DNA of 56,422 nt from Gemmatimonadota bacterium (lineage in GTDB: Bacteria; Gemmatimonadota; Gemmatimonadetes; Gemmatimonadales; Gemmatimonadaceae), in NCBI GenBank assembly GCA_947471365.1, contig CANIWQ010000006.1, positions 1 to 56,422 on the forward strand. Reading direction: 5' to 3'. The position numbers and the translations under genes are program-made. Shown piece after piece: positions 1 to 56,422 of this stretch; position 1 is the first letter of the stretch; each line of letters starts with the position of its first letter. The notes beneath the pieces were generated by a model. The model was given only the letters and a program-made list of their open reading frames with translations, did not search any database and was not told the origin of the DNA.

Positions 1-249
1 CTCGGTGAGCCCTACGGTGGCCACCGCATCGCTCCCCAGTCGGCCGACCCAGAAGATATCGGTGACGGCAAAGAGCCCCTCCATGATCATTTCCAGCACC
101 ATCGGAACGGCGAGGAGGAAAATCGCGCGCCCAATGTTGCCTTCGGTGTAATCGTGGTGCGAGCCGCGCGTGGCGTCGCGCAAATCACGCCACCAGGAGT
201 GCGTGTCGGGCACCGCAAATTCGACGGACGATCCGTTGGTCTTGCGCAC
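1..249 (-). CDS. MATE-family efflux transporter, N-terminal part (cut by window edge)
   Basis: The reverse strand encodes the first 83 residues of a multidrug/toxin extrusion (MATE) transporter; the rest lies beyond position 1. After a polar leader of about 45 residues, the first membrane helix reads LAVPMVLEMIMEGLFAVTD, followed by IFWVGRLGSDAVATVGLTE. This is the typical MATE TM1 and first loop. MATE proteins export cationic compounds or drugs in exchange for Na+ or H+ across the inner membrane. The GTG at 249 is chosen because GGAG lies 6 nt upstream. The gene starts 26 nt after the stop of the E1 dehydrogenase gene on the same strand, so the two may be co-transcribed. Substrate is unknown. 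Confidence 0.8.
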   Translation of the reverse strand, partial: MRKTNGSSVEFAVPDTHSWWRDLRDATRGSHHDYTEGNIGRAIFLLAVPMVLEMIMEGLFAVTDIFWVGRLGSDAVATVGLTE

Positions 250-275
250 AGGGAACTCCAAGGGGAGTGCGGTGG

Positions 276-2384
276 CTACTGCGCGAGGACGGCGTGCATG
301 CGTTCGGCGATCGTCTTGGCCGTTGGCACCACCACGTCGAGCAAGTCGGGGTGGTACGGCATCGGGACATCGGCCACGGCAAAACGATCGATCGGCGCGT
401 CGAGATGCCAGAACGCCTCGCGTGCGATCGTCGCGGCGATCTCCGCGCCAAAGCCGGCGGTGATCGTGTCTTCGTGCACAATCAAACAGCGCCCCGTGCG
501 TCGTACGCTGTCGAGGACCGCCTCCCGGTCCCACGGCGCGATGGTGCGCAGGTCCAGGAGATCCACGTCTCCCACCGCATCGGCTGCCTCAATGCACCGC
601 AGTGCCATCGCGCCCCAGCTGACGACGGTGATGCGGTTTCCCTCGCGCAGGCGATGCGCGCGTCCGAATGGGATGACATAATCGTCGCCGGGATACCGGG
701 CACTGCCGTCGCTGGTCATCAACAACGAGCGATGTTCAAAAAAGATGGTGGGATTGCCGCTGCGCATCGCCGCGCGCAGGAGCCCGACCGCGTCGGCCGC
801 GTTCGACGGCATGGCCACCTGCCAGCCCAGCGCATGTGCCCACGTTACCTCCGCGCTCAACGAATGCCACGGATCGCCAACATCCTTGCCGAATCCCCCG
901 GGGAGTCGCACCACCATTGGCGCCGCAAACCGGTTGGCGGTCCGCCACCGGAGCGTGCCGCAATTATTCAACTGTTCGGTGGCGGGATCGGCATACTTTC
1001 GAAATTGGATTTCCGCGACCGGCATCAGCCCGGCGATCGCCATGCCGACGGCGCGTCCGATGATGCCTTCTTCGGACAAGCTCGTGTCAAAGACACGCCC
1101 CTCGCCGAATTGTTTTTGCAACCCTTCCGTGACGAGATGCACACCGCCCTTGCGGCCCACATCTTCGCCGAACACCGCGACGCGCGGGTTCGCGGCGAGT
1201 TCGCTTCGGAGCGTGCGGCGAATGGCCTCTGCGAACCGCACCATCTCGCCTTCTGTCTCCGCCACTTCTGTGGTGGGGAGTGCCGCCCGTGCCGCTCGAG
1301 CAATGCCACCGAAGGCCACGGGGTCACCGGGCAGGTCGACCTCTTCGTACACAAACCGCGACACGGTGGCGGGGTCCGGTGCAGGACGGGCTCGCGCTGC
1401 CTCGACGGCGTCGGTCACTTCGCGCTCCACCGAGCCCTCAAGCGCGGTCCATTCTGCGGCGCTCATCACCGCCGGAACGAGATAGTCGCGCAAACGGGGC
1501 AGCGGATCGCGCGCGGCGTCGGCGGCAATCTCCGCTTCAGAACGATAGCCTTTTTGGTTGTCCGGTCCCGAATGACTCGACAGACGCGGCACCGTGAGTC
1601 GCACGAGCGCCGGGCCCGCGCCGGATCGAACGTGCGTCACGCATTCCTGCAGGAGCGTGGCCGTTCCGTGCGGGTCGCATCCGTCACCGTTCCGTACGAA
1701 CAGATTCGCAAACGACGCAAGGTTGGCCGCGATGTCCGCGCCAGGCGTCTGCATGTCGCCCTTGACTGAAATGCCGAGCCCGTTGTCCTCAATATAGAAC
1801 AGCATCGGCAACTTGAGCGTCGTGGCCATCGTGAGCGAAGCCCAGAACCCGCTGGTGGCTACGGACGCGTCGCCACCAAGCGCGGCGGCCACGCTGCCGG
1901 TGTACGAGGCGTCGCTGAGTTGATCGCGATGATACGTAATCGCCTGCGCCCATCCGGCTGCGGGGGTGTACTGCGAGCCGACGTCACCCGACATCGGCAG
2001 CACCACCGCGCCCTCAAGGTTTGGGAAGTTGCAGACCACCCCAATGTCGCGGCCGTCGCTGAAGCCACCGGAACGCCCGAGCGGACTCGCGAGCGCATCC
2101 TCAATGGTGAGGCCGAGCGATAAGAGGAGCGGTCGCGAACGGTAATAGGCGCCAGCCGCATCGTGGCGGTGGTCCAACAACGATCCGAGGATGACCTGGG
2201 CCACGTCGTGCCCGCGCGCCGAGAACTGGTAGAGCACCACGTGCTCGCGCGGTACGTGTGCCCGATTGCGGTTCGTCGACTCTTCGAGGTCATCGCAGGC
2301 GCGCGAGACCAGCACATGGTATGCGATGCGCTTCCAGTCGAAGCCGCCGAGGGGTTTGGCGCGGGAGCGCAGAGTTGAAGCCAT
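276..2384 (-). CDS. 2-oxoacid dehydrogenase E1, fused alpha and beta subunits
   Basis: This 702-residue protein joins the alpha and beta subunits of a thiamine-diphosphate-dependent 2-oxoacid dehydrogenase E1 in one chain. It would decarboxylate a 2-oxoacid and pass the acyl group to an E2 lipoyl domain; E2 and E3 are not in the window. The alpha half (about residues 15-340) has the ThDP/Mg motif GDA (171-173) followed 27 residues later by the DN of IEDNGLGIS. The beta half (about 370-702) has FGEDVG, EEGIIGRAVG, the LPGG loop and a C-terminal transketolase-type domain. Similar fusions are usually annotated as branched-chain 2-oxoacid or pyruvate-type E1; the substrate cannot be read from sequence. 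The frame stays open upstream to 3404, opposite paaG, but homology begins at the ATG at 2384. It is divergent from the paa operon. Confidence 0.88.
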   Translation of the reverse strand: MASTLRSRAKPLGGFDWKRIAYHVLVSRACDDLEESTNRNRAHVPREHVVLYQFSARGHDVAQVILGSLLDHRHDAAGAYYRSRPLLLSLGLTIEDALASPLGRSGGFSDGRDIGVVCNFPNLEGAVVLPMSGDVGSQYTPAAGWAQAITYHRDQLSDASYTGSVAAALGGDASVATSGFWASLTMATTLKLPMLFYIEDNGLGISVKGDMQTPGADIAANLASFANLFVRNGDGCDPHGTATLLQECVTHVRSGAGPALVRLTVPRLSSHSGPDNQKGYRSEAEIAADAARDPLPRLRDYLVPAVMSAAEWTALEGSVEREVTDAVEAARARPAPDPATVSRFVYEEVDLPGDPVAFGGIARAARAALPTTEVAETEGEMVRFAEAIRRTLRSELAANPRVAVFGEDVGRKGGVHLVTEGLQKQFGEGRVFDTSLSEEGIIGRAVGMAIAGLMPVAEIQFRKYADPATEQLNNCGTLRWRTANRFAAPMVVRLPGGFGKDVGDPWHSLSAEVTWAHALGWQVAMPSNAADAVGLLRAAMRSGNPTIFFEHRSLLMTSDGSARYPGDDYVIPFGRAHRLREGNRITVVSWGAMALRCIEAADAVGDVDLLDLRTIAPWDREAVLDSVRRTGRCLIVHEDTITAGFGAEIAATIAREAFWHLDAPIDRFAVADVPMPYHPDLLDVVVPTAKTIAERMHAVLAQ

Positions 2385-2547
2385 CCCTAAATCTGGCCGG
2401 ACGCAGGGGTGAATGGGAGAGCCGGTGGTCTCCGGAGACGCAGACGGCGCGCCGGTCCGCTCAGTGCGGACCGCCCATACACCGTTCGCCAGCGGCGACG
2501 CCGGATGGCTACCCCTCCGTAGAGTGTGCCATCCACCTCCGGCATCG

Positions 2548-2553
2548 TATCTT
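2548..2553 (+). promoter_or_regulatory. possible -10 box for the paa operon
   Basis: A TATCTT hexamer stands in the 222-bp gap between the divergent E1 gene and paaG. It would give an RNA start near 2560 and a leader of about 47 nt carrying the GAGG ribosome site before the ATG at 2607. No convincing -35 box is seen, so this is weak. The same hexamer followed by TC precedes rsmH. Confidence 0.25.
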
Positions 2554-2606
2554 TCAGGATGGCAACGCGGTCGACTCCTTCCGCGCCCACTGACCGAGGT
2601 CCCTCG

Positions 2607-3398
2607 ATGGCCGACGCGAGCATTCTCTATTCCGTAGCATCCGGCGTTGCGACGATTACACTCAACCGTCCCGACGTCCTGAACAGCTTTACCCTTGCGA
2701 TGGCACGTGCCCTGCTCGATGCGCTCGCGCGCGCCGCGGACGACGCGGCCGTGCGCGCCGTGTTGCTCACCGGCAATGGCCGTGGGTTTTGTGCCGGCCA
2801 GGATCTGGCGGAGGTCCTCCCAGCCGCTGGCGGGCCGATGCCCGATATTGGCGCGGTGGTGATTGCGGGCTACAACCCCATCATTCGCGCCATTCGCGCT
2901 CTCGAAAAGCCCGTCATCTGCGCGGTGAATGGCGTGGCAGCGGGTGCGGGCGCGAACATGGCCTTTGCCTGTGACATCACCATCGCCGCCGAAGAAGCGA
3001 GCTTCGTAGAAAGCTTTGCCAAGCTCGGGCTGATTCCCGACACCGGCGGCACCTACTTCATTCCGCGGCTCGTGGGGCACCAACGGGCCACGGGGATGTT
3101 CTTTTTGGCCGAAAAAATTCCCGCAGCCAAGGCCAAAGAGTGGGGACTCATCTGGGACGTGGTGCCGCTCGACAAGCTCCAGGCGACCACCCACGACCTC
3201 GCCGTTACGCTTGCCACACAGGCGACGCGTGGGTTTGGCCTCACAAAGCGCGCGCTCAATCATTCGCTCGGCGCCAGTCTCGACGACCAGCTCGATTTTG
3301 AAGCCCAGTCGATGACCGAGGCGGGCCAGACCAAAGACTACGAAGAGGGCGTGCGCGCGTTCCTCGAAAAGCGTAAGCCCTCCTACATAGGACAGTGA
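2607..3398 (+). CDS. paaG: Phenylacetate pathway enoyl-CoA isomerase/hydratase PaaG
   Basis: A 263-residue crotonase-fold enzyme. In the phenylacetate pathway PaaG isomerises ring-1,2-epoxyphenylacetyl-CoA to the oxepin form and also acts in later beta-oxidation-like steps. Seen: the N-terminal strand VATITLNRPDVLNSF, the oxyanion-hole segments GRGFCAGQDL and VNGVAAGAGANMAFACD, and the GLIPDTGGTYFIPRLVG segment typical of PaaG. Length equals the usual 262. The ATG at 2607 has GAGG 8 nt upstream; an in-frame ATG at 2559 would add a non-homologous leader. It is the first gene of paaG-H-I-J-Y-Z, and its stop overlaps the start of the next gene, implying coupled translation. The neighbours make PaaG more likely than a generic enoyl-CoA hydratase. 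Confidence 0.88.
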   Translation: MADASILYSVASGVATITLNRPDVLNSFTLAMARALLDALARAADDAAVRAVLLTGNGRGFCAGQDLAEVLPAAGGPMPDIGAVVIAGYNPIIRAIRALEKPVICAVNGVAAGAGANMAFACDITIAAEEASFVESFAKLGLIPDTGGTYFIPRLVGHQRATGMFFLAEKIPAAKAKEWGLIWDVVPLDKLQATTHDLAVTLATQATRGFGLTKRALNHSLGASLDDQLDFEAQSMTEAGQTKDYEEGVRAFLEKRKPSYIGQ

Positions 3399-4588
3399 TG
3401 ACACTGACCAAGGATTCCGTCATCGGTGTGGTGGGCGCGGGCGCCATGGGGCAGGGAATAGCCCAGGTCGCTGCCGTAAGCGGCCATCGGGTGGTCCTTT
3501 CCGATACCGCACCAGCCGCCCTCGATAAAGCGCGCGCGTCGCACCGCGCGTCATTCGATCGTGAGGTCGAGAAAGGACGTCTCACGCGTGCCGCCGCCGA
3601 TGCGGCCGTTGCGAGACTGCACTATGCGGAGGGAGCAGGCGATGCGAATCTCACCGCGATGGCAGACTGCGCGCTTGTGATCGAAGCGATCGTCGAAGAC
3701 GCGCCTACCAAACAGCGACTCTTCTGTGCGCTCGAAGCCATTGTCGCTCCCGACTGCGTGCTGGCCACCAATACATCGTCACTCTCGGTGGGCCGCATCG
3801 CCTCAGCCTGCCAAGGACCGCAGCGCGTGGTGGGGATTCACTTCTTTAACCCCGCCCCCGTGATGCCACTGGTGGAGGTGGTGCCGGCCATCACAACGGC
3901 GGAGCAGGTGACCTCCGAGTCATGCGCCCTCGTGCGCGGCTGGGGCAAGACCGTCGTCGTGGCGAGCGATACGCCAGGTTTTATTGTCAATCGCATCGCT
4001 CGGCCGTTCTACGGCGAGTCGTTGCGCCTGCTCGAAGAAGGCGTCGCCGACTGCGCGACCATTGACTGGGCGCTCAAAAGTATCGGTGGCTTCAAAATGG
4101 GTCCGTTTGAACTCATGGACTTCATCGGCAACGACATCAACTATGCCGTCACCTGCTCGGTGTTCGAAGCCATGTATTACGATCCCCGCTATCGGCCCGC
4201 ACTCACGCAGCGGCGCTTGGTTGAGGCGGGCCTGCTCGGGAAAAAGAGCGGCCGCGGATATTACGATTATCGGGCCGGCGCGGTCGCACCGCATCCAAAC
4301 ACGGACGCCGCACTCGGACAACAGATTGTTGATCGCGTGGTGGCGATGCTCATCAACGAAGCCGCCGAGGCGCTGCACCTGCGCGTCGCGACGGCGCAGG
4401 ATATTGACCTCGCCATGACGAAGGGCGTGAACTATCCGCGCGGCCTGCTCGCCTGGGCCGACGAGATGGGCTCGGCCACCGTCCTCGCGCGTCTCGACGC
4501 GTTGCGCCACGAGTATAACGAAGACCGCTATCGCGCGAGTCCGCGCTTGCGCCGCGTCGCGGCCGCTGGCGGGAAGCTCAACGTATGA
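3398..4588 (+). CDS. paaH: 3-hydroxyacyl-CoA dehydrogenase PaaH
   Basis: A 396-residue NAD-dependent 3-hydroxyacyl-CoA dehydrogenase, expected to oxidise 3-hydroxyadipyl-CoA to 3-oxoadipyl-CoA. The N-terminal Rossmann domain starts with IGVVGAGAMGQGIAQVAAVSG. The signature region has ATNTSSLSVGRIA and VGIHFFNPAPVMPLVEVV with the catalytic His. A first C-terminal domain (FIVNRIARPFYGESLRL ... GPFELMDFIGNDI) is followed by a second, shorter helical domain. At 396 residues it is shorter than the roughly 475-residue E. coli PaaH, but both C-terminal units are present. The start is GTG 3395 or ATG 3398 in the same frame; ATG is preferred because it overlaps the paaG stop by one base (TGATG). The end overlaps paaI by 4 nt. 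Confidence 0.9.
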   Translation: MTLTKDSVIGVVGAGAMGQGIAQVAAVSGHRVVLSDTAPAALDKARASHRASFDREVEKGRLTRAAADAAVARLHYAEGAGDANLTAMADCALVIEAIVEDAPTKQRLFCALEAIVAPDCVLATNTSSLSVGRIASACQGPQRVVGIHFFNPAPVMPLVEVVPAITTAEQVTSESCALVRGWGKTVVVASDTPGFIVNRIARPFYGESLRLLEEGVADCATIDWALKSIGGFKMGPFELMDFIGNDINYAVTCSVFEAMYYDPRYRPALTQRRLVEAGLLGKKSGRGYYDYRAGAVAPHPNTDAALGQQIVDRVVAMLINEAAEALHLRVATAQDIDLAMTKGVNYPRGLLAWADEMGSATVLARLDALRHEYNEDRYRASPRLRRVAAAGGKLNV

Positions 4589-5055
4589 CGGCCATCGATC
4601 CGCAGACCCTCGCCGAGCGCGTCGTCGTGAAAATGATGGGGAACGATGCCTTCTCGCAGTGGCTCGGCATTGAGGTGACGCACGTCGCGCCGGGCTGTGC
4701 GACGTGCTCGATGGATGTCCGCGCCGACATGGTGAACGGATTCGGCACCTCGCATGGCGGCGTGGCGTATTCGCTCGCCGACAGCGCGTTTGCATTTGCT
4801 ACCAACAACTGTGGACGCCTCAGCGTGGCCGTGGATACGACCATGAGTTACCCGGCCGCCGTACGCCCTGGCGATCGGATCACGGCTGTGGCGGTGCAGG
4901 AAACGACCAGTAAACGCCTCGCGTTCTGCACCGTGACGGTGCGCAATCAGCACGGCGCCGTGGTCGGACATTTTCGCGGAACCGTATATCGCACGCCGGT
5001 GGATCATTTTCCCGAGTTTGGCAACACGCTCGGCCTTCCCTCGACTCCCGTATGA
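4585..5055 (+). CDS. paaI: Hydroxyphenylacetyl-CoA thioesterase PaaI
   Basis: A 156-residue hotdog-fold thioesterase. PaaI removes CoA from dead-end phenylacetyl-CoA derivatives such as hydroxylated forms and so frees trapped CoA. The segment [27 protein letters not shown] is the family hallmark, with the HGG turn and the acidic residue on the hotdog helix, followed by the strand [17 protein letters not shown]. The ATG overlaps the paaH stop by 4 nt (ATGA), and its own stop overlaps the paaJ start in the same way. Operon position supports PaaI over a general acyl-CoA thioesterase. Confidence 0.9.
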
Positions 5056-6263
5056 CTGACGCATTCATCATTGACGGCGTGCGTACGCCGATCGGAAACC
5101 TCGGCGGCGCACTGAGTTCGGTGCGCGCCGACGATCTCGGTGCACACGCCATTCGCTCTCTGTTGGCGCGCAACCCTGCGCTCGACCCCGCTCGTATTGC
5201 CGATGTGATTATGGGGTGCGCGAATCAAGCCGGCGAAGACAACCGCAACGTGGCGCGCATGGCGTTGCTCCTTGCCGGTCTCCCCGTGACGGTGCCCGGC
5301 GAAACAGTCAACCGGCTGTGTGCCTCTGGCCTCAGTGCCGTGGCCCAAAGCGCGCGCGCCATTCGCTGCGGCGAAGGCGATGTGCTGATTGCCGGCGGTA
5401 TGGAGTCGATGACGCGCGCGCCCTTTGTGCTCAGCAAGGGCGCCACTCCGTTCGCGCGCGACGTACAGCTGTTCGACACCAGCCTCGGCTGGCGGTTTGT
5501 CAATGCAAAGCTGAAAGCGCTGCACGGCACCGACTCGATGGGCGAGACCGCGGAGCATGTGGCCTCGCAGTACGGCATCACGCGAGCCGATCAAGATGCC
5601 TTCGCGGTGCGGTCACAACAGAAGGCGGCGGCATCGCGCGCGAGCGGACGATTCGCGATTGAGATTGCGCCGGTGGAAATTCCGCAGAAGAAAGGCGACG
5701 CGCTGCAGGTGGAGCACGACGAGTTCTTGCGCCCCGATACGTCGCTGGAAACGCTCGCCAAACTCAAACCCGCTTTCCGGACGGATGGACAGGGCTCTGT
5801 CACCGCCGGCAACGCCTCTGGGCTCAACGATGGCGCGGCGGCATTGCTGCTCGCTTCGGGTGCTGCGGCACAGGAACTCGGCCTCACGCCGCGCGCTCGT
5901 GTCGTTGCAAGCGCGGCGGCCGGCGTAGAACCGCGCATCATGGGCATGGGGCCGGTGCCCGCCACCAAGCTTGCACTCCAGCGCGCCGGCCTGACGCTGG
6001 CACAGATGGATGTGATTGAGCTGAACGAAGCCTTTGCCGCGCAGTCCCTTGCGTGCGTGCGTGAACTTGGAATCGCCGACGATGATCCTCGCGTGAACCC
6101 CAACGGCGGCGCCATTGCCCTCGGACATCCGCTCGGGATGAGCGGTGCGCGCCTCGCGCTTACCGCCATGCACGAACTCGAACGCACCGGCGGTCGCTAC
6201 GCGCTCTGCACGATGTGCATCGGCGTGGGGCAGGGCTTTGCCGTGATCCTGGAGCGCGTCTAG
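5052..6263 (+). CDS. paaJ: 3-oxoadipyl-CoA thiolase PaaJ
   Basis: A 403-residue thiolase. It is expected to cleave 3-oxoadipyl-CoA to succinyl-CoA and acetyl-CoA, and probably also the C8 intermediate 3-oxo-5,6-dehydrosuberyl-CoA. The nucleophilic Cys90 sits in [10 protein letters not shown]. The other catalytic residues are visible: [10 protein letters not shown], His359 in [16 protein letters not shown] and Cys389 in [10 protein letters not shown]. Full family length. Start ATG overlaps the paaI stop by 4 nt. A 37-nt gap separates it from paaY. Thiolases of the PaaJ/PcaF type are hard to tell apart from sequence alone; the flanking genes argue for phenylacetate degradation. Confidence 0.9.
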
Positions 6264-6300
6264 TGCACGCGCCCGTCTCCTGCCGCCCCAAGGCACGTCT

Positions 6301-6903
6301 ATGATCTACGCCTTTGAGGGATTTATTCCCGTGGTGCACGAGTCCGCCTTTGTGCATCCGCAGGCCGCCGTTACCGGCAATGTGATCATCGGACGCAATG
6401 TGTACATCGGTCCCGGTGCCGCAATTCGCGGTGACTGGGGCGGCATTGTGATTGCCGACGGCTGCAATGTGCAGGAGAACTGCACCATCCACATGTTCCC
6501 CGGCGTCGTCGTGCGGCTCGAAGAAGGCGCGCACATCGGACACGGGGCCATCGTGCACGGTGCACACATTGGCGCCAACGTGCTCGTCGGCATGAATGCC
6601 GTGGTGATGGACAACGCCGACATCGGCGACGGCTGCGTGGTGGGCGCCCTGTGCTTTGTGCCGTCGGAGATGCAGGTGCCCCCGCGCAAAGTCGTGGTGG
6701 GGAATCCCGCGAAGATCGTCAAAGACGTCACCGACGAAATGCTCGCATGGAAAACCAAAGGCACCGCGTTGTATCAGGCGCTTCCAGCCGCCATGCGCGC
6801 CGGATGGAGTGCCGCCGAACCGCTGCGCGAGGTGCCCGCGCACCGACCCGCGCAGAGCGCGGTGCACAAGACGTGGGCCGACATCAAAGGCGAGCGCGCG
6901 TAG
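6301..6903 (+). CDS. paaY: PaaY-like gamma-class carbonic anhydrase family protein
   Basis: A 200-residue left-handed beta-helix protein made of hexapeptide turns (residues about 20-150). The three metal-binding histidines of the gamma carbonic anhydrase family are in place: His64 (CTIHMF), His81 and His86 (IGHGAIVHG). PaaY proteins have been described as thioesterases acting on ring-hydroxylated CoA by-products of phenylacetate catabolism; whether this one is a thioesterase, a carbonic anhydrase or both is not readable. An AAGG ribosome site precedes the ATG. It sits between paaJ and paaZ on the same strand, the usual company for PaaY. Confidence 0.85.
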   Translation: MIYAFEGFIPVVHESAFVHPQAAVTGNVIIGRNVYIGPGAAIRGDWGGIVIADGCNVQENCTIHMFPGVVVRLEEGAHIGHGAIVHGAHIGANVLVGMNAVVMDNADIGDGCVVGALCFVPSEMQVPPRKVVVGNPAKIVKDVTDEMLAWKTKGTALYQALPAAMRAGWSAAEPLREVPAHRPAQSAVHKTWADIKGERA

Positions 6904-6986
6904 CGGGGCCTCCGCGGCGCGCGCGATGGTCAGGGCACAACGCGCTGGGCGCCGCTCGCGCCCTTCACAGACGAGGAGAATCGGTC

Positions 6987-9032
6987 GTGCAGCAACTCCG
7001 GAATTTTGCGGGTGGCGAGTGGATCGTCGGTACGGGCACACAGGCGCTGATGCATCACGCCGTCACGGGCGAGGTGATCGCGCAAACGTCCAGCGGCGGC
7101 GTCGATTTCAAGGCGATGCTCGAGTACGCGCGCACCGTGGGCGGTCCGGCCATGCGGCGGCTCACCTTTCATCAGCGCGCCGCGCTGCTCAAAGCACTCG
7201 GCAAATATCTCATGGAGCGTAAGGACGCGTTCTACGCGCTGAGCGCCGCTACGGGCGCCACCAAAGCCGATTCGTGGGTGGACATTGAGGGTGGCATCGG
7301 CACGTTGTTCGCCTATTCGAGTCGCGGGCGCCGAGAGTTTCCGAATGAGACATTCTACGTAGACGGTCCCACCGAGCCATTGAGCAAGGGCGGCACCTTT
7401 GTGGCGCGGCATATTTGTGTGCCGCTCGAAGGCGCGGCGGTACACATCAACGCCTTCAACTTTCCCTGCTGGGGAATGCTCGAGAAGCTCGCGCCCACCC
7501 TCCTTGCGGGGGTGCCAGCCATTGTGAAGCCCGCCACCGCCACGAGCTACCTCACCGAGGCGATGTTCCGCGAGATCATCGCGTCGGGCATTCTTCCGCC
7601 CGGCGCCGTGCAGCTGATTGTGGGAAGCGCCGGGGATCTGCTCCAACACGTGACCGAGCAGGACGCCGTCGCGTTTACGGGCTCGGCCGACACCGCGCTC
7701 ATGCTGCGTACCGGAGCGGCGATTGCCGCTCACTCGGTTCGGTTCAACGCCGAGGCCGATTCGCTCAACTGCTCGATCCTCGGCCCCGATGCGGCGCCGG
7801 GAACCGAAGAGTTCGACCTCTTTATCAAGGAAGTCGTGCGCGAGATGACCGGCAAAGCTGGCCAGAAGTGCACCGCCATCCGCCGCTCCATCGTGCCGCG
7901 GGGGATGGAAGAGGCCGTCATCAAGGCGCTGGTCGGGCGGCTGGAGAAGACGACGATCGGCGATCCGAGCGTCGAGGGGGTGCGGATGGGCCCCTTGGCC
8001 AGCAAGGCGCAGGTGCGCGATGTGGGTGCAAATGCCGCGCGGATTCGGGCGGCTACCGAGCTGGTTTACGGCGGAGGGGACTTTGCCGTGGTGGGCGCCA
8101 ACAGGGACGCCGGCGCCTTCTTTGGTCCGATGCTGATGTTCGCGAATCACCCGCTGAAGACCGCTGAGCCGCATGACGTTGAAGCGTTCGGTCCGGTCAA
8201 TACCGTGATGCCCTACGACACCCTCGATGAGGCGGTAGAACTCGCAAAACGCGGGAAAGGCTCGCTGTGCGGCTCTCTGTTCACGAGCCAGGGGGAGGTG
8301 GCCCGAAAAGTGGTCCTCGGCGTGGCTCCGTACCACGGCCGCCTCATGGTGCTCGACCGCACCAGCGCCAAGGAAAGCACGGGACACGGCTCTCCGCTCC
8401 CCAATCTGGTGCACGGCGGACCCGGCCGAGCCGGCGGCGGCGAGGAGATGGGAGGTGCTCGCGGGGTGCTCCATTACATGCAGCGGACGGCGGTGCAGGG
8501 GTCGCCGCAGGTGCTTGTGGAGGTCACCCGGGAGTGGACCGCCGGAGCCAATCAGGTGGCCGGAAACGAGCATCCGTTCCGGAAATATTTTGATGATTTG
8601 GTGGTGGGCGAGACCCTGAACACGGCCACCCGGACCATCACGCTGGCCGATGTAGAAGCCTTCGCCGCGCTTTCTGGGGACCGGTTTTACGCCCATATGG
8701 ACGATGCCGCGGCCCGCGCCAACGGGATATTTGAGGGTCGTGTGGCCCACGGATACTTCATCGTTTCGGCCGCTGCGGGGCTCTTTGTAGACCCCGCGCC
8801 GGGTCCGGTTCTGGCCAACTACGGGCTCGAAAACCTCCGGTTTGTAAAGCCCGTCTACCCCGGCGACACCATCGGAGTCCGTCTCACGGTCAAGCAAAAG
8901 ACCGCCAAGGACACCCCAGAAGGAGCGGTCCCGCAGGGGGTCGTGGCGTGGGATGTGGAGGTGCGGAACCAGCACGCGGAGCCGGTGGCGCTGTATACGA
9001 TCCTGACTTTGGTGAAGCGTCTGGGCGTCTGA
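6987..9032 (+). CDS. paaZ: Bifunctional ring-opening enzyme PaaZ (oxepin-CoA hydrolase / aldehyde dehydrogenase)
   Basis: A 681-residue protein, the same length as E. coli PaaZ. The N-terminal aldehyde dehydrogenase domain (1 to about 510) contains the catalytic Cys295 in GKAGQKCTAIRR and the upstream glutamate loop VRFNAEADSLNCS. The C-terminal MaoC-like (R)-hydratase hotdog domain (about 530-681) has LSGDRFYAHMD and VAHGYFIVSAAAG. PaaZ hydrolytically opens oxepin-CoA and oxidises the released aldehyde to 3-oxo-5,6-dehydrosuberyl-CoA. A GTG start is chosen, with GAGGAG 9 nt upstream; the open frame extends farther upstream to 6651 through paaY without homology. Last gene of the paa operon, followed by a strong terminator. 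Confidence 0.92.
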   Translation: MQQLRNFAGGEWIVGTGTQALMHHAVTGEVIAQTSSGGVDFKAMLEYARTVGGPAMRRLTFHQRAALLKALGKYLMERKDAFYALSAATGATKADSWVDIEGGIGTLFAYSSRGRREFPNETFYVDGPTEPLSKGGTFVARHICVPLEGAAVHINAFNFPCWGMLEKLAPTLLAGVPAIVKPATATSYLTEAMFREIIASGILPPGAVQLIVGSAGDLLQHVTEQDAVAFTGSADTALMLRTGAAIAAHSVRFNAEADSLNCSILGPDAAPGTEEFDLFIKEVVREMTGKAGQKCTAIRRSIVPRGMEEAVIKALVGRLEKTTIGDPSVEGVRMGPLASKAQVRDVGANAARIRAATELVYGGGDFAVVGANRDAGAFFGPMLMFANHPLKTAEPHDVEAFGPVNTVMPYDTLDEAVELAKRGKGSLCGSLFTSQGEVARKVVLGVAPYHGRLMVLDRTSAKESTGHGSPLPNLVHGGPGRAGGGEEMGGARGVLHYMQRTAVQGSPQVLVEVTREWTAGANQVAGNEHPFRKYFDDLVVGETLNTATRTITLADVEAFAALSGDRFYAHMDDAAARANGIFEGRVAHGYFIVSAAAGLFVDPAPGPVLANYGLENLRFVKPVYPGDTIGVRLTVKQKTAKDTPEGAVPQGVVAWDVEVRNQHAEPVALYTILTLVKRLGV

Positions 9033-9055
9033 ACCGGCTGTTAGACCTAAGGACG

Positions 9056-9091
9056 AATGGCGCGCGGCCCGATGGGCTGCGCGCCATTTTG
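9056..9091 (+). terminator. Rho-independent terminator of the paa operon
   Basis: A near-perfect hairpin: AATGGCGCGC (9056-9065) pairs with GCGCGCCATT (9079-9088), and an inner GCCC/GGGC stem closes on GAT. The RNA end is TTTTGT. It lies 24 nt after the paaZ stop. Confidence 0.9.
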
Positions 9092-9683
9092 TCATATAAA
9101 TATCACCTAGTAGGTCTGTGGTGGGAGATGGGACCAGCCGGAGTCGGCGGTGCCTAGACGGCTCGGCACCTGGCCAGCGGCCTCGACATTTGCCCGCTCC
9201 GACTCGAGAGGCGGCGTCTGGTCGCCTCTGATCGCTGCCTCAGACGGAGTGGAAAAGTCGTGCAGTCAGCCCAGCTTAAGGTCGTCCGGTGGTCTTGGTG
9301 TAATAGTCCACCAGCAGTTGTGGATTGGAATGGATATGCAATGTTTTACTTCAAGTAGTATGCACTAACTGCATAAAAAATGCCCAGATAGCATATCACA
9401 GATGATATGGAATCTAGGCTATATTCGCGTTGTGGATATTCACTTTGCGACTGCATACGCCATGCAGTCCCAGCGCCCTGCATTGAAATATCACAAATCT
9501 ACTATTTACGAAAAAGCGTAGGGGTGCTGCTGATAGTAGTGGTCAGGCGGGCCTGCGTGCTTCGCGTGCTGTTCTCAGGAAGGTCCATCGACCCGCTCGG
9601 TCCTTTGAGCGACTGGCCTCTCCTAAGCTTCCTACAACATACGCCGTCAACACACAGACTGCCAAGACGGCTTGGCGTCACGG

Positions 9684-9708
9684 TGATCTCGGTTGATCTC
9701 GGTTGATC
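9684..9708. repeat. 10-bp tandem repeat, 2.5 copies
   Basis: The unit TGATCTCGGT occurs twice, followed by TGATC. It lies in the gene-poor spacer. No function is evident. Confidence 0.6.
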
Positions 9709-9825
9709 GAAAATCGGCATCAACTGTGATATCGGGTGATGGCGCATCGGCCACCTGGGGCGAGAGGTTGAACAGGTTTTTACGGTGACTGTGCCGAGTG
9801 ATCCCGGATCTGTGGCGGCCGGACC

Positions 9826-9958
9826 TGGGGAGCCGGACGGGGCGGTCGGACCGGGGGAGTCGGACCGGGGCGGCCGGACCGGGGCGGCCGGACTGGACGG
9901 GGCGGTCGGACTGGACGGGGCGGTCGGACTGGGGGGGGCGGGGCGGTCCGACCGCCCC
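9826..9958. repeat. G-tract imperfect tandem repeat ending in a hairpin
   Basis: About 130 bp of imperfect units built on CGGACCGGGGCGGC (14-15 bp), two of them expanded to GGACGGGGCGGTCGGACT. The + strand has many runs of four or more G, so it could form quadruplexes. The block ends in a hairpin: GGGGCGGT (9940-9947) pairs with ACCGCCCC (9951-9958). The unit carries no direct-repeat/spacer regularity, so it is not a CRISPR array. Confidence 0.75.
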
Positions 9959-9963
9959 CGTAC

Positions 9964-9996
9964 CAAAAACAAAGGCCGGCGCTCACTGCGCCGGCC
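9964..9996 (-). terminator. Rho-independent terminator for the minus-strand small membrane gene
   Basis: GGCCGGCGC (9974-9982) and GCGCCGGCC (9988-9996) form a perfect 9-bp stem with a 5-nt loop. Read on the minus strand it is followed by TTTGTTTTT. It lies 54 nt downstream of the gene at 10050-10256, which supports that gene being real. Confidence 0.85.
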
Positions 9997-10049
9997 TGCC
10001 CTAACTTTCCGCCAAGGCTACGTCCGAGCTTTGGCGGCTATAACCAGCG

Positions 10050-10256
10050 TTACGCCGCTTGGGCCTTCTTGGCCTTGAGCGCGTCCTGGACCCAGGTCAG
10101 CGGAATTAGAAAGAGCGGCGTCAGGAAGAGCCCGAGCAGCATGTTGATCCAGATCAGGGCCGAGTAGAAGGCGCCCATACCTAGGCCGGCGATCAGGGTT
10201 CCTAGGGGTCCGCCGAAGCTATGCTCCACGAAGACATCCTCGCGCTCAAAGGGCAC
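10050..10256 (-). CDS. small membrane protein, unknown function
   Basis: A 68-residue protein I cannot assign to a named family. After a charged start (VPFEREDVFVEHSF), residues about 18-56 are strongly hydrophobic (GTLIAGLGMGAFYSALIWINMLL and GLFLTPLFLIPLTW), giving one or two membrane helices, and the C-terminus is basic and Ala-rich (KAKKAQAA). The start is GTG without a clear ribosome site. It is the only minus-strand gene between 2384 and the right end, it is divergent from tilS, and it has its own terminator. Reality of the gene is likely; its role is unknown. Confidence 0.6.
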   Translation of the reverse strand: MPFEREDVFVEHSFGGPLGTLIAGLGMGAFYSALIWINMLLGLFLTPLFLIPLTWVQDALKAKKAQAA

Positions 10257-10296
10257 GTCCGAGGCCCGCAGGTGGGCTCTCAGGTGACAACGCCCT

Positions 10297-10303
10297 TATG
10301 TTA
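10297..10303. promoter_or_regulatory. candidate bidirectional -10 element between tilS and the minus-strand gene
   Basis: The heptamer TATGTTA reads TATGTT on + and TAACAT on -, each fitting the TAnnnT pattern of a -10 box. On + the box ends 6 nt before the tilS ATG, so RNA would begin at or near the start codon. On - it would give a leader of about 35-40 nt. No -35 box is evident on +. Confidence 0.35.
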
Positions 10304-10308
10304 GCGGA

Positions 10309-11292
10309 ATGCCAACGCGCGCGGAAGCGGGGGGTGAAGCTGGGGATGAAGCGGCGCACGACGCCGTCGAGTGGGCGACGGCGTCGCTACCGCCGAGGCG
10401 CTATCTGCTTGCCGTGTCGGGTGGGCGCGACTCGATGGTGCTCATGACGGCCTCTGCGCGCGTTCGCGACGACGTATGTATGGTGGCCACCTTCGACCAC
10501 GGCACGGGGCCCGCCGCCACGCAGGCGGCGGCGCTGGTGGAGCGCGAGGCGTCTGCGCTCGGCTTGCCCGTCATCAGCGGGCAGCTCAACGCCCCCGTCT
10601 CAACAGAAGCCGAGTGGCGGGCGGCACGCTGGCGCTTCCTGCGCGGATGGGCACACGACCTGCGCGCGACCGTCGTGACCGCGCATACGATGGACGACCA
10701 ACTCGAGACGGTCGTCATGCGCGTGCTACGGGGCGCGGGCGCTCGTGGTCTCGCGGCGATGTACGCGCCGTCGCCGACCTGTCGCCCACTGCTCGCCGTA
10801 CCGCGCGCGGTGGTCGCGGCCTACGCCACCGCGAGACGGGTCCCATTTGTGGAGGATCCGTCGAATCAAAGCCGTGCCCACCTCCGGAACCGTGTGCGGC
10901 TCGATCTGCTGCCAGCGCTGCTCACGGCGCGCCCGGACCTTGGGGCGGAGCTGTTGACGCACAGCCAAGAGGCGGCGGAGTGGCGGGCTGCGGTTGAATC
11001 GGTTGTCGATGGCCTTGGCGTGGTTGAGACCGAGCCTGGGCGGGTGGCGGTGCCGGTTGCGAGCTTGGCGACGCTGGACCCGCGAGCACTGGCCGTGCTC
11101 TGGCCCGCGATTGCGGGGCGCGCCGGCGTCGCACTCGACTGGCGTGGAACCGACCGTCTGGCTGCGTTTACCAGTGGAGCGCGGGCCGGTGGCGAGATCC
11201 CACTGTCTGGCGGTGCACGGGTTCGGCGGACGGCGACGAGCTTTGTGGTGACCGCCACCCAGACGGCTGATGCGACTATATTAAGAGAATGA
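10309..11292 (+). CDS. tilS: tRNA(Ile)-lysidine synthetase TilS
   Basis: A 327-residue N-type ATP pyrophosphatase. TilS adds lysine to C34 of the tRNA-Ile CAU anticodon, changing decoding from AUG to AUA; it is normally essential. The PP-loop SGGRDS is at residues 37-42. AHTMDDQLETVVMRVLRGAGARGLAAM is the TilS-specific ATP/lysine region, followed by PLLAVPRAVVAAYA and FVEDPSNQSRAHLRNRVR. The C-terminal part is short and weakly conserved. No Shine-Dalgarno is seen: GGA directly precedes the ATG and a TATGTT hexamer lies 6 nt upstream, suggesting a leaderless message. The end overlaps hpt by 4 nt. Confidence 0.92.
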   Translation: MPTRAEAGGEAGDEAAHDAVEWATASLPPRRYLLAVSGGRDSMVLMTASARVRDDVCMVATFDHGTGPAATQAAALVEREASALGLPVISGQLNAPVSTEAEWRAARWRFLRGWAHDLRATVVTAHTMDDQLETVVMRVLRGAGARGLAAMYAPSPTCRPLLAVPRAVVAAYATARRVPFVEDPSNQSRAHLRNRVRLDLLPALLTARPDLGAELLTHSQEAAEWRAAVESVVDGLGVVETEPGRVAVPVASLATLDPRALAVLWPAIAGRAGVALDWRGTDRLAAFTSGARAGGEIPLSGGARVRRTATSFVVTATQTADATILRE

Positions 11293-11837
11293 CAGAGAAC
11301 AACGACCCACGGCTTCTTGGTCGCGAGGTCCTTCGCATTGCCTTTGACGAAGCCTCCATTCAGCGCCGCGTGCATGCGCTAGGTGCCGAGATCACGGCAG
11401 CCTACCCGGATGGGGACCTGCTCGTCCTTGGGTTACTCAAGGGCAGTTTTGTCTTTCTGGCGGACTTGGTGCGCCATATTCATCGCCCGTTGCATGTCGA
11501 CTTTCTGGTCGCGTCCAGCTACGGCGAGGCCACGGTGTCGAGCGGACACGTGAACCTGGTGTACGATCCGGAAACAAAATTGGCGGGTAAGCACATTCTA
11601 TTGGTTGAGGACATCGTCGATTCCGGACGCACGCTGCAGAAGCTGATGGATGTGTTGCAGACGCGTGGGCCGAAGTCGCTGGAAATCTGTGCGCTGCTGG
11701 ACAAGCGCATCGCCACGGAGCTGAAGCATCCGGTGAAGTTTGCCGGGTTCGATGCGCCGAGCGAGTTCTTGGTTGGGTACGGCCTCGACCATGCTGAAGA
11801 TTTCCGCCATTTGCCGTACGTCGCAAGCCTGCGATAA
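11289..11837 (+). CDS. hpt: Hypoxanthine phosphoribosyltransferase
   Basis: A 182-residue purine salvage enzyme forming IMP or GMP from hypoxanthine or guanine and PRPP. The PRPP-binding signature ILLVEDIVDSGRT is at 103-115. LGLLKGSFVFLADLVRHI carries the second substrate loop, and the end GYGLDHAEDFRHLPYVASL is typical of bacterial HPRT. Start ATG overlaps the tilS stop by 4 nt. tilS-hpt-ftsH is a widely conserved bacterial gene order. Confidence 0.95.
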   Translation: MTENNDPRLLGREVLRIAFDEASIQRRVHALGAEITAAYPDGDLLVLGLLKGSFVFLADLVRHIHRPLHVDFLVASSYGEATVSSGHVNLVYDPETKLAGKHILLVEDIVDSGRTLQKLMDVLQTRGPKSLEICALLDKRIATELKHPVKFAGFDAPSEFLVGYGLDHAEDFRHLPYVASLR

Positions 11838-11857
11838 CGCAGGAAAAGCCTCCCAAT

Positions 11858-13834
11858 ATGCCTCCCAAAACAGCGCCCGAAGACAAGAACAACTGGAGCC
11901 GTCGCTCCAAATCGCTGGCCTTCTGGATCCTCGTGATTCTGGTGCCGGTTGCGTTCATTGAGTTCTCGAGCGGCCAGCGCGATGCCGCCACGGAAATCGA
12001 TGACACGCAGTATCAGGTCCAGCTCGCCAAGGACAACATTTCCAAGGTCACGATCATCGCCGGCAAGCAGGTGCTTGGCGACTTCCGCACGCCGGTGACC
12101 ATCGAACGCCGTCCGGTGTCGAAGTTCACCACGCAAATGGCGATTGCCAACAGCGAAAAAGAAATCGAGAAGCTGCGCGAGAAAAACGTGCAGATTTCGG
12201 CGCAGGATGCGCGGCCGTCCATTGGTGGTCTGATCATTAGTTGGCTCCCGGTGGTGCTGCTCATTGCCTTCTGGATTTTCATTTTCCGGCAGATGCAGTC
12301 GGGCGGGAACAAGGCGTTTTCGTTTGGCAAATCCAAAGCCAAGCTGCTCGCGGGCGACACGCCGAAGGTGACGTTCGCGGACGTCGCGGGGTGTGATGAG
12401 GCGAAGGTTGAGCTGGAGGAAATCATCGAGTTCCTCAAGGATCCGCAGAAGTTCACCAAACTCGGCGGTCGCCTGCCGAAGGGTGCGCTGCTGGTGGGTC
12501 CGCCGGGCACCGGCAAGACGTTGCTCGCGAAGGCCGTGGCGGGTGAAGCCAATCGTCCGTTCTTCTCGATGTCCGGTTCGGACTTCGTGGAAATGTTCGT
12601 GGGCGTGGGCGCGAGCCGCGTGCGCGATTTGTTTGAACAGGGCAAGGCGCATGCGCCGTGCATCATCTTCATTGACGAAATTGACGCCGTGGGCCGTCAC
12701 CGCGGCGCCGGACTCGGCGGTGGGCACGACGAACGCGAGCAGACGCTCAATCAGTTGCTCGTCGAAATGGACGGTTTTGAATCGAACGACGGCGTGATTC
12801 TCATTGCCGCCACGAATCGGCCGGACGTGCTGGATCCCGCGTTGCTGCGTCCCGGCCGTTTCGACCGGCAGATTGTGGTCGATGCGCCGGATCTGCGTGG
12901 TCGCATCGGCATTCTCAAAGTGCACATGCGCAACAAGCCGGTGGCGGATGATGTCGACATCACCGTCCTCGCGAAGGGCACGCCGGGAATGGCGGGTGCC
13001 GACCTCGCGAATCTCGTGAATGAAGGCGCGCTGCTCGCGGCGCGCCGCAATCACGACAAGATCTACCGCGCCGATCTCGAAGACGCCAAGGATCGCGTGA
13101 TGCTCGGCGCCGAGCGGAAGTCGCTCGTGATGAAGGAAGAAGAGCGCCGCTTGACGGCGTATCACGAGGGTGGACACGCGGTGTGCGCCATGAAGGTGCT
13201 CGGCAACGATCCGCTGCATAAGGTGACGATTGTGCCGCGCGGTCGCGCGCTCGGTCTGGCGTTCACGCTGCCCGAGGATGATCGCGTGAGTGTGACGCGT
13301 CAGCAGTTGGAGGCGCGATTGGTCATGGCCTACGGTGGGCGTGTGGCCGAAGAGTTGGTGTTCGGCCACGATCGTGTGACCACCGGCGCCGCTGGCGATA
13401 TTCAGCAGGCGACGGCCATCGCACGCCGCTATGTGAGCCAGTGGGGGTTGAGCGATTCGATTGGCCCAATCCTCGTGGGCGACAACGAAACGGAAGTGTT
13501 TTTGGGCCGTGAGTTGAACAGCCGGCGTCAGGTGTCGGAGCGCACGGCGCAGTTGGTGGATGACGAAGTGTCGCGCGTGATTCAGCAGGCGTACTCACGC
13601 GCCAAGGATGTGCTCACGGCCAACCGGCCGTTGCTGGATGCGATTGCGGCGGCGTTGCTCGAGCGGGAGACGCTGGCGCGAGAGGACTTCGACGTCTTGC
13701 TGCGGGGGGAGAGCCTGCCGCCGCGCATCGATCCGCCCGCGACCACGGAGCTTGCGCCATCGATTCCGCCGGCCGCGGAGCCCCGCCGCGTGGTGCCTCC
13801 GTTGCTCGGTGGTGCGGAGCCGCATCCCGCGTAG
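11858..13834 (+). CDS. ftsH: ATP-dependent zinc metalloprotease FtsH
   Basis: A 658-residue membrane-anchored AAA+ protease that degrades misassembled membrane proteins and short-lived regulators. TM1 is at about 19-36, a periplasmic domain follows, and TM2 is at about 123-145. The AAA+ module has Walker A GPPGTGKT (214-221), Walker [10 protein letters not shown] (268-276) and the second region of homology [20 protein letters not shown] (318-337). The zinc site HEGGH is at 436-440. The C-terminal 35 residues are Pro-rich and variable. It lies 20 nt after hpt and ends the tilS-hpt-ftsH unit before a terminator. Confidence 0.97.
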
Positions 13835-13864
13835 GACGGTCTGCGCAACGATTGTCGAGGTGGG

Positions 13865-13905
13865 CGGGGAGCACGGTTTTGACCGATGCTCCCCGTCCTT
13901 TTTTT
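13865..13905 (+). terminator. Rho-independent terminator after ftsH
   Basis: CGGGGAGCA (13865-13873) pairs with TGCTCCCCG (13887-13895) around a 13-nt loop, followed by TCC and a run of seven T. Confidence 0.9.
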
Positions 13906-13955
13906 GGGGTCGGCGGGTGGGCGATCCGTCCCGCCTTGGCAGACGCAGATTGGAC

Positions 13956-13983
13956 TTGCCGAGAGGTGGTAACCCTCGATAAT
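13956..13983 (+). promoter_or_regulatory. sigma70-like promoter of the long yggS-to-peptidase gene run
   Basis: TTGCCG (13956-13961) and GATAAT (13978-13983) are spaced by 16 bp. The predicted RNA start, near 13990, is only about 4 nt before the ATG of yggS. It stands just after the ftsH terminator, where a new transcription unit must begin. It is the only clear promoter seen before the 25-kb gene run. Confidence 0.6.
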
Positions 13984-13993
13984 TTCATATGTT

Positions 13994-14686
13994 ATGCCAT
14001 TTCAGGGGATGGAACGCCGAGTGGCGGAAATTCGTAGCCGAATCGACGCGGCCGTCCTCCGCGGCGGACATGGACAGGTCGTGCGCATGATTGCGGTTAC
14101 CAAGACGCATGGCGCGGATGCGGTGGATGCAGCTTACGACGCCGGGCTCGCCGATGTGGGCGAGAACAAAGTGCAGGAAGCGCTCGATAAGCAGCCGTTG
14201 GTGCAGGCGCGCGCGCGCGCGGCGCGATGGCACCTCATCGGCCATTTGCAACGCAATAAAGTAAAACACCTCGGCGCGTTTTGGCTCTTGCATGCGCTCG
14301 ATAGCGCGCGATTGGCCAATGCCGTGCACGAGTTTGGGGTGGCGCGTGGCACACCGATGGACGTGTTGCTGCAGGTGAATGTGGCGGGCGAAGCGACCAA
14401 GGGTGGATATGAGCCGTCGGAGCTCGAAGCAGAGGCCGTTCGGCTGATGGGTTTGCCAGGTCTGCGGATCCGTGGTGTGATGACCATGGCGCCGTTTGAT
14501 GTGGACGAGGGCACCCTGCGCACGGTGTTCAGCGGTGCACGCGCGGCGCGGGACGTACTCCGGCGCGCGGGGCATGACGCCGTGGAGCTGTCGATGGGCA
14601 TGTCGGGGGATTACGAGATCGCCGTAGAAGAAGGAGCCACGATGGTGCGTCTGGGAACCATCCTGTTTGGAGCGAGAGACTTATGA
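13994..14686 (+). CDS. yggS: Pyridoxal-phosphate homeostasis protein, YggS family
   Basis: A 230-residue PLP-binding TIM-barrel protein of the YggS/YBL036C family. It has no known catalysis but balances PLP and amino/keto acid pools. The PLP lysine is Lys37 in MIAVTKTHG; DVGENKVQEALDKQ, WHLIGHLQRNK, GVMTMAPF, SMGMSGDYEIAVEEGATMVRLG and the final GAR are all family landmarks. The first ATG at 13994 gives MPFQGMERR; a second in-frame ATG at 14009 is possible. Neither has a ribosome site at proper distance, consistent with leaderless translation from the promoter just upstream. YggS followed by a DivIVA gene is a familiar gene order. Overlaps divIVA by 4 nt. Confidence 0.93.
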   Translation: MPFQGMERRVAEIRSRIDAAVLRGGHGQVVRMIAVTKTHGADAVDAAYDAGLADVGENKVQEALDKQPLVQARARAARWHLIGHLQRNKVKHLGAFWLLHALDSARLANAVHEFGVARGTPMDVLLQVNVAGEATKGGYEPSELEAEAVRLMGLPGLRIRGVMTMAPFDVDEGTLRTVFSGARAARDVLRRAGHDAVELSMGMSGDYEIAVEEGATMVRLGTILFGARDL

Positions 14687-15261
14687 ACGACGAAGGCTTT
14701 CACCTGACGGCCGTCGATGTGCGACGCTACGAACTTGGGTCGGCGCTCCGCGGCTACGACAAGGCGCGTGTGGACCAACTGCGCGACCAGGTGGCGGACG
14801 AACTGGAACGCCTGACGCGCGTGAATCAGGAACTCGAGGCGAAGGCGAAGGGGTTTCATGAGCAACTGCGGGCGTTTCGCGAGCGCGATAAAGCGCTCAA
14901 CGACGCACTCGTCAGCGCGCAGCAGCTGCGGGCGGATACGAAGGAGCAGGCTGAGCGCGAAGCGATATTGACGCTGCGCGAGGCGCAGGCCGAAGGGCAG
15001 CGCCTGATCGACGAGGCGAAGGCGGAAGTACGTCGGTTGTCGGTGGAGATCGATGCGCTGACGAAGTTGCGTCGCACCCATCTCGCGCATGCGCGCGCGC
15101 TGGCGGAACGACACCTCACCGATTTGCAATCGGCGGAAGCGATGGTCATGCAGATTGCAGCGGCCGAGAAGCCGCGCGACACATGGCTCGACGCTCCGGT
15201 CGACGGGCCCGCGCATTCACCGGATGGTTCGGCGATGGATGCGCCGGTCGAGGACGAGTAA
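14683..15261 (+). CDS. divIVA: DivIVA-domain cell pole / division protein
   Basis: A 192-residue protein with the N-terminal DivIVA membrane-curvature domain ([37 protein letters not shown], residues about 8-46) and a long coiled coil (about 47-160) rich in Glu, Gln, Arg and Ala. The C-terminal 30 residues are acidic and Pro-rich. DivIVA proteins assemble on concave membrane at poles and septa and recruit other factors. Its placement upstream of a chemosensory/MglA cluster, whose known relatives work at cell poles, may be meaningful but this is inference. The start ATG overlaps yggS by 4 nt. Confidence 0.88.
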
Positions 15262-15269
15262 ACAGCGTC

Positions 15270-16139
15270 GTGACCACCATCGCGCTCGATATGACCGCCG
15301 ACCCTGCGGGGCACCGTGCTGCGCACTCGGCTTCGGCCGTGGATGCGGCCGTGCACGCCATTCGCGCGCACACCGCGTTCGTGCCGGAGGTGGCGATTGT
15401 GCTGGGCACCGGACTCGGCGCCCTCGGCGCGGCGATCACGGTGGAGGCACGTGTGGAGTACGGAGACATTCCCGGATTCCCGTTGTCCACGGTGGAGTCG
15501 CACGCGGGTCGTTTGTTGTTTGGGACGCTCGGCGGCAAGCGCGTGGTCGCCATGCAAGGGCGATTCCATCGGTACGAGGGGTACTCGCTGCAGCAGGTGA
15601 CGTTTCCGGTGCGCGTGTTGCAGGCGCTCGGCGCGCCGACGCTTGTGGTGAGCAACGCCTGTGGCGGCATGCACCCGGAGTGGCAGGCTGGTGATGTGAT
15701 GCTGATTGCCGATCACATCAACTTGTTGGGCGACAATCCGTTGATTGGTCCGAATGACGCACGGTTTGGTCCGCGCTTTCCTGATATGAGTGATCCGTAC
15801 GACGCGTCGTTGCGCACGCTGGCGCGCCGCGTGGCGACGGCTCAAGGGATCACGTTGCGTGAGGGCGTGTACGTCGCGGTGCAGGGGCCGAGCCTAGAGA
15901 CGCGGGCTGAGTATCGCATGCTGCGCGGGCTTGGCGCGGACGTGGTGGGGATGAGTACGGTGCCCGAAGTGATTGTCGCGACGCACGGCGGGATGCGCGT
16001 GCTTGGCCTGTCGATCATTACGGATATGTGTTTGCCTGACGCGCTGGTGCCCGCGACCCTCGAGCACATTCTGGCGGTGGCGCGTGGTGCTGAACCGAAA
16101 TTGACGTCGCTGGTGTGCGGCGTGCTGGAGTTACTGTGA
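15270..16139 (+). CDS. Purine-nucleoside phosphorylase (trimeric type)
   Basis: A protein of 289 residues that phosphorolyses inosine/guanosine to base and ribose-1-phosphate, feeding bases to Hpt encoded nearby. Seen: the phosphate loop [10 protein letters not shown], the substrate segments [12 protein letters not shown] and [11 protein letters not shown], and [27 protein letters not shown] near the base-binding site. This is the low-molecular-mass PNP/MTAP family. The start is uncertain: GTG 15270 is chosen, 8 nt after divIVA; ATG 15291 would remove 7 residues. A longer in-frame extension overlaps divIVA and lacks homology. Its stop overlaps the ileS GTG. Confidence 0.93.
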
Positions 16140-19100
16140 GCGAGCGTCGGTATCAGGTACTCCCGCCCGATCGAGCGGCGGATGCGGTAGAAACGGAACT
16201 CCTGGCGCGCTGGCGTGAGGAGCAGCTCGTGGCGCGCTCGCTGGCGGGGCGCCCAGGCGCGCCGGAGTTTGTGTTCTACGATGGGCCGCCCACGGCCAAC
16301 GGCCGTCCGGGCATTCACCACGTGTTCGCACGCACGGTGAAGGATCTGTTCAGTCGTCACCGTGCGATGCTCGGGTATCATGTGCCGCGCAAGGCGGGAT
16401 GGGATACGCACGGGCTGCCGGTGGAAATTGAAGTTGAAAAAGCGCTTGGCATTAGCGGCAAGCAGGATATTGAACGGATTGGTGTAGAGGAGTTCAATAA
16501 GCGCTGCCGCGAAAGTGTCTGGAAATACCGCGAAGAGTGGGAACGGCTGGTGGAGCGGGTGGGCCATTGGCTCGACTACGAACAGCCGTATGTGACCTAC
16601 AGCAACAACTACGTGGAGAGCGAGTGGTGGGCGCTGCGCACGTTGCACGACAAGGGACTGCTGGTGCAGGGGCACAAGATATTGCCGTACTGCCCGCGGT
16701 GCGGCACGACGTTGTCGTCGCACGAGGTGGCGCAGGGGTATGAGGATGTGGAAGATCCGTCGGTGTATTTGGCGCTGGATTTGGTGGAACCGCCACAGCG
16801 AGTTGACGGGAATCCGGTGACCGTTAATGGGTTACCAGCTACGACGGCGCTTGGTGGAAAGCCGGCGCGTCGGCGCATCGTGGTGTGGACGACCACGCCG
16901 TGGACGTTGCCCTCGAATGCCGCACTCGCGGTGCATCCGGATTTGACGTACGTGGAAGTGAAGAAGAACGGGCGTGATGATTGGACGCTCCTGCTCTCGG
17001 AGTCGCGCGCCGGTGCGGTGCTCGGGCAGGAATGGGAGTCACGCTGGGAAGTGGTGGGCCGCTTTACGGGACGTGAGCTCGAGGGGACGCGGTATCGCCG
17101 TCCGCTCGATTGGCTCCCGTTTGAGGATGGCGAGCACGAAGTCATTATCGCCGAAGACTTTGTGACGGCGGATGACGGCAGTGGCGTGGTGCACATGTCG
17201 CCAGCGTTTGGCGCGGATGATTACGCGGCTGGGCAACGGCGTGGGCTGGCGTTTCTGCAGCCGGTGAACGCGCGTGGTGAATTCCCGGCGGAGATGCCGG
17301 TGGTGGGTGGCAAGTTTGTGAAGGACGCCGATCCGTTCATCATCGAAGAGCTCAAGGCGCGCGACGTGTTGTGGAAAGCGGCGACGCTCACGCACTCGTA
17401 TCCGCATTGCTGGCGCTGCCGTACGCCGCTGCTCTACTACGCGCGCGGATCGTGGTTCATCAAGACGACGGCGTTCCGCGATCGCATGATTGCGCGCAAC
17501 AAGGCGGTGCGCTGGAATCCGCCCGAGGTGGGCGAGGGGCGCTTTGGGAGTTGGCTTGAGAACAATATCGACTGGGCGATTTCGCGCGATCGCTATTGGG
17601 GCACGCCGTTGCCGGTGTGGGTGAACGATGCCGACCCGACCGAGATTGACGTGATTGGCAGCTATGCCGAACTCGCCGAGAAGAGTGGGCGCCCGTTACC
17701 GGCCGATTTTGATCCGCATAAGCCGTACATCGATGCCTACACCTGGCCGGCCAAGTCCGGCACGGGGACGATGCGGCGGGTGCGTGAAGTGATTGATGCG
17801 TGGTTTGATTCCGGTTCGATGCCGTTTGCCCAGTGGCACTATCCGTTTGAGAATCGCGAGCTCGTCGCGGCCCAATATCCGGCGGACTACATCGCGGAAG
17901 GGCTCGATCAGACGCGTGGGTGGTTCTACTCGTTGCTCGCGATTGCGACTGGGTTGGGTGACGCATTGCCGAACAATGCAGATCCGGTGAAGCCTGGTGA
18001 TGCCGCCGCGCCGTACAAGGCGGTGGTGGTGAATGATCTGGTGCGCGATGCGAAGGGGCTCAAGATGTCGAAGAGCCGCGGCAATGCCGTGGATCCGTGG
18101 AGCGTGATGGAGCGCCACGGTGCCGACGCCGTGCGGCTCTTTCTCGTGGCGAGCAGTCAGGTGTGGACGCCGCGCAACTTTGATGAGTCGGTCATTCGCG
18201 AAGGGGCTGGGCGCTTCTTACTCACCTTCAAAAACGTGTACAAGTTTTGGGCGGAGCTGGCCAATTTTGGTTGGGCGCCGTCGGCGGACGACCCGCGCCC
18301 CGACGACCGGCCGGCGCTTGATCGGTGGGTGCTCTCGCGATTGGCGGGCGTGGAAGCCGAAGCAAATCGCCAGTTGCTGAACTACGATGCGACCCTTGCC
18401 GCGCGAGCGGTGATGACGTTCGTGGACGAGGACGTGTCGAAGTGGTATGTCCGCTTGGGGCGCGACCGGTTCTACGATGTCACATCGCCGGACAACCGTG
18501 CGGCCTTCGCCACGCTGCACGAAGTGCTGACCGTGAGTTGCCGGTTGCTCGCGCCGTTCGCTCCGTTTGTGACCGACTGGATACACCGGGAACTCACCGG
18601 GACCTCCGTGCATTTGGCAGATTACGTGCGCCCGTCCCCGTTCCCGGTGGATGCGGCGCTCGACGCGGCGATGAGCGACGTGCGCGCGTTGGCCACACTC
18701 GGGCGGGCGCAGCGTGAAACGGTTGGGATTGGCGTGCGTCAGCCGCTGGGCGAGCTGGTGGTGTTTCCGCTGCTGCGTGATCTACGGTTCGACGATTCGC
18801 TGACCGGTTTGCTGGCCGGCGAACTCAATATCAAGTCGGTGCGCGTGGCGACGGATTTTGCGCAGATCGGTACGGCTGAGGCAAAAGCGGACTTCAAGGT
18901 GTTGGGCAAGCGGGCCGGGAAGGACATGAAGCTGGTGGCGGCGGCGATTGAGTCGTGGCCGGCGGCGTCGGTGCTCGAGGTTTACTTTGGGGCCTCGGTG
19001 CATGTGACCGTGGAAGACCGGACGTACGCCGTGGGGCCGGAGGACGTAAAGGTCACCCTGCGTGGGGTGGCGACCGACGGACGTTGGGCGGTGGCGTTGG

Positions 19101-19390
19101 ACACGATCATCACGCCCGCGTTGCGCACCGAGGGGATGGCCCGGGAAATCGTCAGCCGGGTACAGCGATTGCGGAAGGAAACAGGATTGGCGGTAAGTGA
19201 CCGCATCCGGCTGTTGGTGGCAGGGCCCGCCGAGGTGCATGCGGCGGTCGAGGAGTACCGGTCTTGGATCACCGGAGAAGTGTTGGCCCGCGATCTCGTC
19301 TTGAGCGACGGTATCTCGGAAAACGTTGGCGCCGTACCCGTCGAGCTCGACGGCGCGACGGCATTCATAGCTCTTACCAGGGAAGGTTGA
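16136..19390 (+). CDS. ileS: Isoleucyl-tRNA synthetase, type 2, with swapped HIGH motif
   Basis: A 1084-residue class I aminoacyl-tRNA synthetase. The catalytic domain has [21 protein letters not shown]; the ATP signature normally written HIGH reads Gly59-Ile60-His61-His62, that is, first and third residues exchanged. The KMSKS loop is intact (LKMSKSRGN). [22 protein letters not shown], the CP1 editing insertion (about 200-420, [27 protein letters not shown]) and [25 protein letters not shown] identify the eukaryote-like IleRS2 form, which tends to tolerate mupirocin. A C-terminal anticodon domain and a variable tail follow. There is no C-terminal zinc-finger cysteine set of type 1. GTG start overlaps the preceding stop. 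Confidence 0.95.
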
Positions 19391-19392
19391 CG

Positions 19393-19812
19393 ATGCCTGG
19401 AGTGACTGGCGGTGAGAAGAAGTTCAAACCGATGCTGAAAAAACAGCTCAACTACTTCGAGAAGCGGTTGCTGGACGAGCGCAAGCGCGTCCTGAAGGAG
19501 CTGGGGCACTTCGACGAAACGTTCGGTTCGACGCCGCAGGGCGCCGATGGCGATCTCTCTTCATACTCGTTCCACATGGCGGATCAGGGTACCGATGCCA
19601 TGGAACGGGAAAAGGCCTTTCTCTTTGCGTCGAAGGAAGGGCGATTCCTCTGGCACGTGGATCAGGCGTTGCGCCGGCTGTATCGCAAGCCCGACGAGTT
19701 CGGCATGTGTCATCAGTGCCGCGGCGAGATTGCGTTTGACCGGCTCGATGCGTTGCCGCACGCGCGGTTCTGTTTTGAATGCAAACAACGTGAGGAAGAT
19801 GCCAAGAAGTAG
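19393..19812 (+). CDS. DksA/TraR-type C4 zinc-finger protein
   Basis: A 139-residue protein of the DksA/TraR family. An N-terminal helical hairpin (about 14-95) carries the acidic tip segment HMADQGTDAMEREKAF, and the zinc finger uses Cys106, Cys109, Cys127 and Cys130 (CHQC ... CFEC). Family members enter the RNA polymerase secondary channel and alter promoter response, often with ppGpp. Many such short forms sit next to ileS and lspA, as here. Whether this one acts as the main DksA is unknown. It starts 2 nt after ileS and overlaps lspA by 14 nt. Confidence 0.88.
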   Translation: MPGVTGGEKKFKPMLKKQLNYFEKRLLDERKRVLKELGHFDETFGSTPQGADGDLSSYSFHMADQGTDAMEREKAFLFASKEGRFLWHVDQALRRLYRKPDEFGMCHQCRGEIAFDRLDALPHARFCFECKQREEDAKK

Positions 19813-20332
19813 TCGGCACGCCCCGCTGTTCTGGGGCATCGGGGGGGCCGTGTTGGTGACGGACCTTCTCACGAAAGACATGGCGGCCGCGCGCCTTTTG
19901 CCGCCGTACCTGCCGCACGACGTGTGGGGCAGCGTGGTGCGGTTGACGCTGGTCTACAACCCCGGTGCCGCTTTTGGGCTGCATGTGGGGGCACAGTCGC
20001 GCTGGATTTTCAGTGCGCTGGCGGTGGGTGCGCTGGTTGTGTTGTGGCGGATGTTTCGCGCGACACGCGCCGACGATCTCCGGCGCGTGGTGGCGTTGGG
20101 GCTCGTGTGTGGCGGCGCCGTGGGGAACCTCGTGGATCGCATGCGGTCGGTGCGAGGCGTGGTGGATTTTATCGATATCGGCATTGGTGGGTCGCGTTGG
20201 CCGACCTTCAATGTCGCCGACATCGCCGTGACGTGCGGCGCCATTCTGTTGGCGGCGGTATTGTGGCGTGAGGACGCTGCGGTGCCGGCGCAGGAGCCCG
20301 TTCATGGACACGACACACCAGTTATCAGTTGA
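19799..20332 (+). CDS. lspA: Lipoprotein signal peptidase LspA
   Basis: A 177-residue, four-helix membrane aspartyl protease that cuts the signal peptide from diacylated prolipoproteins. Seen: VYNPGAAFGLH, the catalytic aspartates Asp113 (GNLVDRMRSVRGVVDFI) and Asp141 (WPTFNVADIAVTCG), and four hydrophobic segments. The start ATG at 19799 overlaps the dksA-like gene by 14 nt; a GAGGAAG ribosome site lies just upstream. The last 20 residues are polar, in the part overlapping rluD. Confidence 0.94.
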   Translation: MPRSSRHAPLFWGIGGAVLVTDLLTKDMAAARLLPPYLPHDVWGSVVRLTLVYNPGAAFGLHVGAQSRWIFSALAVGALVVLWRMFRATRADDLRRVVALGLVCGGAVGNLVDRMRSVRGVVDFIDIGIGGSRWPTFNVADIAVTCGAILLAAVLWREDAAVPAQEPVHGHDTPVIS

Positions 20333-21284
20333 CGAAGATGCCGGCACACGCCTCGATGTTCTGGTGGCGCGCCGGCTCGATATTTCTCGCACCATGGCCG
20401 CGACGTTGATCGCGACGGGGCGGGTGTTCGTCAATGCGGGAGCGCAAAAAGCGAGCTACCGCACCGAAGCCGGCGACGCGATCACGGCGACGGTGACCAC
20501 GACCACGGAACGCCCGGTGGTGGGCGAAGACATTCCACTCCACATCATTTTTGAAGACGACGAACTGCTGGTGGTGGACAAGCAAGCGGGGATGGTGGTG
20601 CATCCGGCACCGGGAAACTGGACCGGCACCCTGGTGAATGCGCTGATGGGGCGTGGGCAGGGTTTAGCGGAAGGGGGCGGTGAAGAGCGAGCCGGTCTCG
20701 TACACCGTCTCGACAAGGATACGAGCGGGCTGCTCGTGGTGGCCAAGACTGACCGTTCGCATCGCATTCTCTCCAAGGCGATTTCGGAGCGGCGTGTGTC
20801 GCGCCGCTACGCGGTGATGTGCTGGGGTCACCTCGACGGCGACACGCTGACGGTGGACCGCCCGATTGGGCGCGATCCGAATGACCGCACGAAGATGGCG
20901 ATCGCACTGGCCGGCCGAGATGCGCGCACAGATTTTGTGCGGCTGGCGCGGTTCCAATCGTGTGATTTTTTGCGTGCCCATCTGCACAGCGGGCGCACGC
21001 ACCAGATTCGCGTGCATCTGACGTCGGTGGGGCATCCGGTCGTGGGGGACGACACCTACGGCGGCGGCGGGGCGCGTCGGCTCGTGGAGCTCCCGGCCAA
21101 GCGGCACTTTCTGCATGCCGCCTGGTTGGTGTTTAAGCATCCGGTCACGGGGGAGGCGATGGACTTTCGGTCGCCGCTTCCGGCGGATTTACGGACGTCG
21201 TTGGGGGCTATTTCCGAGATGCCGGAGATAATTGCCCACCCCGATCCCTTGGAGTACCTTGGCTTCTATAGAGTCGACGGCTGA
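20304..21284 (+). CDS. rluD: 23S rRNA pseudouridine synthase, RluD family
   Basis: A 326-residue enzyme. An N-terminal S4 RNA-binding domain (about 15-75; TRLDVLVARRLDISRTMAATLI) precedes the RluA/RluD catalytic domain. The hallmark GLVHRLDKDTSGLLVVAKT contains the nucleophile Asp137, and HSGRTHQIRVHLTSVGHPVVGDDTYGG is the second motif. RluD makes pseudouridines in helix 69 of 23S rRNA; lspA-rluD adjacency is common. The ATG overlaps lspA by 29 nt with GGAG upstream. The tail overlaps the cheW start. Confidence 0.93.
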   Translation: MDTTHQLSVDEDAGTRLDVLVARRLDISRTMAATLIATGRVFVNAGAQKASYRTEAGDAITATVTTTTERPVVGEDIPLHIIFEDDELLVVDKQAGMVVHPAPGNWTGTLVNALMGRGQGLAEGGGEERAGLVHRLDKDTSGLLVVAKTDRSHRILSKAISERRVSRRYAVMCWGHLDGDTLTVDRPIGRDPNDRTKMAIALAGRDARTDFVRLARFQSCDFLRAHLHSGRTHQIRVHLTSVGHPVVGDDTYGGGGARRLVELPAKRHFLHAAWLVFKHPVTGEAMDFRSPLPADLRTSLGAISEMPEIIAHPDPLEYLGFYRVDG

Positions 21285-21720
21285 TCTGGACGTCAAACGC
21301 CTGCTGCTGTTTCGGGCAGCGGGGCGGTTGTGCGCCTGTGATTTGTCGGTGGTGCGGGAGATTGTGGCGGCGCGCGTGGCGACGCGTTTGCCCGGCGCCC
21401 CGGCGTGGGTGATGGGGCTCATCAACGTGCGGGGCACGTTGCTGACGGTGATGGACCTCGCAGTCCGATTTGGAGCACCGCGATCGGCCGACGGTGTGGG
21501 GTCAGTGATCGTGGTGGCGGGGGGGGGCAAGCTTTTTGGGCTACGGGTGGATTCCGTGCGCGATGTACGCGCCGTGGCCGATGCGGCGCTGGAGCCGGTG
21601 GATGACCAGCGCAATGCCGACGGTGTCGTGCGGGCGCTTGTGCCGGCTGGCGTGGTGGGCGACGAGAGCGCGCTGGTGTGTGACATGGACGCGATTGCCC
21701 GCGAAGCGCTCGCGGGCTAG
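21259..21720 (+). CDS. cheW: CheW coupling protein (first of three)
   Basis: A CheW-domain protein of about 153 residues that would couple receptors to CheA. The fold is visible: KRLLLFRAAGRLCACDLSVVREIVA, GAPAWVMGLINVRGTLLTVMDLAVRFG, SVIVVAGGGKLFGLRVDSVRDVRAV. The start is uncertain: TTG 21259 with GGAG 4 nt before is chosen, and TTG 21232 is the farthest upstream option; both lie inside rluD. This is the first gene of the chemosensory block, directly following rluD without a terminator. Confidence 0.85.
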   Translation: MASIESTADLDVKRLLLFRAAGRLCACDLSVVREIVAARVATRLPGAPAWVMGLINVRGTLLTVMDLAVRFGAPRSADGVGSVIVVAGGGKLFGLRVDSVRDVRAVADAALEPVDDQRNADGVVRALVPAGVVGDESALVCDMDAIAREALAG

Positions 21721-21750
21721 CGCAAAACTCCAGAAACGGGTGAGGCGACA

Positions 21751-22113
21751 ATGGCTCCGACAGTGCTGATTTGCGACGACGCGATCTTCATGCGGACGAT
21801 GGTCGGCGACATTCTGCAGCAGGCGGGGTTTGAGGTCGTCGGTGAGGCGGAGACAGGATCGCAGGCGGTGGAGAAGTACAAACTGCTGCGGCCGGATCTC
21901 GTGACGATGGATATCGTGATGCCGGATATGGGGGGGATTGATGCGGTGCGCGCGATCACGCAGTTCGATCCGAACGCGAAAGTGGTGATGTGTAGCGCGA
22001 TGGGGCAGCAGGCACTCGTGGTGGAGGCGATTCAGGCGGGGGCCAAGGATTTTGTGGTCAAGCCCTTCCAGCCCAGTCGCGTACTCGAGGCCGTGCAGCG
22101 GGTGTTGGGGTGA
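21751..22113 (+). CDS. cheY: CheY-type single-domain response regulator
   Basis: A 120-residue receiver domain with no output domain. The phosphoacceptor Asp54 (LVTMDIVMPDMGG), the acidic pair Asp9/Asp10, Ser82 (VVMCSAMG) and Lys104 (FVVKPF) are all present. It should be phosphorylated by the CheA encoded next. Its target is unknown: no flagellar gene is in the window, so it may act on a flagellum encoded elsewhere or on another machine. GAGG lies upstream of the ATG. Confidence 0.92.
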   Translation: MAPTVLICDDAIFMRTMVGDILQQAGFEVVGEAETGSQAVEKYKLLRPDLVTMDIVMPDMGGIDAVRAITQFDPNAKVVMCSAMGQQALVVEAIQAGAKDFVVKPFQPSRVLEAVQRVLG

Positions 22114-22156
22114 TCGTGCGCCGCCCCCCCGGGCCGGCGCGCATTGGCGGGATTCG

Positions 22157-24112
22157 ATGAGCCTCGACCCTGCACGGTACGCGGAGCTCTTTCGGACCGA
22201 GAGCCGAGAGCAGCTCGCCACCATGAATCGCAGCCTGCTCTTGTTGGAGCAGGGCGGCGCCGACGATCAGGATTCCCTGAGCGCGGTCTTTCGTGCGGTG
22301 CACACCGTCAAAGGGATGTGCGCGACGATGGGCTACCATGCGGTCGCCGAATTTGCGCACGAACTGGAGTCGCTGCTCGACCGTGTGCGGCGTGGGGAGC
22401 TGGCGCATGCGCCGGCGTTGATGGATGCGCTGTTCGCCGCCGCGGACGCGTTTGAGGGTGGGCTGGATTCGGCGTCCGATACGTCCTTGGCCACGCCTGA
22501 GATGACCGCGGCGTTGCAGCGACTCCACGACGTAGCCGGTGGGACGGCGACCGGCGAGTTTCGTGCGAGGCCGCAGGAGCCGATGGCAGCTCACGGCGCA
22601 CTCGTGGACGTGGCCGCCACGGATCCGCTCGATGGCCCCGGCGTGATCGTGCGCGTGCGACAGAGCGCGGACGCGATACTGCCCGGCGTGCGAGCCTTTT
22701 TGGCGGTCGAGAAGTTGCGAGCGATCGGTGCGGTGATGGCCACATCGCCGACGGAGGAGGTGCTGCGCGAGGCGACCACTCCGCAAGCGTTTGCGCTCCG
22801 CCTCGTGACCACGGCGTCCGCCTCCGCGATCGAGGCGGCGGTGCGGAGTGCGGGCGACGTCGCGCAGGTGGAGGTGGATGCGAGCGGGCAGGTGCGACGC
22901 AGCACGAGAGCGACGATCGCCGTGGTGCGTGAGGGCGAGGCGGCCGCGGTGCGCGCGGCCTCGCGCACGACGCGTTTTGTGCGCATGGATCTGGCGCGGC
23001 TTGATGCGTTGATGAATCTGATGGGCGAACTGATGATCACCCGCGGGCGCCTGCTCCAGTTATCGGCGGGGATCGGCGACGCCGCGCTGGACGACACGTT
23101 GCAGCACGCGTCGCGGCTGATCGCGGAACTGCAGACGGAAATCATCACGGCGCGCATGGTGCCGGTGTGGCAGGTGTTCGACCGCTTTCCGCGCCTGGTG
23201 CGCGATGCGGCACGCCAGCTCGGCAAAGACGTCAACTTCGTTATCGAAGGAAAGGACATCGAGCTGGATCGCTCGCTGCTCGACGAGATTGGCGAGCCGG
23301 TGGTGCACCTCCTGCGCAATGCGCTCGATCATGGCATTGAAGCGCCGGAGGTGCGGGTCGCGGCGGGCAAGCCGGCGGCGGGCCGCTTGGTGCTGAGCGC
23401 GGCGCGTGATCGGGCGTCGGTGCTGATTCGCGTCAGTGACGATGGTCGCGGGATTGATCGCGCCAAGGTTCTCGCCCGCGCGCAGGCCGCTGGGCTGGTG
23501 GACGCGACGGTGCGCGAGCTCGACGACGAGCAGTTGTTGCGGTGCATTGCGCACCCGGGGTTGTCCACCGCGGAGCAGGTGTCGGACCTCTCCGGCCGTG
23601 GTGTCGGCGTGGATGCGGTCCAGACCAAAGTGCGCGCACTCGGTGGGTCGGTGGAGCTGCGCAGTCCGCCGGGCCTTGGCACGACGATGACGGTGCGGTT
23701 GCCTATTACGCTGGCGATTGTGCGGGCGTTGCTCGCGCGAGCGGGAACGGAGTGCTATGCGCTGCCGCTCACGCATGTGCGCGAGACGCTGGAGTACGGC
23801 GGCGGAGCGGTGCAGCACGTGAAGGGGCGCGACGTCTTAGTGCTCCGCGACGAGTTGCTGCCGTTGCTGGATTTGCGGCAGGTGGTGCGTCAGGGCGGTG
23901 CACCCGGCAAGGCGCGCGAGATCGTGGTGATCGAACGCGGTGATCGACGGTCCGGTCTCGTCGTGGATGAGTTGCTGGGACAACAGGAGATCGTGGTGAA
24001 ACCGTTCGACGCGCCGCGGGAAGGGCTGGCGTTGTTCAGTGGCGCGACGATTCTCGCCGACGGCGCACCCGCGCTGATCGTAGACGTAGGCAGCCTCTTT
24101 CAGGGGACGTGA
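22157..24112 (+). CDS. cheA: Chemotaxis histidine kinase CheA
   Basis: A 651-residue CheA. Domain order: Hpt (1 to about 110) with phospho-acceptor His49 in FRAVHTVKGMCATMGY; a poorly conserved middle (about 150-280) in the place of the regulator-binding P2; a dimerisation helix pair (MNLMGELMITRGRL); the HATPase domain with LLRNALDHGIEAPEVR, VSDDGRGID and SGRGVGVDAV; and a CheW-like domain (about 520-651) with MTVRLPITLAIVRALLAR and DVLVLRDELLPLLDLRQVV. Length is typical. It begins 43 nt after cheY; the end overlaps cheC by 4 nt. Confidence 0.94.
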   Translation: MSLDPARYAELFRTESREQLATMNRSLLLLEQGGADDQDSLSAVFRAVHTVKGMCATMGYHAVAEFAHELESLLDRVRRGELAHAPALMDALFAAADAFEGGLDSASDTSLATPEMTAALQRLHDVAGGTATGEFRARPQEPMAAHGALVDVAATDPLDGPGVIVRVRQSADAILPGVRAFLAVEKLRAIGAVMATSPTEEVLREATTPQAFALRLVTTASASAIEAAVRSAGDVAQVEVDASGQVRRSTRATIAVVREGEAAAVRAASRTTRFVRMDLARLDALMNLMGELMITRGRLLQLSAGIGDAALDDTLQHASRLIAELQTEIITARMVPVWQVFDRFPRLVRDAARQLGKDVNFVIEGKDIELDRSLLDEIGEPVVHLLRNALDHGIEAPEVRVAAGKPAAGRLVLSAARDRASVLIRVSDDGRGIDRAKVLARAQAAGLVDATVRELDDEQLLRCIAHPGLSTAEQVSDLSGRGVGVDAVQTKVRALGGSVELRSPPGLGTTMTVRLPITLAIVRALLARAGTECYALPLTHVRETLEYGGGAVQHVKGRDVLVLRDELLPLLDLRQVVRQGGAPGKAREIVVIERGDRRSGLVVDELLGQQEIVVKPFDAPREGLALFSGATILADGAPALIVDVGSLFQGT

Positions 24113-24726
24113 CGGTGGACGACATCCGGCAACTCTCGGCACTTCAGCTGGACGCGCTACGCGAAGTCGCAAACATCGGCGCGGGACACGCCGCGACCGC
24201 CCTGTCGCACATGACGACGCAGCGCATCATGATCAGCGTGCCGCGGCTCACCATCTCCCCGCTCGCCGATGTGCCCAACCACATCGATGCGGGTGAAGAG
24301 CCGGTCGCCGCCGTGCTGATGCGCATGCTGGGCGATCTCACGGGACTCACGATGCTCGTCTTTTCGCGGCAGACGGCGTTGCGCGTGGCGGGGCTGATGA
24401 TGAACAAACCGGTGACCGAGCTCGGGGTGATGGAACAATCAGCCATCAAAGAGGCGGGCAATATTCTCAGTGCGGCGTATCTCAATGCCCTGAGTGAGTT
24501 CCTGGGTATGATTTTACTGCCGTCGCCGCCGTCGTTGGCGGTGGACATGAGCGACGCCGTGCTGAACACGAGCTTCGTGGAGGTCGCGAGCGATCACGAC
24601 GCGGTGTTCTGCGTGGAGAGCGAGTTTCAGCTGGCGGACAACGGGGAACGGCTTCGGGGCTTCTTTTTGCTGATGCCGGACGTGCCAAGCCTGAACGCCA
24701 TTTTGCGCGCGATCCGCGTCGATTGA
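24109..24726 (+). CDS. cheC: CheC-family phosphatase
   Basis: A 205-residue CheC/CheX/FliY-family protein. Two active-site helices with the E-x3-N pattern are seen: Glu19/Asn22 in LREVANIGAGHAATALS, and a second in EQSAIKEAGNILSAAYLNALSEFLG. CheC dephosphorylates CheY-P and, in Bacillus-type systems, binds and regulates CheD; cheD is encoded later in this operon and no cheZ is present. The GTG at 24109 overlaps the cheA stop and has AGGGG upstream. Confidence 0.9.
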   Translation: MTVDDIRQLSALQLDALREVANIGAGHAATALSHMTTQRIMISVPRLTISPLADVPNHIDAGEEPVAAVLMRMLGDLTGLTMLVFSRQTALRVAGLMMNKPVTELGVMEQSAIKEAGNILSAAYLNALSEFLGMILLPSPPSLAVDMSDAVLNTSFVEVASDHDAVFCVESEFQLADNGERLRGFFLLMPDVPSLNAILRAIRVD

Positions 24727-24736
24727 CGGCGCGTTG

Positions 24737-27448
24737 ATGGCGGAGACGCATGGATCTGTACGCGATCGCGCGACGCTGCTGAGCTTCGCGCGCCGCATCG
24801 ATCCGTCTGATGCCGGCGCGCACAATAATTTAGGTGTCTTGTACTTCAATAAGGGGCTGCACGAAGAGGCCGTCGCGGCGTTCACCAAGGCGCTCGAGCT
24901 CGACGCCAAGATGCAGGTGGCGCAGCGCAACCTTGAGGTGGCGTACTTCAACACGGGGTTCTACGATCGCCGTGTGGGCGAACTGCGGGAGCGTCTACGC
25001 CAGCGCGTCGATGACCGCGATGCGCGATGGGAACTCGGTCGGGCGTGCGCGCTCCTCGGACGCGCCGACGAAGCGATCGTGGAATTCACGGCGTTGTTGC
25101 ATCATCATCCCGGGGACCTCGCGGCGATCGTGCAACTCGCGTTGGCCGAAAAGGCGAATGGGAGTCTCGGCAACGCGATGGCGTGGCTGGAAGAGGCGCT
25201 CCGGCTCGATCCCGCCAGTTCCTTGACGCACTTCTATCTCGGCGAAGTGCTGTACAACCAGGGGCGGGCGGAGGACGCGCTCGTGGAGTTGCAGCGCGCG
25301 ATCGAGTTGAATCCAGACAATCCGGACGCGCTGTTTCTCCTCGGGTTCGTCTACGGTGAACTCGGGCGACCGGAGGAAGCGCGCGCGGCCAGCAAGCGGG
25401 CGATCCAGTTGAACCCCACGCTGTCGCGCGCGCAGGCCAACTTGTCGCTCGATCAGTACAATCCGCAGAAGTACGACGAGTTGCTCCCCGGGCATTCTGA
25501 GCGAAAGACGCAGCGGCTGATGCAGGTGGCGGAAGGGGAGCGGCTGGCGCATTACTCGCTGGGGCTCGCGTATCGCCGGAAAGGGTACCTTGTGGAGGCG
25601 GAGCGCGAATACACGCTCGCGCTGGAGCGAGGTGAGGATCAGGCGCTGGTGCGGCAGGCGCTGGCGGAGCTGTGCTTGTTGCGCAAGGATCCCGTGGCGG
25701 CCCTGGTGCTGTATGACGCGCTGGTCGCGGAGCAGACCGACAGTCCGAAACTGTGGAATGAGCGCGGTGTCGCGCTCCATCAGGCGGGGCGATATGCCGA
25801 CGCCGCCGCCAGTTATCAGCAGTCGCTCGTGGCGGATGCCCGCTACGCGTTGGCGCTCAACAATTTGGCCGTGGCTCGATATCACAACGGCGACCACGAC
25901 GCGTCGGTGGACGCCTTCCGCGCTGCGCTCGACATCAGTCCGTCCTTTACCAAGGCACGACTCAACCTCGCGCTTCTGCTCACGAAGAGCCGGCGCTATC
26001 AGCTCGCGCTCGAGGCGTATCGTCAGGTGCTGAGTGCGGAGCCGGAGCAGCCGACGGCGTGGAACGGCATTGGGTTGGTGTTGTCGGAGCTGCGCAAGTA
26101 TGAGGATGCGCGCAATGCGTTCGCACGGTCGATTCAGGCGAATCCGAAGCTGGCGGAAGCGCACTACAATCTGAGTTTCGTGTTGTCGAACCTCGGGGAC
26201 TTTGAGGGCGCGTTGCGCGAGACCAAACGCGCGCTCGAGCTCGATCCGTATTACGTGCCGCAGAAGTTCCAGCTGGCGATCGACCTCGAGTATGAAGATG
26301 CCGACTTGCAGGTGGTGCCGGATCTCGGTGGTGAGCAGCGGCTGAGTGGCGACGTGGATACGTTCGCGTTCGACCCGCAGTTGCTGGATTCGTTGTTCCG
26401 TGAGCTCAAGCCGGCGCAGGAACCGGCGGCCGTCGAGGCGCCAGCGGAGGCAGATCCCTATGCGATGGCGGCGGACTACCTCACCAAGGGGATGCTGGAT
26501 CGCGCCCGTGCGGAAACGAGTCGCGCGCTCGCGCGCGGGAGTGCTCCGGCCGACGGCAACGCGTTGCTCGGCGATATTCTCTGCCGGCAGGGCGCGTTCG
26601 GTGACGCGTTGGAGCGATACCGTGCGGCGCGGCAGGCCGAACCGCACCATGGGCGCGCGCTCCGAGGCGAGGCGCAAGCGTTGCTCATGCTCGGGCGGGG
26701 CGCCGAAGCACGCGACGTAGCCGACCGAGTGTTGGCGACCGCGCCGGACGATGTGGACACGATGCTCCTTGCGGCGAGCTGCCGCTTTGAGGCAGGGGAT
26801 CCCGCGGCGGCGCTCGAGGTGCTCGAGCAGGCGCGCCGGCAGTCCCCCGCGCGGGCGGAGGTGTTGCGCTGGATCGGCAACATCACGCGATCGCTCGGTG
26901 ACATCGACGGGGCGATGGCGGCGTATCGACATGCGCTCGAACTCGACGGCGACTTTGCGGCGGTGCGATTTGATCTTGCGCGCCTGCTCTCGCAACGGCA
27001 GGAGTGGGATGAAGCGGAGTCTCATCTGCTCGCGGCGCTTGACGCCGTTCCCACGTATACCGAAGCGATCCTCGAGCTGTCCGCGCTCCGGCGTCTGGCC
27101 GGTCGGCCGCGCGACGCGCTGGCGCTCCTCGTGGAGCTGCTGGTGCGCGATCCGTACAACTTCGACGGATTGCTCTCGCTCGGCGAAACATTGATGGAGA
27201 TTGGACGACCCGTAGACGCGGCGAACGCGTTCCATCGCATTCTGACGTTCGACGGTGATCACGTGGGGGCACTGTACTACGACGGCGTGTTACTCGCTGA
27301 GCAAAAGCGGTACCGCGAGGCGGTGGCGCAGTGGACGCGCGTGAGTGACTTGGAACCGGCCGGGGAGTTCGCACGCCGGGCTCGTCGCGACGCCCGGACG
27401 GCCGACGACCTGCTCACGGTCTTCGGCGATCGCGCGCGGGAGGGCTGA
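24737..27448 (+). CDS. large TPR-repeat protein of the chemosensory/MglA operon
   Basis: A 903-residue soluble protein made of two TPR superhelices (about 25-520 and 580-890), with clear units such as AGAHNNLGVLYFNKGLHEEAVAAFTKALELD and PDALFLLGFVYGELGRPEEARAASKRAIQLNP. They are separated by an acidic, Pro/Ala-rich linker (about 530-575). No signal peptide or membrane segment is seen. TPR arrays are protein-binding scaffolds; large TPR proteins are known partners of MglA in polar systems, which makes a scaffold for the downstream GTPase an attractive but unproven role. TTG 24734 or ATG 24737 may start it; ATG is preferred. Confidence 0.8.
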   Translation: MAETHGSVRDRATLLSFARRIDPSDAGAHNNLGVLYFNKGLHEEAVAAFTKALELDAKMQVAQRNLEVAYFNTGFYDRRVGELRERLRQRVDDRDARWELGRACALLGRADEAIVEFTALLHHHPGDLAAIVQLALAEKANGSLGNAMAWLEEALRLDPASSLTHFYLGEVLYNQGRAEDALVELQRAIELNPDNPDALFLLGFVYGELGRPEEARAASKRAIQLNPTLSRAQANLSLDQYNPQKYDELLPGHSERKTQRLMQVAEGERLAHYSLGLAYRRKGYLVEAEREYTLALERGEDQALVRQALAELCLLRKDPVAALVLYDALVAEQTDSPKLWNERGVALHQAGRYADAAASYQQSLVADARYALALNNLAVARYHNGDHDASVDAFRAALDISPSFTKARLNLALLLTKSRRYQLALEAYRQVLSAEPEQPTAWNGIGLVLSELRKYEDARNAFARSIQANPKLAEAHYNLSFVLSNLGDFEGALRETKRALELDPYYVPQKFQLAIDLEYEDADLQVVPDLGGEQRLSGDVDTFAFDPQLLDSLFRELKPAQEPAAVEAPAEADPYAMAADYLTKGMLDRARAETSRALARGSAPADGNALLGDILCRQGAFGDALERYRAARQAEPHHGRALRGEAQALLMLGRGAEARDVADRVLATAPDDVDTMLLAASCRFEAGDPAAALEVLEQARRQSPARAEVLRWIGNITRSLGDIDGAMAAYRHALELDGDFAAVRFDLARLLSQRQEWDEAESHLLAALDAVPTYTEAILELSALRRLAGRPRDALALLVELLVRDPYNFDGLLSLGETLMEIGRPVDAANAFHRILTFDGDHVGALYYDGVLLAEQKRYREAVAQWTRVSDLEPAGEFARRARRDARTADDLLTVFGDRAREG

Positions 27449-27451
27449 GCC

Positions 27452-28453
27452 ATGGCGATCGAAGGACCGCTCAAGGAACTCGGCGTTCACGACGTCTTTC
27501 AGCTGCTCGACCTGAGCCGCAAGACCGGCACGCTGGCCGTGACCTCCGAACTGCGTGACAATGCGGGGACCGTGTTGTTCGCGCGCGGCCGCGTCGTGGG
27601 CGCCACCATCCGGAGCAATCCGCACCGGATCGGGGAACTGTTGCTGCGCTCGGGCAAGGTGTCGAAGGCGGACATCGAGAAGGCTCGGCTCGCGCAGGCG
27701 GACGCGGGCGACGACCGTCGGCTCGGGGAAATTCTGGTGGAGTCGGGCGCGCTGTCGAGCAAGGAACTTGAGCGGCAGATGCGACTGCAGATCGAGGCCG
27801 TGGTGTTTGAACTGCTGTCGTGGGGCGAAGGATTCTTCCGTTTTGAGGAAGGTCCCGTGGGGGCCGGCTCCACGGTGGAGATCGGGACAGAGTCGTTGAT
27901 GATGGAAGGGGCCCGCCGGATTGATGAATGGTCGCGCATTTCAGACCGGGTGCCGAGTCTTTCTGCGGTGCCAATGTTTGCGCCGGTGGCGGATGATGGC
28001 GGGCCGCAACTCGATCTGTTGCCGAGCGAGTGGGAAGTCCTCACGCGGATCGACGGCGAGCACGATCTGCGGTCGATTGCCGCCGAGCTGAGCCGCAGCG
28101 ACTTCGAAGTGGCAAAGGTGGTGTATGGGCTCGTGACGACCGGCGTGGTGGAACTGCGGATGGGGAGCGGCGCGTCCGTGCCTCCGGTGGAGCGCGTGCA
28201 GACTCCCCTCATGACGCCTGTCGTCACCGCGGGTGTGACGCCCGTCGTCGCCGTCGCCGATCCGCGTCCGCCAGCCGATGACCTGGCTCTGGGTTTTTCG
28301 CTGCTCCGTCAGGCAGATTACCGTAGTGTACTGGACGCGTGGTCGCGCGTCCTAGCTGAGCACCCGTCGCACGAACACGCCGACGAGATTCGCGAAGGGA
28401 TGGTGGCCGTCGCGCGTCTGCAGGCGATGCTGGAGAAGTGGCATGACGTCTGA
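27452..28453 (+). CDS. DUF4388 (PATAN-type) protein
   Basis: A 333-residue protein. Residues about 1-110 are a DUF4388 domain (MAIEGPLKELGVHDVFQLLDLSRKTGTLAV ... GTVLFARGRVVGATI ... IGELLLRSGKVSKADIEKA), continued by LGEILVESGALSSKELERQMRLQIEAVVFELLSWGEGFFRFEEG. A winged-helix-like segment follows (about 185-235; SEWEVLTRIDGEHDLRSIAAELSRSDFEVAKVVYGLVTTGVV), then a Pro/Val-rich linker and a helical tail. The PATAN domain was first noted in cyanobacterial PatA regulators and recurs near MglA-type GTPases; its biochemical role is unknown. It is a relative of the N-terminal half of the protein at 32627-34246. Overlaps the next gene by 11 nt. Confidence 0.82.
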   Translation: MAIEGPLKELGVHDVFQLLDLSRKTGTLAVTSELRDNAGTVLFARGRVVGATIRSNPHRIGELLLRSGKVSKADIEKARLAQADAGDDRRLGEILVESGALSSKELERQMRLQIEAVVFELLSWGEGFFRFEEGPVGAGSTVEIGTESLMMEGARRIDEWSRISDRVPSLSAVPMFAPVADDGGPQLDLLPSEWEVLTRIDGEHDLRSIAAELSRSDFEVAKVVYGLVTTGVVELRMGSGASVPPVERVQTPLMTPVVTAGVTPVVAVADPRPPADDLALGFSLLRQADYRSVLDAWSRVLAEHPSHEHADEIREGMVAVARLQAMLEKWHDV

Positions 28454-29312
28454 CGACATTCGCGCGCTGAGCGACGCGCTGGCGGCCGACCCGTCGAGCA
28501 CGGTCTTCCTGCAGTTGGGGGAGGCGTTGCGTCGTCGGGGACAGTTGGACGTGGCCCTGAAGGTGGCGACGCGCGGGGCGGAACGGCATCAACAACGTCC
28601 TGAAGCGCACGACCTGCTCGCGCGTATTGCGATTGATCAGGGCGACTTCGCGCGCGCGCGCGCGGAGTGGGAGTTTGTATTGCACCTCTCACCGGGTGAT
28701 GCCGCTGCCCAGAAGGGGCTTGGATTTCTCTGTTTCCAGCAGGGGGACTCCGCCAACGCCGCGCTCTGGCTCGCCGCGGCGCTCGCGGCGGACCCGAACG
28801 ATCCATCGCTCGGGGCAGCGCTCGCGACGGTACGGTCGACGATCGCGGCGGCCGATGCCGTGTCACCGGTGGCGGGAGCTGACGCCGCGGCGGCGCGCGA
28901 TCAGACGTGGGACCCTGTGCCGACGGTCGCGGCGCGCGCGCCGGTTGCCGACGCACGCGCGCTGTTTGATGTGGTGATTGGCGATCAGCCGCAGACGGTA
29001 CTGCTGATTGATCGCGATGGGTTTGTCGTGGCGGGGCAGTATGTAACGGCCGACGGCCGCGATCTTGGGGCAGACCTTGGCGCGCAGTTGTCTGGCATCA
29101 GTGACGAAGCGGCGCGCGCCGTGCAACACCTCGGGCTTGGCTCGTGGCAGCAAATCGTATTTGAGTCCGAAGCCGCGAGTGTCGCGATGGCCCCGAGTCT
29201 GGATGGCGTGCTGCTCGTGGCCTCGCCGCGCAGCGTACCCTTGGGCTATGTGCGCCGCCTGCTCGAGCGTTCGCTGGAACGCGTGCGGCGCTGGCTGGAG
29301 ACGGGGACGTGA
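28443..29312 (+). CDS. TPR plus Roadblock/LC7 protein
   Basis: A 289-residue protein. Residues about 1-135 are TPR-like helical repeats (DQGDFARARAEWEFVLHLSPGDAAAQKGLGFLCFQQGDSANAALWLAAALAADP). After an Ala-rich linker, residues about 175-285 form a Roadblock/LC7 domain (VLLIDRDGFVVAGQYVTADGRDLGADLGAQLSGISDEAARAVQHLGLG ... ESEAASVAMAPSLDGVLLVASP). Roadblock proteins such as MglB bind and activate MglA-type GTPases. First of three consecutive Roadblock genes upstream of the GTPase gene. The ATG overlaps the DUF4388 gene by 11 nt. Confidence 0.82.
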   Translation: MTSDDIRALSDALAADPSSTVFLQLGEALRRRGQLDVALKVATRGAERHQQRPEAHDLLARIAIDQGDFARARAEWEFVLHLSPGDAAAQKGLGFLCFQQGDSANAALWLAAALAADPNDPSLGAALATVRSTIAAADAVSPVAGADAAAARDQTWDPVPTVAARAPVADARALFDVVIGDQPQTVLLIDRDGFVVAGQYVTADGRDLGADLGAQLSGISDEAARAVQHLGLGSWQQIVFESEAASVAMAPSLDGVLLVASPRSVPLGYVRRLLERSLERVRRWLETGT

Positions 29313-29656
29313 GCAGTCCGTTCTCCTCCGTGCTCAGCGCGCTCATCCGGCACCGCGGGGTGTCGGGGTGCTGTGTGGTGGGCGAGCGCGACGGGATGAT
29401 CGTGGAGGCCAATCTTCAGATTGGGCTCAACGGCACCGCGTTCGCGGCGCTGACGGCTTCGCTGTATCGCAAAGCGCGGCGGTCGGCGCTCGCGGCGGGC
29501 TTCGGTGAGGCGGCCTTCTTTGAACTCACGGCCGACGCGGGGCGGGTGTGCGCGGTGGGGCGCAACGAACTCGTGCTCGTGGTGATTGCCGAGCCGATGG
29601 TCAATGTGGGCTTGGTGCGCGTGGAGATGTTGCGGGCGCTGGAGCTGTTCACATGA
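29309..29656 (+). CDS. stand-alone Roadblock/LC7 protein (second of three)
   Basis: A 115-residue single-domain protein. The pattern GCCVVGERDGMIVEANLQIGLNGTAFAALTASLYRKARRSALAAGFGEAAFFELTADAGRVCAVGRNELVLVVIAEPMVNVGLVRVEMLRAL matches the Roadblock/LC7 fold. Such proteins form homo- or heterodimers and may act as GAP or platform for the GTPase encoded by 30131-30736. GTG start overlapping the preceding stop by 4 nt. Confidence 0.82.
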   Translation: MSSPFSSVLSALIRHRGVSGCCVVGERDGMIVEANLQIGLNGTAFAALTASLYRKARRSALAAGFGEAAFFELTADAGRVCAVGRNELVLVVIAEPMVNVGLVRVEMLRALELFT

Positions 29657-30123
29657 AGCTCTCGGTGGCCGCCTCGTGGGTGGAGATGCCGTTGCGGAAG
29701 TTCGTGTTGGACGCGCGGCTCGAACTGGGCGTGCTGTTGCACCCGACGGGGCAGGTGCTCGGGCAGTTTGGGTTTGCGCGCTCGGTGGACGTGATGACGG
29801 CGTGCGCGCTTGCGGCGGCGGCGCATGCGTCGTCGGCTGAGTTAGGCCGCCAGCTGGAGGGCCAGCCGTTCCGCGGCGTGCATTACGTGGGATCCACGCG
29901 TCAGTTTTTTCGCGCGACCGTCGTGACGCAGGCGACGCCGCTCATTTTGTTTGCCGTGTTTGACGAAGAGAGTTCGCTGGGGGTGGTGCAGTTGTTTTTC
30001 CAGCAGTTTTGCCGTGAGGTGGCCGCGTTGGCGCCCAGTGCCGAAGCGGAACCCGCCGCGCTCGCCGAGGATTTTGAAAGCGAGCTCAATCGCAACCTTG
30101 CCGTGATGTTCGGCCGAGTCTGA
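29653..30123 (+). CDS. Roadblock/LC7 protein, MglB-like candidate (third of three)
   Basis: A 156-residue protein with a Roadblock core at about 22-130: ELGVLLHPTGQVLGQFGFARSVDVMTACALAAAAHASSAELGRQL ... FRGVHYVGSTRQFFRATVVTQATPLILFAVFDEESSLGVVQLFFQQF. The acidic, helical tail (about 131-156) is reminiscent of C-terminal extensions in MglB. It directly precedes the MglA-like gene (7-nt gap), the usual mglB-mglA order, so it is the best candidate for the GTPase-activating partner. Start ATG overlaps the previous gene by 4 nt. Confidence 0.78.
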   Translation: MKLSVAASWVEMPLRKFVLDARLELGVLLHPTGQVLGQFGFARSVDVMTACALAAAAHASSAELGRQLEGQPFRGVHYVGSTRQFFRATVVTQATPLILFAVFDEESSLGVVQLFFQQFCREVAALAPSAEAEPAALAEDFESELNRNLAVMFGRV

Positions 30124-30130
30124 GACGCTG

Positions 30131-30736
30131 ATGAGCCTGGTCAACTACGCGACGCGCGAAATCACGTGCAAAATCGTCTACTACGGCCCCGGACGGTCGG
30201 GGAAGACGACAAATCTGCACTACATCTACGGGCAGGTGCCGGCGGATCGCAAAGGGCAGATGGTGTCGCTGGCCACGCAGACGGATCGCACCCTGTTCTT
30301 TGACTTTTTACCGCTCGACCTCGGCACGATTTCTGGTTTCTCAACGCGATTTCAGTTGTATACCGTGCCGGGTCAAGTCTATTACCAGACCACACGGAAG
30401 CTCGTGCTCCAGGGCGCGGACGGCGTCGTGTTTGTGGCCGACAGCCAGGCGCGGCAGATGGACGAGAATATTGAGTCGATGCAGGACATGCACGCAAACC
30501 TCGCGGAGTACGGCATCGACGCGCGCACGATGCCGTTGGTGCTGCAGTACAACAAACAAGATTTGCCGCCGGAATTGCTGTTGCGTGTGCCAGAGCTTGA
30601 TGAGCAACTGAATTTTCGTGGCGTGCCGAGTTTCGGTGCGGACGCGTTGCATGGCCCGGGCGTATTTGAGACGTTGCGGGCCGTGTCGGAACAGGTGCTC
30701 CGCAAGTTGAGCGCAGCGGGTGGGGGGCGCTTCTAG
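30131..30736 (+). CDS. mglA: MglA-like small Ras-type GTPase
   Basis: A 201-residue GTPase. P-loop GPGRSGKT at 19-26, the switch region QTDRTLFFDFLPLDLGTISG, the G3 segment YTVPGQVYY in which the usual DTAGQ Asp is replaced (TVPGQ, as in MglA), and NKQD at 141-144. These are hallmarks of the MglA family, which set cell polarity and drive motility reversals in Myxococcus and relatives. It follows the MglB-like Roadblock gene and precedes the double-AAA+ gene by 1 nt. The C-terminus (KLSAAGGGRF) has no lipidation motif. Confidence 0.9.
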   Translation: MSLVNYATREITCKIVYYGPGRSGKTTNLHYIYGQVPADRKGQMVSLATQTDRTLFFDFLPLDLGTISGFSTRFQLYTVPGQVYYQTTRKLVLQGADGVVFVADSQARQMDENIESMQDMHANLAEYGIDARTMPLVLQYNKQDLPPELLLRVPELDEQLNFRGVPSFGADALHGPGVFETLRAVSEQVLRKLSAAGGGRF

Positions 30737-30737
30737 G

Positions 30738-32627
30738 GTGCGTGTTGATACCCGACTGCGCTTCGATAACCTCGTGGTGGGGGCGGGCAACCGCCTCGCG
30801 GTCGCGGCCGCGCGTGCGGTGGCAGAGTCGCCGGGCGCCGTGTATAACCCGCTCTTTATTTACGGCGGCACGGGGTTGGGCAAGACGCACTTGCTGTCCG
30901 CGATCGGTCATTTGAGTGAGGCGCTGCACCCGGGGCTCGATGTCGAATACCTGTCGCTCTTGGACTTTGTGGAGCAACTCCTTGCCGCGACGTCCGCGGG
31001 ACATCTCGAGGCGTTCACGAGCCGCTACGAGCGGGTGGGGCTGCTGCTGATTGACGATGTGCAGTTCCTGACCGGCCATCGGGAGATGCAAGCCGAGCTC
31101 CTGAAGCTGTTCGAGCGCATGCAGCGCGCGGGACGTCAGATTGTGCTCACGAGTGACCGCCCGCCCGCGGAAATTCCCGACGTGGATGCGCGGCTCGTCA
31201 GTCGCCTCAGCGGCGGTCTGATTGCCGATGTGACCGCGCCCGAGTTTGAGACGCGCATGGCGATTCTCCGCGCCAACTGCGAGGAGCGCAAGCTCTCGTT
31301 TCAAGATGGCGTGCTCGAAGAGATGGCGGCCTTTAGTTTTGCGAGCGTGCGCGAACTGCAAGGCGCGCTCAACCGACTCGTCGCGCATCAGGCCATCGGC
31401 GCGGAATCCGGACGAGCCGCGTCGGCGCCTGAGCCGGCCGGACGGTCCCTTGGGGAGTTTGAGAGCTTCCTGTCCGACGTCTCGAAGGACGTCGCGCACG
31501 CGGTGGAGTCATGGCAGTCGCGATTGTCGGCGGCCGTGCAGCACTGGCGCGGTGAAGGGTACCGCACGCGCGTGATTGAGCGGGCGCTCTCGCTTGCCAA
31601 GGAGCCGGATGTTGACGGGTTGCTCAAAACGTTCGAGGCGGCCGTTGACCACCTCCGCAATCTCGAACTGACGGCGACCAGCGTCGATCCCGCCCTTGGC
31701 GGCGATGCGGTCTTTCGCGATCCGGAACGCATGGCCGAGGCGGAGGATCTCGTTGAGCGCGCGCTCGCGGGCGCCACACCACCCGAGGGGCCGAGTCCGT
31801 CGTTCGTGCGCTCCGCCTTTGAGGTGGGGACCTCGAACCAACTCGCCGTGCACGCCGCCGATGCGGTCATTGCCGAGCCGGGGACGAAGTACAACCCGCT
31901 CGTGTTTTACGGCCCGAGCGGGGTGGGCAAAACGCATCTGCTCAATGCGATCGGTAACACGCTCACGGGCACGGGCGCGGCACCCAAAGTTGTCGCGTAC
32001 GTTCATGCGCAGAAGTTTGTCGATGAACTCATCGCGGCGATTCAAGGTGGATCGGTGGAGCGCTGGCGGATTCGGTACCGCAACGCGGACGCGTTGATCA
32101 TTGATGACGTGCAGTTCGTCGCGGGGAAGGAACGCACGCAGGAAGAACTCTTTTTATTGTTCAATTCGATTGTTGCCGCTGGCAAACAGATCGTGATGAC
32201 GAGTGACCGTCCCCCGGCGGAAATTCCCGACCTGGAAGCGCGCTTGCGTTCACGATTCGAAGGCGGGCTGGTGGTGCCGATTCAGGCACCCGACCGTTCG
32301 TTGCGCGAACGACTCTTTGCGAAGTATTTGACCGAGGCCGGCCGGAACGCAGACGACGCGTTGCTCGCCGTGCTGGCGGAACAGCCGGTGCAAAGCGTGC
32401 GTGAGATTATTGGCGTGGTGAATCGGCTCGGTCTTGCCTCTGACGCCACGGGCGTTCCGGTCGACGCGGCGCTCGCCCGTGCCGAGTTGGGGCTCGCCAC
32501 GCCGTTTGCCGGCGTGCACGCCGTGGGCAGTGCGACGCGCTCGAGTCGGTCGCTGATGTTCGATGCTGAAAAGCTCGTGTGGGAATGGCCCGACGTGTCG
32601 GCCCGCATCGTCGAGGAGCTCCGCTAA
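30738..32627 (+). CDS. tandem DnaA-type AAA+ ATPase lacking the DNA-binding domain
   Basis: A 629-residue protein with two copies of the DnaA domain-III ATPase. AAA1 (about 7-215): Walker A GGTGLGKTH (43-51), Walker B LLLIDDVQF (102-110), sensor 1 VLTSDRPP (136-143), arginine-finger region ARLVSRLSGGL (151-161), sensor 2 SVRELQGALNRL (203-214). AAA2 (about 357-565): GPSGVGKTH (392-400), ALIIDDVQF (452-460), VMTSDRPP (486-493), ARLRSRFEGGL (501-511), SVREIIGVVNRL (553-564). A helical linker (about 235-345) joins them. DnaA domain I and the domain IV helix-turn-helix are absent, so it is not a replication initiator in the normal sense. It sits between the MglA-like GTPase and a DUF4388/TPR gene, which suggests remodelling of that system. 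GTG 30738 is taken as start; GTG 30720 is possible. Confidence 0.88.
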   Translation: MRVDTRLRFDNLVVGAGNRLAVAAARAVAESPGAVYNPLFIYGGTGLGKTHLLSAIGHLSEALHPGLDVEYLSLLDFVEQLLAATSAGHLEAFTSRYERVGLLLIDDVQFLTGHREMQAELLKLFERMQRAGRQIVLTSDRPPAEIPDVDARLVSRLSGGLIADVTAPEFETRMAILRANCEERKLSFQDGVLEEMAAFSFASVRELQGALNRLVAHQAIGAESGRAASAPEPAGRSLGEFESFLSDVSKDVAHAVESWQSRLSAAVQHWRGEGYRTRVIERALSLAKEPDVDGLLKTFEAAVDHLRNLELTATSVDPALGGDAVFRDPERMAEAEDLVERALAGATPPEGPSPSFVRSAFEVGTSNQLAVHAADAVIAEPGTKYNPLVFYGPSGVGKTHLLNAIGNTLTGTGAAPKVVAYVHAQKFVDELIAAIQGGSVERWRIRYRNADALIIDDVQFVAGKERTQEELFLLFNSIVAAGKQIVMTSDRPPAEIPDLEARLRSRFEGGLVVPIQAPDRSLRERLFAKYLTEAGRNADDALLAVLAEQPVQSVREIIGVVNRLGLASDATGVPVDAALARAELGLATPFAGVHAVGSATRSSRSLMFDAEKLVWEWPDVSARIVEELR

Positions 32628-34246
32628 TGGCGATTCGCGGAAGTCTCAAGGAGGCCAGTCTCCCCGACGTGCTGCAGCTGCTCTCGATGGGCAAGAAAAC
32701 CGGTTGCTTGTCGGTGACGCATCGCAACAATTTCGGCTCGATCTATTTCGACAAGGGAAAGATCTGCTACGCGGCGATCGTGAATCGGCGCGACCGGCTC
32801 GGCGATATCTTGCTCAAGAGCGGCGTGATTACGGGGGCACAGCTTCAGCAGGCGATTGACGCGCAGTCGAAGCAGCGCGATAAGCGCCTCGGTGATGTGC
32901 TGGTCTCGCTCGGCATCATTTCGCGCGAGGGGCTGCACGGGCAGATCCGCATTCAAATCGAAGAGGCCGTCTACTTCCTGTTTACGTGGGCGCAGGGGAC
33001 GTTCAACTTTGAGGCCGATCTCACGCCGGAAGAGCAGGACTTTCTGGTGTCGATCAATCCCGAGTCGCTGCTGCTCGAGGGTGCCCGACGCGTGGACGAG
33101 TGGGGGCTCATTGAAAAGAAGATTCCGTCGTTTGATATCGTGTTTGACCTCGACCGTCGGAAGCTCGAAGAAAATCGCGGCAATCTCTCCAAGGAGCAGG
33201 AGGTGATTCTGCCGCTGATCGACGGACGTCTCGATGTGGCGGCGATCGTCGAAGAGTCGGGGCTTATTGAATTCGATGTGGGGAAGGCGCTGTACGGCCT
33301 TGCCACGGCGGGATTTCTGCATCGCGTCGGGAAGACCAAGAGCTCCGAGGTCACGGCGCCCGATACGCGCGTGGAGGAGCACCGCAATCTCGGCATCGCG
33401 TTTTTCAAGACCGGTATGCTCGACGAGGCGGAGCGAGAGTTCCGCCGCGTGGTGGAGTTGCGGCCTGGTGATCTGCAGGCGCGGTTCAGTGTTGGCCTGG
33501 TGCACTTGCGCCTCGGTCGGTGGGACGATGCCATTGCCGACTTCGCGGCGGCCACGCATTCGCGCGGCGCGTCGCCGTGGGTGTATCACAACCTCGCGTA
33601 CGCGCACGAACGACGCGGCGAGTACGGCAAGGCGCGTGCGGCTTTACACGAAGCGGTGGCGCGTGGCGCCGATGGCGATGCGCGTGTCCACACGTCGTTT
33701 GGCGTGCTGGCACTGCGGGAAGGAGACCTGCCCAGCGCGCGCGCGTCCTTGGCGCGTGCCCGAGCACTGCTCGGCGAGGGCAAGCCCAGCGCGGCGTGGT
33801 ACCACTACGCCGGGCTGGAGGCGTGGCTCAGTCAGCGTGCCGACGATGCCGTCGCGTTATTGCGCGAGGGAACGGAGCGGTATCCGCACGCGGCCGTGCT
33901 CTTCAACAACCTGTCCGTGGCGCTCGATCGGCAGCGGATGTACCCAGAGGCGCTGGCGGCGGCGGAGCGCGGCGCGGTCGAGGAGCCGGGGATCGCCCAG
34001 CTGCACAAAAATATTGGTGATGCGCTCTACCGCAGCGGACGCTTTGACGAAGCGTACGACGCCTTCCAGCGGGCCGTGAAGTTCAATGAACAGATCGGCC
34101 CCGACGCGTGGTTCAAGCTGGGGAATATTCGGCTGCGTCGCAACGAACGCGCGGATGCCATTCGCTGCTGGGAGCGTGCGCTGGTGCTCGACCCCGACAA
34201 CGCGATCGTCCGCCAGAATCTCACGGCGGCGAAGGCGCCGTCGTGA
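32627..34246 (+). CDS. DUF4388 plus TPR protein
   Basis: A 539-residue protein. An N-terminal DUF4388 domain (about 1-110: MAIRGSLKEASLPDVLQLLSMGKKTGCLSVT ... GSIYFDKGKICYAAIVNRRDRLGDILLKSGVI) is followed by a conserved second part (to about 250; EAVYFLFTWAQGTFNFEADL, then LPLIDGRLDVAAIVEESGLIEFDVGKALYGLATAGFL). These mirror the protein at 27452-28453, so the two are paralogues. A C-terminal TPR array (about 260-530) is added here. ATG overlaps the preceding stop TAA by one base. It ends with a 4-nt overlap with cheR. Probably an adaptor between the AAA+/GTPase module and the Che proteins; this is inference. Confidence 0.84.
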   Translation: MAIRGSLKEASLPDVLQLLSMGKKTGCLSVTHRNNFGSIYFDKGKICYAAIVNRRDRLGDILLKSGVITGAQLQQAIDAQSKQRDKRLGDVLVSLGIISREGLHGQIRIQIEEAVYFLFTWAQGTFNFEADLTPEEQDFLVSINPESLLLEGARRVDEWGLIEKKIPSFDIVFDLDRRKLEENRGNLSKEQEVILPLIDGRLDVAAIVEESGLIEFDVGKALYGLATAGFLHRVGKTKSSEVTAPDTRVEEHRNLGIAFFKTGMLDEAEREFRRVVELRPGDLQARFSVGLVHLRLGRWDDAIADFAAATHSRGASPWVYHNLAYAHERRGEYGKARAALHEAVARGADGDARVHTSFGVLALREGDLPSARASLARARALLGEGKPSAAWYHYAGLEAWLSQRADDAVALLREGTERYPHAAVLFNNLSVALDRQRMYPEALAAAERGAVEEPGIAQLHKNIGDALYRSGRFDEAYDAFQRAVKFNEQIGPDAWFKLGNIRLRRNERADAIRCWERALVLDPDNAIVRQNLTAAKAPS

Positions 34247-35058
34247 GCGAACCGCGTGCCGACGCTGAGGCCTTTCTCGCGCTCACCGACAAAATCGCGC
34301 GTGATCGCGGGTTCGGGACCGCCGGCTACAAGGGCACCTGTCTCCGCCGGCGTATTGCGGTGCGGATGCGGGCGCGCGGCACGAACGATTATACGGAGTA
34401 CAGCCACGTCCTCGACGAGGATCCCGCCGAGTACGACCAGCTCATCGACGCGCTGACGATCCACGTCACGAAACTGTTCCGCAACGCGGACGTGTGGCAC
34501 TATGTGCGGGAGCAACTCCTGCCGGCGCTCTGGGATTCGTCGGCGCCGGCGTTGCACTGCTGGGTGGCGGGGTGCTCGTCAGGCGAGGAGGCCTACACGC
34601 TGGCCGTGCTCTGGCACGATCTGCTGACCGAACGCGGTGAACGCCACCGACGCTCGCGGGTGCGCCTTGTGGCCACGGACATTGACGGCGCGTCACTCGA
34701 GGCGGCGCGCCGTGGCCGGTACGCCGAGTCGGCCTTTGCGGAAATGCCGACCGTGTGGCGCGAACGATACTTCGACGCGACCGGCAGTGCGCGTCCCGAG
34801 GTGCGCGAGTGGCTCACCGTGGTGAAGCACGACATGCTGCAAGACGCGCCGCCCGCGGCGCCGTTGCACCTGGTCACGTGCCGCAACGTCGTGATCTATT
34901 TTGACCGCGACGCCCAAACCGCGCTGTGGCAGCGGGTGCACGATGCCCTCGCGCCGGGTGGTGTGCTCGTGTTGGGAAAAGTCGAAACACTGCTTGGTCC
35001 GTCGCGCACGCTGTTCGATGTGGTGGATCAGCGGCACCGGGTGTTCCGGCGTCGATGA
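34243..35058 (+). CDS. cheR: Chemoreceptor methyltransferase CheR
   Basis: A 271-residue S-adenosylmethionine-dependent methyltransferase that methylates glutamates of chemoreceptors. The N-terminal helical domain (YKGTCLRRRIAVRMRARG) precedes the SAM site LHCWVAGCSSGEEAYTLAVL (104-123), VRLVATDID, and VTCRNVVIYFDRDAQ. Its presence with CheB and CheD implies methylated receptors, yet none is encoded in the window. GTG start overlaps the DUF4388/TPR gene by 4 nt, tying the receptor adaptation genes to the GTPase module. Confidence 0.93.
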   Translation: MSEPRADAEAFLALTDKIARDRGFGTAGYKGTCLRRRIAVRMRARGTNDYTEYSHVLDEDPAEYDQLIDALTIHVTKLFRNADVWHYVREQLLPALWDSSAPALHCWVAGCSSGEEAYTLAVLWHDLLTERGERHRRSRVRLVATDIDGASLEAARRGRYAESAFAEMPTVWRERYFDATGSARPEVREWLTVVKHDMLQDAPPAAPLHLVTCRNVVIYFDRDAQTALWQRVHDALAPGGVLVLGKVETLLGPSRTLFDVVDQRHRVFRRR

Positions 35059-35534
35059 TGGAACACCTCGTGCGCATCGCGCATCACGCCGTGGCCTCCG
35101 GCGACGATAGCATCGTGACCGTTGGACTGGGCTCGTGTGTCGCGATCGCCGTGCACGATGTGCATGCGAAGGTCGGCGGGTTGGCGCATGTCCTGCTGCC
35201 GGATATGCTCGTGGGCCGTTCGTCCGACAATCGTGCCAAGTATGCGTCCACGGCCGTGCCGCTGCTGCTGGCGGACATGCGGGCGATCGGAGCACAGGGG
35301 CCGTTTGTGGCCAAAATTGCTGGTGGCGCGCGCCTCTTTGGTGATTTGCTTGGGGGTCGCGCCAATGGCATGGGCCCGCGCAACGTCGACGCCGTGCGCG
35401 CGGCACTCGCGGCGGCCGAGGTGCCAATCGCCGCCGAAGATGTGGGCGGCGAGTCCGGACGGAGCGTGCGCTTCGATGTCGCGAGTGGTGCGATGACCGT
35501 GCGAACGGTGCGGGGAGGGGCGCATGTCCTCTGA
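35055..35534 (+). CDS. cheD: Chemoreceptor glutamine deamidase CheD
   Basis: A 159-residue CheD. Catalytic Cys28 (VTVGLGSCVAIAVHD), His45 (GGLAHVLLP) and Thr66 (AKYASTAVPLLL) are present, as is the KIAGGARLFG loop. CheD deamidates receptor glutamines and, in CheC-containing systems, exchanges between receptors and CheC. Two adjacent ATGs (35055, 35058) exist; the first overlaps the cheR stop by 4 nt. Its end overlaps cheB by 11 nt. Confidence 0.92.
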   Translation: MMEHLVRIAHHAVASGDDSIVTVGLGSCVAIAVHDVHAKVGGLAHVLLPDMLVGRSSDNRAKYASTAVPLLLADMRAIGAQGPFVAKIAGGARLFGDLLGGRANGMGPRNVDAVRAALAAAEVPIAAEDVGGESGRSVRFDVASGAMTVRTVRGGAHVL

Positions 35535-36606
35535 GCGCCCGCATCGCACCGTGCTCGTGGTGGACGACAGCGCGCTCATGCGCACGGTCATCAGCGAGGT
35601 GATCGGGCGGTTTGCACAGTTCACCGTCATTGGGACCGCGGTGGACGGCGAGGATGCCCTGACCAAAGTGCACGCGCTCGATCCCGACATTGTCACGCTC
35701 GACATTGAGATGCCAGGCCTCGACGGACTCGCGGTGCTGGGCTACATCATGAGCGAGTCGCCGCGTGCGGTGGTGATGCTGAGTGGCGCGGACACCGAGG
35801 GGCAGGTGAGTGCCACACTGCGGGCGCTCGAGCTTGGGGCGGTGGATTTTGTGCACAAGCCGCAGGCGGCCGGCGCACGGCAGGTGACGGAGATCGAGGA
35901 ACGTCTCCATCAGGCGCTCGCCGCGGCCGCCGTGGTGAACCTCCGCGGCGTGTCGATGTTGGCGCGACCGGTGTTCGTGCCCAAACGCGGTGCGGAAGCC
36001 CGCGGCGGCGCTCACGCCGCGCTTGTGATTGCGGCGTCGACCGGAGGCCCCCGCGCACTCGCGGAGGTGATTCCAATGTTGCCCGCCTCCCTCGACGCCG
36101 TGGTGATCGTGGTGCAGCATATGCCGCGCGGATTCACTGCGGGGCTCGCGGATCGGCTCGACACGCTGTCGGTACTCGAGGTGAGCGAGGTGGTAGACGG
36201 CGAACTGTTGCGGCCGGGTCATGTGTACATCGCCCCTGGTGGGACGCATTGCACCGTGGTGGCGACGCACGAGGGCCCACGGGCCGCGTTGCACGACGGT
36301 GCGCCCGTGTGGGGCGTTAAACCGGCCGCAGATCCGCTGTTTGCGTCGGCCGCGGCGGTGTTTGGCGCACACTGTGTCGGTGTCGTGCTGACGGGCATGG
36401 GCCGCGACGGGAGCGCGGGACTCGCCGCCGTGCGCGCCGCCGGTGGCGGCGCCGTGGTGCAGGATCGTGACAGCTCTATCATCTATGGGATGCCACTCGC
36501 GGCGCTCGAAACGGCTGGTGCGGATCGTGTGGCACCACTGGGTGCGGTGGCCGGTGCTGCCGTGGCGCTGCTCGCGCGTCACCGGCCGGTGGAGCCTCGC
36601 CCATGA
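35524..36606 (+). CDS. cheB: Chemoreceptor methylesterase CheB
   Basis: A 360-residue CheB with an N-terminal receiver (Asp60 in VTLDIEMPGLDG, Lys112 in VHKPQ) and a C-terminal methylesterase whose triad is Ser172 (IAASTGGPRAL), His199 (VVQHMPRGF) and Asp295 (LTGMGRDGSAG). It removes receptor methyl groups when phosphorylated by CheA. The GTG/ATG region lies inside the cheD end (11-nt overlap); the end overlaps the next cheW by 4 nt. Confidence 0.94.
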   Translation: MSSERPHRTVLVVDDSALMRTVISEVIGRFAQFTVIGTAVDGEDALTKVHALDPDIVTLDIEMPGLDGLAVLGYIMSESPRAVVMLSGADTEGQVSATLRALELGAVDFVHKPQAAGARQVTEIEERLHQALAAAAVVNLRGVSMLARPVFVPKRGAEARGGAHAALVIAASTGGPRALAEVIPMLPASLDAVVIVVQHMPRGFTAGLADRLDTLSVLEVSEVVDGELLRPGHVYIAPGGTHCTVVATHEGPRAALHDGAPVWGVKPAADPLFASAAAVFGAHCVGVVLTGMGRDGSAGLAAVRAAGGGAVVQDRDSSIIYGMPLAALETAGADRVAPLGAVAGAAVALLARHRPVEPRP

Positions 36607-37073
36607 CCCGCGCGACGCTCGAGGAGCTGCACGTCGTGGCCCGCGTGGGCGGCGAACGATTCGCCTTCGCCGTGGCCGACGTCGAAGAAGTGATCGATGC
36701 ACCGTTGCTCGAATGGGTGCCCAGTGCACCACTCGGCGTGGCGGGGCAACTGCGCCACCGTCAGCAGACGCTCAGTGCGTTCGACGGCGCGTGGGCGTTT
36801 GGCCTGCCGGTGGGTCGCGTGGGAGGCACCGCGCTCGTGTTGCGCGCGGGTGACGCGCGCACCGTGCTGATGGTCGATGATGTGGAGGATCTGGCCGTGC
36901 TCGACGTGCGCACCGTGCGGCCCGTTCCAGCGGGTGCGGATGTGGACGGCGTGCTGGCGGGCGTATGCATTGGCGCACGCGCGGACGGTGGCTTGGTGAA
37001 CTTGGTGCGGGTGGGCGCGCTGCTCGGCAGAACGGCCGAAAGGGCGCCGCCGCGAGAGGAGAACAGCGAATGA
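36603..37073 (+). CDS. cheW: CheW-like protein (second of three), divergent
   Basis: A 156-residue CheW-domain protein. LHVVARVGGERFAFAVADVEEVIDAPLLEWVPSAPLGVAGQLRHRQQTLSAFDGAWAFGL follows the CheW pattern, but the normally conserved GxxNxRGxxxPVxDL segment is replaced by VAGQLRHRQQTLSAFDGAWAFG, so the receptor/kinase-binding surface may differ. ATG overlaps the cheB stop by 4 nt and the gene ends 4 nt into the third cheW. Confidence 0.82.
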   Translation: MTRATLEELHVVARVGGERFAFAVADVEEVIDAPLLEWVPSAPLGVAGQLRHRQQTLSAFDGAWAFGLPVGRVGGTALVLRAGDARTVLMVDDVEDLAVLDVRTVRPVPAGADVDGVLAGVCIGARADGGLVNLVRVGALLGRTAERAPPREENSE

Positions 37074-37579
37074 CCGGCTCCACCTCCGCCGCGAGCGGCG
37101 CTCGATTGCAACTCGTCACCTTTCGGGTGGGCGATGATCGGTTTGCGGCCGACATCGTCGCGGTAGAACGCGTGCTGCGGTTTACCGCGCCGCGTCCCAT
37201 TCCCAATGTGCCGACTTGGCTCGAGGGTGTGATTGACTACGGGGGACGGCTGGTGCCGGTCATCGACCTGCGCAACCGGTTTGAGCTCGCTGCGGCGCCG
37301 TCGCGTGCGGGGGCGCGCATTCTCGTGGTCAGTGCGGGCGCTGACTGGATTGGCGCGATCGTGGATGCGGTGGACGAAGTCATTGTGGTGCCGGTGGAGC
37401 AACTCGTGCCCCCGCCGGCGTTGTTCCGCGGGTTGGCAAAACCGTATCTCAAGGCGCTCGTCCGTCGCGGCAAGGATGGCGAGGAATCGCTGGTGGTGCT
37501 CGATGTGGCGCATCTGCTCACATCGCGCGAACGATTGGTACTCGAACAGGCAGTTGCTGGAGCGACGGACCATGTCTGA
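37070..37579 (+). CDS. cheW: CheW coupling protein (third of three)
   Basis: A 169-residue CheW. It has the canonical core LQLVTFRVGDDRFAADIVAVERVLRF, PNVPTWLEGVIDYGGRLVPVIDLRNRF and ILVVSAGADWIGAIVDAVDEVIVVP. It is closer to consensus than the second copy. Together with the first copy this would allow distinct receptor arrays or mixed coupling rings. AGAGGAGAAC precedes the ATG. Overlaps the following TPR gene by 8 nt. Confidence 0.88.
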   Translation: MTGSTSAASGARLQLVTFRVGDDRFAADIVAVERVLRFTAPRPIPNVPTWLEGVIDYGGRLVPVIDLRNRFELAAAPSRAGARILVVSAGADWIGAIVDAVDEVIVVPVEQLVPPPALFRGLAKPYLKALVRRGKDGEESLVVLDVAHLLTSRERLVLEQAVAGATDHV

Positions 37580-38435
37580 CGACACCCTGCGCGCGCTGCG
37601 CGCTCAGTATTCGGAACTCGAACGTCGGCTCGACGCGGGGTTGGCCGACGCGGAGCGCGCGGCGGTGAGGGCCGAGATCATCGCGCTGTTTCGCACGGCG
37701 GAACAGCAGGCCACGGAACTGGCCGCGCTCAAAGAAGACGTCAAACAACTCGTCGACAAGTGGAAAGCCGGGGAAGGCGCCGCCAAGGCGTCGATGGCGC
37801 CGCAGTTCGCCGGCGAGCGCCCCGTGGTGCACGCCGATCACTTGGGCGCGTCCACCTTTGCCGAAAAAGGATGGAGCTTATTGTCCCTCGGCGATTATGA
37901 TGGCGCCGAGGCCGCGCTCCTGAAGGCGCTCGAGCTGTCGCCCGGGGATGTGCAGAGCACCGCGCTCCTTGGTTGGGCGCAGATGCTCAACGAGAAACTC
38001 GACGACGCGATGATGAGCTTTCAGGTCGTGCTCATGAAGGAGCCGATGAATGCGCTGGCGCGTATAAATGTGGGCTTCATCTGTTTCAAAAAGCACATCT
38101 TTGGTGAGGCGATTGAACATTTATCGAAAGCCATTCGGCTCGATAACGACAAAAAGGCGACGCTGTACGCGCATTTCTACCTCGGACTCGTGTACCTCGA
38201 GCGCGAGATGTATGAAGACGCCGAGAATTTCTTCTTGAAGACGCTCGTCCTCGGTCCGAATCTCATTGAGGCGTACTACGAGCTCGGGCGGTCGTACTGG
38301 TTCAATGGCCAACAGGACGACGCCAAGGAGACGTGGCGGAAGGGACATGCGGCCAACCGGTTCAACCCGTGGGGCAAACGGTGCGAAGAGCTGCTGCAGG
38401 CGGTGGAGGCCGGCGGGGCGCCGACGCGGCCGTGA
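37572..38435 (+). CDS. coiled-coil and TPR protein
   Basis: A 287-residue protein with an N-terminal coiled coil (about 5-65; QYSELERRLDAGLADAERAAVRAEIIALFRTAEQQATELAALKEDVKQLVDKW) and about five TPR units (about 95-280; STFAEKGWSLLSLGDYDGAEAALLKALELSPGD and following). No signal peptide. Fourth TPR-containing product of the operon, so a protein-protein scaffold is likely; partner unknown. Its stop overlaps the next GTG. Confidence 0.82.
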   Translation: MSDDTLRALRAQYSELERRLDAGLADAERAAVRAEIIALFRTAEQQATELAALKEDVKQLVDKWKAGEGAAKASMAPQFAGERPVVHADHLGASTFAEKGWSLLSLGDYDGAEAALLKALELSPGDVQSTALLGWAQMLNEKLDDAMMSFQVVLMKEPMNALARINVGFICFKKHIFGEAIEHLSKAIRLDNDKKATLYAHFYLGLVYLEREMYEDAENFFLKTLVLGPNLIEAYYELGRSYWFNGQQDDAKETWRKGHAANRFNPWGKRCEELLQAVEAGGAPTRP

Positions 38436-39508
38436 CCGGCGCGCGCCTGCAGGGCATGCGCGGCGCGCGCACCAGGTGCGTGCATTGGGTGGCGACTGTT
38501 GCGCTTGGTGCATGGTGCGGCGCCAGCAGCACGCCGGTGCTTGCTCAGCGCGTCATCCCGCCCTCGGACGCCCTGCAGATCACGGGCGGTCGATTTTCGG
38601 TGATCGCGCTCCCCGGCGATCGGCGGCTCGCGCAGTCGATCCTGACCGAGGCGCTCGCCCACGATAGCTTTCCGGGTTTGGTGCGTCCGCGCGCGCGCGT
38701 GGTCATTGCGATCGCGCCTGACACCCGTCGGTTTCGCGAGTGGGCCGGCACGGGCGCGCCCGAGTGGGGCGCCGCCATCGCCTTTCCGGTACAGCAACAG
38801 ATTGTGATGCAGGGGCATCGCGCGCCCTCCACGGCCGGTGATCCCCGCGTCACGCTCCGCCACGAACTGGCCCACTTGGCACTCCACGAGGCCATGGGCG
38901 CCCGCCCATCCCGGTGGTTCGACGAAGGGTATGCCTCGTTTGCCGCCGGCGAATGGGGGCGCGACGAGATGTTGGCCACCAACATCGCCTTGCTCATTCG
39001 CCGGTTTCCTGGGCTCGACGAACTCGACCCGATGTTTGAGGGGGGAGGGTCGCGCGCTGCGCAGGGGTACGCCCTCTCGCAGCGTGCGGTGGCGGAGCTC
39101 GCGGCGCTCGACGCACAGCGTGGGTTGGCCCTGTTTTTCGAGTATTGGCGCACAACGGAGTCGTTTGATCAAGCCGTTCGGAGAGCCTACGGTGTGACCG
39201 AGGCCGGATTCGAGCAACGCTGGAAGTCCAATACCCGTAGTAGGTTCGGCGCTTTGGCCCTCATGGCCGATGTGACGTTCGGCACGCTATTAATGTTGAT
39301 GGTGTTGGGTCCGCTCTGGTGGATGCGGCGGAAGCGGGATCGGCGTCGTTTCCTGGCGATGCAGGCGGCGGATGCGCTTCAGGACCGTCGGGAGCGGGAG
39401 AGTGCGCTGGAGGCTTTGCTCGGCCTGACGGGGGGAGTAACCGCATCAGAACCGCCGCTTCTTGGGGGAGGGGAACGTCCCCCGACGGATGAGGATAAGA
39501 TTAAGTGA
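38432..39508 (+). CDS. secreted/membrane-anchored zinc metallopeptidase (peptidase MA-like)
   Basis: A protein of up to 358 residues. A hydrophobic signal region (VHWVATVALGAWCGASSTPVLA, residues about 18-39) precedes a peptidase domain with HELAH (144-148) and a downstream Glu in RWFDEGYASFAAGE (161-174), the HExxH...E gluzincin layout. A transmembrane helix (about 273-297; FGALALMADVTFGTLLMLMVLGPLWW) near the C-terminus is followed by a basic cytoplasmic tail. Substrate unknown. GTG 38432 is the coupled start; ATG 38456 gives a more typical signal peptide. It closes the 26-gene run; no clear terminator follows. Confidence 0.8.
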   Translation: MTGARLQGMRGARTRCVHWVATVALGAWCGASSTPVLAQRVIPPSDALQITGGRFSVIALPGDRRLAQSILTEALAHDSFPGLVRPRARVVIAIAPDTRRFREWAGTGAPEWGAAIAFPVQQQIVMQGHRAPSTAGDPRVTLRHELAHLALHEAMGARPSRWFDEGYASFAAGEWGRDEMLATNIALLIRRFPGLDELDPMFEGGGSRAAQGYALSQRAVAELAALDAQRGLALFFEYWRTTESFDQAVRRAYGVTEAGFEQRWKSNTRSRFGALALMADVTFGTLLMLMVLGPLWWMRRKRDRRRFLAMQAADALQDRRERESALEALLGLTGGVTASEPPLLGGGERPPTDEDKIK

Positions 39509-39530
39509 CGGTAAACTGTGCTCCGCTTGC

Positions 39531-39559
39531 TTGACTACACCTATAAAGAGGCGTAAACT
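39531..39559 (+). promoter_or_regulatory. sigma70-like promoter before the small membrane gene and tRNA-Val
   Basis: TTGACT (39531-39536) and TAAACT (39554-39559) with an ideal 17-bp spacer. The predicted RNA start, near 39566, is 3 nt before the ATG at 39569. A diverged copy of the -10 area (TAAACTGTGCTCC at 39512, compared with TAAACTCCGCTCC at 39554) stands 42 bp upstream. The promoter may serve both the small gene and the tRNA. Confidence 0.75.
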
Positions 39560-39568
39560 CCGCTCCCT

Positions 39569-39739
39569 ATGGCAGATACGAAAATTTCAGGAAGAAACAC
39601 GCCCGGGCTCAAGTGGGGGATCGCGGTCGTCGTGCTCGCGGCCGGGTATGCCGACCTCGCACGCGGCGGTGTGACCCTCGCTCCGATTCTTTTGGTTATC
39701 GGGTATGCGGTCTTGATTCCCGTGGCCATCTTATCGTAG
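39569..39739 (+). CDS. 56-residue small membrane protein, unknown function
   Basis: ATG to TAG, 57 codons. The first 15 residues are polar (MADTKISGRNTPGLK), then two hydrophobic helices (WGIAVVVLAAGYADLA and LAPILLVIGYAVLIPVAIL) with a short turn containing RGG. No Shine-Dalgarno is present; the promoter -10 box ends 9 nt before the ATG. The strong promoter and membrane pattern argue that it is real. It ends 6 nt before tRNA-Val, so the tRNA would be cut from the same transcript. Confidence 0.72.
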   Translation: MADTKISGRNTPGLKWGIAVVVLAAGYADLARGGVTLAPILLVIGYAVLIPVAILS

Positions 39740-39745
39740 CAGCTC

Positions 39746-39819
39746 GGGCGAATAGCTCAGCTGGTTAGAGCACCTGCCTTACACGCAGGGTGTCGGGGGT
39801 TCGAATCCCTCTTCGCCCA
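39746..39819 (+). tRNA. tRNA-Val (anticodon UAC)
   Basis: A full cloverleaf is visible: acceptor GGGCGAA pairs with TTCGCCC, D arm GCTC/GAGC, anticodon stem CCTGC/GCAGG with loop CTTACAC (anticodon TAC), and T arm GGGGG TTCGAAT CCCTC. The discriminator is A at 39819; the 3' CCA is not encoded. Confidence 0.97.
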
Positions 39820-39892
39820 TTTGGAAAGCCCCGGCGGAGTTGCCGCCGGAACAGAAGAGTTGGTCGTTCACTGCACTGGAGGAACACCCGTG

Positions 39893-41620
39893 ATGGATCG
39901 GACACCGCGCGCGCTGGCGACGATGGCAGTGGTGCTGTACGGCACTTTTGGTGCGTCGCTGGACGCGCATGGCCAGGCTCCGCGCTCTATGAACCCGAAC
40001 GCCCCGAAGCTTGTGGTGGTGACGTTCAAGAGCAGCGACAAGAAGCTTGGACCAGACGCGGCTGAAGCAGTCCGCGACAAAATCTCTGGTGATGTGTCAT
40101 ACCGTTCCTTGTACGTCGTCCCCAAGAACGACATCAACGCCACGCTCGAGGCCTCTGGCTACTCGACGACCGACGCGCTCAGCTCGTCGGACGCCAACCT
40201 GCTCTCCAAGCAGCTGCGCGGCGATGAGTACATCGAAGGCGTCGTGACCAAGACGGCGACCGGTTTCACGATGGAAGCGTGGATCGTGCTGACGCGCGAT
40301 CAGTCGCTCGTGCAGCCCCTCGGCGGTTTTGATGCCGGGAAGCTCGACCAAGTGGCCGATAAAGTCAGCCGTGCCTATCAGGACGTGCACAACAAGACAT
40401 ACGACAACGAAAAGCGTTGCCGTGCGCTCTCGCGCGAAGGCAAGACGGCCGACGCCCTCAAGGAAGCGGAGTCGGGACTGAAGGCCTTCCCGAAGTCCAC
40501 CTGGCTGCGCTACTGCCAGCTGCAGATTGCCAAGGAAAAGAAGACTCCCGCAGCCGACCTCCTCAAAACGGTCGAAGAAATCCGCGCCAATGATCCGAAG
40601 AGCCGCATCGCGCTGCGCGAAGCGGTTGGCATCTACGACGAACTCAGCAAGACCGACGAAAAGGACGAGAAGGGCTTCCGCACCAAGAAGATTGAAGTGT
40701 TGATGGCGCTCCGTGAGGCCGACCCGACCAACGCCACGCTCATCACGCAGATCGGCAACGAACTCGCCGCGAGCGGCAAGCTCGACGTGGCGCTGCCGAT
40801 GGTGGAAAAGGCCGTCGTCGAAAACGCCGGCGACATCAACCTGATCAAGCTCTACTTCGCGATCTTGGGTGCGACGAACAACGTCAAGAAGATGCAGTCC
40901 ATTGGTGAAGATCTGGCCAAGATGGACACGTCGGTGGTGGATGGCGGCTTCCTCGATAAGATGGTTGGCGCCTACGCGGTGGACAGCAACTACGCCAAGG
41001 CGCTGGAGTGGGCCTCGAAGGCGACGGCCAAGTTCCCAGCGGTGGCCTCGAACTGGATGGCGCGTAGTCAGATCGAAAAGAAGCTCGGGCAGGGCGGACC
41101 GTCGATGCAGTCGCTGCGTCGCGCGTACCAGGCCGACCCCAAGGCCGTGGCGAGTGCGCACGTGCAGTTCGCCGACGCATTCCTCGCGGCTGGACAGATG
41201 GACTCGGCGCTCGTCGAAGTGCGTGCCTCCAAGGCCGCGAACGAAGACAAAGCGATGACCGGCGGTATGGCGGTCAAGCTGGGCGATGCCCTCCGCAAGA
41301 CGGCCAAAACGCCGGAAGAGTGGATGAACGCCTACAACGTCTTGGCCTTTGCTGACTCGATTGCCCCTGCCAACGTGAAGCCGCAGGCGAAGTTCCTGCT
41401 CGGCCTCGCCGCGTATCAGCTCGCGGCGCCGTTGATTCAGGACAACCAGACCAAGAAGTCGTGCGAACAGGCCAAGAAGGCGGCCGCGTTCCTCCTCGAA
41501 GCGCAGATCAATCTGCCCGCGGGCGGTGCGTTTGCGCCGGACGCGACCAAGCAGTTGCTGGGCGCCGTCACGCAGTATTCGCCGGCCTCGGACTCGCACG
41601 TCAAGGCGTTCTGTAAGTAA
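39893..41620 (+). CDS. secreted TPR-type protein with TolB-like N-terminal domain
   Basis: A 575-residue exported protein. A signal peptide (about 1-28, ending near DAHGQA) is followed by a domain (about 38-135) with alternating strands, PKLVVVTFKSSDKKLGPDAAEAVRDKISG and YVVPKNDINATLEASGYSTTDALS, resembling the N-terminal domain of TolB-like envelope proteins. The rest (about 140-560) is a long helical, TPR-like array. GGAGG lies 10 nt before ATG 39893; GTG 39890 is also possible. Function unknown; probably periplasmic or outer-membrane associated. A terminator-like hairpin follows, then the dcw cluster. Confidence 0.75.
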   Translation: MDRTPRALATMAVVLYGTFGASLDAHGQAPRSMNPNAPKLVVVTFKSSDKKLGPDAAEAVRDKISGDVSYRSLYVVPKNDINATLEASGYSTTDALSSSDANLLSKQLRGDEYIEGVVTKTATGFTMEAWIVLTRDQSLVQPLGGFDAGKLDQVADKVSRAYQDVHNKTYDNEKRCRALSREGKTADALKEAESGLKAFPKSTWLRYCQLQIAKEKKTPAADLLKTVEEIRANDPKSRIALREAVGIYDELSKTDEKDEKGFRTKKIEVLMALREADPTNATLITQIGNELAASGKLDVALPMVEKAVVENAGDINLIKLYFAILGATNNVKKMQSIGEDLAKMDTSVVDGGFLDKMVGAYAVDSNYAKALEWASKATAKFPAVASNWMARSQIEKKLGQGGPSMQSLRRAYQADPKAVASAHVQFADAFLAAGQMDSALVEVRASKAANEDKAMTGGMAVKLGDALRKTAKTPEEWMNAYNVLAFADSIAPANVKPQAKFLLGLAAYQLAAPLIQDNQTKKSCEQAKKAAAFLLEAQINLPAGGAFAPDATKQLLGAVTQYSPASDSHVKAFCK

Positions 41621-41637
41621 CGGCCTTCGGCATTTTC

Positions 41638-41675
41638 GACGCCCGCCGGCCGTGCGCCGGCGGGCGTCGTCGTTT
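41638..41675 (+). terminator. terminator-like hairpin after the secreted TPR gene
   Basis: GACGCCCGCCGGC (41638-41650) and GCCGGCGGGCGTC (41656-41668) form a perfect 13-bp stem with a 5-nt loop, followed by GTCGTTTA. The T tract is poor, but the stem is very strong. Confidence 0.7.
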
Positions 41676-41682
41676 AACTCAC

Positions 41683-41688
41683 TATCTT
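41683..41688 (+). promoter_or_regulatory. candidate -10 box at the start of the dcw cluster
   Basis: TATCTT ends 6 nt before the GTG of rsmH in a pyrimidine-rich stretch with no Shine-Dalgarno. RNA would begin at the start codon. No -35 match is seen because the preceding terminator stem occupies that place. Confidence 0.35.
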
Positions 41689-41694
41689 TCTTTC

Positions 41695-42654
41695 GTGACG
41701 GACTCCACACGATTTGATTCGCCCTACCACGCCCCGGTGATGGTCGCCGAGGTGCTGGCGTTGCTCGCGCCCTGCACGCGGGTGGTGGACGGGACGCTCG
41801 GCGGCGGCGGTCATACGCTCGCGCTGCTCGAAGCGGGGAAGTCGGTGATCGGCGTAGATCGCGACCCCAACGCGCAGGCCGCGGCGGGCGAGCGGTTAGC
41901 CGCGTTCCGAGAGAGCGGTCGGTTCACGCTCGTGCCAGCGACGTTTGCGGAGTTTGCTGAGTCAGCGGCGCAGCACGGGGCGTTTGATGGTGTGCTGCTC
42001 GACCTGGGGGTGTCGTCGCACCAGTTTGATGACGGTGCTCGCGGGTTCTCGTTTCGTGAAGGCGCGCCGCTCGACATGCGGATGAGTTACGGGCCCGGCG
42101 CCGGCGCTTCGATGATGACGGCGCGCGACGTGCTGAACGAATCGGACGAAGACGAGCTCGTACGGATCTTCCGCGACTATGGCGACGAGCCCAAGGCGCG
42201 ACGGCTGGCGCACGAGTTGGTGCGGCGACGCGGAAACCGGCTGTTTGAGACGAGCGACGACTTTGTGGGGGCGATTCGTGCGGTGTTGGGGCCGCGGTCG
42301 GGACCCTCAGAATTCGCGCGACTGTTTCAGGCGCTTCGCATTGCGGTGAACGACGAGTTGGGTGAGTTGGCGCGGGCGCTCGCGGCCTTCCGTGACGGAT
42401 TGGCCCCCGGCGGCGTCTTTGCAGTAATCAGCTACCACTCGGGAGAGGACCGGCTCGTGAAGCACGCCTTTCGCGAGTGGAGCCTGTCGTGCGTGTGTCC
42501 GCCCAAACAATTCATGTGCACGTGCCGCGGGAAGGCTCTCGGGGAGGTGCTCACGAGGAAAGCCGTGAACGCCACTGCCGAAGAGACCGCGCGCAACTCG
42601 CGCGCTCGCAGCGCCCATCTGCGCGCCTGGCAAAAGGCCCGCGCGGAGGACTGA
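41695..42654 (+). CDS. rsmH: 16S rRNA (cytosine1402-N4)-methyltransferase RsmH (MraW)
   Basis: A 319-residue methyltransferase acting on C1402 of 16S rRNA. Landmarks: YHAPVMVAEVLALL, the SAM loop DGTLGGGGHT (32-41), LLDLGVSSHQFDDGARGFSFR, LDMRM, FQALRIAVNDELGEL and SYHSGEDRLVKHAFR. It is the usual second gene of the dcw cluster; mraZ, normally first, is missing here and a tRNA/secreted-protein region precedes it. GTG start without a ribosome site; see the -10 candidate. GGAGG at its end serves the next gene. Confidence 0.96.
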   Translation: MTDSTRFDSPYHAPVMVAEVLALLAPCTRVVDGTLGGGGHTLALLEAGKSVIGVDRDPNAQAAAGERLAAFRESGRFTLVPATFAEFAESAAQHGAFDGVLLDLGVSSHQFDDGARGFSFREGAPLDMRMSYGPGAGASMMTARDVLNESDEDELVRIFRDYGDEPKARRLAHELVRRRGNRLFETSDDFVGAIRAVLGPRSGPSEFARLFQALRIAVNDELGELARALAAFRDGLAPGGVFAVISYHSGEDRLVKHAFREWSLSCVCPPKQFMCTCRGKALGEVLTRKAVNATAEETARNSRARSAHLRAWQKARAED

Positions 42655-42656
42655 CC

Positions 42657-42941
42657 GTGCGCGGGCGTTCGAGTCTCGCGCTGGTACTCACGGGTTTCGT
42701 TCTGATGACGACAGGCGTCATCTATAGACGGAGCTACGGTACGCTCCAAGGCAGAAAACAGAGCCAACTCGCGGCGCGGCGCGCTACGCTTGAAGCGGAG
42801 CGCGCCAAGCTCGACGGCGACATCCGGGACGCGGCGAGCGGCGCGCGGCTGGCCAAGATCGCCCAGGAGCGGTTGAATATGCGCATTCCCAGCGACAGTC
42901 AGGTGTTTGTGGTGCCGCGCCCGGCCCGAAAGGCGCCGTAG
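42657..42941 (+). CDS. ftsL: FtsL-like divisome protein
   Basis: A 94-residue bitopic protein: a short basic N-terminus, one membrane helix (about 6-24; SLALVLTGFVLMTTGVIY) and a coiled coil (about 35-75; RRATLEAERAKLDGDIRDAASGARLAKIAQERLNMRIPSDSQVFVVP). The size, topology and place between rsmH and ftsI identify it as FtsL even though FtsL sequences diverge strongly. It would form a complex with FtsB and FtsQ and activate FtsWI. GTG start with GGAGG 7 nt upstream; an earlier in-frame extension overlaps rsmH. Confidence 0.85.
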   Translation: MRGRSSLALVLTGFVLMTTGVIYRRSYGTLQGRKQSQLAARRATLEAERAKLDGDIRDAASGARLAKIAQERLNMRIPSDSQVFVVPRPARKAP

Positions 42942-45029
42942 GTGATTCGCACCTCACGCGTCGGGCTTGTTCACGGCGGGTTCTTGCTCTTTGCGGTGCT
43001 CCTCGTGGGGCGCGCGGCCAAGGTGCAACTGCTCGACGGCGGCAAGTGGCGCGCGCGCGCGGCGAAGCAGCAGTTTGTCGACTCTCCGCTTCCGGCTCCG
43101 CGGGGACGGATTCTCGACGCGTCCGGCGATGTGCTGGTGGAGAGCCGGCAGCTGGTGCGGTTCAAAGTCTCGCCGAAGGAAGTCTGGGGCGACACCAAGA
43201 AATCGATGAAGGGTGGCCCGCAGCGGCTCGCCGTGCTCGCGCGCACGCTCGCGCGCGTGGGCGTTTCGTCAGAGTTCGTGCACCGCGCCACCGACACCAC
43301 GCGGACGTCGGTCGAGGTGCCCGGGCGCTTTCTGGCGTCGGACGTCGATTCCATTCTCACGATGCGCGGCATTCACGCGGAGCCAGCGATTGAGCGCGTG
43401 CCGCCCTCGGCGGACGGGCTACGCCGCCTGATTGGCCACGCCGACGAAAATGGCGAGCCGGTGGATGGGCTTGAGAAGTCGCTCGACGCTATGCTGCGCG
43501 GCGTCAAAGGGCATGTGACGGAGTTGCGCGATGCGCGTGGGCGAAAATTCGATTCGCCGACGGTGGAGGGGACGGCGGCTCGCCCCGGCCACACGGTGCG
43601 CCTCACGATCAATCAGCAGTTGCAAGATATTGCGGACCGCGCCCTCGCTGACGCGGTGACGAGCCAAGGCGCCAGCGGTGGCGACATTGTGGTGATGGAT
43701 CCGCTCACGGGCGAAGTGCGCGCGATGGCCAGCAAGCGCGCCGATCCGCTTTCGACGATCGCGACGGGGCTCACGGAGCCGTACGAGCCGGGTTCGACGC
43801 TCAAGCCGTTTGTCGCCGCGCGGTTGCTCGACCTCAAGCGCGCGCGGGTGGACGAGGTGATGAACGTCTACGGCGGCAAGTGGGAGTATCAAGGCCGCAA
43901 GATTGAAGATGATCACCCCGCCGCGAGCTTCACGCTGTTTGACGTGATTCGTTTTTCGAGCAATATCGGTATCGTGCAGTTTGCCCAGCGCCTTGCGCCG
44001 GGCGAGCAGTACGAGCTGTTGCGCGACCTCGGCTTTGGTACCCAGACCGGTCTACCGTATCCGGGAGAGAGTCAGGGCGTGCTTCGCGCGCCCAAACAGT
44101 GGGACAAGCAAACGCCGGCATCGCTCGCCATGGGCTACGCGCTCAACGTGACGCCGGTGCAACTTGCCGCCGCCTACAGCGCGATCGCCAATGGCGGGGA
44201 ACTGCTTGAGCCGGCGCTCGTGAAGGAAGTGCGCAGCGCAGAGGGCACGGTGCGCTACCACCACGAACGGCGCGTGGTGCGCCGCGTCATGAGCGTGGAG
44301 GCCGCCGCGCAAGTGCGTGCGATGTTGCGCGGTGTGGTAGAAGGCGGCACGGGTGAGTTTGCGAAGCTGTCGACTTATGAGATGGCCGGGAAAACGGGCA
44401 CCGCCAAACGCACGTTGCACGGTAAGTATGTGAAGGGCGCGTACACCGCGAGTTTTGTGGGGCTCTTTCCCGCCGATAAACCGCAGATCGTGATTCTTGT
44501 GAAGCTCGACAATCCCACCAAGACGATCTACGGTGGCAAAGCGGCCGCGCCGGTATCGAAGATCGTGCTCCAGGCGATGATTGCCGCGCGCGACGCGAGT
44601 CTGGATCGTGGCACATTGACGGCGTCGCGCATTACGCCGCCGGTGGCGCCCGCGTCAGCAAACGGTTCGATGGCAAGCACTGCGTTGGGTGGCAGTTCTG
44701 CGTCCACGGCATCCGCGCCGAGTGGCGACGCGACGGCAGTCGACATGGAGTTGGCGAGCGACACGACCGGGCAGCGCGTGCCCGGCGGAAGCGTGCCCTT
44801 TGTGTACCGGTTGGATCAGCCGCATCGTACGGCGTCGGTGGTGGTGGGAGCACGGGCCATTCCCAATGTGCGCGGATTGCCCGTCCGGCGCGCGGTGTAT
44901 GCGCTCCACCGCGCGGGGTTCCGCGTGACGATGGGCGCCACCGGAAATGGCGATGCCGCCTCGACCGCGCCAGACGCGGGCACGGTGTCGCCGTCGGGGA
45001 CCACCGTGCGACTCCTGAGGGCTCCGTGA
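42942..45029 (+). CDS. ftsI: Septal peptidoglycan transpeptidase FtsI (PBP) with C-terminal PASTA domain
   Basis: A 695-residue class B penicillin-binding protein. TM helix at about 8-24; a pedestal/dimerisation domain (about 45-215); and the transpeptidase with the nucleophile Ser285 in STLK, SSN at 339-341 and KTGTAKR from Lys484. A Ser/Thr/Ala-rich linker (about 560-615) leads to one PASTA domain (about 630-692; IPNVRGLPVRRAVYALHRAGFRVTMG). PASTA-bearing FtsI is known in several phyla but absent from E. coli. GTG starts directly after the ftsL stop; the end overlaps murE by 4 nt. Confidence 0.94.
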   Translation: MIRTSRVGLVHGGFLLFAVLLVGRAAKVQLLDGGKWRARAAKQQFVDSPLPAPRGRILDASGDVLVESRQLVRFKVSPKEVWGDTKKSMKGGPQRLAVLARTLARVGVSSEFVHRATDTTRTSVEVPGRFLASDVDSILTMRGIHAEPAIERVPPSADGLRRLIGHADENGEPVDGLEKSLDAMLRGVKGHVTELRDARGRKFDSPTVEGTAARPGHTVRLTINQQLQDIADRALADAVTSQGASGGDIVVMDPLTGEVRAMASKRADPLSTIATGLTEPYEPGSTLKPFVAARLLDLKRARVDEVMNVYGGKWEYQGRKIEDDHPAASFTLFDVIRFSSNIGIVQFAQRLAPGEQYELLRDLGFGTQTGLPYPGESQGVLRAPKQWDKQTPASLAMGYALNVTPVQLAAAYSAIANGGELLEPALVKEVRSAEGTVRYHHERRVVRRVMSVEAAAQVRAMLRGVVEGGTGEFAKLSTYEMAGKTGTAKRTLHGKYVKGAYTASFVGLFPADKPQIVILVKLDNPTKTIYGGKAAAPVSKIVLQAMIAARDASLDRGTLTASRITPPVAPASANGSMASTALGGSSASTASAPSGDATAVDMELASDTTGQRVPGGSVPFVYRLDQPHRTASVVVGARAIPNVRGLPVRRAVYALHRAGFRVTMGATGNGDAASTAPDAGTVSPSGTTVRLLRAP

Positions 45030-46507
45030 GCATGGTCGCCACCGAACTACTGACGAGCGCGCTGTCGCGCGCCGGGTTGCTCGTGTCGGTGCGTGGCGTG
45101 CTGCCGTCGCAGGTGAGCCTCGTGTGCGACGACAGTCGCCACGTGGCGCCGGGGGCACTGTTCGCTGCGGTCCGTGGGTCGGCGCGTGATGGGCACGATT
45201 ACCTCGACGTGGTGGCGGCCGCGGGTGCGACGATGGCGATCGTTGAGGACGCGTCGCGCACCGCGCTACCGGCGATCGTGGTGCGCGATGGGCGTCGTGC
45301 GGCTGCCGTGACGGCCGCCGCGTTTTGGGGTGAGCCGGCGAAGGGGATGCGGCTCGTCGGCGTGACCGGAACCAATGGCAAAACGACGACCGTTGGTATG
45401 CTCCGGCATTTGCTCGACACGCCCAGCGCGCGCAGCGCCAGCATCGGCACGCTCGGTGTGTTGATTGGGAGCGAAGGCACGCCGATGCCAGGTGGCGGCG
45501 GACTCACGACGCCCGGACCCGTGGAGCTGCAGCGCATTCTGCGCGCGCTCGCGGACGCCGGCGTGAAGACGGTGGCCCTAGAGGTGTCGAGTCACTCTCT
45601 CGATCAGCGGCGTGTGGAAGGGCTCACGTTCGATGCGGCGGTGTTTACCAACCTGACGCGCGATCACCTCGACTATCACGGCACGATGGAGGCCTATTTT
45701 GCTGCCAAGGCGCGGTTGGTCGAACAGCTGGCACCGCTCGGCACCGTCGTGGCGAATGCCGATGACGCGGCGTGGCAATCGTTGCGGAGCGCCGCGAAGC
45801 GTCTGACGTTCGGGCACGGCGACACGGCGATGATCCGCGCGGTGGACGTTGCGTATCAACCGCGCGGGAGTGCGTGGCAGTTGAAGACGCCCACCGGCGA
45901 GGCAGCCGTGTTGCTGCCGCTGATCGGCGACTTCAATGTGGATAACGCGCTCGGCGCGGCCGCCGCGGCCTTTGCGCTCGGGCTGGACACCGACACCATC
46001 GCGGCACGACTGACGATGATGCCGCAGGTGCCGGGCCGACTCGAAGTGCTTGGGAAGCGGCCGACCGTGTTGCGCGACTATGCGCACACGCCAGACGCGC
46101 TGCAACGCGCGCTGACGGCACTGCGCCCGTTCACCCCAGGCCGCCTGATTGTGGTGTTCGGGGCCGGTGGCGACCGGGATCGGGGCAAGCGACCGCTGAT
46201 GGCGCAGGTGGCGCACGCGCATGCCGACGTGGTGATTGTGACGAGCGATAATCCGCGCACGGAAGATCCCGAGCGTATTCTCGATGACATAGTCGCGCCG
46301 CTCGCGGCCGGGCGTTATGAACGCATCGAAGATCGCCGTTCCGCCATTGAGCATGCGTTGGCGATCGCCGATCCGGCGCGCGATGTGGTGCTGCTCGCGG
46401 GGAAGGGGCACGAGACGTATCAGGTGCGTGGCACCGAGACGCTGCATTTTGACGAACGCGAGATTGTGGCAGAGTTGATGCGCATCAACGCGAGCGTGCG
46501 TCCATGA
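45026..46507 (+). CDS. murE: UDP-MurNAc-tripeptide synthetase MurE (meso-DAP type)
   Basis: A 493-residue Mur ligase adding the third residue of the stem peptide. ATP loop GTNGKTTT from residue 115, the carbamylated-lysine region EVSSHSLDQRRVEGLTFDAAVFTNLTRDHLDYHGTMEAY, and the substrate-selecting DNPR at 408-411 (VTSDNPRTEDP), which indicates meso-diaminopimelate and hence Gram-negative-type peptidoglycan. GTG start in a 4-nt overlap with ftsI; a nearby ATG (third codon) is an alternative. Overlaps murF by 4 nt. Confidence 0.96.
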   Translation: MSMVATELLTSALSRAGLLVSVRGVLPSQVSLVCDDSRHVAPGALFAAVRGSARDGHDYLDVVAAAGATMAIVEDASRTALPAIVVRDGRRAAAVTAAAFWGEPAKGMRLVGVTGTNGKTTTVGMLRHLLDTPSARSASIGTLGVLIGSEGTPMPGGGGLTTPGPVELQRILRALADAGVKTVALEVSSHSLDQRRVEGLTFDAAVFTNLTRDHLDYHGTMEAYFAAKARLVEQLAPLGTVVANADDAAWQSLRSAAKRLTFGHGDTAMIRAVDVAYQPRGSAWQLKTPTGEAAVLLPLIGDFNVDNALGAAAAAFALGLDTDTIAARLTMMPQVPGRLEVLGKRPTVLRDYAHTPDALQRALTALRPFTPGRLIVVFGAGGDRDRGKRPLMAQVAHAHADVVIVTSDNPRTEDPERILDDIVAPLAAGRYERIEDRRSAIEHALAIADPARDVVLLAGKGHETYQVRGTETLHFDEREIVAELMRINASVRP

Positions 46508-47868
46508 CCGTGGCCTTTTGGACGCTCGAACGCGTGGCGGATGCGCTCGGCGGCGGTCCGTCGTCACAGCACGCCGTGCGGGCCATCTCGACGGACACGC
46601 GCGCAGTTGGCGCGGGCGACGTGTTCGTGGCGTTGCGCGGCGAGACATTTGATGGTCACGATTTTCTGCCGCAAGCGGTGGCGCAGGGTGCGGTGGCCGT
46701 GGTCGTGAACGACGGAAGTCGCGCCAAGGGGTTGGGTGTGCCGGTGTATGTGGTGGACGACACCGTGCACGCGCTCGGGCTCCTCGGGCGTTACCGGCGC
46801 CGCGCCTGGGGGCGCACGGTGATCGCCGTGGGTGGTTCCAATGGCAAGACGAGCACCAAAGAACTCGTCCGCGCGGCCCTCGGCGGCCGGCTGAAGGTGC
46901 ATGCCACAGAGGGAAACCTGAATAATCAGATTGGGGTACCGCTGACGCTGCTCTCGGTGCCGGATGATGCGGATGTGGCGGTGATTGAAGTGGGTACGAA
47001 TATGCCTGGCGAGATCGCGCTGCTACGGGATATTGTCGAAGCGAATATCGCCCTCGTCACCACGGTGCAGGAAGAACATCTCGAAGGCTTCGGTGATTTG
47101 GCGGGCGTCCTGCGCGAGGAGGCGTCGCTCTTTGATGGCGTGGCCTGCGCGATTGTACCGATGCAGGATGAGGCGTTGGTTACCGAAGCCAGACGCCGCG
47201 CCCAGCGTGTGGTGACTGCGGGACTCGGCGCTGGCGACGTCCACGCGACGGCGTGGGGCTTGCACCGAGACGGGAGCGGGTGGCTCGATCTCGGCTTGGC
47301 ACACGTGGACGTTCCGCTTAAGGGCGAGCATAATCTGCGGAATGCGATGCTGGCGATTGCATTGGCGCGCGAGTGTGGGCTGTTCGACACGGAATCCGGG
47401 GCGACGATTTCGTCGATCGACGTGGGCGCGCTCCCGGGGATGCGCTCCGCGATCACCCCCCTTGGGTCGGCGTTGCTCATTAACGATGCGTACAACGCCA
47501 ACCCGGGTTCCGCGCGCGCCGCGATTCAGTTACTCACCAAAGTGGGCAACGTCCGGCAACGGGTGGCGGTGCTCGGGACGATGCGCGAACTCGGCGCGGC
47601 AGCCGAGCGGTCGCATCGTGAGATTGCGGCGGCGGCGCTCGACTCCGGCGCGGATGTCGTGGCGGGGATCGGCGAGTTCGGTCCGGCGCTCGCGGCACTC
47701 GCACCGCGCGACCCGCGCGTCCTGATTGCGCAGGATGTGGATGATCTGTGGCCGCAACTCGCGCCGCGCCTCGCGCGCGATGCGGTGATTCTCTTGAAGG
47801 CATCGAGGGGCGTGCGTCTCGAACGTCTCGTGCCGTATTTGTCCACGTGGGCCACCAACCCTGCCTAG
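46504..47868 (+). CDS. murF: UDP-MurNAc-pentapeptide synthetase MurF
   Basis: A 454-residue Mur ligase that adds D-Ala-D-Ala. ATP loop GSNGKTSTKE (111-120), EGNLNNQIGVPLTLL, EVGTNMPGEIALLRDIVEANIALVTTVQEEHLEGFGDL, LINDAYNANPGSARAAI and LGTMRELGAAAERSHREI are MurF signatures. No ddl gene is found in the cluster, so D-Ala-D-Ala is made elsewhere. ATG overlapping murE by 4 nt; mraY begins right after the stop. Confidence 0.96.
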   Translation: MTVAFWTLERVADALGGGPSSQHAVRAISTDTRAVGAGDVFVALRGETFDGHDFLPQAVAQGAVAVVVNDGSRAKGLGVPVYVVDDTVHALGLLGRYRRRAWGRTVIAVGGSNGKTSTKELVRAALGGRLKVHATEGNLNNQIGVPLTLLSVPDDADVAVIEVGTNMPGEIALLRDIVEANIALVTTVQEEHLEGFGDLAGVLREEASLFDGVACAIVPMQDEALVTEARRRAQRVVTAGLGAGDVHATAWGLHRDGSGWLDLGLAHVDVPLKGEHNLRNAMLAIALARECGLFDTESGATISSIDVGALPGMRSAITPLGSALLINDAYNANPGSARAAIQLLTKVGNVRQRVAVLGTMRELGAAAERSHREIAAAALDSGADVVAGIGEFGPALAALAPRDPRVLIAQDVDDLWPQLAPRLARDAVILLKASRGVRLERLVPYLSTWATNPA

Positions 47869-47869
47869 G

Positions 47870-49012
47870 ATGCTCTACTACTTTCTGTTTCCGTTTCGCG
47901 ATCATTTCGGCCCGCTGCGCGTCTTCGGGTACCAGAGCTTCCGCGCGGCTGGCGCGGCGCTGACGGCACTGCTCGTGGCCTTCATCGTTGGTCCGATGAT
48001 TTTGCGGCGTTTGCAACTGATGCAGATCCATCAGGTGGTGCGCGCCGGCACGCCCGATTCGCACGCCGGCAAGGGCACCACGCCAACCATGGGCGGCCTG
48101 ATCATTCTGGTGGCCACCTTGTTGCCCACGCTGTTGTGGATGCGGCTCGATAATCGGTACGTGTGGCTCGCCTTGGCCGTCACGCTCTGGATGGGTGGCA
48201 TCGGATTTCTCGACGACTACCTCAAAATTCGGCAGAAGCGCGAGGGCAAAGAGAATAAGGGGCTCGTGGAGCGGTATAAGCTGGCGGGGCAGGTGATCTG
48301 CGGATTGGCGCTCTCCATTTACATCTGGCAGTTCCCGCTCAATCAACTCCCCGGCGCCTCGACCACGGTGCCCTTTGCCAAGTACGTACTGATTGTGCCG
48401 GCGACGGTCGGCATGGCGTGGCTCTACGTGCCGTTCGTCACCTTCGTGATGACGGCGACCAGCAACGCCGTGAACCTTACCGACGGTCTCGACGGGCTCG
48501 CCACGGGGCTGATGGCGATCGCTATCGGCACCTTCGCCATCTTTGCGTATGCGATGGGGCGCGTGGATGCCTCGGCGTATCTCCAACTGTTTTACCTGCG
48601 CAATGCCGGGGAGCTGACGATCTTCTGTTCGGCGGTCTTCGGCGCGGCGATCGGATTCCTCTGGTTCAATGCGCACCCCGCGCAGCTGTTTATGGGTGAC
48701 ACGGGGTCGCTGGCTCTCGGTGGCGCGCTTGGTGTGGTGGCGATTCTCTTGAAGAGCGAGTTCCTCTACCTCTTCATCGGTGGAGTGTTTGTCGCGGAGA
48801 CCTTCTCCGTGCTGATTCAGCGGACGGTGTTCAAATACCGCCGGAAGCGCTTCGGGCTGGAGTTCGCGCAGAAAAACCGCGTCTTTCTTCGAGCGCCGTT
48901 GCACCATCACTTTGAACTCAAGGGATGGCCAGAAACCCAGGTAGTCGTGCGATTCTGGATTTTGGGCATCCTCTGTGCATTCGTGGCCCTCGGTACGCTG
49001 AAACTCCGGTGA
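47870..49012 (+). CDS. mraY: Phospho-MurNAc-pentapeptide translocase MraY
   Basis: A 380-residue polytopic membrane enzyme (about 10 helices) forming lipid I on undecaprenyl phosphate. Motifs: KGTTPTMGGLIIL, GFLDDYLKIRQKREGKENKGL with the Asp pair, SNAVNLTDGLDGLATG, FMGDTGSLALGG, and PLHHHFELKGWPETQVVVRFW. The ATG lies one base after the murF stop; a GTG murD start overlaps its end by 4 nt. Confidence 0.97.
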   Translation: MLYYFLFPFRDHFGPLRVFGYQSFRAAGAALTALLVAFIVGPMILRRLQLMQIHQVVRAGTPDSHAGKGTTPTMGGLIILVATLLPTLLWMRLDNRYVWLALAVTLWMGGIGFLDDYLKIRQKREGKENKGLVERYKLAGQVICGLALSIYIWQFPLNQLPGASTTVPFAKYVLIVPATVGMAWLYVPFVTFVMTATSNAVNLTDGLDGLATGLMAIAIGTFAIFAYAMGRVDASAYLQLFYLRNAGELTIFCSAVFGAAIGFLWFNAHPAQLFMGDTGSLALGGALGVVAILLKSEFLYLFIGGVFVAETFSVLIQRTVFKYRRKRFGLEFAQKNRVFLRAPLHHHFELKGWPETQVVVRFWILGILCAFVALGTLKLR

Positions 49013-50454
49013 TTCGCGAACTCCTCGGTCGCGGTGAAGTGGCGGTCATCGGCCTTGGCCGGAGTGGCCAGGCGGTGTCGCGGTTGCTGGCCCGAGCAGG
49101 GGCGCGCGTGTACGCGTCGGATGGCAGTCGTGACGCGGCGGTGCTGGCCGCGGCGGATTCGCTCAAGGCCATCGGGGTTGCGGTCAGCGCCGGCGCCCAC
49201 GATCTCCAGCGCATTGCGCGCGCCGTGCTGGTCGTCGTGAGTCCCGGTGTGTCGCCCAAGGCGCCGCCGCTCACCGCCGCGCGCGCGAGCGGCGTACCGA
49301 TTGTGAGCGAAATTGAGGTGGCGCTGAATTTTTTGCCGACCACTCGGTGCATCGCCGTGACGGGCACGAATGGCAAAACCACGGTGACGGCGTTGATTGA
49401 CCAGTTGCTGCGCTCCCTCGGCGTGGATGCGGTGGCGGCGGGAAATATTGGCACGCCGTTGTCGGAAGTGGCGCTCCGTGAAGTGCCGCCCGCGTGGGTG
49501 GCATTGGAGATCTCAAGCTTTCAACTGCACGACACGCCGAGTCTCGCGCCGGTGGTGGGGGTCCTGACGAACCTGGCTCCTGACCACCTCGACCGCTACG
49601 ACACGCTCGACGACTACTACGCCGACAAAATGCGGTTGTTTGCGCGCGCCACGCCGGCGAGCCGCTGGGTGGTGAATGGCGATGACGCCGAGGTGATGCG
49701 GCGGACGGGGGGCATAGCGGGAACGCGATATTCGTTTTCGCTGCGCGCGGAGGCGTTAGGTATTGGTGGCATGGCGGGCATGGCGGGCATGGCGGGCATG
49801 GCGGGCATGGCGAGCGCGGGGGGCCTGGCCCCGTCCGCAGCTCCGGCCTCGCAGGCCGATCGATGGACTGTCGTAGGGCACGATCTGTTGAGTCGTGCGG
49901 ACATTCCGCTGCTCGGCGACCATAACGTGGCAAACGTGCTGGCGGCCATGTTGGCGGTAGCCGTTGCCGACCCCGAGTACTCCACCCCCGAAGCATTGGC
50001 GCGTCTCGTGCGTGGCGTGCGCGCTTTTCGCGGCATGCCCCACCGCCTGGAGATTGTGGCCGAACGCGACCACGTGCTCTGGATCAACGATTCCAAAGCG
50101 ACCAACGTGGCGTCAACGCGCGTGGCGCTGGATGGCATGACCCGTCCGACGGTGGTGTTGTTGGGTGGTCGACACAAAGGGGAGCCGTACACGGCGCTCC
50201 TTGACGGGCTCGCGCGCCACGCCCGCGCGGTGATTGCGTATGGGGAGTCGGCGGCGCTGATTGCGGCCGATTTGGGTGGTCACGTGCCGCTGGAGCGCAT
50301 CGAATCGTCGTTTGAGGATGTGATGCGTCGCGCGCGCGCGTTGGCCCAGCCGGGCGACGCGGTCTTGCTGTCTCCCGCCTGTTCGAGTTTCGATATGTTC
50401 ACCAACTACGAAGAGCGCGGCGCCGAGTTCCGGCGCCTCGCCACGAGCGTATGA
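49009..50454 (+). CDS. murD: UDP-MurNAc-L-alanine:D-glutamate ligase MurD with internal repeat
   Basis: A 481-residue Mur ligase adding D-Glu. N-terminal Rossmann fold VAVIGLGRSGQAVSRLLARAGARV, ATP loop GTNGKTT (119-125), AAGNIGTPLSE, ALEISSFQLHDTPSLAPVVGVLTNLAPDHLDRYDTLDDYYADKMRLF, and INDSKATNVASTRVAL. A low-complexity insertion (about 254-285) contains five GMA triplets from a 9-bp DNA repeat, followed by Ala/Pro-rich residues. It lies in the central domain between RYSFSLRAE and DRWTVVG, a surface position in other MurDs, so it probably does not harm activity. GTG start overlaps mraY. Confidence 0.95.
   Translation: MIRELLGRGEVAVIGLGRSGQAVSRLLARAGARVYASDGSRDAAVLAAADSLKAIGVAVSAGAHDLQRIARAVLVVVSPGVSPKAPPLTAARASGVPIVSEIEVALNFLPTTRCIAVTGTNGKTTVTALIDQLLRSLGVDAVAAGNIGTPLSEVALREVPPAWVALEISSFQLHDTPSLAPVVGVLTNLAPDHLDRYDTLDDYYADKMRLFARATPASRWVVNGDDAEVMRRTGGIAGTRYSFSLRAEALGIGGMAGMAGMAGMAGMASAGGLAPSAAPASQADRWTVVGHDLLSRADIPLLGDHNVANVLAAMLAVAVADPEYSTPEALARLVRGVRAFRGMPHRLEIVAERDHVLWINDSKATNVASTRVALDGMTRPTVVLLGGRHKGEPYTALLDGLARHARAVIAYGESAALIAADLGGHVPLERIESSFEDVMRRARALAQPGDAVLLSPACSSFDMFTNYEERGAEFRRLATSV
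49768..49812 (+). repeat. 9-bp minisatellite inside murD, 5 copies
   Basis: Five perfect head-to-tail copies of GGCATGGCG, each coding Gly-Met-Ala. The 9-bp period keeps the reading frame when copies are gained or lost, so it would change loop length rather than switch the gene off. Confidence 0.95.
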
Positions 50455-51641
50455 CCACGGCAGCGCTGCCGATGGCTGGCGGCGCCGTGCGCGACCGCTG
50501 GCGTATCGGTCTCGATGCGCGCGGGTTGATTATCGTCACCGCGTTGTTGCTCGCCTTTGGCTTGGCGACGCTCTATAGCGCGAGCGCCTTTGAGGCGACG
50601 CAAAACGGGAAGGGGAGCGCGTACTTTCTGCTCAAACAACTCTCCGGTATTGGCGTGGGCGTCATCGTCTTTGCGATTGCGGCCAAGGTGGATGCCGAGC
50701 TCTGGTCCAAGTACGCGTGGTGGGTGATGGGGCTCGCGCTCTTCCTCATGCTCCTCACGGTGCTCCCATTTACGAAATTTATCGCGCCGCCGATCCTTGG
50801 CGCGCGTCGCTATCTGTTTCATGGATCCGTGCAGCCGTCGGAGTTCGCCAAGCTGGCGGTGATTGTGTGGACCGCGATGCTCGTGGTGAAGAAGGGCGAC
50901 CAACTGCGTCGGCTCACGAAGGGGCTGCTCCCGATTCTCGTGGTCGTGGGCGCGCTCGCCATTACGGCCGCGCTCGAACCCGATCTCTCGACGGTGCTGT
51001 TCTACTTGCTCCAGATGGGGATCATCGTATTCGCCGCTGGCGCGCGCGTCGGACATTTTGTGTTTCTCGGGCTCGCGATCTCGCCGGTGCTCCTGCGCGA
51101 AACGCAGCGTCTGCAGTATGTGATGGAGCGCATCCTCGGATTCGCCGACATGGCGGGGCAGGCGCACGCCAAGGTGAACTACCAGCTCGATCAGTCGCTG
51201 ATTGCCGTGGGGTCGGGGGGATGGTTGGGCGCTGGCTTTGGTGAAGGGCGCCAACAGCACGGGTTCCTCCCGCTTTCGTACGACGATTTTATTGGCGGCA
51301 GCATTGGCGAGGAGTGGGGCTTTGTTGGCATCGCGGTGCTCATCGCGGTGTACGCCCTCTGGGGATGGCTCGGCTTTCGCATTGCCCGCCAAGCGCGGTC
51401 CACGTTCCAGCAGCTCGTGGCAATCGGCATCACGGTGACGATGCTCGTCACGGCGTATCTCCACATTGGGGTGGTGACGGGGCTGCTCCCGACGACGGGG
51501 CTGACGCTGCCGTTCATTTCGTACGGCCGCTCCAATCTAATTCTGTCGTTCCTGATGACGGGAATCCTTGTCAATGTCGGGAGTCAGCCGGAACGGGTGA
51601 TTGGCGATCGCGCATCGGATCCGTTTGGAGGAGGCCGGTGA
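50451..51641 (+). CDS. ftsW: Septal peptidoglycan glycosyltransferase FtsW
   Basis: A 396-residue SEDS-family membrane protein (about 10 helices) polymerising lipid II at the septum with FtsI. Landmarks: RGLIIVTALLLAFGLATLYSAS, FHGSVQPSEFAKLAVIVWTA, LEPDLSTVLFYL, YQLDQSLIAVGSGGWLGAGFGEGRQQHGFLPLSYDDFIGGSIGEEWGFVG, and GLTLPFISYGRSNLILSFLMTGIL. Position between murD and murG marks it as FtsW rather than RodA. The ATG overlaps murD by 4 nt and the end overlaps murG by 4 nt. Confidence 0.95.
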   Translation: MTTAALPMAGGAVRDRWRIGLDARGLIIVTALLLAFGLATLYSASAFEATQNGKGSAYFLLKQLSGIGVGVIVFAIAAKVDAELWSKYAWWVMGLALFLMLLTVLPFTKFIAPPILGARRYLFHGSVQPSEFAKLAVIVWTAMLVVKKGDQLRRLTKGLLPILVVVGALAITAALEPDLSTVLFYLLQMGIIVFAAGARVGHFVFLGLAISPVLLRETQRLQYVMERILGFADMAGQAHAKVNYQLDQSLIAVGSGGWLGAGFGEGRQQHGFLPLSYDDFIGGSIGEEWGFVGIAVLIAVYALWGWLGFRIARQARSTFQQLVAIGITVTMLVTAYLHIGVVTGLLPTTGLTLPFISYGRSNLILSFLMTGILVNVGSQPERVIGDRASDPFGGGR

Positions 51642-52780
51642 ACGTGATCGTCGCCGGTGGCGGCACCGGCGGACATCTGTATCCTGGGCTCGCGATTGCG
51701 CGGGCACTGGTCCGACTCGACGCGTCGGTGGTGCCGCACTTTGTCGGCGCGCAACGCGGCATTGAGCGCGACGTCCTTCCGCAAACAGAGTTCGCGCACA
51801 CGCTCCTTGATCTGCATCCGCTCTACCGGCCGCAGCTGTGGCGGAACTGGCGCACGATACGCGGCGCGGCGAGCGCGTGGGGTGCCATGGGTACACTGGG
51901 GCGTGCACTCGCGCCGCGCGTCGTGATTGGCACCGGCGGCTACGCCAGCGCCGCCGCGCTCGCCTGGGCGTGGTCGCGCCGTGTGCCGGTCGTGCAACAC
52001 ATTGGCGACAGTCATCCGGGGCTGACGGCGCGCATGTTTTGCCGCATCGCCGCGGAGGCCTATCTCGGATTTCCAGAAGCCGAAGCGTATCTCCCCCGGG
52101 GCGGTTGCCGGTATCGCGATACGGGAAATCCTATAGAGCCCCCGCCGGACATTCGTCCCGACCGCGCCGCCGCGCGGGCACGCTGGGGGTTTCCCTCGAA
52201 CGCGCGCGTGCTCCTCGTGTTTGGCGGGAGCCAAGGGGCGCGTGCGCTCAATCAAGCGGTGGCCGCATGGGTGGAACGTGGACTTCCCAAGCAACTCTGC
52301 GTCATCTGGGCCACCGGCAAGGCGCAATACGACGCATACAGCCAGTATGATCGCGCCGATGTGAAGGTGGTGCCCTATCTCTCGCCGATTGCCGATGCCT
52401 ACGCCGCGAGCGACGTGGCCTTCGTGCGGGGTGGAATGATGGGCACCTCCGAACTGTGTGCGTGGGGCGTGCCGATGATCATCTGCCCGTTGCCCACGGC
52501 CGCACAGGATCACCAGACCTCGAACGCCGTGGCGCTCGAAGGTTCGGGCGCGGCGCTCCATCTCGCGCAACGCGACCTCTCGGCTGAGCAGTTGGACGCG
52601 ACCGTGTGCGGTCTACTCGAATCGCCCGTGCGCCTCGCTGCACTGGCGGCGGGGGCCACCGCTCGTGCGCGACCACATGCGGCGACAGAAATTGCCCAGC
52701 ACATTCTCACCATCATGCGTAGCGGCACTACCGGCACTACCGGCACTACCGGCACTACCGGCACTGCCAGTGTTGCCTGA
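51638..52780 (+). CDS. murG: Lipid II synthase MurG with repeat-derived C-terminal tail
   Basis: A 380-residue GT28 glycosyltransferase that adds GlcNAc to lipid I. Motifs: VIVAGGGTGGHLYPGLAIARAL, VIGTGGYASAAALAWAW, HIGDSHPGLTARMFCRIA, VFGGSQGARALN, FVRGGMMGTSELCAWGVPMIICPLPTAAQDHQTSNA. In the UDP-binding stretch the usual RxGAxTxxE is read as RGGMMGTSE. The C-terminus, after residue about 362, is Ser-Gly-Thr-Thr repeats encoded by a 9-bp tandem repeat, then ASVA. GTG start with GAGGAGG upstream, overlapping ftsW. Confidence 0.94.
   Translation: MNVIVAGGGTGGHLYPGLAIARALVRLDASVVPHFVGAQRGIERDVLPQTEFAHTLLDLHPLYRPQLWRNWRTIRGAASAWGAMGTLGRALAPRVVIGTGGYASAAALAWAWSRRVPVVQHIGDSHPGLTARMFCRIAAEAYLGFPEAEAYLPRGGCRYRDTGNPIEPPPDIRPDRAAARARWGFPSNARVLLVFGGSQGARALNQAVAAWVERGLPKQLCVIWATGKAQYDAYSQYDRADVKVVPYLSPIADAYAASDVAFVRGGMMGTSELCAWGVPMIICPLPTAAQDHQTSNAVALEGSGAALHLAQRDLSAEQLDATVCGLLESPVRLAALAAGATARARPHAATEIAQHILTIMRSGTTGTTGTTGTTGTASVA
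52724..52768 (+). repeat. 9-bp minisatellite at the 3' end of murG, 4 exact copies plus one variant
   Basis: GGCACTACC four times then GGCACTGCC, coding Gly-Thr-Thr units. Like the murD repeat it has a 9-bp period and is frame-neutral, and it lies 12 nt before the murG stop. Confidence 0.95.
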
Positions 52781-52792
52781 ACCCCATCGCCC

Positions 52793-54184
52793 ATGCCGCT
52801 GATCGATCCGCTGAACCCTCGCCCCATTCATTTTGTCGGCATCGCCGGTGCGGGGATGAGTGCGCTCGCTGAGTTGTGTGCGCGGCGCGGTGCGACGGTC
52901 ACGGGGTGCGACCAGAATCCAAACGGCGCCGACGACCTCACGCGACTCGGCCTTGCGGTAACGCATGGCCATGACGCGGCGCACGTGGATGGCCATCGGG
53001 CGTTGGTGGTGTCGAGTGCGATTCCGAAAACGCACCCAGAGCTCGAGCGCGCCCGCACGCTGGGGATTCCGGTGATCCGGCGCGCGGAAGCACTCGCCGA
53101 AGCTACCGCTGGCGGTCAGCTCATTGGCATTGCGGGTACGCATGGCAAGAGCACGACCACCGTGATGACGACCGAAGCGCTCAAGGCCGGGGGGGTGGAT
53201 GCCACCGGCGTGGTGGGCGCCCGCGTGACGGCGTGGGGCGGCAATCTGAGTACCGGCAACGATACCGTCTTTGTCGTTGAGGCCGACGAGTACGATCGCT
53301 CGTTCCTCGCGCTCAAACCTGACGTGGCGGTGGTCACCAACATTGAGGCCGACCACCTCGATATTTATCGCGACCTCACGGATATCACCGACGCGTTTGG
53401 GCAGTATGTGCGCGGTGCCCGCTGGATTGCCCTGTGTGCCGATGACCGGCACGCGAATGCGCTGGCCACCCCTGCATCCGCAGAAGTGGTGCGCTATGGC
53501 ATCGAAAGCCGCGACGCGCGCCTCGTGGCGCGCGACGTCGAATGGGTGAACGGTCGCACACAGTTCACCGTTGTGTTTGATCGTAAAGTGCTCGGCCCCG
53601 TGACGCTCGGCGTGCCGGGCACACACAACGTGCTCAATGCCTTGGCCGCGTTGGCGGTGGGCCTCGGGACGTACGGCATGACGGTGCCGCTGATGGGGGA
53701 AGGGCTCGCGCGGTTTGTTGGCGCGGAACGGCGCTTCACCCGGGTCGGCGAGGCGGCTGGCGTGCTGATCGTGGACGACTATGCGCACCACCCCACCGAA
53801 ATTCGCGCCACCATTCAGGGCGCGCGCGCCGCCTACGCCGATCGCCGACTCGTGGTGGCGTTCCAGCCGCATCTGTTCTCGCGCACGCGCGACTTTGCTC
53901 CCGAGTTCGCCGCGGCGCTCGGTGCGGCCGACGTGGTCTTTCTCTCGGACATTTATCCGGCGCGCGAACAGCCGATTGTGCGCGTGACCAGCGCGCTCAT
54001 CGCGGACGCGATGACGCTCGCGGGGAAGACCCCGCTGTGGACCGGCGCGCGCAACGCCATGGCGGAAGCGCTCAGCCATACCGTGCGCGCCGGCGATCTC
54101 GTGTTGACGGTGGGGGCCGGCGATGTGACCCACACGGGTCCTGAGCTGCTCGCCCTCCTTCGCGCGCGGGGAACCGGCACATGA
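52793..54184 (+). CDS. murC: UDP-MurNAc:L-alanine ligase MurC
   Basis: A 463-residue Mur ligase adding the first stem residue. Landmarks: IHFVGIAGAGMSALAELCARRGATVTGCDQNPNG, ATP loop GTHGKSTTT (115-123), VEADEYDRSFLALKPDVAVVTNIEADHLDIY, IVDDYAHHPTEIRATIQGAR, FQPHLFSRTRDFAPEFAAAL, and GAGDVTHTGPELL. It begins 12 nt after murG. murB, often next to murC, is absent, so ftsQ follows directly with a 4-nt overlap. Confidence 0.96.
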   Translation: MPLIDPLNPRPIHFVGIAGAGMSALAELCARRGATVTGCDQNPNGADDLTRLGLAVTHGHDAAHVDGHRALVVSSAIPKTHPELERARTLGIPVIRRAEALAEATAGGQLIGIAGTHGKSTTTVMTTEALKAGGVDATGVVGARVTAWGGNLSTGNDTVFVVEADEYDRSFLALKPDVAVVTNIEADHLDIYRDLTDITDAFGQYVRGARWIALCADDRHANALATPASAEVVRYGIESRDARLVARDVEWVNGRTQFTVVFDRKVLGPVTLGVPGTHNVLNALAALAVGLGTYGMTVPLMGEGLARFVGAERRFTRVGEAAGVLIVDDYAHHPTEIRATIQGARAAYADRRLVVAFQPHLFSRTRDFAPEFAAALGAADVVFLSDIYPAREQPIVRVTSALIADAMTLAGKTPLWTGARNAMAEALSHTVRAGDLVLTVGAGDVTHTGPELLALLRARGTGT

Positions 54185-54921
54185 GTCAGCCCTCCGCCGA
54201 GGGGGCGCGCGCGCCCAGAGGCTGGCGTCGGCGCCTGCGCCGCATCGGGTTGGTCCTCGCCGGATTGGCGCTCGTGTCGAGCCCGTGGTGGGGACGTGCC
54301 GGGCTCCAGCACCTCGCATTTTTCAAAGTGCGGCGGGTGGAGATCCAGGGAACGCGTTACGTCAGCCCCGATGAGATCGTTTCGCGATTGAGGGCCGACA
54401 CCAGCGCGTCCATTTGGGACGATCTGGCGCCGTGGGAACAGCGGGTCCGAGGACATCCGTCGGTGCGCGAGGTGCGCATTGTGCGGCGGTTGCCGGGAAC
54501 GCTCGTGGTCAAGGTGACAGAGAACTTGCCCGTTGCGCTCGTGCAGGCGGCGGCGGGGCTCGTTGCCGTGGATGCGACGGGAAGATCCCTTCCTGTGAAT
54601 CCTGCAGCGGTCGACGTGGATCTGCCGGTGCTTGCGACGCGCGATACGATCGCGCTCCGTGTGCTCGGTGAGATGCGCGGCGCGCAGCCGGCTCTGTTCG
54701 CCCGCATTGGCGAGGTGCGGCGGTTGGCGCACGGCGATTTCTTGTTTCGTTTGACGCAGCCATCGCCGGCCGCTTTCCGTGACATCCTGGCCGCCGCCGA
54801 TATCTCGGTGGAACGTCTGAGCGATCTTCTGCCCGTCGAGCAGGACCTCGTGCACCGTCAGGTGCGTGCGACCGAACTCGACCTCCGTTACCGCGACCAA
54901 GTCATCGTGCGACTCCCATGA
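54181..54921 (+). CDS. ftsQ: Cell division protein FtsQ (DivIB family)
   Basis: A 246-residue bitopic protein. A basic cytoplasmic tail (RGWRRRLRRI) is followed by one membrane helix (about 20-36; LVLAGLALVSSPWWG) and a POTRA domain (about 45-115; FFKVRRVEIQGTRYVSPDEIVSRLRADTSASIWDDL ... HPSVREVRIVRRLPGTLVVKVTENLPVALV) with a C-terminal beta domain. FtsQ links early and late divisome proteins. ATG in a 4-nt overlap with murC and end overlapping ftsA by 4 nt. Confidence 0.92.
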   Translation: MSQPSAEGARAPRGWRRRLRRIGLVLAGLALVSSPWWGRAGLQHLAFFKVRRVEIQGTRYVSPDEIVSRLRADTSASIWDDLAPWEQRVRGHPSVREVRIVRRLPGTLVVKVTENLPVALVQAAAGLVAVDATGRSLPVNPAAVDVDLPVLATRDTIALRVLGEMRGAQPALFARIGEVRRLAHGDFLFRLTQPSPAAFRDILAAADISVERLSDLLPVEQDLVHRQVRATELDLRYRDQVIVRLP

Positions 54922-56183
54922 ATGTAGATCGCCTCGTAGCTGGCCTCGACATCGGTTCCGCGAAGACCACAGCGGTCATCGCGGAAGTGGTCGGCGACCT
55001 GCCCAAGCATCCCACGCTAAATATTCTCGGTGTTGGTCAAGCCCGCACCACCGGCTTGCGCCGCGGGGTCGTGGCGGACATCGACGAAACGACCCGCTCG
55101 ATTACCAAGGCCATGCAGGATGCCGAACGGATGGCAGGGGTGAGCGTTCCCACGCTCTACGCTGGTATTTCTGGCGCGCACATGCAGGCCATGACCTCGC
55201 GCGGCATTGCCTCGGTGAATGGCGCCGAAATCAGCCGCGCCGACGTCGAACGCGCGAACGCCGTGGCACGCGCGCAGGCCATTCCGCAGGATCGTGAACT
55301 CATTCACGCGATTCCGCAGGAATACACGGTCGATAAAAACATTGGCATTCGCGATCCCTTCGGCATGATCGGCACGCGCCTCGAGACGGAGATGTACCTC
55401 GTCACGATTGGCTCGAGCCCGGCCATGAATCTGCGCAAAGCCGTGGAGAAGAGTGGATACAAGGTGGGCGAGCTCGTGCTCGAGCCATTGGCGAGCGCGC
55501 TCAGTGTGCTCACCGATGACGAAAAAGAACTCGGCGTGTGTCTCGTGGAGATGGGGGCGGGCACGACCGACATCGCCGTCTTTCACGAAGGAAAAATCCG
55601 CCACCTGGGCACCATTCCCTACGGCGGCAACAACGTCACCTCCGATGTCGTCCACGGATTGGGCGTGACGCAGGCCGACGCCGAGCGCCTGAAGGAAGCG
55701 TACGGCTGCGCCTATGAGCCGATGATCGACCACTCCGAAGTGATCAAGCTGCCCAGCACCGTGGCGCAGGGGGATCGCCAGATTCCGCGCGAATTGCTGG
55801 CGCATATCATTCATCAGCGTACGGCGGAAATCTTTGAGCTCGTGATGCGCGACGTCGAAGCCGCCGGCTACATCAAGAAGCTCGCGGCCGGCGTGGTGGT
55901 CACCGGTGGCGCCGCGGCACAGCCTGGCACGGGCGAGTTGGCGAGCGACATCTTCGGCACGGGGGCCCGTGTGGGGGAACCGGGTGAGTTCCTCGGCGGC
56001 TTGGCCGACAGCGTGCAGGCGCCCCGCTTCTCGACGGTGGTAGGGCTGGTGCAGTACGGCGCGCACCGCGTCGCGCTCGGAAACAGCTCGGGGAAGGGAC
56101 GTCGCCTCTCGATGTCCGCCTCAACCCCGACGTTCGATGGGATGGCCAGCCGGTTCAAGGTCTGGTTGCAGGACTTCTTTTAG
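54918..56183 (+). CDS. ftsA: Cell division protein FtsA
   Basis: A 421-residue actin-like ATPase that tethers FtsZ to the membrane. Phosphate-1 loop GLDIGSAKTTAVIAEV, the SHS2/1C domain (about 85-160; VPTLYAGISGAHMQAMTSRGIASV), phosphate-2 LVEMGAGTTDIAVFHEGKIRHLGTIPYGGNNVTSDVVHGLGV, adenosine motif VVTGGAAAQPG, and a C-terminal amphipathic helix (about 405-421; MASRFKVWLQDFF) for membrane binding. ATG overlaps ftsQ by 4 nt. Confidence 0.96.
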   Translation: MNVDRLVAGLDIGSAKTTAVIAEVVGDLPKHPTLNILGVGQARTTGLRRGVVADIDETTRSITKAMQDAERMAGVSVPTLYAGISGAHMQAMTSRGIASVNGAEISRADVERANAVARAQAIPQDRELIHAIPQEYTVDKNIGIRDPFGMIGTRLETEMYLVTIGSSPAMNLRKAVEKSGYKVGELVLEPLASALSVLTDDEKELGVCLVEMGAGTTDIAVFHEGKIRHLGTIPYGGNNVTSDVVHGLGVTQADAERLKEAYGCAYEPMIDHSEVIKLPSTVAQGDRQIPRELLAHIIHQRTAEIFELVMRDVEAAGYIKKLAAGVVVTGGAAAQPGTGELASDIFGTGARVGEPGEFLGGLADSVQAPRFSTVVGLVQYGAHRVALGNSSGKGRRLSMSASTPTFDGMASRFKVWLQDFF

Positions 56184-56280
56184 TCGGAATTTTCGCCAGT
56201 CTCACAAAGCGCTCCGGTCGCTCTGCCGTGTGGAAAACCGCGCTTGCTTGCTCCTGTGCTCTTTTTACCGATGGGTCGTC

Positions 56281-56316
56281 ATATACACGTGGTGCGAACG
56301 CACCACGCGCGTATAT
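56281..56316 (+). promoter_or_regulatory. long imperfect inverted repeat between ftsA and ftsZ
   Basis: CGTGGTGCG (56288-56296) and CGCACCACG (56299-56307) form a 9-bp stem around AA. Beyond a small internal loop, ATATAC (56281-56286) pairs with GTATAT (56311-56316). No T tract follows, so a terminator is unlikely. The rest of the 204-bp ftsA-ftsZ gap shows no gene; a GGGAG ribosome site stands 11 nt before the next ATG. Confidence 0.65.
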
Positions 56317-56387
56317 TTCCGCCCAGCAAGCGGGCCGCGATCGGCCCTAGGTGAAACTTGAGCGAGAAAAAGGGAGCGCCACGCGCC

Positions 56388-56422
56388 ATGAGCATCTTCG
56401 AGTTCGACGAAGCCCCCGCACA
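56388..56422 (+). CDS. ftsZ: probable FtsZ, first 11 codons (cut by window edge)
   Basis: ATG followed by SIFEFDEAPA up to the window end, with GGGAG upstream. The short acidic N-terminus and the place directly after ftsA fit FtsZ, the tubulin-like ring protein. Eleven residues cannot prove it; the call rests on gene order. Confidence 0.65.
   Translation, partial: MSIFEFDEAPA

Follow-up and report, generated by a model that had tools for sequence, protein, structure and literature searches.

The window, the whole stretch of 56,422 nucleotides analyzed here, carries an operon in which a gene for a tandem DnaA-AAA protein, for which we coin the label DnaAx2, lies among chemosensory, Roadblock, MglA, and PATAN (DUF4388) genes. 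The genes and features of this operon are as follows.

21232–24726, + strand: CheW, CheY, CheA, and CheC genes (domain scan; CheY named from sequence only)
24734–27448, + strand: 904-aa TPR protein (Pfam)
27452–28453, + strand: second PATAN (DUF4388) protein (Pfam)
28443–29312, + strand: TPR-Roadblock protein (Pfam)
29309–29656, + strand: Roadblock/LC7-like protein (weak match)
29650–30123, + strand: MglB-like Roadblock protein (weak match to solved MglB, E 2e-4)
30131–30736, + strand: MglA-type GTPase (58% identical to M. xanthus MglA)
30738–32627, + strand: DnaAx2, 629 aa (ORF, Pfam)
30738–31403, + strand: AAA1, residues 1–222, with the full ATPase motif set (Pfam, motifs, AF2 model, Foldseek to DnaA domain III)
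31455–31505, + strand: EFxxFL helix (core motif 1), residues 240–256 (alignment; retained in micro-proteins)
31506–31775, + strand: helical linker domain, residues 257–346 (no Pfam family; no PDB match by sequence or fold)
31794–32501, + strand: AAA2, residues 353–588 (motifs; complete in the window protein)
32562–32624, + strand: C-terminal tail DAEKLVWEWPDVSARIVEELR (core motif 2), residues 609–629 (predicted disordered)
32627–34246, + strand: partner protein, 539 aa, a PATAN (DUF4388) domain with an MshEN-type insert followed by TPR repeats (domain scans, neighborhood)
32795–32956, + strand: MshEN-type tandem motif in the partner, residues 57–110, RLGDILLKSGVITGAQLQQAIDAQ and RLGDVLVSLGIISREGLHGQIRIQ (NCBIfam NF053729, pattern, PMC5013675)
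34246–38435, + strand: CheR, CheD, CheB, CheW, CheW, and TPR genes (CheD, CheB, and the first CheW from sequence and gene order only)

The DnaAx2 gene starts with a GTG at 30738, one base past the mglA stop codon (30734–30736), and its TAA stop codon (32625–32627) overlaps by one base the ATG of the next gene (32627), in agreement with a preliminary description of this DNA. Comparison of 40 loci gave a usual gene order of CheW-CheY-CheA-CheC-TPR-PATAN-TPR/Roadblock-Roadblock-MglB-like-MglA-DnaAx2-PATAN/TPR-CheR-CheD-CheB-CheW-CheW-TPR, flanked by rluD and rsmH, with individual genes absent in some genomes; the MglA/Roadblock/chemosensory setting that had been described for the window is conserved over these loci. 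The operon contains both genes expected of an MglA polarity module, an MglA GTPase and an MglB-type Roadblock GAP, the latter by a weak match (E 2e-4). In most genomes of the class, this chemosensory/MglA operon (21232–42654 in the window) lies between lspA/rluD and rsmH. It is located just upstream of apparent cell-wall and division genes, and a DivIVA gene is found at 14683–15261.

DnaA is the protein that starts DNA replication, and DnaA-type ATPases are textbook replication proteins. Pfam Bac_DnaA (PF00308) matches DnaAx2 twice (346 bits, E 4e-104), and the Walker A, Walker B, sensor 1, box VII arginine, and sensor 2 motifs are present in both halves of the window protein, which bears out the earlier statement that one chain holds two complete DnaA-like ATPase cores. 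The same Pfam scan found neither DnaA_N nor the helix-turn-helix domain Bac_DnaA_C (PF08299) in DnaAx2, while the ordinary DnaA of the host genome (G000:C31, L001, on another contig), used as a positive control, matches DnaA_N, Bac_DnaA, and Bac_DnaA_C. The absence of domains I and IV was thus correctly called, and the hidden helix-turn-helix that would have spoken against the earlier description was looked for and rejected. An AlphaFold2 model (mean pLDDT 87.8) contains two confident AAA+ domains, a helical linker (pLDDT >90 for most of residues 257–346), and a disordered C terminus; with a pTM of 0.53, the model does not fix how the two AAA domains are placed relative to each other. In Foldseek comparisons, the AAA halves superimpose on DnaA domain III with an rmsd of 1.5–2.4 over ∼220 residues.

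Comparison with NCBIfam models, which the preliminary description had proposed as a check, placed DnaAx2 above the cut-off for the DnaA equivalog TIGR00362 (499.8 bits, cut-off 343.9, both AAA domains together) and below those for Hda (TIGR03420, 160.5 bits, cut-off 194.8), IstB (115 bits, cut-off 200), and DnaC (34 bits, cut-off 357). Because the two AAA domains jointly pass the TIGR00362 cut-off, the gene can be mislabeled as a second dnaA, a point of importance for annotation. In a tree of 88 domains, which is unrooted and includes a small sample of outside DnaA proteins, AAA1 (support 100/99) and AAA2 (100/100) form their own clades apart from DnaA; this tree does not support a recent origin of either half by copying of the host dnaA. 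A role as a defense-system protein was also considered and set aside, as it had only P-loop cross-hits.

The linker profile was run on 395 genomes of the phylum, which is probably Gemmatimonadota, and matches 236 of them. DnaAx2 is a single-copy gene in these genomes; the exceptions are a duplicate in one fragmented assembly and a weak second match in another genome. Since orthologues could be aligned from 40 loci and the linker occurs in 236 of the 395 genomes, the DnaAx2 gene is not a product of chance. Among 50 MglA-bearing genomes from outside the phylum (Myxococcota, the Geobacter group, and Nitrospirota), there was no true linker match, the sole hit being antisense to an SRP gene; the same was found for 237 genomes of the phylum of Minicystis, where the sole partial match was to a cyclase-like gene. 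A literature search found no described function for the tandem DnaA-AAA architecture, as had been stated before. DnaAx2 is a real, conserved, and apparently undescribed family, in which the domain type is known and the architecture and context are new.

Analysis of the motifs in 84 distinct tandem proteins showed that the intact state of both halves, claimed from the window protein and true of it, does not extend to all relatives: the ATP site and the arginine finger are intact in both halves of 49 of the 84, and the others have lost motifs in one half. In the window protein, the Walker lysine of AAA1 is K49, that of AAA2 lies in GVGKTH (residues 393–400), and the AAA2 finger is the second arginine of RLRSRF (residues 502–507). 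The AAA1 Walker A lysine is kept in 82/84 (both exceptions are cut off at contig ends), and almost every protein with an AAA1, single-AAA forms included, retains both Walker motifs of this domain. The arginine finger of AAA1 is kept in 75 and decayed in 8. In AAA2, the Walker A motif is kept in 60 proteins and the ATP site is lost in 24, while the finger R285 is kept in 83/84 and R281 in all 84; in family f7, AAA2 has Walker A in none of nine proteins and both box VII arginines in all nine. Partial decay spares the AAA1 pocket and the AAA2 finger, with L029 as the sole exception among complete proteins. Judged by these counts, AAA1 and AAA2 are not equivalent. The preferential retention of the AAA1 ATP site and the AAA2 finger leads us to infer that DnaAx2 is a composite ATPase, in which the pocket of one domain would be completed by the finger of the other; the box VII arginines may alternatively be kept for folding rather than catalysis. 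With the ATP site kept in one domain and the finger in the other, the composite-site idea is directly testable.

The two domains also differ at V211, K243, and R245 (E. coli numbers), which we take to be the ssDNA contacts of DnaA. In AAA1 these positions are replaced (V/I211 in 2, K243 in 1, and R245 in 3 of 84 proteins), and in AAA2 they are mostly kept (80, 52, and 81 of 84, respectively). Loss of the ATP site in AAA2 (31794–32501) does not entail loss of its ssDNA-contact residues: all nine proteins of family f7, whose AAA2 is a pseudo-ATPase, still have I211 and R245 there, with T or M in place of K243. R245 is more conserved in AAA2 than in DnaA proteins of the same class.

The ATPase cores noted in the preliminary description are real, but that description overlooked a conserved middle region and C-terminal tail. 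This second conserved core of the family consists of the EFxxFL helix and a helical bundle between the ATPases, together with a tail that has the alignment consensus EKxVWxWPxxxxRxxEExR. The linker has no PDB relative by sequence or by fold (best fold E 3.6); its assignment to Pfam DHH_CID was rejected, as the match is weak (E 0.07) and absent from other members. When the family is laid out as a reduction series, it begins with tandem proteins that have both ATP sites and tandem proteins with a decayed AAA2 site (family f7), passes through proteins with a single AAA, linker, and tail (families f8 and f10) and one with an AAA and tail and the linker missing (G118), and reaches proteins with a linker and tail and the AAA domains missing (G197, G268, and G367). 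In eight further genomes that seemingly lack the gene, an ORF of ∼55–80 aa before the PATAN/TPR gene encodes the EFxxFL helix and the WP tail and nothing else of the large protein (L136:6923–7144, and the same slot in L137, L138, L144, L262, L263, L266, and L267). Over this series, the longest-conserved part of the family is the helix/tail peptide and not the ATPase, and such a short peptide is suited to binding assays. A separate irregular locus was seen in G117 (L072:1609–4614, − strand), where AAA1 and the linker continue into a C-terminal part that is unrelated and resembles a protease, with no PATAN/TPR gene downstream; this chimera, which takes the place of the tandem protein, may be a deletion or an assembly join.

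The MglA neighbor noted in the preliminary description is present in the window and adjoins DnaAx2 in 30 of 40 loci, but MglA is not constant, and the PATAN/TPR gene follows DnaAx2 in 39/40; DnaAx2 genes are thus not found mostly away from mglA and DUF4388 genes, a distribution that had been named as evidence against the description. The ten loci without an adjacent MglA belong to family f7, where DnaAx2 directly follows rluD and the rest of the operon is missing at the site, and nine of these ten retain the PATAN/TPR gene; MglA as an obligate partner was rejected for this reason. Gene neighborhoods indicate that the constant partner is the downstream PATAN/MshEN-TPR gene, not MglA. In G242, a single 1051-aa ORF (L147:2735–5887, − strand) joins AAA1-linker-AAA2-tail to PATAN-MshEN-TPR, and an NCBIfam scan of this ORF found the DnaA model and an MshE-related c-di-GMP motif in one chain. 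No further fusion was present among four candidates checked, and the fusion is known from one genome.

Motifs for c-di-GMP binding by MshEN domains are described in PMC5013675 as two 24-residue RLG...Q motifs with a short spacer. The insert of the window partner has both motifs and can be classed as MshEN-type, with c-di-GMP binding as a prediction. Because one or both motifs are degenerate in the partners of many relatives, c-di-GMP binding is not general. At all eight micro-protein loci, the partner has lost the MshEN-type insert (residues ∼56–110) and keeps the PATAN core and TPRs; at loci that retain the linker or an AAA domain, the partner insert is retained. These eight coupled losses all fall in three genera of one family (g3, g5, and g13), so they may represent a single event. 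The L258 locus of G314 was excluded as an additional coupled loss: cheA has there been brought up against the middle of the PATAN/TPR gene by a large deletion, and the locus reflects recent decay.

As a possible output of the operon, type IV pili were compared among genomes. A pilT gene scores above the model cut-off in 61/62 DnaAx2 carriers and in 74/87 non-carriers (Fisher p 0.008, in a test that ignores kinship). A flagellar role for DnaAx2 was rejected, as flhA is found in only 21/62 carriers. In work cited in PMC9090330, the Synechocystis pilus motor PilB1 is bound by response regulators of the PATAN type, and in M. xanthus the TPR protein SgmX relays the action of MglA-GTP to pili (PMC7519303). 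PATAN genes near mglA or mglB have been noted before (PMC4316618). Taken together, the pilT association and the PATAN-PilB1 and MglA-SgmX precedents suggest pilus control as the likeliest role for DnaAx2.

Building on the domains, motifs, operon, gene fusion, reduction series, and coupled insert loss that can be read from these genomes, we propose that a DnaA-derived AAA+ switch has been relocated from replication into a surface-motility signaling module. The EKxVWxWP tail of DnaAx2 would dock on the PATAN/MshEN-TPR protein encoded directly downstream. AAA1 would be the site of ATP binding and hydrolysis, and AAA2 would mainly contribute an arginine finger to complete this site, through an intrachain fold-back or from the next molecule of an oligomer. 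The nucleotide and assembly state of DnaAx2, probably read together with the c-di-GMP-binding-type insert of the partner, would then govern the presentation of the PATAN-TPR protein to MglA-GTP and to the motors of the type IV pilus. DnaAx2 may assemble or remodel a complex, as the preliminary description suggested. We give an even chance to the central claim, in which DnaAx2 controls MglA/type IV pilus output as an ATP-dependent switch whose tail docks on the PATAN-TPR protein.

Other explanations were weighed against this proposal. The retained ssDNA positions of AAA2 provide the main opening for a nucleic-acid role, in which DnaAx2 would form an AAA+ filament that holds ssDNA or RNA through AAA2 and connects the module with the chromosome, for instance in polar positioning. 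Such a filament would account for the AAA2 counts at V/I211, K243, and R245 and for the persistence of I211 and R245 in the f7 pseudo-ATPases, but AAA1 has lost nearly all of these contacts, there is no domain IV, family f7 has T or M in place of K243, and R245 may instead serve an AAA1-AAA2 interface; we regard this explanation as unlikely. The lineages reduced to a linker and tail or to a micro-protein would be expected of a plain scaffold, for which ATP cycling is irrelevant and the helix and tail merely hold the MglA, Roadblock, and PATAN-TPR proteins together. It is difficult to see why both Walker motifs of AAA1 would be retained so nearly universally if ATP were not bound, and this renders a plain scaffold improbable.

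Hda is a precedent for action on DnaA by a DnaA-type AAA domain that lacks domain IV, and DnaAx2 could similarly be a replication regulator in which AAA1 or AAA2 docks on the AAA+ domain of DnaA and ties initiation to the chemosensory/polarity module. The host DnaA domain and AAA1 share 47% identity, and the AAA2 box VII arginines are kept in 83–84 of 84 proteins, both of which accord with this possibility. On the other hand, the Hda model gives 160 bits compared with 500 for the DnaA model, the gene context is one of signaling and not replication, several lineages have lost both AAA domains yet keep the helix and tail, and the tree gives no support for recent copying of either half from the host DnaA, so that we consider such a regulator quite improbable. 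To return to the proposed motility switch, its broader implication, which we hold as possible but somewhat short of even, is that the DnaA AAA+ clade yielded a non-DNA signaling ATPase with two domains and a single composite ATP site, that this ATPase governs a c-di-GMP/MglA-dependent pilus effector, and that it persists in some lineages as a micro-protein with the docking motifs alone. To our knowledge, the DnaA AAA+ clade is so far known only from DNA transactions; if the proposal is true, a widespread, single-copy relative in a motility operon would be the first of this clade outside DNA metabolism that we are aware of.

Several known systems share parts of this arrangement. The operon has MglA, an MglB-like Roadblock protein, TPR proteins, and chemosensory genes in common with the M. 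xanthus MglA/MglB/SgmX module, in which we know of no DnaA-type ATPase, and the DnaAx2 linker was not found in the Myxococcota searched. The helper ATPases IstB and DnaC belong to the same AAA+ clade as DnaA, but the DnaAx2 operon has no transposase or helicase neighbor. Like DnaAx2, Hda, a sliding-clamp binder that promotes hydrolysis of DnaA-bound ATP, has a DnaA-type AAA domain and lacks domain IV, whereas DnaAx2 is a tandem protein in a different gene context. Both domains of the PATAN and MshEN proteins known from the pilus field occur in the DnaAx2 partner, and the available portions of that literature mention no DnaA-type AAA partner. A further likeness is to domain III of DnaA (B. subtilis 8bv3, T. 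maritima 2z4r, and A. aeolicus 1l8q/3r8f), which has the AAA+ fold and all ATPase motifs in common with DnaAx2; compared with DnaA, DnaAx2 consists of two tandem copies of domain III without domains I, II, and IV, has an AAA1 without the ssDNA contacts, and adds a new linker and tail.
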